This document shows, piece by piece, positions 1 to 39,865 of a stretch of DNA of 39,865 nt; the first letter of the stretch is position 1, and each line of letters begins with the position of its first letter. This stretch comes from a virus: positions 1 to 39,865 of IMG/VR virus record IMGVR_UViG_3300035698_019908; one strand, given 5' to 3'. A program made the translations under genes and the position numbers. Below the pieces are notes generated by a model. It saw nothing but the letters and a program-made list of their open reading frames with translations. It was not told where the DNA came from and searched no databases.

Positions 1-449
1 AAGAAAATGTTTTCGATTTAATTCCTGAATCTAAGTATTATGATGGTAAAGCTGAAGGAATTGTTTTGAAAAATTATTCTCGTAAGTCACAGCAAGGTAA
101 TTATCAATTGTTTGCTAAGGTTGTTTGTGAACAATTTAAAGAAGATAATCGAGCTACGTTTGGTGGAATAAAAAAACCTAATAGTGATACTCAAAAGATT
201 GTTGATGAGTTTTGTACACAAGCACGAGTTTATAAATCAATTAATAAATTGGTTCAAGAAGAAGGGAATCCTTTACAAATGGAATTAATGAAATATTTAC
301 CAAGGTTAGTTGTTAAAGATATTTTATCAGAAGAAATTCTTAATATTCAATCGACTTATAATTGGTTAGATTTTAAATCTATGAATAAATTAGTGTGTGT
401 AAAGTGTGTTAAGTATTTGCAAGGATACATGGTGAATAAAAATGAATGA
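1..449 (+). CDS. RNA ligase family nucleotidyltransferase, C-terminal part (5' end outside window)
   Basis: The reading frame is open from the left edge (codons begin at base 3) and ends at TGA 447-449. The visible 148 residues contain YDGKAEGIVLKNY, which fits motif IV (EGIVLK) of the covalent nucleotidyltransferase superfamily. It is followed by a stretch ending in FAKVVCEQFKE, as seen after the adenylation core of T4 Rnl2-type RNA ligases. The rest is helical and lysine-rich, consistent with a C-terminal domain. The catalytic lysine motif KxxG would lie left of the window. Such viral enzymes seal nicked RNA, for example tRNAs cut by host defence. A DNA ligase of the same superfamily is the main alternative. 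A TTG at 66 could be mistaken for a start, but the frame clearly continues upstream. Confidence 0.7.
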   Translation, partial: ENVFDLIPESKYYDGKAEGIVLKNYSRKSQQGNYQLFAKVVCEQFKEDNRATFGGIKKPNSDTQKIVDEFCTQARVYKSINKLVQEEGNPLQMELMKYLPRLVVKDILSEEILNIQSTYNWLDFKSMNKLVCVKCVKYLQGYMVNKNE

Positions 450-564
450 ATTTAATTGTTCTTTTTGTACAGCAAAAAAAAGAAATTGTGATAATTGTAT
501 TTTTGTTCATTTACTTTTAAAAATGAATGATGTAGATAAAAAATTAAAAAATTTAACGTTTTGA
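442..564 (+). CDS. 40-residue protein with two CxxC pairs
   Basis: The ATG at 442 overlaps the last codons of the ligase gene in another frame and has GGTGA about seven bases upstream, so translation is probably coupled. The product reads C6-x2-C9 and C16-x2-C19, a compact four-cysteine knuckle likely to hold one zinc ion, followed by a basic helix. No family is recognised. Small zinc knuckles of this kind are common in viral early regions as nucleic-acid or protein binders, but the role here is unknown. Confidence 0.6.
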   Translation: MNEFNCSFCTAKKRNCDNCIFVHLLLKMNDVDKKLKNLTF

Positions 565-577
565 GTCAATTTTTAAT

Positions 578-590
578 AATTATATTTAAG
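578..590 (+). promoter_or_regulatory. Archaeal TATA box upstream of the 624 gene
   Basis: AATTATATTTAAG matches the TATA motif found before other rightward genes in this window. It lies 34-46 bases before the ATG at 624, so the transcript would start near 612 with a very short leader. A second weaker AT-rich box lies at 602-615. Confidence 0.5.
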
Positions 591-623
591 TATGATAAAA
601 AATTATATATAAATAGTGGTATT

Positions 624-911
624 ATGAGTGTATGGGAACATTTTCAGTTGATAGAAATTCTATACAAAAAATGTAAATTAGGAGCAAGCAAATTTAAAAT
701 ATTCTTAAAAGGTAGTAATGAAGATTTCATTAAGGAATGTATTGGATTTGTCGTATTTTACGGGGTATTAATTAACTTAGTATTACACCTCTTACTTAAT
801 TTTAATTTAACAGTAATTAATATCTTTGCTTCTGGTGCCACATATTATATATTAGTAGACTTTATAAAGTTGCTAGCAGAACATAGGTTTATATTGTTCA
901 GGAATAAATAG
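624..911 (+). CDS. Small protein with two predicted membrane helices
   Basis: 95 residues starting at ATG 624. The frame is open back to TTG 561, but that stretch contains the TATA box at 578-590, so the internal ATG is preferred. An amphipathic N-terminal part is followed by two hydrophobic segments, about residues 44-60 (FVVFYGVLINLVLHLLL) and 65-85, and then a basic tail RFILFRNK. This suggests an integral membrane protein with both ends on the same side. No Shine-Dalgarno is seen and the leader is short. It precedes the head operon by 11 bases. The function is unknown; a holin or superinfection-exclusion role is possible but unsupported. Confidence 0.55.
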   Translation: MSVWEHFQLIEILYKKCKLGASKFKIFLKGSNEDFIKECIGFVVFYGVLINLVLHLLLNFNLTVINIFASGATYYILVDFIKLLAEHRFILFRNK

Positions 912-922
912 GGGAGATTAAA

Positions 923-2872
923 ATGAAGACAATTAGTTTGAAAGAAATATTAAATGGCGCTGTAGATAAGCAACTTGAAGTACAAGATGAAGTAAATAAG
1001 ATTGATGATATATTAAAGCTTATTGATATTAAGAGCGATGCTTACAATTCTTGGTTAAACAAGAAAGCTGAACTACAAGCGAAGTTAGCATTATTAAAAG
1101 GGCAAGAAGAAGAGAAAGTAAAAGACGCAGGGAAAGAATCATTTAGAGAAGGAGTTAATGGGCCTTCAGACCAAGACACACAGTATTTAGCTAAGAAAAT
1201 GTACAACCAACATTGGGATAATTTAAGTACAAGTCAACAAGATGCTATATATAAGAAATTAGGTTCAGAATCTGTTGACGAAGAAGAAGTTGAGGTTAAA
1301 AAAGAAGTAGCAATCACAAAAAAGGATGATACATATGTTGTAGAAAACTTGGATGTTACTGTAGACAAAGTAAAGCAAGAAGTTGCCGACGAAGAGAAAT
1401 TAGATTTTCTTGATACAATAACAAAAGATGAACCAAAGCAAGAAGCTTTTAACGATAACCCATCGGTTATTTGTATAGGGGATAGAGTTAGAATTGGAAG
1501 TGGGGTTCATTCAAATGATTTTGGAACTGTTGTGAAAGTTGTACCAAATGAAGGTACTTATGAAATAGCATTAGAAGGAAGTAAGGATAAAATAGTTGTT
1601 GGTGGAAATACATATGTTGTTAAAGCTGAATCTGTTATTCAAAACGAAAAAGATTTAAAAGAAATGTTTAAAGCAATGGCTGAATCAAAGTCTAATTATT
1701 ATGAGAGTGCATTAACTAAATCTGATGAAAAATGGATGGTTGATTTATTCTTAACAGGAATGGGTTCGGAAGATATTGCTCAAATGTTGAGAATAGAAAA
1801 AGGAAAAACTATTACACCAAAAGGCGTATTATATATAGTACAAAATTTTAAAGAATCTTTTGACAGCGAATTGGCAATGGGAATAGAATTAGAAAAGGAA
1901 CACACAGAAGATCCAGCAGTTGCAGAAAAAATTGCTAGAGATCATCTGGCAGAAATTCCTGATTATTATACTATATTACAATCAATGGAAGCTGGAGCTC
2001 AAATTGGAGAAGAATCTTTGAGAGAAGCATTCAAAGCTGGAGATAAAGTAATTACACCTGATGGAAAGAAAGGTTATATTTATCAAGTACAAGATGATAA
2101 GTTTAGAGTTACTTCACAACCACAAACAGGATTGATTGGTTGGTTTAAAGGAAGTGAATTAAAACAAGAATCTTTGAGAGAAAGTATAGCAACGATATCA
2201 AAGGATAAAAGAATAATGAGTGATGGAAAGTCTAAATATATAGTAAAGTATGATGGCAATACATATACAACTGATGAATCAAAAGCATCCATTATTAATA
2301 GATTAAAAGCGAAAGGATATATAATTAAAAGTGAGTCTTTAAAAGAAGGAATGGGAACAGATGGTGTTCCACGAAATGGCAAACCAAAGACTGATGACGA
2401 ACGAAAAGCTACTCATGGTGATGGAGAATTACCACCAAAGGGAACAGGATTAAAGAAAGAAGGAACACAAGCGGAACTAGATGATTTTTGGAAAAGAAAA
2501 ATTGACAATGCAAAAAAGATGAATAAAAGTTCTGATGAATTAAGAAAGATATTAGCAAAAAAGAATAACAAGGAAGAATCTTTAAAAGAAATAATAGATA
2601 GTAAAATTCTTCAAAGAGCAAGAGGAATAATTGACTCTAATGATAATCCAACAAGTCAAATAAATGATTTGGTTGATGATGGATATAGTTTAAAAGATGC
2701 TAAAGATTTAGTTATCGCAATTGCTGCTGGGGAAGAATCTTTAAAAGAAAGTGGAATGACTAGAGACCAAACAGCTCAAAAAATGTTTAAAAAGAATTTT
2801 AGTGATTTATCAAATGTAGAAAAAAATAAAGTTGATGATGATATGATGGCTACAATGTTTTTAGGACAATAA
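923..2872 (+). CDS. Modular 649-residue head-operon protein with repeated ESL(K/R)E junctions, candidate polyprotein
   Basis: ATG 923 has a good GGGGAGATT ribosome binding site. The protein is acidic/lysine-rich and built from unlike segments separated by a recurring pentapeptide: ESFRE at 72-76, ESLRE at 364-368 and 416-420, ESLKE at 471-475, 552-556 and 605-609. SLKE also occurs at residues 5-8. Between these lie an N-terminal coiled coil (about 15-70), an SH3/KOW-like strand module (GDRVRIGSG, about 184-235), a segment resembling DUF5661 (about 300-352, with ELEKEHTEDP and HLAEIPDYYT), a second SH3/KOW-like module (GDKVITPDG, about 372-412), a beta module (420-470), a Gly/Lys-rich stretch (476-512), and helical tails. 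The 79-115 segment resembles the last one (AKKMYNQ versus AQKMFKK). It lies immediately before MuF-like and portal genes, so it is probably packaged in the head. No enzyme signature is seen. Cleavage at the junctions by the prohead protease is inferred from T4-type (L/I)xE sites, not shown. Confidence 0.75.
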   Translation: MKTISLKEILNGAVDKQLEVQDEVNKIDDILKLIDIKSDAYNSWLNKKAELQAKLALLKGQEEEKVKDAGKESFREGVNGPSDQDTQYLAKKMYNQHWDNLSTSQQDAIYKKLGSESVDEEEVEVKKEVAITKKDDTYVVENLDVTVDKVKQEVADEEKLDFLDTITKDEPKQEAFNDNPSVICIGDRVRIGSGVHSNDFGTVVKVVPNEGTYEIALEGSKDKIVVGGNTYVVKAESVIQNEKDLKEMFKAMAESKSNYYESALTKSDEKWMVDLFLTGMGSEDIAQMLRIEKGKTITPKGVLYIVQNFKESFDSELAMGIELEKEHTEDPAVAEKIARDHLAEIPDYYTILQSMEAGAQIGEESLREAFKAGDKVITPDGKKGYIYQVQDDKFRVTSQPQTGLIGWFKGSELKQESLRESIATISKDKRIMSDGKSKYIVKYDGNTYTTDESKASIINRLKAKGYIIKSESLKEGMGTDGVPRNGKPKTDDERKATHGDGELPPKGTGLKKEGTQAELDDFWKRKIDNAKKMNKSSDELRKILAKKNNKEESLKEIIDSKILQRARGIIDSNDNPTSQINDLVDDGYSLKDAKDLVIAIAAGEESLKESGMTRDQTAQKMFKKNFSDLSNVEKNKVDDDMMATMFLGQ

Positions 2873-2873
2873 A

Positions 2874-3098
2874 ATGAATATCAAACAAGTAATTAATACA
2901 ATGAAGTTGTATGCAGAAGGAAAAACTCCAACAAAGAAACGTTGGGTTTGTAAGTATAACGAAGATACTTGTGCTTTTTGTAAAAAATTACATGGACAAA
3001 CAGTTAAATTGAGCGATACATTTAAGATGGAAGGATATAAATTAAATAGTCCTCCTGCGCATCCTGGATGTAATTGTGTGATTGAAAAGGTGAAATAA
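2874..3098 (+). CDS. Minimal MuF-like minor head protein (C-terminal domain only)
   Basis: A 74-residue protein containing a basic region, then CAFCKKLHGQ at 33-42 and PPAHPGCNC at about 60-68. The spacing W-x-C...CxxC...PPxHPxCxC is the zinc/disulphide signature at the C terminus of phage Mu gpF/SPP1 gp7 minor head proteins. These sit at the portal and influence DNA ejection or capsid assembly. Full-length members usually exceed 250 residues, so this is a stand-alone C-terminal module. It starts two bases after the preceding stop and ends two bases before portal, in the usual MuF-portal neighbourhood. Alternatively the upstream 649-residue protein supplies the missing N-terminal function. 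Confidence 0.7.
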   Translation: MNIKQVINTMKLYAEGKTPTKKRWVCKYNEDTCAFCKKLHGQTVKLSDTFKMEGYKLNSPPAHPGCNCVIEKVK

Positions 3099-3099
3099 G

Positions 3100-4548
3100 A
3101 TGAAAACATTTAGAGAAATATTGGGAACATTTAAAGAACAATCACAATTAATGAAAGGTATTATTCCAAAGGATAGAAGAGTAGATTTATTTGGAAAAGA
3201 ATATTTTACACCTCACGAAGAAATGCGTAAATGTAAACAAGCATATAATGATAATGGACTTATTTCAGCTGCAGTTGATTCACTTACAGATTTTATCATG
3301 GGTAATGACTTATTTATAGAAAGTGAGGATAAAAAAACAAAAGATTTTTACCAAAATATTATTGATGATAGTCAACCTGATATGTTTGAAACAACTAGAG
3401 AGTTTGTAGAAAATTGTGTTAAAACAGGAAATGGGTACATAGAAATTGATTGGGATGATAAAGGATTACCAAAAGCATATTATCCTGTTGCTGATTCAAC
3501 TAGAATATATTTAAACACAGATCCATATGGATTACCTTTAACTAAATCAGTGTTTGACCCAAAAACACAATCATCAAAAATAGTTTATAATTTAGATGAA
3601 TATTATATTCAAGAAGTTCCTACTAGTTGGAGAGCTCCAGATAACGCACCAGTTAAACCAAGATGGTTTAATTTAACTTATAGTTTTAGTAATTACCACG
3701 AAGTAAAGATTTATGGAATCCCAATTCATAGAGATAAATTAATGCATATTAAATGGGGAACAGGAGATAGTGGATTATATGGAAGAAGTTTTATTGCTAG
3801 TATTCTTGATGACCATGAAATTTTGAAAAGAATTGAGAAAGCAATGGGTATAATTGCTAAATATAAAGCAATTCCTAAAAAAATGTTTACTCCTGCTGAT
3901 GGAGAAGAATTTAGTCAAGATGATATTAATGAATTAGCAATGTATTTTGAAGGATTAGAAGATGATGAAAATGCTATTACTTGGAAAAATATGAAAGTAG
4001 AAGATTTATCATATGCTGGTAGAGAAATTAATATGGATGGTGCTGTAGACCATTGTCGTAGAAAAATTATTTCAGGTTTAACTCCAGAATTTTTAATTGG
4101 ATATGGAATGGATACTAATATGGCAACAGCAGACCAATTATTAATTGCTTTTATGCTTAGATTACAAACAAAAAGAAGATTATGGTCAAAACAATGGGAT
4201 AAATATTTTATTAAACCATATCAAAAAGTTCATCCAGAATTAAAAAAAGCTAAAGTTAAATTTGGAGATATTGATTTTAGAACCCCAAGTGAAAAGAATA
4301 ATGAAATTAGAGCTAAATGGCAAGGAAATCAAATTACTTATAATGAAATGAGAAAAGAAGAAGGTAAACCATCACATAAAAATGGAGAAATATTTTATAA
4401 AGATTTTATACAACAAGGAATGGATGAAAAACCAGCACTTCCTGCAGGTTCTAATAATCTTTCTCCTTCTCCAAAACAAGTTAAAGCTGAAAAATATAAA
4501 AAAGTAATTAAAAGAGCAGTTGAATTAGGGTTGAAGATAAATGATTAA
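3100..4548 (+). CDS. Portal protein
   Basis: 482 residues from ATG 3100, with GGTGA upstream. Length and organisation fit the portal family: N-terminal wing (DNGLISAAVDSLTDFIMGN, about 49-67), a beta-rich middle with KTGNGYIEI (about 108), the HIKWGTGDSGLYGRS turn (about 223-237), a long helical stem (HEILKRIEKAMGIIAKYKAIPKKMF), and the GLTPEFLIGYGMDTNMATADQ segment (about 327-348). The portal forms the dodecameric ring at one capsid vertex, through which DNA is packaged and ejected. The N terminus, MKTFREILGTFKE, carries two (F)xE tripeptides resembling the junctions in the 649-residue protein. Overlaps the next gene by eight bases. Large terminase, often just upstream, is not present in the window. 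Confidence 0.9.
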   Translation: MKTFREILGTFKEQSQLMKGIIPKDRRVDLFGKEYFTPHEEMRKCKQAYNDNGLISAAVDSLTDFIMGNDLFIESEDKKTKDFYQNIIDDSQPDMFETTREFVENCVKTGNGYIEIDWDDKGLPKAYYPVADSTRIYLNTDPYGLPLTKSVFDPKTQSSKIVYNLDEYYIQEVPTSWRAPDNAPVKPRWFNLTYSFSNYHEVKIYGIPIHRDKLMHIKWGTGDSGLYGRSFIASILDDHEILKRIEKAMGIIAKYKAIPKKMFTPADGEEFSQDDINELAMYFEGLEDDENAITWKNMKVEDLSYAGREINMDGAVDHCRRKIISGLTPEFLIGYGMDTNMATADQLLIAFMLRLQTKRRLWSKQWDKYFIKPYQKVHPELKKAKVKFGDIDFRTPSEKNNEIRAKWQGNQITYNEMRKEEGKPSHKNGEIFYKDFIQQGMDEKPALPAGSNNLSPSPKQVKAEKYKKVIKRAVELGLKIND

Positions 4549-4810
4549 TATACAAACAATACAAAAATTTTTAAAAAGTCAAAATCCTTCATGGAATATA
4601 ACAAAAATTATGTTTGTTGGTTGGTTAATATTAAGGATTTTAGATTCACATAAAAAACAATCTATTGATATACCAAAAGATTATGATATTATAGAGAAAA
4701 AAGGTAATAAAACACTTTGGTTTGATGCAAAATCTAATACTTATGCTATACAAGGACCAAATGATATAACCCCTTTTAATAATATACAAGATGCTAAAAA
4801 GCATCTATAA
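4541..4810 (+). CDS. Hypothetical protein, 89 residues
   Basis: The ATG at 4541 overlaps the portal stop by eight bases, so translation is coupled. The product has an amphipathic N-terminal helix, a short hydrophobic stretch ITKIMFVGWLILRIL (about 20-34) that may be one membrane-associated helix, and a polar C-terminal half with probable beta strands (DYDIIEKKGNKTLWFDAKSNTYAI). No family recognised. Position between portal and prohead protease, just before a transcription terminator, suggests a minor head or assembly factor. Confidence 0.7.
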   Translation: MINIQTIQKFLKSQNPSWNITKIMFVGWLILRILDSHKKQSIDIPKDYDIIEKKGNKTLWFDAKSNTYAIQGPNDITPFNNIQDAKKHL

Positions 4811-4867
4811 AAAATACTAATAATACACCTTGTTTTTTTAATTATTTTCTATTTTTATTAAGTAATC

Positions 4868-4885
4868 ACTAAGTGTTTACTTAGT
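4868..4885 (+). terminator. Hairpin with T-rich tail after the portal operon
   Basis: ACTAAGT-GTTT-ACTTAGT is a perfect seven-pair stem with a four-base loop, followed by ACCTTTTTATTT. An earlier T7 run (about 4834-4840) lies between the stop of the 89-residue gene and this hairpin. It sits directly before a new promoter. Archaeal termination depends mainly on U-tracts, so the T-runs may be what matters. Confidence 0.5.
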
Positions 4886-4894
4886 ACCTTTTTA

Positions 4895-4903
4895 TTTATA
4901 TAC
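4895..4903 (+). promoter_or_regulatory. TATA box for the winged-helix/protease operon
   Basis: TTTATATAC lies 24-32 bases before the ATG at 4927, with the AT-rich TATATATTATATTATTA just before the ATG. The gene has no Shine-Dalgarno, so the transcript is probably leaderless or nearly so. This start-site region resembles that of the promoter before 7823. Confidence 0.5.
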
Positions 4904-4926
4904 TTCCTATATATATTATATTATTA

Positions 4927-5130
4927 ATGAATGCTGATATTAATAATATAATTTTAGAAAGTATTGAAGATACATGGAAACCAATAAGTACTATTGCTCA
5001 TGAATTAGATGAAAACGTTTCAAGGGTAAATAAATGTATTATTTCATTAAAGAAAAGAGATAAAGTATTATATAGATATTCAGAAAAGAAAAAAGCTGGT
5101 AAAGTTCCATTGGAATATATCAGGAAGTGA
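4927..5130 (+). CDS. Small winged helix-turn-helix protein
   Basis: 67 residues. The pattern IILESIEDTWKPISTIAHELDENVSRVNKCIISLKKRDKVLYRY (about 8-51) fits a winged helix: helix 1, a short helix with STIA, a recognition helix around NVSRVNKCIISLKKR, then a wing rich in lysine. Such domains usually bind DNA as repressors or activators. It is the first gene after a terminator and behind its own leaderless promoter, and is followed four bases later by the prohead protease. It therefore could regulate the head operon or itself. A regulator inside a head gene cluster is unusual; a structural reuse of the fold cannot be excluded. Confidence 0.65.
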   Translation: MNADINNIILESIEDTWKPISTIAHELDENVSRVNKCIISLKKRDKVLYRYSEKKKAGKVPLEYIRK

Positions 5131-5134
5131 AAAA

Positions 5135-6028
5135 ATGGATAAAGTAATGATAAAAGAAAGTATTTGGCAACCAGTTCAAGGTTATATGATTAAAGAAGAA
5201 TATGACCCTATTTCTAAAAAAGTAACAGGAATCATAATTGAAGGTAATGCTTTAGATACTACAATACCAACAAGAAATGGTGTTTTATATGACCATGCAA
5301 GTGTTGCAGCAACATGTAAAATGCTTGAAAAAAAACCAATGCTGTTAAATCATGATGAAACACAATTACCTATTGGGCATGTTGAACGTGCTTGGATGGA
5401 TGGAAATATATTAAAGTATAGAGGAAATTTAGATCCAGAAGAAAAAGATTTAATTAGAAAAATAAAACGTGGAGATATTAATAATGTATCAATACAAACA
5501 ATGGTAGATGAAGTATCACATGAAGAAAGTATGGATGGAAAACAATATACAAGAGCTTTTCCAGAAGATTGGGCAGAATTAAGTATTGTAACTATTCCAG
5601 GATATGCTGATAGTTCAATTAATCTTTCAGAAGCATTGAAATTATCAGAAAAAGGAATAAATAAAGAAAAATGTTCTATGATGTTTGTTAAGAAAAAAGA
5701 TGAAGATTTTTTTGAAAATATAATTAAGAAAAATAAATTAAAAGTTTATTCTAAAATTAGAGAAGGAAATAATATAAATTACACCTTAGATGATGGGATT
5801 GAAGAGCAAAAAGTAATTAAAGAAGAAATAGATGAAAAAGAAGATGACCCATATCTAATAACAAGTAAAGAGGATATTAATACATCTAATGCTGACGCAT
5901 TAATTACAACTGATTTAACAAAAAAGGTAAAGAAACAACCTGAACCATATATGTTAAATAGAGAAGCATTTAAACCAATGGAAGATGCATTAGAAGTTAT
6001 TAAAATTATCGAAAATATAGGAGGATAA
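5135..6028 (+). CDS. Prohead maturation protease (HK97 S78-like)
   Basis: 297 residues with an AGGAAGTG ribosome binding site. The protease core spans about 25-185: GIIIEGNALDTT, the histidine in PMLLNHDE (His73), and the serine in GDINNVSIQ (Ser119), followed by WAELSIVTIPGYADS. This His/Ser arrangement and the final strand are typical of herpesvirus-assemblin-fold prohead proteases. The enzyme is packaged in the procapsid and cuts scaffold and capsid N-terminal extensions. The last 100 residues (about 195-297) are charged and helical, perhaps a built-in scaffold or targeting tail. Its own N terminus, MDKVMIKES, contains IKE, a possible self-cleavage site. It lies directly upstream of scaffold and capsid genes. 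Confidence 0.85.
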   Translation: MDKVMIKESIWQPVQGYMIKEEYDPISKKVTGIIIEGNALDTTIPTRNGVLYDHASVAATCKMLEKKPMLLNHDETQLPIGHVERAWMDGNILKYRGNLDPEEKDLIRKIKRGDINNVSIQTMVDEVSHEESMDGKQYTRAFPEDWAELSIVTIPGYADSSINLSEALKLSEKGINKEKCSMMFVKKKDEDFFENIIKKNKLKVYSKIREGNNINYTLDDGIEEQKVIKEEIDEKEDDPYLITSKEDINTSNADALITTDLTKKVKKQPEPYMLNREAFKPMEDALEVIKIIENIGG

Positions 6029-6032
6029 GTTC

Positions 6033-6701
6033 ATGGCTAGAAAAAAATTTCTAATAGAACAATTTGATGATGAAGAAGATAAACCTAAGGTAGCCAAAGA
6101 ACAAGGGGACGGTGGGTTACAAGCAAAGGATGTTGACGCAGCAATGACAAAAAAAGCTGAAGAACCATCTGAACAATCAGGACAATCTGATGTTATACCA
6201 AACGAACCACTTGAAAAAGCAAAGGCTTTAACCGAAGGAGTAGATGATTCATCTGATAAAATTTCCAAATTGGAAGCAACTGTTAAAGATTTGTCAACAA
6301 AGTTAGAACAACTTATGGCAGATAAAGATGCAACTAAAAAGGAAGCAATGGATACTGAAGAGGAACCAAAAATTGATAAAGAGGAACCAAAAGCAGAAAA
6401 TGCAATTGGATTTGAGGGAGACACACCATCAGGACCTTCATTAGGAAGTAAATCTGATATTGACGGTGGCTTACAGAAAAAAGCTGTAGACCCACAGGCA
6501 ACAGCAAAAGCTGAGAATCCATCAACACAATCTGGACAAGATATGGTGATTCCAACAGAACCATTAGAAGATGTAAAAAAACTTAACGAACGTCTTTCAG
6601 GACGAAGAACAATGGTTGGTTCATACCAAACAAAAGGATTCACTGAAGCACAAGAAGTTGAGAATGTAATGAAAGAATACGCAAGGGGGAATAGAGTATG
6701 A
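6033..6701 (+). CDS. Scaffold-like protein with internal duplication
   Basis: 222 residues, very acidic, Ala/Glu/Lys-rich, with a central coiled coil (about 73-100, SKLEATVKDLSTKLEQL) and little predicted fold. It starts after an AGGAGGAT ribosome binding site and its TGA overlaps the capsid ATG as ATGA. Composition, coiled coil and position between protease and capsid genes are typical of capsid scaffolds. Two copies of a 45-residue block occur: residues 26-70 (GDGGLQ...EQSGQ...VIPNEPLE) and 143-187 (IDGGLQ...TQSGQ...VIPTEPLE). The N terminus FLIEQFDDEE and the C-terminal KGFTEAQ each contain an (L/F)xE tripeptide, possible protease sites. A decoration role is less likely. Confidence 0.7.
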   Translation: MARKKFLIEQFDDEEDKPKVAKEQGDGGLQAKDVDAAMTKKAEEPSEQSGQSDVIPNEPLEKAKALTEGVDDSSDKISKLEATVKDLSTKLEQLMADKDATKKEAMDTEEEPKIDKEEPKAENAIGFEGDTPSGPSLGSKSDIDGGLQKKAVDPQATAKAENPSTQSGQDMVIPTEPLEDVKKLNERLSGRRTMVGSYQTKGFTEAQEVENVMKEYARGNRV

Positions 6702-7663
6702 ATTTGAAAATAGATAGTATGGACGGAACAGCTCTTTGTGAAGCTGCCGGAAGGATGCTTTTAAAAGATGCTGCTAACAAAGGATATACTGAATCAATGA
6801 GATTTAGAGAAGATATATCGACTTCAACTGCTAGTGCACTTTATACAACTGCTTTGGCTACAGTAATAAGAGAAGCTGTAGAACCAAATTTGGTTGGTAT
6901 GGAATTACTACAATTGAATGACGACCTAATGAATGGTGGAGGTAAAGGTGCAATAAAATTACCAAAAGATGCACGAGTTACTGCTGCAGAAGTATCTGAA
7001 GGTGGAGCAATTTCTTACACAGGAACAGGATATTCTAGTGTAACTGTAACACCAACTAAAAAGATAGCTGCAAGTAAAATTACTTGGGAAATGATGAAAA
7101 GAGGAATGGCATCGCTAGTATCTCTTGAAGCAAAAAGAACAGGTAAAGCACTTGCAAGAAAAGTAGATTCTGATATCATAGGTGGAATTGAAGCAATTAT
7201 AACATCAGGCAACTCTAATAGAGTAGCAACTGGTGGAGCTGCAACAAGAGTAGATTATGATAACCTAATCGATGCTAGAAGTTATCTAGAAGATGATGAC
7301 TATAAAGCAACACACTTAATCCTACATCCAACAGATTATGCATCACTTTGTAAAGATACAGACTTCAAAGAAGCATTATATAGAGGAACTGTAGTACCAG
7401 GTGGACAAAAAGCAGCTTCAATCTTCCCATTAGTGGAATATTTTGGAGCAGAAAAGATTGTTAAAACATCACAAATAACTACTGGAACATCATTGTTCGT
7501 AGATTCTAACGAAGCAGGAACATTTGTTAAAGAAACAGATGTAGAAGTTGTTGACGGAAGAATTAGCGGAGCTGTAGATACAGAAATAATTGCTCTTCAG
7601 AGTTATGGTATAACCATCCAAAACGTTACTGCTTGTAGCGGGGTTGTAATGGCTGCTTCATAG
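6698..7663 (+). CDS. Major capsid protein, HK97 fold
   Basis: 321 residues, ATG overlapping the scaffold stop, preceded by AAGGGGG. The sequence follows the HK97-type plan: a 38-residue N-terminal extension, an N-arm (STSTASALYTTALATVIREAVEPN), the E-loop region (GAIKLPKDARVTAAEVSEGGAISY, about 85-110), spine-helix region (KITWEMMKRGMASLVSLEAKRTGKALARKVD), and the A-domain with the LILHPTDYASL strand (about 208). The end, AVDTEIIALQSYGITI, is also usual for this fold. ESMRFRED at 32-39 has a FxE tripeptide before the N-arm, so maturation cleavage after Glu38 is plausible. A strong hairpin follows the stop codon. This protein builds the icosahedral shell. Confidence 0.9.
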   Translation: MNLKIDSMDGTALCEAAGRMLLKDAANKGYTESMRFREDISTSTASALYTTALATVIREAVEPNLVGMELLQLNDDLMNGGGKGAIKLPKDARVTAAEVSEGGAISYTGTGYSSVTVTPTKKIAASKITWEMMKRGMASLVSLEAKRTGKALARKVDSDIIGGIEAIITSGNSNRVATGGAATRVDYDNLIDARSYLEDDDYKATHLILHPTDYASLCKDTDFKEALYRGTVVPGGQKAASIFPLVEYFGAEKIVKTSQITTGTSLFVDSNEAGTFVKETDVEVVDGRISGAVDTEIIALQSYGITIQNVTACSGVVMAAS

Positions 7664-7676
7664 TTGAAGTAACCTT

Positions 7677-7716
7677 AATTATATGGTACTATACAAAATG
7701 TATAGGCCATATAATT
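7677..7716 (+). terminator. Long hairpin downstream of the capsid gene
   Basis: AATTATATGG pairs perfectly with CCATATAATT, and inside it CTATACA pairs with TGTATAG around an AAA loop, with only a small TA/G interruption. That gives about 17 pairs beginning 13 bases after the capsid stop. It could end or slow transcription of the highly expressed capsid message or protect its 3' end from exonucleases. No U-tract follows directly, which favours a stabilising role or processing site. Confidence 0.5.
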
Positions 7717-7753
7717 ATAAATCTATTTATTTATTATATTATATATGAGTGAA

Positions 7754-7779
7754 AAAAGAATACTATATCTAATTCTTTT
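7754..7779 (+). terminator. AT-rich inverted repeat before the fibre block
   Basis: AAAAGAAT (7754-7761) pairs with ATTCTTTT (7772-7779) around a ten-base loop, ending in a T-rich arm. It lies between the capsid hairpin and the next TATA box, so it may complete termination of the head operon. Low sequence complexity makes this weak. Confidence 0.3.
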
Positions 7780-7787
7780 ATTAAAAA

Positions 7788-7800
7788 ATTATATTTAAAT
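7788..7800 (+). promoter_or_regulatory. TATA box for the fibre block
   Basis: ATTATATTTAAAT lies 23-35 bases before the ATG at 7823, which has no Shine-Dalgarno. TTTATATATTATT directly precedes the ATG. The arrangement suggests a leaderless transcript starting at or near the ATG and covering the 7823-8402 genes. Confidence 0.65.
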
Positions 7801-7822
7801 AATCGCAAATTTATATATTATT

Positions 7823-8188
7823 ATGGAAGGAAATATACTTGAAATATCTTTAAAATCTTTTATTAATTTTTATCGAGGGATATTAACATCACAAGATAGT
7901 AATAAACCATGGTTTTTTAAAGAAGATGAAATTAAATTTACACTTATTATTCCAGAAACTCCATTAATTATTATGATTAATGTACAAAAATCTGAAATTA
8001 TTGATGCTTCTCCAGATGTTGAAAAATTAAATTATGAAGAAATAATACAAAAATGGATGGAAGAAAATTTAAATAGAGCAATTCCTTTTGAATCATTTAA
8101 TCAAAAAGAAGAAATATTACCAGAAATTATTAATGAATCAATTGAAAATATAAGTGGTGTTGAAGATGACAGTTTACCAATCAACTAA
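7823..8188 (+). CDS. Hypothetical protein, 121 residues, first gene of fibre block
   Basis: Leaderless gene directly downstream of a strong TATA box. The N-terminal half looks like a small alpha/beta domain (FKEDEIKFTLIIPETPLIIMINVQ, about 34-57). The C-terminal half is acidic and helical. No signal peptide or membrane segment is evident, and no family is recognised. It overlaps the next gene by about 23 bases. Its place between capsid and fibre genes suggests a virion-associated or fibre-assembly protein, but this is positional inference only. Confidence 0.7.
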   Translation: MEGNILEISLKSFINFYRGILTSQDSNKPWFFKEDEIKFTLIIPETPLIIMINVQKSEIIDASPDVEKLNYEEIIQKWMEENLNRAIPFESFNQKEEILPEIINESIENISGVEDDSLPIN

Positions 8189-8396
8189 TTTAGCAATGCG
8201 AATGGAATATGATTCAAATAATAATGCTATATATGTTGCTGAAGGAAAACCTGGGGCTAATGATGCTTCAATAGCATGGAGAATAAAAAAAATTACTTAT
8301 GATGTTAATAACAACGCAACACATATAAAATGGGCGTCAGGAACACCTAAGTTTAATAAAAGTTGGGATGATAGAACAACATATACATATAGTTGA
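8166..8396 (+). CDS. Small beta-rich virion-type protein
   Basis: 76 residues from ATG 8166, chosen because GGTG lies about eight bases upstream; in-frame GTG codons at 8154 and 8157 are less likely. The sequence MEYDSNNNAIYVAEGKPGANDASIAWRIKKITYDVNNNATHIKWASGTPKFNKSWDDRTTYTY consists of short strands and turns. It resembles the small beta-sandwich proteins often coded next to tail fibres in environmental tailed-virus genomes. It contains no cysteine or membrane helix. A fibre-attachment or decoration role is inferred from context. Six bases separate its stop from the large fibre protein. Confidence 0.6.
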   Translation: MTVYQSTNLAMRMEYDSNNNAIYVAEGKPGANDASIAWRIKKITYDVNNNATHIKWASGTPKFNKSWDDRTTYTYS

Positions 8397-8401
8397 TTAT
8401 T

Positions 8402-11400
8402 ATGAGTAAACAACAAGTATTTAATCCTGTTTCAAATAGTTTTGATTTTATAAATAATATTTCAAATCCAATAATATATAAAGGAGCAATAACAATTGCT
8501 TCTGATTTTCCAACATCCACAGAAGTACAAATAGGTTGGTTTTATAGAATACTTGCTGATGTTACAGACAATGATGCATCAAAAACAAACACTGGGCAAG
8601 TCTTTTCTTTAGGAGATGAAATTGTTTGGAATGGAACTTCTTGGGATAATCTTGGAAGTGTATTTCCTCCACACAATGAATTATCTAATCTTGATTATGC
8701 TTCTGCTGGTCACATTGGTTTTGAACCTACTGTAACAAAAGGGGATTTAACAGAATCTATTAGTGATGTTTTAACTGTTACTGGTGGAACAAATGCTGTA
8801 ATTGGTGGAGGTTTAACTATTGAGGTTGACCAAGCTGATACAAGCAATGATGGTTATTTGAGCTCTACAGATTGGGATACTTTTAATGATAAAGAACCTA
8901 CTGTTGCTAAAGGTGATTTGACTGCAGGAAGCACAAAGATTAGTATTGGTGGAACAGGAATTGGGGCTTTAATTGGAAGTGGTGCAACTATTGATGTTGA
9001 TGAGTCAAAATTAAGTCATACCAATATTGCTGATATTGGTAGCAATACTCATGCTCAAATTGATACTTTTATTGGAACTACGGTTCCTGGAACTTATGTT
9101 CCTTATACTGGAGCTACTACTAATGTTGATTTTAATTTAAAACATATTTCTAATATTGCTACTATTTCTGTAGAAAACGCTGGAACAGGTAATGGTTTGG
9201 TTATAGACCAGAATGGAAATGGGGTTGCTTTAGAAATTGATTCTGAAGCTATTACTAAAAGAAGTATAGGAATTGAAGCTCAAAATACTAGTTCTCAAAC
9301 TGTTTGGATTAGAAATAATGCTATTGCAACTGATTCTGTTATGCAATTAGTTCAAGACAATGCTTCTAGTACAGGTATTGCGTTAGAAATTACTAATGTT
9401 GGAACAGGTAATGGTTTGGTTATAGACCAGAATGGAAATGGGGTTGCTTTAGAAATTGATTCTGAAGCTACTAGTGCAAAAGTTGTATCAATAACTGCTG
9501 CAAATACTGAAGATAATGTTTTTTATTTAAATAATGAAGGTGAGCAAACCAGCGATTCTTTAATGTTTTTAAGACAAAATAATGCTAGTTCAACTGCACC
9601 AACTTTGAGTATTGTTAATAATGGTACAGGCAATGCTATTTCTTGTAATGGAAAATTTAATCAAGTTGATGGAGATTTTCAATTCAATGGAAATAATGTT
9701 GGAACTCAAAGATACTTTTATGTGACAAGAAATTCTGCAGTTAATGAATCTTTAAGAATTCATGTTGATGATGGAGGGGCATATTTTAGAAGTATTCAAG
9801 ATGAAGTTGGTGCTGGTGGATTTATTTTTGAATCTGAAAGAACTGGTGGAATAGCTTATGATTTCAAAATAGATGTGGAAGGAACTCCAGTTAGCCCTTT
9901 TATTATTAATGGAATTGGAACCATTCAAGCTTTAAATGGTGGAGCAATTAATGAGTTCAGCACAGACACTACTCTTGCTGGTGATTCTGATTTGGCTGTT
10001 CCTACTGAAAAAGCTGTTAAGACTTATGTTGATACTCAATTAACTGCTGAAGACCTTGATTTTGCTGGAGACACCGGCACTGGTTCAGTTGATTTGGATT
10101 CTCAATCATTTACTATTAATGGAACTGCTAATGAGATTGAAACCAGTGCTAGCAATCAAGCTTTGATTGTTGGTATTCCTGCTAATTCTCAATTAAGTAT
10201 TGCTAAAATAACTAATCTTACAAGTAATGGTTTCGCAAAGACAAGTGGTTCAGATGGAACTCTTAGTGTAGATACAAATACTTATTTAACTACTGGAGAT
10301 GCTGCTACTACTTATTTGAAGCTTGATGCGAGTAATGGTCCATTAACAGGGGTATTAGGAGGAACAGGGTTTGTTGCTGGGAAATCAAGTTTGACTTATT
10401 CTGGTTTTCAGATTGAAACTTATGCTGATGATGGTTCTTGGATTGGAATGATAGTGAATCAGCAAGGTACTGGGGAAGCTAATCTTCATATTCGTAGGTA
10501 TACTTTTGATTATCAATGGTCGCTTGGTGCTTCTAATAACTTAATTTTTGAGGTTGATGATACAGAAGTTTATGAAGTAGATAATTCTTCAAAGTATACG
10601 ATTTATAAGTATCCTGTGCAATTTAATGATTATGGTAAAATTTATTTAGGTTCTCAAAAAGATGCTTCGATTAATTTTGATGCTACGAACTTAGTTATTA
10701 ATGGAAGAGAAAATGGTTCGGGAAATATTAGTATTCCTGATAGCAAAGTTGCGATTGGTTCTAATGCTATTTTTGATTCTGCTTTAGGAGTGTATCATGT
10801 TAATTGGGGTTATGTGAGTGATATTGCTACGTTTAATAATCATACTACTGATTCTGGTTCAGGTACTCAGATTACTATTGCGAATACGACTAATGTTGCT
10901 TCTAATACGAATGGTTTGACAAAATTGTTGAGTGTTCGTCAGGCTGATGGTTCGAATGATTTTAGTATTCTTAATTCAGAAGGTGGAGGTTCAGCTCCTG
11001 TGAGTGTTTTTGGTGTTGATGGTTCTACGAAAGCAATTACTATTTATGGTAAATTGAATTTTACTCAAACAGATGGAAATGAATACATTGATTCATTAGC
11101 TGATGGTTACTTGGATATTGGTGCTACTACAAGTATTAGAATGAAAAGTATTGTTCAATTAGAAGATGCTTTATATTTTACTCAAACAGATGGGAACGAG
11201 TATATTGATAGTCTTGCTGATGGTTACTTAGATTTGGGAGCTACTACTGGAATAAGACTTAATGGTCCTTTGACTAGAGTTACAGGGGACTTGTATGTTG
11301 GAAATAATGTAGATGTAGACCCTGCGATTGTTTTTGATGGAGATTCTAATGATGGACAAATAAGTTATTCTGAGGATGATGATCCTTACTTTGTTTTTTC

Positions 11401-12007
11401 TGACCCAATCTCGCTTATTTCTAATACTTTGCTTGGAACTCCTGTTGCGGGAACTTTAGAGTTTTATGCTGGTAAGTTTTGTATAACAAATGTTGCGCAT
11501 CAGAGAGCAATTGATAGAACAAGTGATGTTGCGGTTTCAACTGTTACTGTTGCTAACACTAATACTGAAACTCTTTTGTGGTATGCTGTGATGGATGCTG
11601 ATAGTTTGGTTGCTGGTAATGTGTTTAAGTTTCATGCTGATGGAATTGTTCAAAATGATGGGCCTGCTGCAACAGAAGAAGTTACTCTAAGGGTAAGAGT
11701 TGGGGGTAGTGGTGGTGGAGCATTAGATGGGACTATTGTTGCAACTTTAAATCCAACTACTAGGGCTATTGCTGCTGGTTCATTCTGGCATATTGATGCT
11801 AATGCTACTCAGAGAACTCTTGGAGCATCTGGTTCAAGGGCTGTTCATATTGATTTAGAAATTGATGGTGTTGCTGCTGAAATTATTGGGATTGCGACTA
11901 TTAATACTACTAATAGGATGGATGTGGTTGTTTCTGCTGAGTGGGCTAGTGCTGATGCAAATAACACTATTAGTTTGTATCAAGGTTTTATGGAGTATAA
12001 GAATTAA
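8402..12007 (+). CDS. Large fibre or adhesin protein with internal repeats
   Basis: 1201 residues from ATG 8402; a TTG at 8393 overlaps the upstream stop and is less likely. The N-terminal region (to about 120) has a beta domain with ADVTDNDASKTNTGQVFSLGDEIVWNGTSWDNLG, typical of phage fibre N termini. Next come collagen-like but beta-type repeats (STDWDTFNDKEPTVAKGDLT), repeated GTGNGLVIDQNGNGVALEID blocks, and two copies of FTQTDGNEYIDSLADGYLD. The last 200 residues form a distinct beta-sandwich-like domain (about 1000-1201). The repeat style is that of elongated trimeric fibres. There is no signal peptide, so it is assembled inside the cell into the virion and probably binds the host surface. 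A perfect 71-base duplication lies at 9181/9400. Confidence 0.8.
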   Translation: MSKQQVFNPVSNSFDFINNISNPIIYKGAITIASDFPTSTEVQIGWFYRILADVTDNDASKTNTGQVFSLGDEIVWNGTSWDNLGSVFPPHNELSNLDYASAGHIGFEPTVTKGDLTESISDVLTVTGGTNAVIGGGLTIEVDQADTSNDGYLSSTDWDTFNDKEPTVAKGDLTAGSTKISIGGTGIGALIGSGATIDVDESKLSHTNIADIGSNTHAQIDTFIGTTVPGTYVPYTGATTNVDFNLKHISNIATISVENAGTGNGLVIDQNGNGVALEIDSEAITKRSIGIEAQNTSSQTVWIRNNAIATDSVMQLVQDNASSTGIALEITNVGTGNGLVIDQNGNGVALEIDSEATSAKVVSITAANTEDNVFYLNNEGEQTSDSLMFLRQNNASSTAPTLSIVNNGTGNAISCNGKFNQVDGDFQFNGNNVGTQRYFYVTRNSAVNESLRIHVDDGGAYFRSIQDEVGAGGFIFESERTGGIAYDFKIDVEGTPVSPFIINGIGTIQALNGGAINEFSTDTTLAGDSDLAVPTEKAVKTYVDTQLTAEDLDFAGDTGTGSVDLDSQSFTINGTANEIETSASNQALIVGIPANSQLSIAKITNLTSNGFAKTSGSDGTLSVDTNTYLTTGDAATTYLKLDASNGPLTGVLGGTGFVAGKSSLTYSGFQIETYADDGSWIGMIVNQQGTGEANLHIRRYTFDYQWSLGASNNLIFEVDDTEVYEVDNSSKYTIYKYPVQFNDYGKIYLGSQKDASINFDATNLVINGRENGSGNISIPDSKVAIGSNAIFDSALGVYHVNWGYVSDIATFNNHTTDSGSGTQITIANTTNVASNTNGLTKLLSVRQADGSNDFSILNSEGGGSAPVSVFGVDGSTKAITIYGKLNFTQTDGNEYIDSLADGYLDIGATTSIRMKSIVQLEDALYFTQTDGNEYIDSLADGYLDLGATTGIRLNGPLTRVTGDLYVGNNVDVDPAIVFDGDSNDGQISYSEDDDPYFVFSDPISLISNTLLGTPVAGTLEFYAGKFCITNVAHQRAIDRTSDVAVSTVTVANTNTETLLWYAVMDADSLVAGNVFKFHADGIVQNDGPAATEEVTLRVRVGGSGGGALDGTIVATLNPTTRAIAAGSFWHIDANATQRTLGASGSRAVHIDLEIDGVAAEIIGIATINTTNRMDVVVSAEWASADANNTISLYQGFMEYKN
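9181..9251 (+). repeat. Perfect 71-base direct repeat, copy 1
   Basis: Identical to 9400-9470. The copies are 219 bases apart (73 codons) and in frame. They encode GTGNGLVIDQNGNGVALEID plus flanking residues within the large fibre gene. Confidence 0.9.
9400..9470 (+). repeat. Perfect 71-base direct repeat, copy 2
   Basis: Same sequence as 9181-9251 with no mismatch, while the sequence between them has diverged. This suggests recent duplication or gene conversion. Confidence 0.9.
11060..11248 (+). repeat. Two copies of a 24-residue fibre repeat
   Basis: Copies at 11060-11131 and 11177-11248 both encode FTQTDGNEYIDSLADGYLD followed by (I/L)GATT. The DNA differs at several third positions (GAAATGAATAC versus GAACGAGTAT), so this duplication is older than the perfect 71-base one upstream. 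Confidence 0.85.
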
Positions 12008-12075
12008 TAATTAATGGAGATTATAAAATAACAATAAAGAACAAATAGATAAATTTATTACTGGAGGTAATTAAT

Positions 12076-12288
12076 ATGGTAGATGTAATTGTGAGAAGCG
12101 TTCCAGAAGGTGCGGAAGAGAAAGTGAAAGAGATGAGTTTGGTTGCTATTGAAAGGTTTTTAAAAGATAGGGATTTGGTTGTTTCTGAAAAAGTTAAGTC
12201 TAAGTTTGAGTCTGATGTGGATGCTATTAGGGTTGCTAATTTGTTTAGTAAGAAATATTGTGTTTTGAAAGATTTAGGTGGGTTATGA
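12076..12288 (+). CDS. Hypothetical protein, 70 residues
   Basis: Strong GGAGGTAATTAAT ribosome binding site before ATG 12076. The product is charged, with one likely beta strand (VDVIVRSVP) followed by two or three helices (EGAEEKVKEMSLVAIERFLKDRDLVVSEKVKSKFESDVDAIRVANLF). That resembles a small dimeric alpha/beta protein of the ribbon-helix-helix or chaperone type, but no family is recognised. A reading frame on the opposite strand is a shadow. Its place between fibre genes might fit a fibre chaperone; that is speculation from position. Confidence 0.65.
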   Translation: MVDVIVRSVPEGAEEKVKEMSLVAIERFLKDRDLVVSEKVKSKFESDVDAIRVANLFSKKYCVLKDLGGL

Positions 12289-12308
12289 TTAATAGAAAAC
12301 AATAAAAA

Positions 12309-12320
12309 ATATATTTAAAT
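12309..12320 (+). promoter_or_regulatory. TATA box for the 12357 gene group
   Basis: ATATATTTAAAT lies 37-48 bases before ATG 12357. CTATATTAATATAA lies around the expected start site near 12340, and GGTGAT at 12349-12354 serves as ribosome binding site. The mRNA therefore has a short leader, unlike the leaderless 7823 gene. Confidence 0.6.
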
Positions 12321-12356
12321 AGTATGAAAACTATATTAATATAAAAAGGTGATATA

Positions 12357-12938
12357 ATGGCAGCAGTATTTAATGTTTATTTTGATTTTGGGGGTTCAGA
12401 TAATTCTCCAGGAACAGAACAAAACACAGATGGTCTTGGACCACCTAATGTAAGATTTAAAACAGCAGATGATGCTACAATTGATGCTAATAACCCTATA
12501 CCAATTCCAGCAGCAGGAACAAATTATAGTTATTGGAAACAAATGTATATGAAATGTGCAACAGCACCAGACACACAAGTAGATAATATAAAATTTTATA
12601 CCGATGGTAGTGGATTTGGAACAGGAATTACTACAAATATTGGGGATGAATTACCAGTAAAAAATAGTGGAGCTGATACAGGTTATGATGTTGCTACAGG
12701 AACTGGCGGAACTACAGGGGATGTAATGACTGACCACACAGATATAACCGCAGTAACAGATGCATTTACTTACACTAGCGGAAGTTCAAAAACAATTAGT
12801 ATTTCAGAAGCAGGAAACATAATTGATTCTATTGGAGAAACAACAAATTATATTGTTTTACAAATGGCGATTGGAACAACAGCAAGTTCTGGAGATAAAT
12901 CAAACGAAACATTTACTTTTCAGTATGATGAGATATAA
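12357..12938 (+). CDS. Beta-rich virion surface protein
   Basis: 193 residues, GGTGAT three bases before the ATG. The sequence is rich in Thr, Gly, Ser and Asp with alternating strand patterns throughout (FNVYFDFGGSDNSPGT, SGSSKTISISEAGN, YIVLQMAIGTTASSGDKSNETFTFQYDEI). It starts with a short N terminus and has no signal peptide. It fits a jelly-roll or Ig-like decoration or fibre domain. Proteins of this type in archaeal tailed viruses are virion components. It follows its own promoter and precedes two further probable fibre-associated genes. Confidence 0.65.
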   Translation: MAAVFNVYFDFGGSDNSPGTEQNTDGLGPPNVRFKTADDATIDANNPIPIPAAGTNYSYWKQMYMKCATAPDTQVDNIKFYTDGSGFGTGITTNIGDELPVKNSGADTGYDVATGTGGTTGDVMTDHTDITAVTDAFTYTSGSSKTISISEAGNIIDSIGETTNYIVLQMAIGTTASSGDKSNETFTFQYDEI

Positions 12939-12959
12939 ATAATTAGGGGGTGCAATACA

Positions 12960-13361
12960 ATGCATTTTGATATTAATTGGAAAACAATATATAATAAAAA
13001 TAAAAAAGAACATTCTAGTTTTAACAAAGATAAATATACAGATATAGATAGGTTAGATTTGAAGGGTATTGAAGTTTATTTAAAGGATAAACTTATTTAT
13101 ACTCTTAAATTAAAAAAGAATCAAAGATTAATTATGCGTTATCGTGTTCAGCAAGACATGATGAATCCGAACAAGAATAGTTATGTGTTTTTGGTTGGTT
13201 GGCAAAAAACAGATGGTGGAAAAAATACACAAGAGATAACATATATTTATCCTGATGGTAGAATTGAGGTTTCTGGCAAATGGGACAATTCTAAAATTTT
13301 GTTTTGTGAACCAAAATTAATGCTTGAAGAAAAAGGTTTTATAAAAAAGAAAGTGATATAA
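12960..13361 (+). CDS. Hypothetical protein, 133 residues
   Basis: ATG 12960 preceded by GGGGGTG. The product is basic and looks beta-rich (LIYTLKLKKNQRLIMRYRVQQDM, NSYVFLVGWQKTDGGK, ITYIYPDGRIEVSGKWD). The last part resembles a short strand-turn-strand module seen in small fibre proteins. No family is recognised and no catalytic motif is seen. Its end GTGATATAA supplies the GTGAT ribosome binding site for the next gene, which starts one base after the stop, so the two are translationally linked and may work together. Confidence 0.65.
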   Translation: MHFDINWKTIYNKNKKEHSSFNKDKYTDIDRLDLKGIEVYLKDKLIYTLKLKKNQRLIMRYRVQQDMMNPNKNSYVFLVGWQKTDGGKNTQEITYIYPDGRIEVSGKWDNSKILFCEPKLMLEEKGFIKKKVI

Positions 13362-14453
13362 ATGTCACTTCTACTCACAGACGGATTTGAGGATGGTAAT
13401 TATACTTCAAACCCAACTTGGAGTGCTAGTGGAACTGTTTCTGTTCAATCTAGTATTAAATATGCTGGAACTTATGCAGCACAAATAGCTAATGGAAGTA
13501 GTTTAATTACAAGTATTGTTGGAGAGATTAGTGATTTTAGTTTTTGGGTATATCAAAGTTCAATTGTAGCAGGAACGGCAGTTTATGTTGGAGAATCTGC
13601 CAATTTTTATACAAATAATATTTTAATGTTTGCTTATTCTTATGCTGGAGATAAACACCATTATAAGATTAATAATGCTGGAAGTAATATTGAACTTTGT
13701 GCTGCTAGTGCAGGAACTTGGTATAAGTATAGGCTTGTTTTAAATAAAGTTGCTGATACTTTAAGTATTTATGTTTACAATACTAGTTTAAGTTTATTAG
13801 GTTCTGCAATAGATGTTGCTGTAGGGGATGTTAGTCTTTATGATGAAATTCAATTAAAAAATATTGGGAATAGTGGAACTTCTGCTTATTTTGATAATAT
13901 TGATTATGGAGAAATTAATATAAAAGAATTTTCTGTAGATTCTATTCTCCTAAAAATATCAACAAAAACATTTACTACTGATGTTTTATTAAAAAAAATA
14001 AAGAATACAAAAACATTTATTACTGATGCAATATTAGTTAATAGAAACACAAAACAATTTAGTATAGATTCTATTTTAGTTAATAGAAATATAAAAACAT
14101 TTTCGATTGATGCTCATATTATAAATCCAGTTACATTAATAGAACCTATTGATGATGTTGAAGAATCTTCTCCTGTTTATCTTGTTTTTGAATCAACTAC
14201 AGAAGGAACTTCTAAAAAACATTTTAGATTACAAGTAGATGATACAAGTTCTGCATTTGGTAGTCTTGAATTGGATTTGGATACACAAATAAGTATTACT
14301 AATTGGGAATATGATTCTACTGGAAGCGGAAATTGGGTAACATTTCCAAGTAGTGGTTTAGATGTAGCATATTTTGGAAATGATGTTAGATATAATGCTA
14401 CATTAACTGCGTCAGATAAATGGTGGAGGGTAAGAGAATTAATCTTACAATAA
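13362..14453 (+). CDS. Adhesin-like protein: jelly-roll domain plus 14-residue repeats
   Basis: 363 residues. The N-terminal region (about 3-185) begins LLLTDGFEDGNYTSNPTW and runs through strands ending FDNIDYGE, the pattern of a LamG/concanavalin-like carbohydrate-binding jelly roll. Residues about 187-257 hold five copies of a repeat near TKTFSIDSILVNRN. The C-terminal 100 residues form another beta domain (EPIDDVEESSPVYLVFEST... WWRVRELIL). The same 14-residue repeat makes up much of the next protein. It is probably a host-binding fibre component. Homology to LamG is judged by pattern only. Confidence 0.7.
   Translation: MSLLLTDGFEDGNYTSNPTWSASGTVSVQSSIKYAGTYAAQIANGSSLITSIVGEISDFSFWVYQSSIVAGTAVYVGESANFYTNNILMFAYSYAGDKHHYKINNAGSNIELCAASAGTWYKYRLVLNKVADTLSIYVYNTSLSLLGSAIDVAVGDVSLYDEIQLKNIGNSGTSAYFDNIDYGEINIKEFSVDSILLKISTKTFTTDVLLKKIKNTKTFITDAILVNRNTKQFSIDSILVNRNIKTFSIDAHIINPVTLIEPIDDVEESSPVYLVFESTTEGTSKKHFRLQVDDTSSAFGSLELDLDTQISITNWEYDSTGSGNWVTFPSSGLDVAYFGNDVRYNATLTASDKWWRVRELILQ
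13920..14132 (+). repeat. Five 14-residue coding repeats
   Basis: In-frame units IKEFSVDSILLKIS, TKTFTTDVLLKKIKN, TKTFITDAILVNRN, TKQFSIDSILVNRN and IKTFSIDAHIINPV. They are similar to the longer array at 15526-16335. Confidence 0.9.
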
Positions 14454-14454
14454 T

Positions 14455-16482
14455 ATGGTTAATTATATCTCTTGTCAAACAAAACAAGTTACTTTTGCAG
14501 CAAGTAGCAATTCACAAGATGTTACACTAGACAATGCTGTTATAACTGCAAATTCTTTTATTATAGTAAAAGGAAGTAGTGATAATGGTGATTTGTCTGG
14601 TGTTCAAATTACTGCTGAATTTAAAGATACTTCTACTGTAACTTTAAAAAGAGGAAGTTCTGTTTTAAATTCAACAGTAAATGTTCAAGTTATAGAAGCA
14701 AATACAGGAACAATAAACCAAGCATTTAGTGTAACGCATGATGAAGTTACAATTGCTTCTGGAGATACAACCACAGCCGAGACTGTATCTGTTTCTGATT
14801 ATACTAATTGTGTTGTATTGGTAGATACAAGAACTACTGCTTCTTTAACAGATAATCCTGAACGGGTAAATGTTAGGGGGAAAATGTCTTCTAATACTAA
14901 TCTTGATTTGACAAGAGAAGGTAGTGGTACGGAAATTGTTGTTCGTTATCAAATAATAGAGTTTAGTAGTGATGTTAGTGTTCAATTGGGAACAGAAACA
15001 ATGACTGGTTCTGCTGGAGAAACAGCTTCTATTTCTGCTGTTACTCTTGCACAATCTGTTTTGTTTATTACAAGTAGTTGTAATACTAATGGTTTGGCTC
15101 AGTCTTCTCCGAGAGGATATTTTAATTCAACTACTGAACTTGGTTTTACTAGACAAACATCTACTGGAAATGTAACTATTGAGTGGGCTGTTGTTGAATT
15201 TCCTTCTAGTGTTGTGGTTCAATCGGACCAAGCAACTCGTGGTACTACTGGTACAGTGACTGATGTAACAATTTCTTCTGTTACGACAGCAAATTCTTTT
15301 CTTGTTTTTTCTAATGATTGTACTGGAACAGGAACAGCTTTTCCAAGAACAAAAATTACTGGTAGGATTGAGAATTCAACTAATCTTGAGTTTATTGAGC
15401 TTTATGTTGGACAAACAAAATTAATTGAATGGTTTGCAATTGATTCTTCTGGTTGGGAAGATGTTTGGAGTGTTGGTTCGTGGAGTGGAACAGAAACTTT
15501 TTCAATAACTTCTGGAACAACAGAAACTAAAACTTTTACTATTGATGCAATTTTAATAAATAGAAATACAAAAGATTTTACTATTGATTCTTTATTACAA
15601 CAAAATAATAATTTAAAAACATTTACTATTGATTCTTTAATACAAAAAAACGACAATTTAAAATCATTTACAATAAATAGTATAATTAAAGGAACATATG
15701 ATAAACAATTTACAATAGATTCATTAATACAAGATATTAATACAAAAACATTCACTATTAATTCAGGGATACAAGATACTAATACAAAAACATTTAGTAT
15801 AAACAGTATTATAATTGATACAAATATAAAGTCATTTAGTATTGATAGTATTCTTCAAAAAACTAATACAAAAGAATTTTCAATAAATTCGTTATTACAA
15901 AAAAATGATAATTTAAAAACATTTACAATAGATTCATTAATAACTGATTCTTTTGGAAATACTTTTACAATAAATAGTATAATCAAAGGAACTTTTGATA
16001 AACAATTTACAATTGATTCATTGATTAGAAGTGTAAAAACAAAAACATTTACTATTGATGCAATATTGTTAAAAACATATACAAAATCATTTGAGATAAA
16101 TTCAATGTTAAAACTTACATATACGAAAGATTTTACTATTGATTCTTTATTACAACAAGAAGATAATTTAAAAACATTTACAATTGATTCGTTTATTCAA
16201 AATTCATATACAAAAGATTTTAGCATAAATAGTTCATTAGTAAAAACTTCAACAAAAACTTTTTCAATTAATGCAATAATAATTGATGTTGTTAAAAAAA
16301 CCTTTACTATTGATTCAAGAATTGTATATAGTGCAGGGCAAGAACAACCAATTATGATTTGTTCAAAATTAACACCTGTAAGTATTATTCATATAAATTC
16401 TTCACAAAATAATATTAAAAATAGTGTTAGTATTACACAAATAAATAAAAATAATCCTTCTATAGTAGCATATGAGTATTGA
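14455..16482 (+). CDS. Long repeat-containing fibre protein
   Basis: 675 residues. The first 345 residues look like three related beta-sandwich units; each contains a pattern near TTANSFLVF or QSVLFITSS and ends with EFSSDVSVQ, EFPSSVVVQ or a similar strand, suggesting internal triplication. Residues about 358-627 are 19 tandem units of roughly 14 residues with consensus TKTFTIDSLIQKxN, an alternating hydrophobic pattern expected to build a beta-solenoid or extended fibre. A short unique C terminus follows. No Shine-Dalgarno is visible; the ATG follows the previous stop by one base, so it is likely coupled. It is probably the distal part of a virion fibre. Confidence 0.75.
   Translation: MVNYISCQTKQVTFAASSNSQDVTLDNAVITANSFIIVKGSSDNGDLSGVQITAEFKDTSTVTLKRGSSVLNSTVNVQVIEANTGTINQAFSVTHDEVTIASGDTTTAETVSVSDYTNCVVLVDTRTTASLTDNPERVNVRGKMSSNTNLDLTREGSGTEIVVRYQIIEFSSDVSVQLGTETMTGSAGETASISAVTLAQSVLFITSSCNTNGLAQSSPRGYFNSTTELGFTRQTSTGNVTIEWAVVEFPSSVVVQSDQATRGTTGTVTDVTISSVTTANSFLVFSNDCTGTGTAFPRTKITGRIENSTNLEFIELYVGQTKLIEWFAIDSSGWEDVWSVGSWSGTETFSITSGTTETKTFTIDAILINRNTKDFTIDSLLQQNNNLKTFTIDSLIQKNDNLKSFTINSIIKGTYDKQFTIDSLIQDINTKTFTINSGIQDTNTKTFSINSIIIDTNIKSFSIDSILQKTNTKEFSINSLLQKNDNLKTFTIDSLITDSFGNTFTINSIIKGTFDKQFTIDSLIRSVKTKTFTIDAILLKTYTKSFEINSMLKLTYTKDFTIDSLLQQEDNLKTFTIDSFIQNSYTKDFSINSSLVKTSTKTFSINAIIIDVVKKTFTIDSRIVYSAGQEQPIMICSKLTPVSIIHINSSQNNIKNSVSITQINKNNPSIVAYEY
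15526..16335 (+). repeat. 19 tandem 14-residue coding repeats (about 42 bases each)
   Basis: Units read (T/L/D)K(T/D/S/Q)F(T/S)I(D/N)S(L/I)(L/I)x4-5. Conserved positions are Lys2, Phe4, Ile6, Asp/Asn7 and Ser/Ala8. Neighbouring units are not identical in DNA, although pairs such as the two IIKGT(Y/F)DKQFTIDSLI blocks show that two or more units were sometimes copied together. Confidence 0.9.
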
Positions 16483-16494
16483 CAAAAGGAAAAA

Positions 16495-16506
16495 ATTATA
16501 TTTAAA
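16495..16506 (+). promoter_or_regulatory. TATA box for the neck operon
   Basis: ATTATATTTAAA, 25-36 bases before ATG 16531, which lacks a Shine-Dalgarno. GATATTATTAAT directly precedes the ATG, so a leaderless or almost leaderless transcript is expected. Confidence 0.65.
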
Positions 16507-16530
16507 AAGTATAAAAAGGATATTATTAAT

Positions 16531-17751
16531 ATGGTAGTAATTATAAAAATATTAAATCCAAATTTAAGTGATTTAGAAAGAACAATATTATCTGCAAATG
16601 TTAGTTCTGGAACAACTATTGGAGTAGATAGTAATCAAGGATTAGCAATAAATGATTATTTAGTAATTGGAAATTTACAAACAGATAATACAGAATTAAG
16701 AAAGATATCAAGTATTACTGGATTAAATATAGTTGTTGATTCTGCATTAACAACTTCACATATTGCTGGAGAACCTGTGAGAAAAACTTCTTATAATCAA
16801 ATACAAGTATATAAAGCATCATCACAATCAGGAACATATTCTCTTCTTACAACAATTGATATTGATTTTTCAAATCAAAATGGTGAAACAGTATATATTG
16901 ATAATACAGGTTTATCAACTGATTATTATAAAACAAAATATTACAATGCAACAACATTAATAGTATCATCTTTTTCTTCAGCAGTAAAAGGTAGTGGATT
17001 AAATACATATATTACAAAAGAAAATTTTAGATTAAGAACAGGAATAACTGCAAGTGATTTAAATGATAGTGTTTTGGATACATTTTTACAACGTGCAACA
17101 CAACAAATTAGAGATAAATGTTATATGTTAAGAAGAAGAGAATTTATGACTTCTTCTACAGATAGTGAAGGAACAAAAAAGTATTATTTTACACATGGAT
17201 ATATAGCAGATGACAATTTAGATAGTGTAATTGATAAAAATGATTTAGAAGTATTAGAAATAAATTCTGATGGAACTGTTGAAAATGATATTACAGACCA
17301 AGTTGATACTATTAATCAATATAATGTATATTTCACATTAAATAGTGGATATCCAAGTGATGATTCTTATAATGTTTTTTGTACTTATAGATGGACAAGA
17401 TATCCTTTTGCAGAAGTTGTTAATGATATTGAAGAATTATGTGAAAGTCTTACAATGACTTATTATGTAAAAAGAACAATTACAGATAGTTATAAAAGAG
17501 GAATAAAAAATATTAGTGTTCCAGGATTAAGTATTTCAAGAGAAGCAGATGCATTTAAAGATATGCTTGAATATTATAATAAAAATGCTCAAAGATTAAT
17601 AAATAAATTACAACCAATTAAATTTGTTTCATGGCAAGGAAATACTGGAGCTACACAATATCCACATGCTCAAGGACAACCAATTAAAAGAGATATGTTA
17701 AATTCATATGAAAACTTAGATGCAAGGATTGATAGATTGAGGAGGAGATAA
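16531..17751 (+). CDS. Head-tail adaptor protein with extra N-terminal beta domain
   Basis: 406 residues. The C-terminal half (about 165-330) has the helical adaptor pattern: YITKENFRLRTGITASDLNDSVLDTFLQRATQQIRDKCYMLRRREF, with a later helix pair around VVNDIEELCESLTMTYYVKRTI. This is the connector fold of HK97 gp6/SPP1 gp15, which docks a ring beneath the portal. The first 160 residues are an added beta region ending in an Ig/fibronectin-like stretch (YKASSQSGTYSLLTTIDIDF), absent from usual 100-200-residue adaptors. The next three genes are neck proteins in the usual order, which supports the call. Location after the fibre block rather than directly after the capsid is unusual. Confidence 0.75.
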   Translation: MVVIIKILNPNLSDLERTILSANVSSGTTIGVDSNQGLAINDYLVIGNLQTDNTELRKISSITGLNIVVDSALTTSHIAGEPVRKTSYNQIQVYKASSQSGTYSLLTTIDIDFSNQNGETVYIDNTGLSTDYYKTKYYNATTLIVSSFSSAVKGSGLNTYITKENFRLRTGITASDLNDSVLDTFLQRATQQIRDKCYMLRRREFMTSSTDSEGTKKYYFTHGYIADDNLDSVIDKNDLEVLEINSDGTVENDITDQVDTINQYNVYFTLNSGYPSDDSYNVFCTYRWTRYPFAEVVNDIEELCESLTMTYYVKRTITDSYKRGIKNISVPGLSISREADAFKDMLEYYNKNAQRLINKLQPIKFVSWQGNTGATQYPHAQGQPIKRDMLNSYENLDARIDRLRRR

Positions 17752-17753
17752 AA

Positions 17754-18143
17754 ATGTCTTTTCTTAATCCTGTTGATGATGTAATAAATTTAATTAATGA
17801 ATTTGGCACTACTGTTACATTACGAACAATTTCTTCTACATATGACTCTCAAACCGGAGACCCATTAAATACTGGGGCATCATCTTCAATAAAAGTTATT
17901 CCATTTAGTACTGATAAAATGGAAAGAATAATGAATCCAACAACATTAACTGATGACACAGTAAATTTTACTACAAAATATAGTGATAATGTAAGTATTA
18001 ATGATGAAATTATTCTTGGAACTATAACATATATTATGAAAGAAATAACAGAAAAACCAATTTTTAGTTATGTTCCAACTGAATTAAATAATTCTCCTGC
18101 ATTAGTTACTTTTAGAGCAATTAAAAAGCAGGATAGTGCATAA
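17754..18143 (+). CDS. Head-tail stopper-like (joining) protein
   Basis: 129 residues, strong AGGAGGAGAT ribosome binding site. A mostly beta protein with GTTVTLRTISSTYDSQTGDPLNTGASSSIKVIPF followed by SINDEIILGTITYIMKEI and a final VTFRAIKK strand. This fits the head-tail joining family (SPP1 gp16/HK97 gp7-like stopper), small barrels that close the connector after packaging. It sits between adaptor and HK97-gp10-like genes as in many siphoviruses. The family call depends on both pattern and position. Confidence 0.65.
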   Translation: MSFLNPVDDVINLINEFGTTVTLRTISSTYDSQTGDPLNTGASSSIKVIPFSTDKMERIMNPTTLTDDTVNFTTKYSDNVSINDEIILGTITYIMKEITEKPIFSYVPTELNNSPALVTFRAIKKQDSA

Positions 18144-18144
18144 A

Positions 18145-18528
18145 ATGACTGATGAAATAAAGCTTGTTTTAGATGATTGGATTAATTCTTTTTTAGAAGA
18201 ATTTTGTAAACAAGTTGTTGAAGAAGCTAAAATTAATTTAAAAATAGGTGGTCATAGTATCTCTGGCAAATTAATTGATAATATTAAATATGAAAAAATC
18301 AATGATGGAGAATATCAAATACATGTTGATTGTGAATATGCTTCATTCTTAGAATATGGAACCCGAGCCCATGTAATTCGACCTAAAAATAAAAAAGCCT
18401 TAAAATTTCAAGTAAAGGGTAAAGATATTTTTGCTAAAGAAGTTCATCATCCAGGAACACCTCCTTTTCCCTATATGGAACCAGCCATAAATACTGTTAT
18501 ACAAAAAGCAGAAAAAAAAGAATTATAA
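18145..18528 (+). CDS. HK97 gp10-like tail completion protein
   Basis: 127 residues from ATG 18145; an in-frame GTG at 18136 overlaps the previous stop and lacks a better ribosome site. The motif order is clear: ISGKLIDNIKYEK, then DCEYASFLEYGTRAHVIRPKNKKALKF, then AKEVHHPGTPPFPYMEPAI. That is the signature of the HK97 gp10 family, including the YAxxLEYGT turn and the H-PGT-P-PFM-PA end. These proteins form part of the neck or tail-terminator interface. The assignment is among the firmest in the tail region. Confidence 0.85.
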   Translation: MTDEIKLVLDDWINSFLEEFCKQVVEEAKINLKIGGHSISGKLIDNIKYEKINDGEYQIHVDCEYASFLEYGTRAHVIRPKNKKALKFQVKGKDIFAKEVHHPGTPPFPYMEPAINTVIQKAEKKEL

Positions 18529-18530
18529 AA

Positions 18531-18543
18531 ATTATATTTAAAT
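18531..18543 (+). promoter_or_regulatory. TATA box for the tail operon
   Basis: ATTATATTTAAAT just after the 18528 stop. The start site is expected near 18565-18570, where ATATTATATAATAA resembles the start regions of other promoters here. That leaves a 60-base leader with two hairpins before ATG 18630. Confidence 0.65.
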
Positions 18544-18571
18544 ATGACTAATTTTATATATTATATAATAA

Positions 18572-18618
18572 TTCCAAAATATGGGTTTTTTTGGAATCTA
18601 AAAATAGGGAATTTTTAG
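18572..18618 (+). promoter_or_regulatory. Structured 5' leader with two tandem hairpins
   Basis: Hairpin 1 pairs TTCCAAAA (18572-18579) with TTTTGGAA (18589-18596). Hairpin 2 pairs CTAAAAAT (18598-18605) with ATTTTTAG (18611-18618) around AGGGA. The AGGGGAT ribosome binding site begins at the foot of hairpin 2, so folding could influence initiation at ATG 18630. Other promoters here give little or no leader, so this one stands out. It does not match a riboswitch consensus I know. Confidence 0.5.
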
Positions 18619-18629
18619 GGGATAATACA

Positions 18630-19310
18630 ATGAAAAGACTAAAAATAAGTCTACTAAATGACTTACGCAAATATCTCACTGACCCAGCAAGCAGAGGAAC
18701 ATCAATCACAGAAACTTTTAATGGTGATGATTTAGAAACAGAATTTTCTCTAACTAATACTTCTTTAATGTATATTGATTCAATCACAATTAATTCAGTT
18801 TCAAAAAAATTGAATAGAGATTATTATTTAGATTTTGGGAGAGGTGCAACAACTGGTAAAATAACATTTATCACTGCTCCAACAACAGGAACAAATAATA
18901 TTTCAATAACATATAAATATGGAGATAATTGGATTTACCCAGGAACACCACAAACCTCAAATAGACAATTGCCAAGAATAGGAATATTAAGAACAGGTGG
19001 GGGTCATAGACCCGCAGGAACAGCACAACAATCAGAATTTGTTGATGCAAATTTTAGATTAGGAATATGGGTTAAAAGTGGAGAATCATACACAATTAGT
19101 GATGAAATTTATACAGGAGATAAATTATTAGATTATATTGAAGATGATATTTCAACACAAATAGTAAAAATGAGAAGAGATTATGACGAACCATATAAAG
19201 TTATTACTTGGGATATTCAAAGTACAGTTGATATTCCATTTGATGAACAATTTAAATTAAATCGAAGGGAGATTAGTATTAGAATAATGTATCAAAAAAG
19301 TTATTCTTAA
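18630..19310 (+). CDS. Tail terminator-like neck protein
   Basis: 226 residues from ATG 18630 with AGGGGAT seven bases upstream; the longer frame from TTG 18591 runs through the hairpin leader and is rejected. Segments include a beta domain ETFNGDDLETEFSLTNTSLMYIDSITINSVSKKLNRDYYLDF (phage tail N-terminal strand pattern) and a C-terminal alpha/beta part VDANFRLGIWVKSGESYTISDEIYTGDKLLDYIEDDI... FKLNRREISIRIMYQ. The latter fits tail terminator or tail-completion proteins that cap the tube. Position between the gp10-like protein and tail tube supports this. The N-terminal half may be an inserted domain. Confidence 0.6.
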   Translation: MKRLKISLLNDLRKYLTDPASRGTSITETFNGDDLETEFSLTNTSLMYIDSITINSVSKKLNRDYYLDFGRGATTGKITFITAPTTGTNNISITYKYGDNWIYPGTPQTSNRQLPRIGILRTGGGHRPAGTAQQSEFVDANFRLGIWVKSGESYTISDEIYTGDKLLDYIEDDISTQIVKMRRDYDEPYKVITWDIQSTVDIPFDEQFKLNRREISIRIMYQKSYS

Positions 19311-19327
19311 TTAAAAAGGTGATTAAA

Positions 19328-19483
19328 ATGGATGATGCAAAATGGAATGATTTTGTTAAAAAAAGAGCCATGGTTAGGGTTAGGGCTAAAGGTCCAAACA
19401 CACCCATGCAAAAAGTTAAAGTTAAAGAAGGAGGCAAAACAGCCTTCAGTTTTAATAAAAAAATTTCTGGGAGGGGATTATAA
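19328..19483 (+). CDS. 51-residue basic protein
   Basis: ATG 19328 has AAAGGTGATTAAA upstream, one of the best ribosome binding sites in the window. The product is strongly basic (KKRAMVRVRAKGPNTPMQKVKVKEGGKTAFSFNKKISGRGL in pieces) and ends immediately before the tail tube ATG with no gap. There is no known family. A small basic protein before the tube gene could be a tail assembly factor or bind nucleic acid. The clear ribosome site and tight packing argue that it is real. Confidence 0.65.
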   Translation: MDDAKWNDFVKKRAMVRVRAKGPNTPMQKVKVKEGGKTAFSFNKKISGRGL

Positions 19484-20518
19484 ATGACTACTTTAGGAGG
19501 AAAAAAGAGTAGAATTGCGTTTGCAATTGAAGCAACCTATGGAACAAACCCAGCTACTGGATACTTAACCATAGGACAAATACAAGGCGAACCACAAGTA
19601 ACAGTAAACAACCAACTTATACCAATTCATGCTTCTGGTAGAATAAATACTAGAAATATTTTAGCAGGACAAGTTCAAGTAGGAGCAACAATTGATTATT
19701 ATGCACAAGATGCTACATTTTTAATTGCTGCAATTGGAGATTTAGATACAACTTCTCCAGTAACAAATACAAGTAATTACATTCATTATGGGACAACAGA
19801 AGATAGTACTTCAACAACAGCAACACCAGTAGAATATGAATCAAAAGCATATTCATTAAGTGTTGGATTAGAAAATGGTACTACAGATGATGTTTTAAGT
19901 TTAACAGGATGTAAAACAAATAGTATTAGTGTAACATTAAGTCAAACAGAACCATTAAAAGTTTCTGCTGATATAATTGCACAAAATGTAACTTATGAAA
20001 CAACAGCACAAGCAATTACAGAAATAACATATGGTCCTTGGATGTATCATGATAAGGGAACAATAAATCTTGATAGTGTTACAATAGCAGATATGACTGA
20101 ATTAACTTTTACAGTTGATAACGGTCTAAATAGAGTATATGGAATACTTCCAACAAGTAAAAAGAGAGCAATAACAGATTTATTACAAGGAGATAGAGGA
20201 ATATCTGGTTCAATAACATTTAATTATGATGGTTCATATACTGAATTAAGTAAATTGTTTAGTGACCAAGCTAATGCAGTAACTCCGAGTAATGATAAAG
20301 TAAAAGAATTTACAATAACTTGTTTGTTAGATAATAATGAAACAACAACTGTTGCAGATTATAGAGCAATATATATAGAATTAACTGGTGTAAAATTAGG
20401 AGAATTAACTAAAAGAATTCCACAAGATGGGAATGCAGTAACAGAAGCATATAATTTTACAGCAACAAATGTAGATATAAAAGGATATGATGCAACAGCA
20501 AGCGACCCATGGAGTTAA
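19484..20518 (+). CDS. Tail tube protein (major tail protein)
   Basis: 344 residues, ribosome site GGGAGGGGAT. Starts KKSRIAFAIEATYGTNPATGYLTIGQIQGEP, the typical opening of phage tube proteins of the Phage_tail_2/TP901-1-like group, followed by alternating strands and a helix near RAITDLLQGDRGISGSI. Repeated TITC/ITFN strands and a final ATNVDIKGYD close the barrel. Six-fold rings of this protein stack to form the non-contractile tube. It is followed by a chaperone gene with frameshift and the tape measure, the canonical order. No sheath gene is seen, so the tail is siphovirus-like. Confidence 0.8.
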   Translation: MTTLGGKKSRIAFAIEATYGTNPATGYLTIGQIQGEPQVTVNNQLIPIHASGRINTRNILAGQVQVGATIDYYAQDATFLIAAIGDLDTTSPVTNTSNYIHYGTTEDSTSTTATPVEYESKAYSLSVGLENGTTDDVLSLTGCKTNSISVTLSQTEPLKVSADIIAQNVTYETTAQAITEITYGPWMYHDKGTINLDSVTIADMTELTFTVDNGLNRVYGILPTSKKRAITDLLQGDRGISGSITFNYDGSYTELSKLFSDQANAVTPSNDKVKEFTITCLLDNNETTTVADYRAIYIELTGVKLGELTKRIPQDGNAVTEAYNFTATNVDIKGYDATASDPWS

Positions 20519-20535
20519 AAGTAGGAGGTAACTAA

Positions 20536-20880
20536 ATGGAACAAGAATTATTTGAATATACCGGAACAACCGGTGATAAGTACAAAGTTAGAAAACTACG
20601 GTTTTTGGAAAGAAATGATATGTTCAGAAGTGCAAATAAAGTAACAACTTTAATTGATTCTGAAACAAAAAAAACAAAAACAGAAGCATTTTCTGATTCA
20701 CAAACATTACACGAAGTTATGTTACAATACGCAATTGTAGAAGCTCCGTGGTTGGATAAACCAATACAAGGAAAAATCAGTTTAAATGAACTTAATGGAA
20801 TTAAAATTGAAGATGTACAAGATTTAATTGAGTTTATTGATGGAATGAATTTCCCTAAAAAAGAAGTGGAAGAAAAATAA
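20536..20880 (+). CDS. Tail assembly chaperone, short form (gpG-like)
   Basis: 114 residues with AGGAGGT ribosome site. The small acidic protein (YTGTTGDKYKVRKLRFLERNDMFRSANKV... IEDVQDLIEFIDGMNFP) lies between tail tube and tape measure, where lambda gpG-type chaperones are found. In such phages the chaperone coats the tape measure during tail assembly and is absent from the virion. The gene ends KKEVEEK with A-rich runs at 20857-20862 and 20873-20877, and the -1 frame then stays open to 21104. Confidence 0.75.
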   Translation: MEQELFEYTGTTGDKYKVRKLRFLERNDMFRSANKVTTLIDSETKKTKTEAFSDSQTLHEVMLQYAIVEAPWLDKPIQGKISLNELNGIKIEDVQDLIEFIDGMNFPKKEVEEK

Positions 20881-21104
20881 GATGGGCAGTACGGAACGGT
20901 TATATAACTGGAAATGATAGAGAAATAGCTGAAATATTTCAATTATTTTCTATATCAACAAAATTCCGTTGTCTGCCCAGAAGTGGAGGAATCGAACAAC
21001 AAGATGCAATTTTGCTCGATTATTTCATGATAATAGTAAATCAAGAAAATAAAGAAACAAAAAAAGATATGGAAATACAAAGAACAAAATCAATGAAGAG
21101 ATGA
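20859..21104 (+). CDS. -1 frame extension of tail chaperone (gpGT-like), by probable ribosomal frameshift
   Basis: This frame is open from just after a TAA at 20856-20858 until TGA at 21102. It encodes WAVRNGYITGNDREIAEIFQ... LLDYFMIIVNQENKE..., a helical extension. It has no start codon or ribosome site near its beginning; the only in-frame ATGs come late. A slip of -1 at A6 (20857-20862) or at AAAAA before the zero-frame stop (20873-20877) would give a fused protein of about 190 residues. That matches the lambda gpG/gpGT arrangement and the location directly before the tape measure. The exact slip site is not determined. Confidence 0.65.
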   Translation, partial: KRSGRKIRWAVRNGYITGNDREIAEIFQLFSISTKFRCLPRSGGIEQQDAILLDYFMIIVNQENKETKKDMEIQRTKSMKR

Positions 21105-21108
21105 TGAT

Positions 21109-22746
21109 GTGGCTGGAATACAACAAGATATAATATTCAATATAAAAACCACAGGTGGGGATAAAGCATCTGGTGCTGCCCTTGCTGCAAAAAAAACTAT
21201 ATCTACATCATCAGCATCTACTGCTGCAGGATTAGCAAAAAAAGATTCGAATAGTGGAGGAATGTTATCTGGTTTAAAAACAATGACTTCTAATATAACA
21301 AGTCCAATTAAAGGAATTATTAATTCTATATCAGGAATAGCATCTAGTGTTGCAGGATTACTTGGTATTGCTGCAGGATTCGGATTACTTATAGCATCAA
21401 GTAAATCTTTACAAAAAACACTTTCAAATATTGGAAAAATGGTAATGATGATAATTCGTCCAATTGGTGATATGTTAGCAATATTACTTATGCCTTTAAT
21501 GATGTTAATTAAACCACTGGCTTTATTTATTAATGCTACTATGCGTCCATTTATGCGTGAAGCAAGACAAAGTTTTAGAACAGGAATGAAATTGGGACAA
21601 CAAGCAAAAGAAGCAGAAGAAGCAGGATTGCCTGATTTAGCTAATCAATTAAGTGCATTAAGTCTTGAATCATTTGCTTCAGGTGCAATGCAATTAGGTT
21701 CTGGGTTTATTAAATTAATTACTGCAGCAATTGGAGAAGGATTAAAACTAGCAGTTGACATATTTTTAGCACCAGCTCAAATATTAATTGATGTTTTTAA
21801 ATCTCTTGGTGTAGATACAACTATAGCACAAAATTCTTTAAATGATTTTAGACTTACACTTAAAGAAGGAATAACAGCAGGAATTACTACAGCAATGGAA
21901 GCTATTGATAATTTTTCTGAAACTTTAGCAAAAAGAGGAGATTTTCTTACATCTGTTGCAAAAAATGTTAATAAAGTATTTGGAAGTATGAAAGATTTAA
22001 AAATGCCTGAAGAAGCAAAAAAAATATTAGAAGATGGTCTTGTTGAATCTATCGCTAATGGGAATACAAAAGCTGTTGAAGAAACAACAAATTCAATAAT
22101 TGAAGTTATAAATAAAGCAAAAATAGCTGGAAAAATAGCAGGAGAAGAATTAGGCAATGCAATAATTGAAGGTTTTAATAAAAATTTACCTGAAGTAACA
22201 GATAATGTTAATACTGAAACAAGTACGCAAACAAGTTTATGGTCCATGTTTTTAGGTGGTATTGAAACATTAATAAATACACAATTTGGTGCTGTTGGAA
22301 CATTTATGACAACTTGGTTTTCTGAAATGGTTATAAATTGGACAACAAATATGAATAATATTGAAAATATAAATAAACTTGCATTAGCATCTGCAAAAAA
22401 TGATTTTAACACTTTTGGAGAAGCATTACAACAAATTGCAAGAGATGCATTATCTTCAGCAAAAGTAGCACAATCCGCAGCAAATGCTGCACAAAAAGCA
22501 CAAAATACAACATTAAGTGTATCTTCCTCTTCAATAAATCCAAATAAAGTTAATGATTTAATTATTACTTCTAATGGACAAGTATTTCAACCAGCACCAG
22601 ACGATAATATTATTGCGACAAAAGATGGTATTGGTGGTGGGACAACTGTAAACTTAAATATTGGAACTATTGTTGCAAATAATGGTGACGACATGAAAAA
22701 ACAATTAGATGAATTAGTTAGAGACACAATGAGGAAATATAATTAG
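21109..22746 (+). CDS. Tape measure protein
   Basis: 545 residues starting at GTG 21109; GATGAT just upstream may serve as a weak ribosome site and the gene is close-coupled to the frameshift product. The sequence is helical, Ala/Lys/Ser-rich, with hydrophobic segments at about 80-105 (SISGIASSVAGLLGIAAGFGLL) and 113-145 (VMMIIRPIGDMLAILLMPLMM), as in tape measures that later help the genome cross the membrane. The C-terminal third is coiled coil with Ala-rich heptads (SAKVAQSAANAAQKAQNT). At about 1.5 angstrom per residue the tail would be roughly 80 nm. No lytic domain is seen. Confidence 0.8.
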   Translation: MAGIQQDIIFNIKTTGGDKASGAALAAKKTISTSSASTAAGLAKKDSNSGGMLSGLKTMTSNITSPIKGIINSISGIASSVAGLLGIAAGFGLLIASSKSLQKTLSNIGKMVMMIIRPIGDMLAILLMPLMMLIKPLALFINATMRPFMREARQSFRTGMKLGQQAKEAEEAGLPDLANQLSALSLESFASGAMQLGSGFIKLITAAIGEGLKLAVDIFLAPAQILIDVFKSLGVDTTIAQNSLNDFRLTLKEGITAGITTAMEAIDNFSETLAKRGDFLTSVAKNVNKVFGSMKDLKMPEEAKKILEDGLVESIANGNTKAVEETTNSIIEVINKAKIAGKIAGEELGNAIIEGFNKNLPEVTDNVNTETSTQTSLWSMFLGGIETLINTQFGAVGTFMTTWFSEMVINWTTNMNNIENINKLALASAKNDFNTFGEALQQIARDALSSAKVAQSAANAAQKAQNTTLSVSSSSINPNKVNDLIITSNGQVFQPAPDDNIIATKDGIGGGTTVNLNIGTIVANNGDDMKKQLDELVRDTMRKYN

Positions 22747-22754
22747 GTGATTAA

Positions 22755-23228
22755 ATGGGAGTAAGAATATATACAACAAGTGGAACATATCCAAGTTTAG
22801 CAAAAAGTAGTTTACTATATACTTTTGATGCAGAACCAGATAAAATAAGATTTACATATACAAAATCAATGGATTATGATGAAATACCATTAGATTTTCT
22901 TCCAGAAGCATGGGATAGTTTTTATCAAACTAGAACGATTTCATTAAATTTTAAAATTACAAATAATAATGGAAATACAGTTTTAACAAACATGCAAAAT
23001 TTAGATAAACTTGGAATGTATTATTCTTCATCAACATATCCTTCACATGGACAAGCAGAATATGATAGTGGAGAAGGAGAACAAATATATGCATTAGAAA
23101 TTGATTTTCCTGAAAGTGAAACAAAATTACAATTTATAGCAATATCAAATTTAGAATTTGAATTAATGGCAACTTATATACAAGGAAGTGCATCATTTAG
23201 AGAAGTAAGTAATGTATATGTGATTTAA
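22755..23228 (+). CDS. Distal tail protein (Dit-like)
   Basis: 157 residues, ribosome site GGTGATT. A beta-rich protein placed between tape measure and hub, where distal tail proteins occur. Strands such as KIRFTYTKSMDYDEIPLDFLPEAWDSFYQTRTISLNFKIT and LQFIAISNLEFELMATYIQGSASFREVSNVYVI fit a Dit N-terminal barrel. Dit rings join the tail tube to the baseplate hub. It lacks an obvious carbohydrate-binding extension. The assignment rests on position and secondary-structure pattern. Confidence 0.6.
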   Translation: MGVRIYTTSGTYPSLAKSSLLYTFDAEPDKIRFTYTKSMDYDEIPLDFLPEAWDSFYQTRTISLNFKITNNNGNTVLTNMQNLDKLGMYYSSSTYPSHGQAEYDSGEGEQIYALEIDFPESETKLQFIAISNLEFELMATYIQGSASFREVSNVYVI

Positions 23229-25199
23229 ATGACTCAATATTATTGTAAAATAAATTCTACAAATGTAGGACGTGTTCGTGAATTAATTACAAATAGAACT
23301 ATAACTAAATTATCTGGTAGTTTTAATGGAAAAATTAGTGACCCAAGTAATACTCTTTATGATACAATAACTTCTGGAGATGAAATTGAAGCATATAGAA
23401 CTTCAGATGATACAAAACTTTTTGGTGGATACTTAGAAGAAATAAATAGAGATAAAAAAAAAATATATCAATTAGAAATAAAAGGTGGAGATTATACTAC
23501 AAAATTAAATCAAATACAAGTTCCTGCTCAAGTATATAATGATAGAGAATATTCTGTAATAATTAGAAATCTTATGCATTTATATATAATGAATGATGTA
23601 TTATTAGATAATATGGAAGCAACAACAGGATGGGCAGTAACAAATGATTTAGGTAGTTTAACATTACAAACAGGAAGTGATTCTGATAGTTATTTATATG
23701 CAAGACTTGGAAGTGGTTGTGTAGAAGTAGAAGCTAATTATTCTAGTGGAAATGGAACCTTAACAAAAACCATTGCCTCCCCCGAAAATTTTATTGGAAC
23801 TGATTATTTAGGTATATATTTATGGGTAGAGGATACCGATTCTTTAGGAACTAATATAAAATTACATTTAGGACAGGATTCATCTAACTATTATACTATA
23901 ACTAAAGCAACAAATACACTTTCAGATGGATGGAATTATTTAGAATTTGATATGGCTGTAAGTACAACAGGTGCAGGATATCCATCATTAACTGCTATCG
24001 ATTGGTTTCAATTTGAAATAGATATTGCTTCAGGAGTAGTAAGTAAAAAAATTAGGATTGATGATTTTCGAAGAATACCTCATGGAGCAACAGATTTTAC
24101 AACTACAAATGTTATTACTACAAATTATTATGTAACAATACAATTTAAAAATATTTCTATACATGAAGCAATTAAATTAGTTGCACAAATTAGACCAACA
24201 AAATACGATTTTTATGTTGATGTAAATAAAGTTTTAAACTTTGCTATAATGGGGACAGTAAGTAGTGGAGTATCTATTATAAGAGGAACAAATTTAATTA
24301 GTGCAGATTTTTTTGATGATGATTCAAATTTAGTAAATGCTGTTACTGTATATGGTGGAAGACAAGTATACACTTGGGAACAAACATTAGTAGGTGATGG
24401 AACAGCAGATTTCACATTAACATATGAACCAGTAGATACATATATAACTGTTGATGGAACAGAAAAATTAGGATATGAAACAGGAATGGCATCTAGTGAT
24501 TTTGATTATAGAACTGACCAAGCTAATAAAAAAATTAGTTTTCAAAGTGGAAAAGAACCAGGAATTGGAGCATCTGTTGTTGTAAATTATTCTTATTCTG
24601 TTCCAATTATTGTTAAAAATGAAGACCCAACAAGTATTTCTAATTATGGAAAAAGAGAAAAAAAAATTGAAAATCCACAGTTAACAGAAAAAACAGATGC
24701 ACTTGTAGTAGCAAAAGAATATATACAACAATGGTCTGACCCAATAGTTAATGGAAAAGCAAAAACAAAAATTTTACCAACTGTTGATGTTGGAGAAACA
24801 GTACAAGTTACAGATTCAAGATTTTTTACAACTATTCAAACATTTACAGTTGTTGTAGTAAAACATATATTAATTGGTGGAAAATTAAGAAGTGAATTTA
24901 CTTTAACAGAAAGAAAACAAGATATAGAAGGATACTTAAATGAATTATTTGAAAGAGTAAATGCATTAGAAGAAAAAGAAAAAGGAACTGCAGAAGTAGC
25001 AGCAAGATTAGTTTCATTTTTAGATGATTTAGGATTAATTGATAACCCTACAAGTAATCTTTCTGCTAAAACAAAACCAATTAATGATAGTATGATTTGG
25101 GGACATTCAACAGCAACTAATGGTACTTGGGGAACAACAAAATGGGGAGATAGAAGAGGAAGTTATGGAAGTAATTTAATAACTAATCCAAGTAATTAA
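23229..25199 (+). CDS. Tail tip hub protein (gp27/Tal-like) with inserted beta-sandwich domain
   Basis: 656 residues. The start (CKINSTNVGRVRELITNRTITKLSGSFNGKISDPSNTLYDTITSGDEIEAY) and later YLEEINRDKKKIYQLEIKGGDYTTKLN resemble hub proteins of siphovirus and Mu-like tails. The frame resumes at FKNISIHEAIKLVAQIRPTKYDFYVDVNKVLNFAI (about 305). Between them, about 124-290, lies an extra beta domain beginning LLDNMEATTGWAV and ending IRIDDFRRI, the pattern of a carbohydrate-binding jelly roll. The C-terminal part has a coiled coil (ELFERVNALEEKEKG) before a Trp/Gly-rich end. It probably forms the hub through which DNA passes. Confidence 0.7.
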   Translation: MTQYYCKINSTNVGRVRELITNRTITKLSGSFNGKISDPSNTLYDTITSGDEIEAYRTSDDTKLFGGYLEEINRDKKKIYQLEIKGGDYTTKLNQIQVPAQVYNDREYSVIIRNLMHLYIMNDVLLDNMEATTGWAVTNDLGSLTLQTGSDSDSYLYARLGSGCVEVEANYSSGNGTLTKTIASPENFIGTDYLGIYLWVEDTDSLGTNIKLHLGQDSSNYYTITKATNTLSDGWNYLEFDMAVSTTGAGYPSLTAIDWFQFEIDIASGVVSKKIRIDDFRRIPHGATDFTTTNVITTNYYVTIQFKNISIHEAIKLVAQIRPTKYDFYVDVNKVLNFAIMGTVSSGVSIIRGTNLISADFFDDDSNLVNAVTVYGGRQVYTWEQTLVGDGTADFTLTYEPVDTYITVDGTEKLGYETGMASSDFDYRTDQANKKISFQSGKEPGIGASVVVNYSYSVPIIVKNEDPTSISNYGKREKKIENPQLTEKTDALVVAKEYIQQWSDPIVNGKAKTKILPTVDVGETVQVTDSRFFTTIQTFTVVVVKHILIGGKLRSEFTLTERKQDIEGYLNELFERVNALEEKEKGTAEVAARLVSFLDDLGLIDNPTSNLSAKTKPINDSMIWGHSTATNGTWGTTKWGDRRGSYGSNLITNPSN

Positions 25200-25215
25200 A
25201 AAGGAGTTGATTAAA

Positions 25216-25695
25216 ATGAAGACAAAAAAATTTAATGAAAAATTGATGCCGAAAGGAAGTTTAAAAATATTTAATAATAAAACAAATGAATTATTGGTAG
25301 ATAAAAATAATTTAATTATAACAACAGGAAAAACATTTGTTAGAGATAAATTAAGTGGAAGTGATACAACAAATTATATTAAATCATTTGCATTTGGAAC
25401 TGGAACTACTGTTCCTGTAGTTGGAGATACTGGATTAGAAATACCAGTATTATATGATGTTACAAACACATATAAAACATTTGAAGAATATACAGAAGAT
25501 AGTGCAACTAAAGTAACATTTATTGGTTTTTATTCTTCATTACAACCATATACACAACCAGTAGATGTAACAGAAGTAGGATTATTTACAGGTAGTTTAA
25601 CAACAGCAGGAACAATGTATTGTAGAGCAACATTTGATGCAATAACAAAAGATAAGACAATTGAATTAAGATTAGAATATAGTCAAGAATTTTAA
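25216..25695 (+). CDS. Tail tip/fibre protein
   Basis: 159 residues from ATG 25216, with AAGGAG about 10 bases upstream; TTG 25207 lies too near that site. The sequence (KGSLKIFNNKTNELLVDKNNLIITTGKTFVRDKL... IKSFAFGTGTT... EVGLFTGS... TMYCRATFDAITKDKTIELRLEYSQEF) has the pattern of small phage tail-tip proteins. These have a conserved GTG turn and a terminal strand pair. A short beta domain protein that likely attaches to the hub. A T-rich region and new promoter follow. Confidence 0.6.
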   Translation: MKTKKFNEKLMPKGSLKIFNNKTNELLVDKNNLIITTGKTFVRDKLSGSDTTNYIKSFAFGTGTTVPVVGDTGLEIPVLYDVTNTYKTFEEYTEDSATKVTFIGFYSSLQPYTQPVDVTEVGLFTGSLTTAGTMYCRATFDAITKDKTIELRLEYSQEF

Positions 25696-25698
25696 AAA

Positions 25699-25711
25699 AA
25701 TATATTTAAAA
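25699..25711 (+). promoter_or_regulatory. TATA box for tail-tip/lysis genes
   Basis: AATATATTTAAAA, 38-50 bases before ATG 25749, followed by ATTATATAATATTAA near the expected start site and a weak GATGATTGA ribosome site. Confidence 0.55.
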
Positions 25712-25748
25712 AGTAAAAAAATTATATAATATTAAAGAAGATGATTGA

Positions 25749-26426
25749 ATGGCTATACCAAACACTTTTAGTAACGGAACAACTGCTGATGGTCCAGAAG
25801 TAAATGAAAATTTTACTTTTGTTAATGTTCCGATAGGTTTTCTTGGTAATTGGTTGAAAACTTTTGCTTCTGCTGATAGTGGAACAACTGATAGTACTAC
25901 TGCAAATAAATTGGTTCAATCAGGACAAAACTTTGAAACAACTGTTGAAATTGGATATGTTGTTCATAATACTACGGATGATACTTTTGCTTATGTTACT
26001 GCTGTTGATTCAGATACTACATTATCATTAGATTCTGATATTATTATTAGTGGTGAAGCTTATACTATTTATAAAACTCCTGCTTTAGAAGATAATTGGG
26101 TTGAATGTAATGGACAAGTATTAAGTGATGCTGATTCTGTTTATAATGGTGAAACTATTCCTAATTTAAATTCTGGAACTTATAAGATGCTTAGAGGAGC
26201 AATTTCTTCTGGAGCAACTGGTGGAGCAGATACTCATACTTTAATAACAGCTGAAATACCTGCCCACACTCACACAATACCACGAGCAAATGGTGTGGGT
26301 GGTAATATGACTAGCACTTTAACTGCTGGAACTGGAAACTATCCTACTTCATCAACAGGTAGTGGAGATGCACACAATAATTTACCTGCATATTATAGTG
26401 TAGTTCATATAATGAAAGTGAAATGA
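25749..26426 (+). CDS. Tail collar/fibre tip protein
   Basis: 225 residues. The C-terminal half carries the phage tail collar pattern: WVECNGQVLSDADSVYNGETIPNLNSG (about 117-144), IPAHTHTIPRANG (about 173-185) and NNLPAYYSVVHIMKVK at the end. In T4 gp12-like and related fibres this domain folds as the receptor-binding tip, often with metal-bound histidines such as HTH. The N-terminal half (TADGPEVNENFTFVNVPIGFLGNWLKTF) is a separate beta segment. It probably sits at a tail or fibre tip. The stop overlaps the next gene as ATGA. Confidence 0.75.
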   Translation: MAIPNTFSNGTTADGPEVNENFTFVNVPIGFLGNWLKTFASADSGTTDSTTANKLVQSGQNFETTVEIGYVVHNTTDDTFAYVTAVDSDTTLSLDSDIIISGEAYTIYKTPALEDNWVECNGQVLSDADSVYNGETIPNLNSGTYKMLRGAISSGATGGADTHTLITAEIPAHTHTIPRANGVGGNMTSTLTAGTGNYPTSSTGSGDAHNNLPAYYSVVHIMKVK

Positions 26427-27337
26427 TTATGGGTTTAAAGAATTTGGTAGGAAAACTATTCGGATTCAATGAAGAAATAGCAAGATTTGAAAATTTGTAT
26501 TGTGTTGCACAAGTTGAATTAATTAATAAAAATCAAAAGATTTGTGATTTGGAAAAAAAGGTTTCTAAACTACAAGAAAATAAGGTTGTTCCTGTATTAC
26601 CAAGTGTTTTTCGTGTTGCTACTAATGTTTATAAGTCTGGGTTCATGATTTATTTTAAGGATAAAGATAATGCATTAAAAGAGAAATGGGTGTATGAAAG
26701 GATTAGTAATACTCATTTGACTCTTACGCCTTTGTGGGGAATTATTATTGCTGAAGCTAATATTGTTTCGAGTGATTCTGAGTTAAGTGCTTTTAATAAA
26801 ATTCTTGCATGGGTTCAAAAAAATACGAGTTATTGTTTTGATAAAAATCAATGGGGTACGAATCATGGTGAGAATTGGACTCCTTCAATAATTGTTTTTG
26901 GGACGAGAAAAGATGATTGTGAGTCGTTGGCTGCGCTTGTTGTTTCGGCTTTTACTTATTGGCAGTTAGTGTCGAATAAGAGAGAGTCTTATGCTTTTGT
27001 TGGGACTGGTTTGTATGCTCAGAGTTATGGGCATGGGTTTCCTTGTTTGTTGAATGGAAATGATTTAATGGAAGATTTGTTTATTGGGGAAGCTACTTTG
27101 TCTAAAGCTCGGGAATCTAAGCCTTTGAAAAATGTAAAAACTACTTATTGGCTTGATATGGGAGCTCATTCTTTTTGGCATGAATTTAGAGTGAAGTCTG
27201 ATTTAATTTGGTGGGATACTACTGCTAAACCAATTACTGGTACTGGAGTAAATTTAGACGATAAAGAAAAATTTATTGTTAAGAATGAAAAACAATTTAA
27301 TAAAAAGAAAAAATCAATAGATGATTTGTGGTGTTAA
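26423..27337 (+). CDS. Transglutaminase-fold cysteine enzyme with N-terminal coiled coil
   Basis: 304 residues; ATG 26423 overlaps the previous stop, with another ATG two codons later. A coiled coil spans about 25-55. The core has the transglutaminase/cysteine-protease order: Cys166 in RKDDCESLAALVVSAF, His204 in GHGFPCLL, and Glu223 in DLFIGEATL as candidate third residue. This fold includes archaeal-virus pseudomurein endoisopeptidases, so it may cut host wall or surface proteins during entry or release. It lies between tail fibre and membrane-protein genes, compatible with either. Substrate cannot be told, and a structural non-catalytic use is possible. Codon usage is richer in TTG/TCG than the neighbouring genes. 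Confidence 0.65.
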   Translation: MIMGLKNLVGKLFGFNEEIARFENLYCVAQVELINKNQKICDLEKKVSKLQENKVVPVLPSVFRVATNVYKSGFMIYFKDKDNALKEKWVYERISNTHLTLTPLWGIIIAEANIVSSDSELSAFNKILAWVQKNTSYCFDKNQWGTNHGENWTPSIIVFGTRKDDCESLAALVVSAFTYWQLVSNKRESYAFVGTGLYAQSYGHGFPCLLNGNDLMEDLFIGEATLSKARESKPLKNVKTTYWLDMGAHSFWHEFRVKSDLIWWDTTAKPITGTGVNLDDKEKFIVKNEKQFNKKKKSIDDLWC

Positions 27338-27349
27338 AAAGATGGTTAT

Positions 27350-27685
27350 ATGGAAATGAATAATATGGATTTAAGTGATTTGCACAATAAATTAGATAAG
27401 ATTTTTGATGTAACATCATCCAATAGTGGTGATTTAAAAGCTGTAAATGAACACTTAAAAACTCTTAATGGAAAAGTATTAAAAAATATGATAGAAATAG
27501 AGAAAAATCGAACAGAAACTTATAAAAAACAAGAAAAATGCGATTCTCGTATTGAAAAAATAAAGAAAGATATAAATGATACTGAAAATAATATTATATT
27601 TGCAAGAGGAAGTATTTATGGTTTATCATTTTTATCAATAATACTTACAATTGCTCTCGGAACCAAATCTTTAGGTTTTTGGTGA
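27350..27685 (+). CDS. Coiled-coil protein with C-terminal membrane helix (XhlA-like)
   Basis: 111 residues. A long coiled coil (about 8-82, LHNKLDKIFDVTSSNSGDLKAVNEHLKTL... RIEKIKKDINDTENN) ends in one membrane segment (ARGSIYGLSFLSIILTIALG, about 86-105). This layout is that of haemolysin XhlA-type phage proteins, which act with holins in lysis. Together with the transglutaminase-like enzyme upstream and the holin-like protein downstream it makes a plausible lysis set. Similarity is in architecture, not recognised sequence, and a membrane-anchored entry protein is an alternative. Confidence 0.6.
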   Translation: MEMNNMDLSDLHNKLDKIFDVTSSNSGDLKAVNEHLKTLNGKVLKNMIEIEKNRTETYKKQEKCDSRIEKIKKDINDTENNIIFARGSIYGLSFLSIILTIALGTKSLGFW

Positions 27686-27688
27686 ATA

Positions 27689-27700
27689 ATTATATTTATA
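27689..27700 (+). promoter_or_regulatory. TATA box before the holin-like gene
   Basis: ATTATATTTATA lies 40-51 bases before ATG 27740. The start site would be near 27720, giving a short leader with GGAG. Confidence 0.55.
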
Positions 27701-27739
27701 AACAGAAAAGTCAATAATTAATGATAAGGAGATGGTTAA

Positions 27740-27958
27740 ATGAGTTTAAACATAAGTCCAAAATTTACTTTTCAAGGGTGGAATATAATAACATTTTTGA
27801 AAGGAAATAAAGAATTTATTAAAACAATAATTGCATTAGGTTTTGGTGCATCTGGATATCTTGTTACAAATGGATATGTAGAAACAGGATTAGCTTTAAT
27901 TATTTCAAAAACAGTATTAGATTTGGTAGATTATTACACTACTGAGGTACTTAACTAA
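27740..27958 (+). CDS. Small membrane protein, holin-like
   Basis: 72 residues with GGAGATGG ribosome site. After a basic N terminus (FLKGNKEFIK) there are one long or two short hydrophobic segments: TIIALGFGASGYLVTN (about 30-45) and VETGLALIISKTVLDLVDYY (about 47-66). Size and topology fit a small holin that would permeabilise the membrane at the end of infection. It has its own promoter, allowing timing separate from the tail genes. No holin family was recognised by sequence, so the function is inferred from size, topology and neighbours. Confidence 0.5.
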   Translation: MSLNISPKFTFQGWNIITFLKGNKEFIKTIIALGFGASGYLVTNGYVETGLALIISKTVLDLVDYYTTEVLN

Positions 27959-28031
27959 CTACAATTTTATATCTTTAGGAGCATGATTTTATGTCTCTTT
28001 TTTGTTTTTTAAGCAAAAATTCTATCCGGAG

Positions 28032-28062
28032 GACTCTAAAAATAAATTTTAGTCTTTTTTTT
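28032..28062 (+). terminator. Hairpin plus T8 after the holin-like gene
   Basis: GACT(CT)AAAA pairs with TTTTAGTC around a short A-rich loop, followed by eight T. Another T-rich run (CTCTTTTTTGTTTTTT) lies just upstream near 27994-28009. Together they look like the end of the late operon. Confidence 0.65.
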
Positions 28063-28106
28063 AATCTTACTAATAATGGTAATGGTAATTATATGGGGGT
28101 GAAAAT

Positions 28107-28223
28107 ATGGCAGCAGTTGACACAGTAAAAGAAATCGTTGAATCTGGAGCAGTTGTAGTACTTGCAGGTGGAGCATTTGCAGTAGTTGCAGTAGCAGTTG
28201 AATTCTTCGTAGGATTGATATAA
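28107..28223 (+). CDS. 38-residue Val/Ala-rich membrane peptide
   Basis: ATG 28107 has GGGGGTGA just upstream. The peptide starts MAAVDTVKEIVESGA and continues with an uncharged hydrophobic segment of about 17 residues (VVVLAGGAFAVVAVAV) ending EFFVGLI, so it is a single-pass or membrane-inserted helix. Its codons favour GTT/GTA/GCA, unlike most neighbours. It stands alone between the late-operon terminator and the convergent hairpin, with a very strong ribosome site, which suggests high expression. No promoter is obvious. It could be a minor virion membrane or capsid peptide, a holin or an antiholin; no family recognised. Confidence 0.6.
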   Translation: MAAVDTVKEIVESGAVVVLAGGAFAVVAVAVEFFVGLI

Positions 28224-28270
28224 TCAATCTGAAAAATAGGTGGTGGGGGTCGGACTAATATTAATAAAAA

Positions 28271-28294
28271 AAGGGAGTGATTTTATCACTCCTT
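28271..28294. terminator. Bidirectional hairpin between converging operons
   Basis: GGAGTGAT-TTT-ATCACTCC forms eight Watson-Crick pairs, extended by A/T and G/T pairs. It lies between the last rightward gene (stop 28223) and the last leftward gene (stop codon 28286-28288, inside the stem). A run of seven A precedes it, giving a U-tract for the leftward transcript. It probably ends leftward transcription and may also act on the rightward one. Confidence 0.65.
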
Positions 28295-28468
28295 AAATTT
28301 CTTTTTACCTTCTTTATACCAAACAACATAAATCATTTTTCCACTTGGATCTATTGTTTGATTTTGACTAATTATTTCTCCTGGTATAGATTTTAAAATT
28401 TCATTTATTGCATCTTGAGCAATTGTTCCATCATCTCGAATATCCATTTTTTTTATTATACATTGCAT
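28286..28468 (-). CDS. Hypothetical protein, 60 residues
   Basis: Leftward gene with AAGGAGGT ribosome site before ATG 28468. The product starts MQCIIKKMDIRDDG, has a helix (AQDAINEILKSIPG) and ends in a strand pair (MIYVVWYKEGKKKFKE). The beta-alpha-beta pattern suggests a small compact fold. No family recognised. It is the last gene of the leftward operon, 12 bases after the 68-residue gene, and its stop lies within the terminator stem. Confidence 0.65.
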   Translation of the reverse strand: MQCIIKKMDIRDDGTIAQDAINEILKSIPGEIISQNQTIDPSGKMIYVVWYKEGKKKFKE

Positions 28469-28480
28469 TATAATACCTCC

Positions 28481-28687
28481 TTATAATCCTAACATTTTAT
28501 TTAATCTTTCATTTTTCGTCATTCTTACAATTGTTTCATTAATTCTTGTTTTTAAAATATTTCTCAATTGATTTCTTGTTTTAGAAAGTATTTCGTTTCC
28601 TGTAACAATTAATTCTTCTGTTATTACTTCATTTAAATTTTTGTTATAAATATTAATAACAAATATTTTATCTCTTTCTTCTACCAT
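28481..28687 (-). CDS. Hypothetical protein, 68 residues
   Basis: ATG 28687 with GGAGATGATTAA upstream. A strand-rich start (DKIFVINIYNKNLNEVITEELIVTGNEIL) is followed by a basic helix (RNQLRNILKTRINETIVRMTKNERLNKML). It may bind nucleic acid, given the basic helix and its place behind replication genes, but no family is recognised. A TATA-like sequence inside the end of the helicase gene could give it a separate promoter. Confidence 0.65.
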   Translation of the reverse strand: MVEERDKIFVINIYNKNLNEVITEELIVTGNEILSKTRNQLRNILKTRINETIVRMTKNERLNKMLGL

Positions 28688-28704
28688 TTAATCATCTCCT
28701 TATA

Positions 28705-30372
28705 TTAAATATACTTAAATATATTTTTAATTATAATTGATTCACTAACTTCTTGTTTTTTATCTAAAACTTCATGAACGTGCTCTTCAATAGAATTTTT
28801 TGTAATAAAATTATAAACAAAAACAGTTTTTGTTTGACCATTACGATGAGCACGACTAATTGCTTGATTTTTTACAGATGGATTCCATGGTTCATTGACA
28901 AAAATAACATTTGACGCCTCAATCAAGTTTAACCCATATCCACCAGTTTTTGTTTGACAAAGTAATACACGACTATTAGTTGTTTTAAATTCTTCAATTT
29001 CTTTTTCTTTATCAGCTCCACCATATAATAAATTACATTTTATTTCTTTCTTATTTAATATATTTTTTAATTCAAATAAAGGAATAGTATAATCAGAAAA
29101 CACAATTATTTTTTCTTGAGGATTAGATAATATTTGATTAATTAATAAATTTATTTCTTGAAGTTTTCCACTATTATTTATCATATCTTTTTGTTTGGCT
29201 AAAATATTAAGATTTTTTGTATTACTTTTCTTTAAACATACTTCACCATTGCAGATTACTCTCAAGAGTTGTAATTCTCCACCAATTAACTCCATGTTAC
29301 CATCCTTTATTTTAGATATTTTATCTTTTATTAAAGATTTTATATATCTATATAACCTTTTTTCATTGGTGGTTAATTCTATATATATATTTTCTTGAAT
29401 AAGGTTAGGTAAATCTAACAATACATCTTGTTTTTCTCTTCTAATATAATATGGTTGTATAATTTCCTTAAGATTATCAACATTTTTTTCTCCTATAATT
29501 TGTTCAAATGTATTGCCACCAAAATTTTTTAATTCTGTAATTAAATATTCTTTTTTAAATTTCCACCAGTTTCCAAAAATCATTGGATTAAGAAATTCGA
29601 AGATTGAAAACAAATCTTTTACACCATTTTCTATTGGAGTAGCAGTTGCAACAATTTTTTTCTTTCCTTTTAATTGTTTAGCTTTTTGTGCTACTTGACT
29701 CATTCCATTTTTTATTCTTGATGATTCATCTAAAATAATAACATCCCAATTTTTTTCAAATGGTTCATTATTAAATCGTAATTGTTCATAATTAATTAAC
29801 TTTATTTCAGAAGTTTGTTCCCAAAGTTTTTGTCGTTTCTTTTTTGTTCCTTGAATAATAATAGAAGTTAAATCTGAAAACTTTGTAATTTCTTCTTGCC
29901 ATTGTTTTTTAAGAGATGAAGGACAAATAATTAAGCATTCAATTCCTGGAACTAATTTATTAGGAAGTTGTAGTGATGGATTTTGGTTCCAAAGTTTATT
30001 AATTAAAGCAATACACATAATTGTTTTTCCAAGCCCACAATCATGAAATAATCCAAATCTATCATTATTATAAAGAGCATTTGCTCCTTCAATTTGGTAA
30101 GGATATAAAGGATATTTAAGACCAAAATCTTTGATTGGTTCTTTCTTAATAAATGAATCGTGATAAATATTAGTATATTCAAATGGAAGTTTGTTTTTTT
30201 CCAAACAAGGAACCAACAAATTTTGTAAATCTGTTAATCCAACAATCCATTTTCTTTTTTCTGGATTCCATCTACGATTTTCACAAACATTCTTAATTAA
30301 ATCAATGTAAGTAGGATTGTAAGGAAAACTTAATTGAATTTCTCCGTCTTTATAATCAATTATTATAGTCAT
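28705..30372 (-). CDS. SNF2-family helicase with HARP-like N-terminal domain
   Basis: 555 residues. Helicase motifs in order: GLGKT (113-117, Walker A), LIICPSSLKKQW (Ia), DESS at 215-218 in place of DEAH, ATATP (242-246, motif III), and in the second lobe IIVFSDY, TKTGGYGLNLIEASNVIFVNEPWNPSVKNQAISRAHRNGQ (motifs V-VI). These are the hallmarks of SNF2/SWI2 translocases. Residues 12-60 (SFPYN... RRWNPEKRKWIVGLTDLQNLL) resemble the HARP domain of SMARCAL1-type annealing helicases. Such enzymes remodel forks and rewind DNA. It follows PolB, primase and nuclease genes, suggesting fork restart or recombination-linked replication. The HARP assignment is by eye. Confidence 0.85.
   Translation of the reverse strand: MTIIIDYKDGEIQLSFPYNPTYIDLIKNVCENRRWNPEKRKWIVGLTDLQNLLVPCLEKNKLPFEYTNIYHDSFIKKEPIKDFGLKYPLYPYQIEGANALYNNDRFGLFHDCGLGKTIMCIALINKLWNQNPSLQLPNKLVPGIECLIICPSSLKKQWQEEITKFSDLTSIIIQGTKKKRQKLWEQTSEIKLINYEQLRFNNEPFEKNWDVIILDESSRIKNGMSQVAQKAKQLKGKKKIVATATPIENGVKDLFSIFEFLNPMIFGNWWKFKKEYLITELKNFGGNTFEQIIGEKNVDNLKEIIQPYYIRREKQDVLLDLPNLIQENIYIELTTNEKRLYRYIKSLIKDKISKIKDGNMELIGGELQLLRVICNGEVCLKKSNTKNLNILAKQKDMINNSGKLQEINLLINQILSNPQEKIIVFSDYTIPLFELKNILNKKEIKCNLLYGGADKEKEIEEFKTTNSRVLLCQTKTGGYGLNLIEASNVIFVNEPWNPSVKNQAISRAHRNGQTKTVFVYNFITKNSIEEHVHEVLDKKQEVSESIIIKNIFKYI
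28714..28725 (-). promoter_or_regulatory. TATA-like box in the helicase 3' end
   Basis: On the minus strand ATATATTTAAGT lies 27-38 bases before ATG 28687. It resembles the rightward TATA boxes but overlaps coding sequence, so chance in AT-rich DNA is possible. Confidence 0.35.
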
Positions 30373-30412
30373 ATTTTCTTATCCTTTTAATTTTTTTTTA
30401 ATTTTGATTAAT

Positions 30413-30428
30413 GTATTAAATATTTAAT
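30413..30428 (-). promoter_or_regulatory. Possible TATA box upstream of the helicase
   Basis: ATTAAATATTTAATAC on the minus strand lies about 41-56 bases before ATG 30372, with AGGAT as ribosome site. A weaker match than the rightward promoters. Confidence 0.35.
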
Positions 30429-30437
30429 TTTATTTAT

Positions 30438-30932
30438 TTAATTCATCTCTTCCACCTTTGTTTTAGGAACAACCCGCCACAAATTAGAATAGTGTATGTC
30501 ATAACATTTTATTACATTTTTATTATTTTCAATATAAGCAAATGAATCATTCCCGATATAAATATTATACTCCATTAATTCAGAAAAATTTGGTTTGTCA
30601 TAATAGCTTCCACAAAATATGTCGCCATTCTTCAAATCACTTTGTTCACAAGGAACCAAACAACACGGAATAACAAACGTATCACTTTTGTTTGCAACAC
30701 AATAAAAATCTTCACTTGGATTACAATAAAGTGATTGATTTTTTCCAAATTGTAAATAAAGAGTTCCTCCAAAGTTTTCTATTTTTATGTTTTCAGGAAC
30801 ATATACACACTTTTCTTCTATTGGAGTTAAATGAATAAACTTATCATGCCCATTATATTTGGTAAATTCTCCAAAACTCATAGGCACTTCTTTACTTTCA
30901 TATTCTTTACCTTCAAACTCTATTCTAACCAC
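30438..30932 (-). CDS. Hypothetical beta-rich protein, 164 residues
   Basis: Starts at GTG 30932 directly behind the preceding TGA, with AGGTGG as ribosome site. The sequence is mostly short strands with several cysteines (CVYVP, YCNPSEDFYCVANKSDTFVIPCCLVPCEQSDLKNGDIFCG), perhaps a metal site or small barrel. The segment LKNGDIFCGSYYDKP has the look of an SH3-like turn. No family is recognised. The cysteines are not spaced as a standard zinc finger. Position before the helicase hints at a DNA-metabolism accessory protein, without direct support. Confidence 0.65.
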   Translation of the reverse strand: MVRIEFEGKEYESKEVPMSFGEFTKYNGHDKFIHLTPIEEKCVYVPENIKIENFGGTLYLQFGKNQSLYCNPSEDFYCVANKSDTFVIPCCLVPCEQSDLKNGDIFCGSYYDKPNFSELMEYNIYIGNDSFAYIENNKNVIKCYDIHYSNLWRVVPKTKVEEMN

Positions 30933-31073
30933 TCAAACCACCTTCTTCATTTCTTTATCGTAACAATGGTAACATATTTTAGAGTTAAACATATCCTTAT
31001 GACAGAAAATTATTTTACACTTATCACACTGATGATTCCTCGCCTGAGGAATTGTATTATTACTTAACTTCAT
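30933..31073 (-). CDS. 46-residue zinc-ribbon-like protein
   Basis: ATG 31073 overlaps the end of the 32-residue gene, with GGTGGTTAA before it. The product contains CDKC and CYHC (CxxC-x16-CxxC) with basic residues around, the pattern of a small zinc ribbon. Two histidines (HQCDKC and FCHK) lie close by. Such ribbons often contact nucleic acid or polymerases. The stop TGA immediately precedes the GTG start of the next gene. No family recognised. Too short for automatic detection but supported by ribosome sites on both sides. Confidence 0.6.
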   Translation of the reverse strand: MKLSNNTIPQARNHQCDKCKIIFCHKDMFNSKICYHCYDKEMKKVV

Positions 31074-31158
31074 TTAACCACCTTCTCCAATTCTCAGTTA
31101 AAGAATTCAAAAATTCTACTTGTTTTGCTTTCTTTCCTTTAATTAAGTTATCAATCAT
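31060..31158 (-). CDS. 32-residue basic protein
   Basis: ATG 31158 overlaps the stop of the coiled-coil gene as ATGA and the frame ends at TAA 31060-31062 inside the next gene. The product (MIDNLIKGKKAKQVEFLNSLTENWRRWLNEVK, read in pieces) is a single amphipathic basic helix or helical hairpin. Overlaps on both sides give the typical spacing of translationally coupled genes. No function can be given; it is a plausible but small gene. Confidence 0.45.
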   Translation of the reverse strand: MIDNLIKGKKAKQVEFLNSLTENWRRWLNEVK

Positions 31159-31520
31159 TTTCTTAACTCCATCTCTAATTTTTTTGCATCAAATACCTTT
31201 TCTAAAATTTCAAGTTTAGAATACATTTTATCTTTTTCTTTACTCAATTTTTTATTATATTCTTTTAATGATTGATAATCTATATCTGTTTGAGTTTGAT
31301 TCAAAAATTCTATTTGTCTTTTGGATTCATTACCAAATATTGGTTTATTATCTTTACCAACCACATTGGCAATATTTCCCATCAACTTTTTTTCATATAA
31401 TGATTGAGCATATTCATTCTCTAATTTTTCGTATTTATTTTTTATAATCAATTCTTTTGTAGATTGAATTTCCTCAATTATTTCAATCAAACTTTTTTCA
31501 ATTAATTCTCTAATATTTAT
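31155..31520 (-). CDS. Coiled-coil protein with apparent AUA start
   Basis: The frame has no ATG; a TTG at 31490 is possible. However a strong GGTGAT lies upstream at five-base spacing from an in-frame ATA at 31520-31518, giving 121 residues (N-I-R-E-L-I-E-K-S-L-I-E-I-I-E...). The protein is almost all charged helix with two coiled-coil regions (about 8-50 and 85-120) and a central VGKDNKPIFGNESKR. It may be a structural linker or a nuclease/primase accessory subunit. Alternatively the mini-frame at ATG GAT GGT GAT upstream is translated and re-initiation occurs. It is the first gene behind a local TATA box. Confidence 0.55.
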   Translation of the reverse strand: MNIRELIEKSLIEIIEEIQSTKELIIKNKYEKLENEYAQSLYEKKLMGNIANVVGKDNKPIFGNESKRQIEFLNQTQTDIDYQSLKEYNKKLSKEKDKMYSKLEILEKVFDAKKLEMELRK

Positions 31521-31550
31521 TTTAAATCACCATCCATGCATATATTATAA

Positions 31551-31565
31551 ATAAAAATATTTATA
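31551..31565 (-). promoter_or_regulatory. TATA box upstream of the coiled-coil gene
   Basis: On the minus strand CCTTTATAAATATTT, with a second TTTATAATATATG a few bases on, lies 31-45 bases before the ATA start at 31520. It falls between the nuclease stop and this gene and would allow separate expression of the downstream genes. Confidence 0.4.
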
Positions 31566-31569
31566 AAGG

Positions 31570-32223
31570 TTATGGTAGATTTTTTTGATAGAATTCTTTC
31601 AACCTTTTGAAATCTGTTTTGTTCAATTCTATAATACCAAAATTTTCTTTACCTTCGCATTCTTCTAACGATGCCATTAATGAATGAATATCTAAATATT
31701 TGATAACAATAGCACGAGCTTTTCTCAAACTAATTCCTCTAAAGCAAGTAAGTATAGAAACAAAAATATCTTGATGTGTTTGTTCTCTACGAATAATTTC
31801 TTTTTGTCTTGCAGTTCTATCATAAGTAGATAAATCCATCAAACCTTTCATTAATTGGTTATCATTTGTAAATTCAACAATTCTTAATCCTGGAAAAGAA
31901 AGTAAAAGGTGGTTCTTCATTTTTGAAATACTTTGCTCATTTAAATGTTTGTAATGAGAATTCTTAAATGAAAGATAATCATATTTTCCGCTGATGTAAA
32001 CAAAATATAAATCAAAGTTTTGTTCCATATTCTCTAATTGTTCTTGAATATGGCCCGTACAGTAACTACTCACGAAATCCATAATTGATTTTCGTTCAAC
32101 CATTAATCCTTTTTCTTTTACAAAGTAATCCCCACAAGGAAGTGTTTTAACTTTTAAATCCTCTGTTAGCTTTCTTAGCTTGTTTACTACTTTTATTGGT
32201 TCTCTACTATCTACTTCAATCAT
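31570..32223 (-). CDS. ERCC4/XPF-type structure-specific nuclease
   Basis: 217 residues from ATG 32223, chosen because AGAGGTG lies seven bases upstream; a GTG at 32232 is in frame but lies inside that spacing. The nuclease motif reads GDYFVKEKGLMVERKSIMDF: G31-D32 and E43-R44-K45 of the conserved GDx(n)ERKx3D signature of XPF/Mus81/Hef nucleases, with an earlier IEVDSREP. A C-terminal helix-hairpin-helix-like region (about 150-200, CFRGISLRKARAIVIKYLDIHSLMASL) may bind branched DNA. These enzymes cut flaps and forks. It sits between primase and small proteins and likely takes part in recombination-dependent replication. Confidence 0.9.
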   Translation of the reverse strand: MIEVDSREPIKVVNKLRKLTEDLKVKTLPCGDYFVKEKGLMVERKSIMDFVSSYCTGHIQEQLENMEQNFDLYFVYISGKYDYLSFKNSHYKHLNEQSISKMKNHLLLSFPGLRIVEFTNDNQLMKGLMDLSTYDRTARQKEIIRREQTHQDIFVSILTCFRGISLRKARAIVIKYLDIHSLMASLEECEGKENFGIIELNKTDFKRLKEFYQKNLP

Positions 32224-32259
32224 TCTTTCCACCTCTTTTACCTATAAAACCTAACCCAA

Positions 32260-33291
32260 TTAGGCGTAAATTTCTCCCATTTTACACTCATTGTCGGCTG
32301 GGCACTCTCCTAATTGTTTTAGTTTGTCACACCCAGGGAATGATGTTCTATCCATAACATAGTCCTTATAAAAATACTGTAATTGTTCTTCTCCAGGTTG
32401 CCCATGACCAGGAGCGAACCTTCTTGTAGTACAATGTATGTACTCTCCAGCTTCAAGATATTGTTTTAATATCTGATTTACTTCACTCATCAAATACCCT
32501 TTGTCTCTTAGATAACAAATTAAATAACCTCTTCTTTTATAACCTAAGTGTGGAAGTAACAACCAATTAGCTACACAAGGCGGCATCTTTTGTAAGAACT
32601 TATCTTTGTTAATTTTCATTTTTACTTCTTCATTTTCAAAATGAGCTTGTATTTTTGGTCTGTTTGTATCAAACTTACTAATATCAAACAATTCTTCTCC
32701 ATAAAATTTGTAATGTGTATCTTGAGTATCAGCAAGTTTAGAAATAAAATCATAACCTTCATTCAACATTTCTTCCGAAACACAAATGCAATATTTATTT
32801 CTCTTTGTATTCCAGGTTCCACAAAGTGTAGCAATCCTTGCAATATCTCCGACAATATGCTCATCAATATCACTTGTCTCACATGGGCCAATAGTCAATC
32901 TAATTTCTTTTGCAATATGATGCTGCATGTTATACAAAGCATCTTTCTTATTTTTCAAGTTCTCAAAGTTCTTTGTGAAAACATAAACATGAAATCCTTT
33001 TCCACTTAAGAGCATGATATGTTTATATTTTTTCATCATTAACCATTTGTGCATATTGATTGTATTATTCAAACAATTTTCAGAATCCAAATCAAAGAAT
33101 GCTTTGTCAACCATTAATTTTTCTTGGTCAATTATTTCATCACTTGTATAATTATATACACTCACAAATACTCTATTATATCCATTGTTTTTATTAATGA
33201 AATCTAACATGCTATTCATCGAATCAAAAGTTTTTCTACGAGGAGTTCCAACTTGCCGTGGAAACCTGTTGTACATTAAATCTATTAACAT
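32260..33291 (-). CDS. Fused DNA primase (PriS-like catalytic part plus PriL-like Fe-S domain)
   Basis: 343 residues. The N-terminal part carries archaeo-eukaryotic primase motifs: FFDLDSE (D67, D69), SGKGFHVYVF (96-105) and RIATLCGTWNTKR (about 152-164). The C-terminal part has PPCVANWLL (C239), then GCDKL (C321), GEC (C330) and NEC (C336), the four-cysteine spacing of the PriL 4Fe-4S domain, with the usual L-G-x-R-R-G-Y-L-I-C-Y-L pattern after the first cysteine. Cellular archaea use two subunits; compact fusions occur in some DPANN archaea and viruses. The ATG overlaps the stop of the Cas4-like gene by seven bases and has AGGGAT. It would make RNA or DNA primers for PolB. Confidence 0.85.
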   Translation of the reverse strand: MLIDLMYNRFPRQVGTPRRKTFDSMNSMLDFINKNNGYNRVFVSVYNYTSDEIIDQEKLMVDKAFFDLDSENCLNNTINMHKWLMMKKYKHIMLLSGKGFHVYVFTKNFENLKNKKDALYNMQHHIAKEIRLTIGPCETSDIDEHIVGDIARIATLCGTWNTKRNKYCICVSEEMLNEGYDFISKLADTQDTHYKFYGEELFDISKFDTNRPKIQAHFENEEVKMKINKDKFLQKMPPCVANWLLLPHLGYKRRGYLICYLRDKGYLMSEVNQILKQYLEAGEYIHCTTRRFAPGHGQPGEEQLQYFYKDYVMDRTSFPGCDKLKQLGECPADNECKMGEIYA

Positions 33292-34019
33292 AATAATCCC
33301 TTACATTTTGCAAACAATTCACAATGTTGGCACGCCCAAGTATTTTTTGTTTCTGGAAAAATTTCTTTTTCAATAAGCTGTCTTGTTTTTTCCAATTTTT
33401 CATACATTGCAATCATATATTTATCATTAACTTTTTCAATTAATGGATTTTTGTTTGTTGCTTTTTGTCCACTAAAAAATATACCCCAATGTGTTGCTTT
33501 CATTTCAGGGTTAAACATATCCCATAAATGTTTGTATCCTGCTAATTGTGGATTTCTATATTGTGCAATTGAAGTACTTGCTTTTCCTGTTTTATAATCT
33601 AACACAAGAACATTAGTTCCATCTGTATAAACAGCATCAATAACACCAACTAAATTTAGATTTTCGTCATAAAGTTTTTCTTCAACAGCAATAGGTTTAA
33701 AATGAATCTTTTTTCCATCTTCTAAACTTATAAAAATATTTTTATTGAAATCAACAAAATTATCAATATGTTCTTTATACTTTAAATATTTTTCTTCTGA
33801 TACAGTTGGCGCATGTTCCTCAATTGTTTTTTCTGTAATTGTATCATACTTATCTAAAGAATTATAATAATCTTCAAAAAATGCGTGAATTTCTCTTCCT
33901 TTAATCAAATGCGGAATTTCCACATTTGATTTTTCTTTATCTATATATTGCAACTTAAACTTTTTTGGGCACCAATCATATGCACCAACAGCTGAAGCTG
34001 ACAATCTAAAATTAACCAT
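33285..34019 (-). CDS. Cas4/RecB-like PD-(D/E)xK nuclease with Fe-S cysteines
   Basis: 244 residues from ATG 34019, which overlaps the preceding stop by eight bases and has GGAG upstream; a longer start at 34037 is possible. Motifs: LSASAVGAYDWCPKKF with C17, GREIHAFFED (H45), GVIDAVYTDGTNVLVLDYKTGK (D128, D141 and K143 as the PD-D-xK core), and C-terminal CQHCELFAKC (C230, C233, C239). One cysteine near the start plus three near the end is the Cas4/AddB iron-sulphur layout. No CRISPR array or other cas gene is present, so it is a viral exonuclease for recombination or end-processing rather than spacer acquisition. Confidence 0.85.
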   Translation of the reverse strand: MVNFRLSASAVGAYDWCPKKFKLQYIDKEKSNVEIPHLIKGREIHAFFEDYYNSLDKYDTITEKTIEEHAPTVSEEKYLKYKEHIDNFVDFNKNIFISLEDGKKIHFKPIAVEEKLYDENLNLVGVIDAVYTDGTNVLVLDYKTGKASTSIAQYRNPQLAGYKHLWDMFNPEMKATHWGIFFSGQKATNKNPLIEKVNDKYMIAMYEKLEKTRQLIEKEIFPETKNTWACQHCELFAKCKGLLC

Positions 34020-34857
34020 TAAAACACTCTCCATCAATTTTTTCTACTTGAAAACAACCTTCACAACATTTAGATGTTTCAATTGAAATTTTTAATAATT
34101 TTTTTTCATCACCATCAATTAATGAATATATAGAAAAAGGATTTATAAAATTTCTTTGACGACATGGACTAATTCCACCATCACAATGAATTGTTGGATT
34201 ATCAAAATGTTTACAATTCCAATTTTGTGTTATTCCAAAATCAGGTATATTACTCAAATAAATTTTACTATTTTTTATTTTTAATTCTTTTATATTTTTT
34301 TTAAAAAGACTAGATAATTGTCTTAACTTTTCTCTTTGATTTATTGAAAATCCAATACCAGAAATAACAGGACGTCTATTTTTCCAAAAATAAGAAGTAC
34401 AAATATCGCAATAATTTGATAATCTAATTATAAGTCCTTTAAACCCTACAATGTTTTGTTTCAATATTGTAATAATTTCTGATGGAGTATTTATTAAATC
34501 TTCTTTTGTTAATTCAATAACTAATATAACATTTTCTTTATATAAAGTTGTTTTTTTAAGAAAATCAGAATTTAAGTCAGAAAAAGATAATTCATAATAA
34601 ATATCTTTTTTAAATTGTTTTGATAAATTAATTAAATTTGTATTAGGAAAACCAATAAAATAAAAATCAATATCTTTATTTTCTAATTCAATACAAATAT
34701 CTTGTATATCTTCTCGATAACCTTTTAATCCTATATTTTTCATTTTTCGTGTTTTAAAATATTTAATTATTCTTTTCCATGCATCTAAATCTAATACAAC
34801 AAGAGAATTTTCTGTAGAAAAATCTATTATAGAATTTTTCCAGGATGATAGAAACAT
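34012..34857 (-). CDS. SPASM-like cysteine protein, degenerate radical-SAM relative
   Basis: 281 residues; ATG 34857 has AAGGAGG eight bases upstream and overlaps the preceding TAA as TAATG. Residues 25-75 (DAWKRIIKYF... MKNIGLKGYREDIQDICIELENKDIDFYFIGFPNTN) resemble the first beta-alpha units of radical-SAM proteins, where ltGGEPll and TNg occur. But the CxxxCxxC cluster that should precede them is absent and only 24 residues lie upstream. The C-terminal part is cysteine-rich: C215, C225 in CDGGISPC232, C264/265, C268 and C278, close to SPASM/twitch auxiliary-cluster spacing. CDIC at 150-153 adds two more. It may hold Fe-S clusters without SAM chemistry. It lies between PolB and the Cas4-like nuclease; function unknown. 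Confidence 0.5.
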   Translation of the reverse strand: MFLSSWKNSIIDFSTENSLVVLDLDAWKRIIKYFKTRKMKNIGLKGYREDIQDICIELENKDIDFYFIGFPNTNLINLSKQFKKDIYYELSFSDLNSDFLKKTTLYKENVILVIELTKEDLINTPSEIITILKQNIVGFKGLIIRLSNYCDICTSYFWKNRRPVISGIGFSINQREKLRQLSSLFKKNIKELKIKNSKIYLSNIPDFGITQNWNCKHFDNPTIHCDGGISPCRQRNFINPFSIYSLIDGDEKKLLKISIETSKCCEGCFQVEKIDGECFNG

Positions 34858-35042
34858 TATTTTTTCCTCCTTATCATTGGAAATCCAGTTCTATTATTTT
34901 CGATTACTTCACAACCTTCAGGTATATCACAATGAATAAATTGTTCTTTAATTTCTTTACAAAAGAAAAATAATTTTCCTTGTGTGTCTTTTCTATGTAA
35001 AAAATATGTTTGATTTTTTTGATTTGTATAAATTAATCCTAT
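34857..35042 (-). CDS. 61-residue protein with apparent AUA start
   Basis: A frame without ATG, GTG or TTG near its start. GGTGAT lies three bases before an in-frame ATA at 35042-35040, the same spacing as GGTGAT-ATA-ATG in the 12357 gene. The product reads GLIYTNQKNQTYFLHRKD... CKEIKEQFIHCDIPEGCEVIENNRTGFPMIRRKK. Its end, EGCEVIENNRTGFPMIRRKK, resembles short viral/archaeal proteins ending EGYEVxENPRTGxPxLRK. The stop TAATG overlaps the SPASM-like gene start, so the pair is coupled. Similarity of the tail and the ribosome site argue that it is real; an unannotated upstream start cannot be excluded. Confidence 0.55.
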   Translation of the reverse strand: MGLIYTNQKNQTYFLHRKDTQGKLFFFCKEIKEQFIHCDIPEGCEVIENNRTGFPMIRRKK

Positions 35043-35075
35043 ATCATCACCCTCTATGTGTATTAAACTAAAAAA

Positions 35076-35089
35076 TATATATAAATATA
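35076..35089 (-). promoter_or_regulatory. TATA box upstream of the 61-residue gene
   Basis: On the minus strand TATATTTATATATA lies 34-47 bases before the ATA at 35042, just after the PolB stop. The expected transcript start near 35056 leaves about 14 bases with the GGTGAT site. Confidence 0.5.
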
Positions 35090-35090
35090 T

Positions 35091-36974
35091 TTACTTAAAC
35101 CATTGATTTAATGAATTACTTGAATTATTTCCTCCATCAATAAAATAATTTAATTCATTCCAAACTCCACTTAAATCAATATCATTTATTGTAAATTTAT
35201 TTTTTTTAAATTCTCTTAATGAACAATATTTTACACCTTTCCCAGCTCCATATCTTTTATTTTTAATTAAAAAATGTATTCCTGGTCCATATCTTAAAGA
35301 TATTTGTGCTTGTAATTGACCAGTATTTTTGTATGTTTCCATAGGTCTAACCTGCCATCGAACCATTGCTAAATTAATATCTTCACTTAATAATTTGTCA
35401 ATTAATTCTGTGAAATATTTTTCTGGAAATTTAACTTTCTTCTCTTCAACAATTTTTGGAACTAAATAATCCCAAAATATTTTTCTTGTAATAGCGGAAG
35501 TTGATTTTTTTCTAACTCCAAGATTTTTTACTTCAACATGCCCATCCTTTGTTAAATAAATATAATTTTTTTTCATGAAACCTTTTGGTTTATCAATAAA
35601 ATCTTGTTCATCCATTTCATCGTCAGTTATTTTATCTCCGCCACCTTTGAAAAACCACATATGAGATATTTCTGCATCTATTCCCATATCAAATTTTTCG
35701 TACGGGAACGGCATATTATCTTTAATTTCTTTTATCAATGCATTTTTTATTTTCAACATTTTATTTTTATCGTAAAATGGGTCTTTTATGTACACACTAT
35801 CTGTATCAGTATAAATAACTTCATATCCTGCTTCCCTAAATCTTTTTCGTGCTAATTTTATTCCTTGTCTTCCAATTCGTGTAACATCACCAGCACCTAC
35901 TGAGTTTGCAAGTAATTTAAATGATTCATTTCCAAGTAAACCATAAATTGTATTAATGATAATTTTAATTGAATATTGTCTTGGGTCTTTATTCGCTTTG
36001 TAAACAAGTCTTTGTTCATACCATTTTTTCAACAATTTTTCAACCTTTCCTTGTTCCTTATTATTATACGTTCCTTCCGGTTGGAATATTTTATTTCCAT
36101 GCCACCCTTTTTCGGAAGGAGAATAAATATTACATTGGTGCATTATAGAAGGATACCATGAATTAAAATCCAAACAATATACTTCCCCTTCAAAAGCTTC
36201 TCCAGCAGGATACGCAACATATCCACCACCATAAGTTGTATGATGTTTTTTATCTGCATATTTTTCTTCAACATTTAATGCTTTACAAATACTCTTATAA
36301 GTAAAAGTAGAAGGAGCTAATTTTAAATAATTTTTTGATTTAACATCTTTATCTTTTAAGAAATCTTTCAATCCTCCAAAAAATGTTTCTATCCAATCAA
36401 ATAATTTTTTTGTAATTTCAATATCTCGCATTGTATAATCAATTATATATTGTTTTTCTTCTTCAGTCCATTCAGGTTTATTCAAAACAGAATAATCAAA
36501 ACCTTTTATCTTTCCATCTTCTTCTGTAACAAGACCAAGAAGTTTTGTAATAAAATCTAAACTATGTCTCATTAATAATTGAATTAATAAACCTTCTTTC
36601 AGAGATATACTTCCTTCCCATTTTTCAAAAAAATCTTGCATATCAAAATTTGTTTTTCCTTTAAGATTAAAATCGTTATATCTTGTTTTTTCTACAATGT
36701 CTTCCATTCCATTATAATAAAGTACTGCATTATCATATGGTATCCGACCTTTTTTATTTGAACAATTATTAAAACCAACAACTAAATCATGGGCCTTAAA
36801 AACACTTCTAATATAATTTAAAAAATCTTTTTTTGTTTTGAATTCAGAATCTAACTTTACATAAGATTTATTATCTAATGAAGACCAAAAACCTATAACA
36901 CGAACTTTATCTTTTTCAGGATTAGGTGATAATTCTGGAGTCATTGTTTCCAGGTCGTAAATCAAAGTTTTCAT
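35091..36974 (-). CDS. polB: Family B DNA polymerase
   Basis: 627 residues, AGGAGATG ribosome site. The 3'-5' exonuclease has DLE (D7, E9), FNN...D81 and YTMRD (Y180, D184). Polymerase motifs are complete: YGGGY (248-252), motif A DFNSWYPSIM (269-278), motif B KIIINTIYGLLG (337-348) and motif C YTDTDS (388-393). It therefore should be active and proofreading. It is shorter than cellular PolB (750-900) and has no clear TPR insertions of protein-primed enzymes, consistent with use of the fused primase. It would replicate the viral genome and must accept template with modified guanine, as DpdA is encoded 11 bases upstream in the same operon. Confidence 0.95.
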   Translation of the reverse strand: MKTLIYDLETMTPELSPNPEKDKVRVIGFWSSLDNKSYVKLDSEFKTKKDFLNYIRSVFKAHDLVVGFNNCSNKKGRIPYDNAVLYYNGMEDIVEKTRYNDFNLKGKTNFDMQDFFEKWEGSISLKEGLLIQLLMRHSLDFITKLLGLVTEEDGKIKGFDYSVLNKPEWTEEEKQYIIDYTMRDIEITKKLFDWIETFFGGLKDFLKDKDVKSKNYLKLAPSTFTYKSICKALNVEEKYADKKHHTTYGGGYVAYPAGEAFEGEVYCLDFNSWYPSIMHQCNIYSPSEKGWHGNKIFQPEGTYNNKEQGKVEKLLKKWYEQRLVYKANKDPRQYSIKIIINTIYGLLGNESFKLLANSVGAGDVTRIGRQGIKLARKRFREAGYEVIYTDTDSVYIKDPFYDKNKMLKIKNALIKEIKDNMPFPYEKFDMGIDAEISHMWFFKGGGDKITDDEMDEQDFIDKPKGFMKKNYIYLTKDGHVEVKNLGVRKKSTSAITRKIFWDYLVPKIVEEKKVKFPEKYFTELIDKLLSEDINLAMVRWQVRPMETYKNTGQLQAQISLRYGPGIHFLIKNKRYGAGKGVKYCSLREFKKNKFTINDIDLSGVWNELNYFIDGGNNSSNSLNQWFK

Positions 36975-36985
36975 ATATACATCTC

Positions 36986-38167
36986 CTAAAAATCAAATAC
37001 ACTTTGTTGATAATTATTATTAATTACTTTTTTATTAAATAAAAATTTATATGTTTGCATTGTTTGTTCTAATCCATATTCTTTATAATAATCAAAAATT
37101 TTTATTATTTCTAAACAACTAGGAGCACTACGATTAATTAATTCAATAAATAAATCTTTATGATGAACAATATATGAACAATATTTTACAAAACAATCAA
37201 TTTGTTTTAAATTATGTATGTCAATATATCTCAAAAATTCATCATGCCAATTTTCATTTCCAATATTTAATTCTTGACAAACACTACAATTACAAAGCCA
37301 ACCATTACCTTTATTTTCTTTATTCATTTCTCGACCAACTTTAATTAAATCTAATGGAGTTGTATAATCAATCATCATTGCACCATATCTACTTCCAACT
37401 TTAAATGTTGAAGAATCAATAGTAATTGTTTGTCCTAATAAATATTGAATATATGCTGCAATAATAATACTCTTTTTTCCACTAATTTGTAAAAAATGAA
37501 GTGGTTTATTAATCTTCATTTCCATTGCTAGGATTCCATACATTGCAATTTTATAAATATTGTCTGATGGTTTAGGTGATAATGCCCATGCTTGAAATTC
37601 AAAACCATTTTGTTCTAATGAATGAATTTTTTCATACCATTCTAATGCTTGTTCCCAACTTTCACCTTGTATGACTCCATATAAGTCAATCTTTTTTTCT
37701 CCCTCTTGTAAGTCTGGTTTATTATTTATTTCTAATGCAACTTTAGCATTGTTATAAGTTGTTTCTAATGACTTACTAAAAAACTCTGTTGTTGGAGAAC
37801 CAGTGAACTGTGCCCCGCCACCAAAATTGTAAGGAGGTCTATCAAGTATTAAACCTGAATCTCCTCCTGAATTCATTTGCCAATTAATTACTTTTTGTGG
37901 AGAAAATTCTTTTCCTTGAGTTACACATTGGTATCCACCTGAATCTAATTTAATATGAACATCATCACTAATTTCTAAATATTCTCTAATATTAGTTATC
38001 TTTTGTTCAATACCAAAAAATGCAGAAACCAACATATAATCATAATTCCAGATACTTTCTTTATTCCAAAAGTGTGGTTTTTTCTTATGAATACTTGTGT
38101 TATATAGTGCTTTTGCTGGCATTACTGCTGGCAAATATATCAGTTTATTTTCAGGGTAATCGCTCAT
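36986..38167 (-). CDS. dpdA: DNA 7-deazaguanine transglycosylase (DpdA-like)
   Basis: 393 residues. TGT-superfamily motifs: LDSGGYQ (D75), GVIQGE (164-169), LHFLQISG (223-230), TIDSSTFKVGSRYG (D251) as nucleophile region, and a zinc site C292-N-C294-x2-C297 with His318. The length and DSGGYQ/IDSST pattern fit phage DpdA rather than archaeal tRNA-guanine transglycosylase, which has extra PUA domains absent here. DpdA swaps guanine in DNA for a 7-deazaguanine precursor, protecting viral DNA from host restriction. QueF and QueC in the same operon supply the base. A tRNA substrate remains possible but less likely. Confidence 0.85.
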   Translation of the reverse strand: MSDYPENKLIYLPAVMPAKALYNTSIHKKKPHFWNKESIWNYDYMLVSAFFGIEQKITNIREYLEISDDVHIKLDSGGYQCVTQGKEFSPQKVINWQMNSGGDSGLILDRPPYNFGGGAQFTGSPTTEFFSKSLETTYNNAKVALEINNKPDLQEGEKKIDLYGVIQGESWEQALEWYEKIHSLEQNGFEFQAWALSPKPSDNIYKIAMYGILAMEMKINKPLHFLQISGKKSIIIAAYIQYLLGQTITIDSSTFKVGSRYGAMMIDYTTPLDLIKVGREMNKENKGNGWLCNCSVCQELNIGNENWHDEFLRYIDIHNLKQIDCFVKYCSYIVHHKDLFIELINRSAPSCLEIIKIFDYYKEYGLEQTMQTYKFLFNKKVINNNYQQSVFDF

Positions 38168-38176
38168 TTAAATCAA

Positions 38177-38665
38177 CTACAAATGCCTCTGGTGCAATGG
38201 TTTAATTGTTGAATAATGTATTGGAGTGTTATAATCTTTTGCACAATATTCAACAACTGGATTAATACTAATTCCACCTCGTGGAGTAAAATCACCAACA
38301 ACTCTAATCCATTTTGGGTCCATTAATTTAATTAAATCTTTCATAATTAAATTAACACAATCCTCATGAAAATCTCCATGATTTCTATAACTGAATAAAT
38401 ATAATTTTAATGATTTAGATTCAACCATATTTATTCTAGGAACATACAGAATAGATATTGTAGCAAAATCTGGTTGATTTGTTTTTGGACATAATGATGT
38501 AAATTCAGGACACTTCCATGATACTAAATAATTATTTTCTTGATGTTTATTTTTAAATGTTTCTAATACTTCAGGTTTAACTTTATTTAATTCATATTGT
38601 GTTTTTTGATTTCCAAGTAAACTTACACCTTTCAATTCTTTTTCATTTCTACCATCTTGTTCCAT
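38177..38665 (-). CDS. queF: NADPH-dependent 7-cyano-7-deazaguanine reductase QueF
   Basis: 162 residues, GGAGG ribosome site. The catalytic segment [16 protein letters not shown] carries Cys59 and Asp66, and [25 protein letters not shown] carries the NADPH-binding ESKSLK motif and Glu101. This is the single-domain (YkvM-type) QueF that reduces preQ0 to preQ1. Archaeal QueF-L amidinotransferases lack the ESKSxK motif, so true reductase activity is predicted. It is placed between the flavoprotein and DpdA genes, so preQ1 is likely the base inserted in DNA, as reported for halovirus HVTV-1. Confidence 0.92.
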
Positions 38666-38682
38666 ATTAATTCCTCCATATA

Positions 38683-39339
38683 TTATTCATTATTAAAAAT
38701 ATTTATAATGTTAATTGATTTTTTTTCACAAATTTCTTTTATTTCATCACAAAACTTTTTTGTTCCGCAAATATATCCAACACCAAAAGTATGTTTTAAT
38801 TTTTTAAATTTATCTTGAACATGTTTTTTTTCTTTTTCTCTTGAATGAACAACTCTAATAGAAAGTCGTCCATTCGTTTTACATTTTTTAATTTTCTTTT
38901 TTAATTGTTTTAATTCAATTTCAAAAGGAGCAAGACATTCTTTCTTAACTCCATAGTATAAAACAACCTTTTTTTCATTTCTAATTAATTCTTCTATAAT
39001 TGATTTCATTGTTATTATTCCTGAACCAATACAAAATAAATAATAATAAGGATGTTTTAAATCTACCTTAAAATATTGTTTTGGTGTTGTAAATTGTATT
39101 TTATTTCCTAAATCTAAATTACATAACGAACAACTTGCTCCTTCTGGCGTTCTTGTTTTTACACATAATTCTAATGTTCCATCATCTTTATTTTGATTAA
39201 TCGAAAAAATTTTTGTTTTATATGTAATTATTGAACCACAAGGAACAATTATTTTTTTAGTTGGTTGTATGGAAAAAGTAACATATTGTATTTTACCTTC
39301 ATCAAAAAAGGTTTGTTTATTAATTATTACTCCTTCCAT
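38683..39339 (-). CDS. Ferredoxin/flavodoxin-NADP reductase-like flavoprotein
   Basis: 218 residues from ATG 39339; a TTG at 39348 is in frame but less likely. Residues about 1-95 form the FAD-binding barrel ([19 protein letters not shown]... [27 protein letters not shown]). The NAD(P) lobe has [16 protein letters not shown] (GTGIAPMxS equivalent, about 108), VVLYYGVK and the end [21 protein letters not shown] (CGP equivalent). No 2Fe-2S domain is fused, although CSLC and other cysteines occur. It lies between queC and queF with short gaps. It may pass electrons to an Fe-S enzyme (a QueE-like radical-SAM protein beyond the window or the SPASM-like protein) or to an unknown deazaguanine step. 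QueF itself takes NADPH directly. Confidence 0.75.
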
Positions 39340-39352
39340 ATAAATCAACTTT

Positions 39353-39865
39353 TTATTTTTGTATATTATTTAATATTTTTACTGCTTCTTCCCATTCTTG
39401 ATTTGTTAATAAAGGGTCTTTAATTTTGTTTTTATAAAATGCTTCTGTTCTTTCAATACAAGTACCACATTTTAAACAAGGTCTTTCTTTTCCTTTATAG
39501 CATGACCAAGTTGCTTCATACGGCACCTTTAATGCAAGTCCCTTCTTTACAATATCCCATTTCATTATATTATTAAATGGAGATTTAATTGTTATTTCAT
39601 TATAAGTTCCAAGCCATGCAGCTTCACTCATCGCTTCAGTGAATTCTTTTCGGCAATCAGGATAAATGTTATGGTCCCCCTTATGACTTCCTATCATAAC
39701 TTTTGTTGCACCAATGCTTTCAGCATAACCAACAGCTACTGCTAACATTATTCCATTTCTAAAAGGAACAACAGTTGACTTCATATTATCATCAGCATAA
39801 TGCCCCTCTGGAATTTCTTCATCAGAGTTATTTAATAAACTAGATTTGAAATGTTTGTTTAAACC
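39353..39865 (-). CDS. queC: 7-cyano-7-deazaguanine synthase QueC, C-terminal part (5' end outside window)
   Basis: The frame is open through the right edge; 170 residues are visible. EEIPEGHYADDNMKSTVVPFRNGIMLAVAVGYAE is the conserved central segment, followed by GSHKGDHNIYPDCRKEFTEAM. The zinc-binding end is CYKGKERPCLKCGTCIERTEAF, with the C-x8-CxxCxxC pattern. QueC turns 7-carboxy-7-deazaguanine into preQ0 with ATP and ammonia. The N-terminal PP-loop SGGxDS lies beyond the edge. An ATG at 39784 is internal, not the start. It heads the visible deazaguanine cassette; QueD, QueE and GTP cyclohydrolase genes might follow outside. Confidence 0.92.
   Translation of the reverse strand, partial: GLNKHFKSSLLNNSDEEIPEGHYADDNMKSTVVPFRNGIMLAVAVGYAESIGATKVMIGSHKGDHNIYPDCRKEFTEAMSEAAWLGTYNEITIKSPFNNIMKWDIVKKGLALKVPYEATWSCYKGKERPCLKCGTCIERTEAFYKNKIKDPLLTNQEWEEAVKILNNIQK

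Follow-up and report, generated by a model that had tools for sequence, protein, structure and literature searches.

We asked what is encoded by a 649-residue reading frame that repeats one short motif along its length, among the head genes of a virus known from an IMG/VR record (IMGVR_UViG_3300035698_019908). We call the whole stretch of viral DNA analysed, 39,865 nt long, the window. Downstream of the frame lie a MuF fragment and genes for a portal, an S78-type prohead protease, a scaffold-like protein and a capsid protein (Table 1). An earlier note on this DNA had reported six copies of the motif, ES(L/F)(K/R)E, starting at residues 72, 364, 416, 471, 552 and 605, together with an SLKE near the N terminus; the six were found at those places, and the SLKE at residues 5-8. 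Shuffled sequences of the same composition contain 0.005 copies on average, and never more than one in any of 5000 shuffles. The other proteins of the window contain no strict match, the nearest being MKTFRE in the portal and RFRE at the capsid site. Two weaker sites had been missed by the earlier reading: NFKE↓S at residues 308-311, and DLKE, ending at residue 247 (the arrow marks the predicted cut).

Table 1. Features of the modular gene and of the head genes that follow it, in window coordinates.
Feature	Position	Strand	Basis
Modular head-operon protein, 649 aa	923..2872	+	ORF and motif scan; DUF5661 by Pfam
N-terminal leader SLKE (MKTISLKE↓IL), residues 5-8	935..946	+	Motif scan; portal start similar (MKTFRE↓IL)
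Junction ESFRE↓G, residues 72-76	1136..1150	+	Motif scan; rank 2 in site model
NGPSD...IYKKLG module, residues 79-114, begins 2 residues past junction	1157..1264	+	Homology to L107
Extra site NFKE↓S, residues 308-311, immediately N-terminal to DUF5661	1844..1855	+	Rank 5 in site model
DUF5661 module, residues 317-356, predicted three-helix mini-domain	1871..1990	+	Pfam E 2.5e-12; AlphaFold2 pLDDT 88
Junction ESLRE↓A, residues 364-368	2012..2026	+	Motif scan
SH3/YajC-like module, residues 369-415, weak assignment	2027..2167	+	YajC E 0.002, below cut-off
Junction ESLRE↓S, residues 416-420	2168..2182	+	Motif scan and site model
Beta-beta-alpha module, residues 421-470, bounded by two junctions	2183..2332	+	AlphaFold2 block
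Junction ESLKE↓G, residues 471-475	2333..2347	+	Motif scan and site model
Junction ESLKE↓I, residues 552-556	2576..2590	+	Motif scan
Junction ESLKE↓S, residues 605-609	2735..2749	+	Motif scan and site model
C-terminal module, residues 610-649, possible diverged copy of NGPSD module	2750..2869	+	Local alignment
Portal protein; N terminus MKTFRE↓ILGTFKE has same site	3100..4548	+	Profile match, site model
S78-type prohead protease, proposed cutting enzyme	5135..6028	+	Profile match; invariant S119, E148
Capsid-like site KE↓DINTSNADAL near protease C terminus (E246), possible autocleavage site	5867..5872	+	Sequence comparison, site model
Scaffold-like protein, before capsid gene	6033..6701	+	Weak coiled-coil profile matches; position
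Major capsid protein	6698..7663	+	Profile match
Capsid site FRE↓D, residues 36-38	6803..6811	+	Conserved (K/R)E↓D; rank 1, model trained without window

The motifs had been thought to mark a change of fold each time; the recognised modules adjoin motifs, and none straddles one. DUF5661 is the one firm domain (residues 317-356; 47.4 bits against a Pfam gathering score of 27, E=2.5e-12), and the NGPSD module has a homologue in a relative, with 61% identity to residues 391-426 of L107:4790-6559 (E 4e-10). The SH3/KOW calls proved weak, as the first such module has no profile match and the second matches YajC below the cut-off. The remaining modules are likewise weakly defined. The beta-beta-alpha block is modelled by AlphaFold2 with pLDDT 66-81, dropping to 33 at the junction, and the C-terminal module aligns locally with the NGPSD module at a score of 34, a value reached in 7 of 2000 shuffles. 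Because single-sequence AlphaFold2 gives the whole protein a mean pLDDT of 44, too poor for a fold search, most module boundaries depend on homology or local features. Searches of Pfam and PHROGs profiles with isolated modules of the window gave no convincing match, the DUF5661 fold found nothing in the PDB below E=4, PADLOC returned nothing for the 649-residue protein, and no full-length homologue of it was present in IMG/VR or GenBank phages.

Repeats of this kind could be a by-product of module shuffling, either as short stretches of DNA used for recombination or as a neutral helical linker. The earlier note had indeed stressed that the DNA of the junctions is alike. The similarity is there, but it follows mostly from identical amino acids and codon bias, and the flanking DNA is dissimilar. 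Only the serine codon is mildly over-uniform (TCT in five of six junctions, P about 0.01), which, with the shuffling of modules among viruses, speaks for such an origin; the remaining junction DNA is as codon bias predicts, and we rejected a recombination repeat on these grounds. Distant viruses, moreover, use the protein motif between different modules, and the motif follows the capsid site, as described below; we consider a shuffling by-product very improbable.

A (K/R)E↓D preceding the conserved arm is invariant in 15 capsid proteins, that of the window included, and most of these proteins add upstream an (L/F)(K/R)E with G, S or D as the next residue. We built a five-position site model from 26 putative capsid sites of 14 other viruses, with the window excluded, and scored it over about 12,400 window positions; the training sites are themselves predicted, not measured. 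The model ranked the window's own capsid site first, placed five of its top 11 positions in the 649-residue protein, which accounts for 5.2% of window residues, and put the portal N terminus, MKTFRE↓IL, at rank 12. The residue following the cut (P1') is Asp at the capsid site in every relative; it is G, A, S or I at the junctions of the 649-residue protein. Across 14 loci including the window, we counted [ST]-hydrophobic-[KR]E 55 times among the 35,087 residues on the head side, that is, upstream of the capsid gene, and 7 times among the 34,794 others. This is an 8-fold difference in density (17-fold when the window is left out), the significance of which is indicative only, since the loci are related and the definition of head-side is crude. 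For control patterns, in which the motif ran backwards or had Asp in place of Glu, the difference was only about 1.4-fold.

The likely enzyme is encoded downstream. The window protease matches Peptidase_S78 (Pfam PF04586, E=2.3e-9, 38 bits against a 21-bit cut-off) and, below the equivalog cut-off, NCBIfam TIGR01543 (E=4.7e-9). H73, S119 and E148 are invariant among 11 aligned proteases, and we take them to be catalytic, as in the S78 family at large. An analogy to T4 gp21 had been drawn earlier; it stands only as regards Glu specificity: by profile the window protease is S78/HK97-like and not a demonstrated gp21 homologue. Close to its C terminus it holds a capsid-like stretch, KEDINTSNADAL. 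In a related virus (L004) the protease tail matches the N-terminal region of the capsid protein (E=5e-5) and, in addition, a modular gene that is unrelated elsewhere along its length (E=3e-4). The claim that head-protease sites lie between the modules is thereby partly supported: the same site is found at the relatives' capsid maturation region and a capsid-like one near the protease C terminus, which strengthens the claim as to the identity of the site. For possible autocleavage there is a parallel in SPN3US gp245, which shortens itself at the C terminus (PMC5694885). The capsid-N-terminus-like stretch, of the form KED[IV]xT.N...L, occurs in the window protease (5867-5872) and again in the modular gene L025:3036-5027.

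Searching with the capsid and protease yielded the head operons of about a dozen related contigs in IMG/VR, as well as a further set of more distant relatives (L106-L110). Three related lineages join SH3-like, zinc-ribbon, DUF5661 and DUF7417 modules by the motif, in varying order and sometimes fused to the protease. In the virus represented by L004 and L025, the protease (919 aa) bears a modular tail in which ESLKE, ESFKE↓A and ESFKE↓Y flank zinc-ribbon-like and SH3-like modules. A second modular gene of this virus (L025:913-1932) has RFKE, ESLKE and ESYKE between modules, and a third, on the head side (L025:3036-5027), pairs a capsid-like site, KEDVTTGNAGGL, with a weak N-formylglutamate-amidohydrolase-like module that is a possible enzyme cargo. 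Junctions in L106 and L107 read ESLKE↓S, ESFKE↓F and ESFRE↓L; L106 has both KAESLKE↓S and GEESLKE↓S, the latter identical to the last junction of the window (GEESLKE↓SG). The proposed junction motif is also found between unrelated modules in the head operons of other viruses, and outside head genes it is far less common.

Single modules also occur elsewhere as free genes or in another order. In Streptomyces phages DUF7417 has a gene of its own, of 77 residues, that lacks the motif, whereas in L106 (residues 303-370) it has HKE↓D in front and ESLKE↓S at its end; the NGPSD module occurs in L107 in a different order. There it is directly preceded by NESVS and not by a Glu site, so that to this extent a module is kept where the motif is not, a pattern the earlier note had counted against itself. 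In L107 several genes start with a leader, MKYTEKL..LHKE, of which a variant, ESFKYTEKLTKLKE, lies inside one gene, before DUF5661. DUF5661 is a widespread domain: at least 571 viral stretches contain it, and fusions join it to protease genes (L013, L020, L055) and to a portal gene (L061). We rejected the possibility that the motif is an integral part of this domain: among 89 DUF5661 reading frames the hydrophobic-centred motif is found only in the 649-residue protein, and other ES.[KR]E occurrences are few and single (for example ESGKE and ESERE). In the L061 gene (3355-6702) the portal is fused to MuF, and DUF5661 is present twice in the C-terminal part. No relative turned up when an 84,980-species genome collection was searched with the capsid and the modules, and the window's capsid, primase-like and TGT-like proteins had no match among GenBank phages.

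Given that the junction motif matches the virus's own predicted capsid site, the string of modules is probably loaded into the growing head and cut. We accordingly lean, at somewhat better than an even chance, towards a modular head-interior protein whose (L/F)(K/R)E sites would be cut in trans by the S78 protease and whose pieces would be kept or delivered. We infer the following course. The chain would enter the procapsid along with portal, scaffold and protease, and the activated protease would cut it after Glu at (L/F)(K/R)E, the site class also predicted for this enzyme in the capsid protein and in the protease tail. The products would be roughly eight pieces of 4-26 kDa and a short N-terminal leader; some of the pieces would be retained in the head and probably pass into the host together with the DNA. 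Every junction would then be an internal copy of a targeting and processing leader, so that modules could be exchanged, gained or transferred to other head genes.

The same cuts could instead be those of an assembly core like T4 gp22, gp67 and gp68, degraded and expelled with no role as cargo. T4 gp21 breaks these proteins down into small peptides, which are presumed to exit the prohead (PMC9958956), SPN3US propeptides hold several sites, with at least three of those in gp53 being cut (PMC10052503), and the first part of the 649-residue protein is predicted to be helical. However, its sites lie between compact modules and not within them, a separate scaffold-like gene is present, and the same or similar modules are free-standing elsewhere, which argues for functions of their own. 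We regard a core protein as unlikely. It is also conceivable, but in our estimation distinctly improbable, that ESLKE is a docking motif that stays uncut and tethers each module to the scaffold, the protease or the capsid interior, comparable to the cargo-loading peptide of encapsulins. The ES before the tripeptide is conserved to a degree that the capsid sites do not show and the motif stands at module edges, as docking would suggest, but the tripeptide itself matches the capsid and protease-tail sites of the relatives, a match that docking does not need. One motif could serve for both docking and cutting, as the T4 targeting sequence does.

A cut cargo protein of the kind we favour has several partial precedents. 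The T4 internal proteins IPI-III and Alt carry a capsid-targeting leader that is cut after Glu by the head protease (PMC3012670, PMC5694885). They resemble the scheme proposed here in this leader removal and in a diverse cargo with the leader alone in common, and the leader of the 649-residue protein, MKTISLKE↓IL, fits by sequence a T4-type leader ending in a post-Glu site. Unlike the T4 proteins, which are single and have one N-terminal leader, with one cut giving one mature protein, the 649-residue protein has six strict internal motifs, and the window's protease is S78/HK97-like by profile. Polyvalent proteins of phages are made of many modules, with proposed co-delivery with DNA and processing into units, and were compared to polyproteins by their describers (Iyer et al., 2017; PMC5512222). 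Their processing is ascribed to an embedded metallopeptidase, whereas Pfam and NCBIfam searches found no peptidase domain in the 649-residue protein, whose sites imply a head protease acting in trans.

SPN3US and phiKZ have a Glu-directed prohead protease, C-terminal autocleavage of that protease and several cuts per substrate (PMC5694885, PMC10052503), but nearly all their mapped cuts strip N-terminal propeptides off one mature protein and separate no modules, and the SPN3US motif is A-x-E, in contrast to (L/F)(K/R)E at the window's junctions. P1 packages DarA, DdrB and DarB into its head, some of them processed and DarB targeted by an N-terminal signal (PMC9024508); repeated internal sites are not described for them, against the six found here. 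A DdrB-like ParB was matched once and weakly (E=0.06), in L107, where the reading frame at 7120-7848 is a probable leader gene (MRYTEKLLLLHES...) continuing into a ParB-like domain that gave this match to the P1 DdrB-like ParB profile. The proposed scheme differs from these precedents in its many internal sites, in separating modules and not shredding a propeptide, and in having no embedded peptidase.

The other arm of the window encodes a family-B polymerase, an SNF2 helicase, a Hef/XPF-like nuclease and a QueC, GTP-cyclohydrolase and TgtA-like cluster; in this gene content the nuclease, the TgtA-like protein and the polymerase suggest an archaeal host. We propose tentatively, and at rather less than an even chance, that some uncultivated tailed viruses, probably archaeal, have a true capsid-cargo polyprotein, with swappable modules released in trans within the head and co-delivered with DNA. 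If so, the junction motif would be an address label by which head-delivered modules, including ones of unknown function such as DUF5661 and DUF7417, could be marked in uncultivated viruses from sequence alone, and proteomics could be told which exact product ends to expect. The idea of capsid targeting, known from T4, would also be widened to include a polyprotein processed by a separate head protease, and this would offer a route to co-packaging several proteins at a fixed ratio. The QueC, GTP-cyclohydrolase, TgtA-like and reductase-like genes at 36986-39784 on the minus strand are probably a 7-deazaguanine DNA-modification set. In a structural protein at 14455-16482, the sequence K(T/S)F(T/S)I(D/N)S is repeated in tandem many times.
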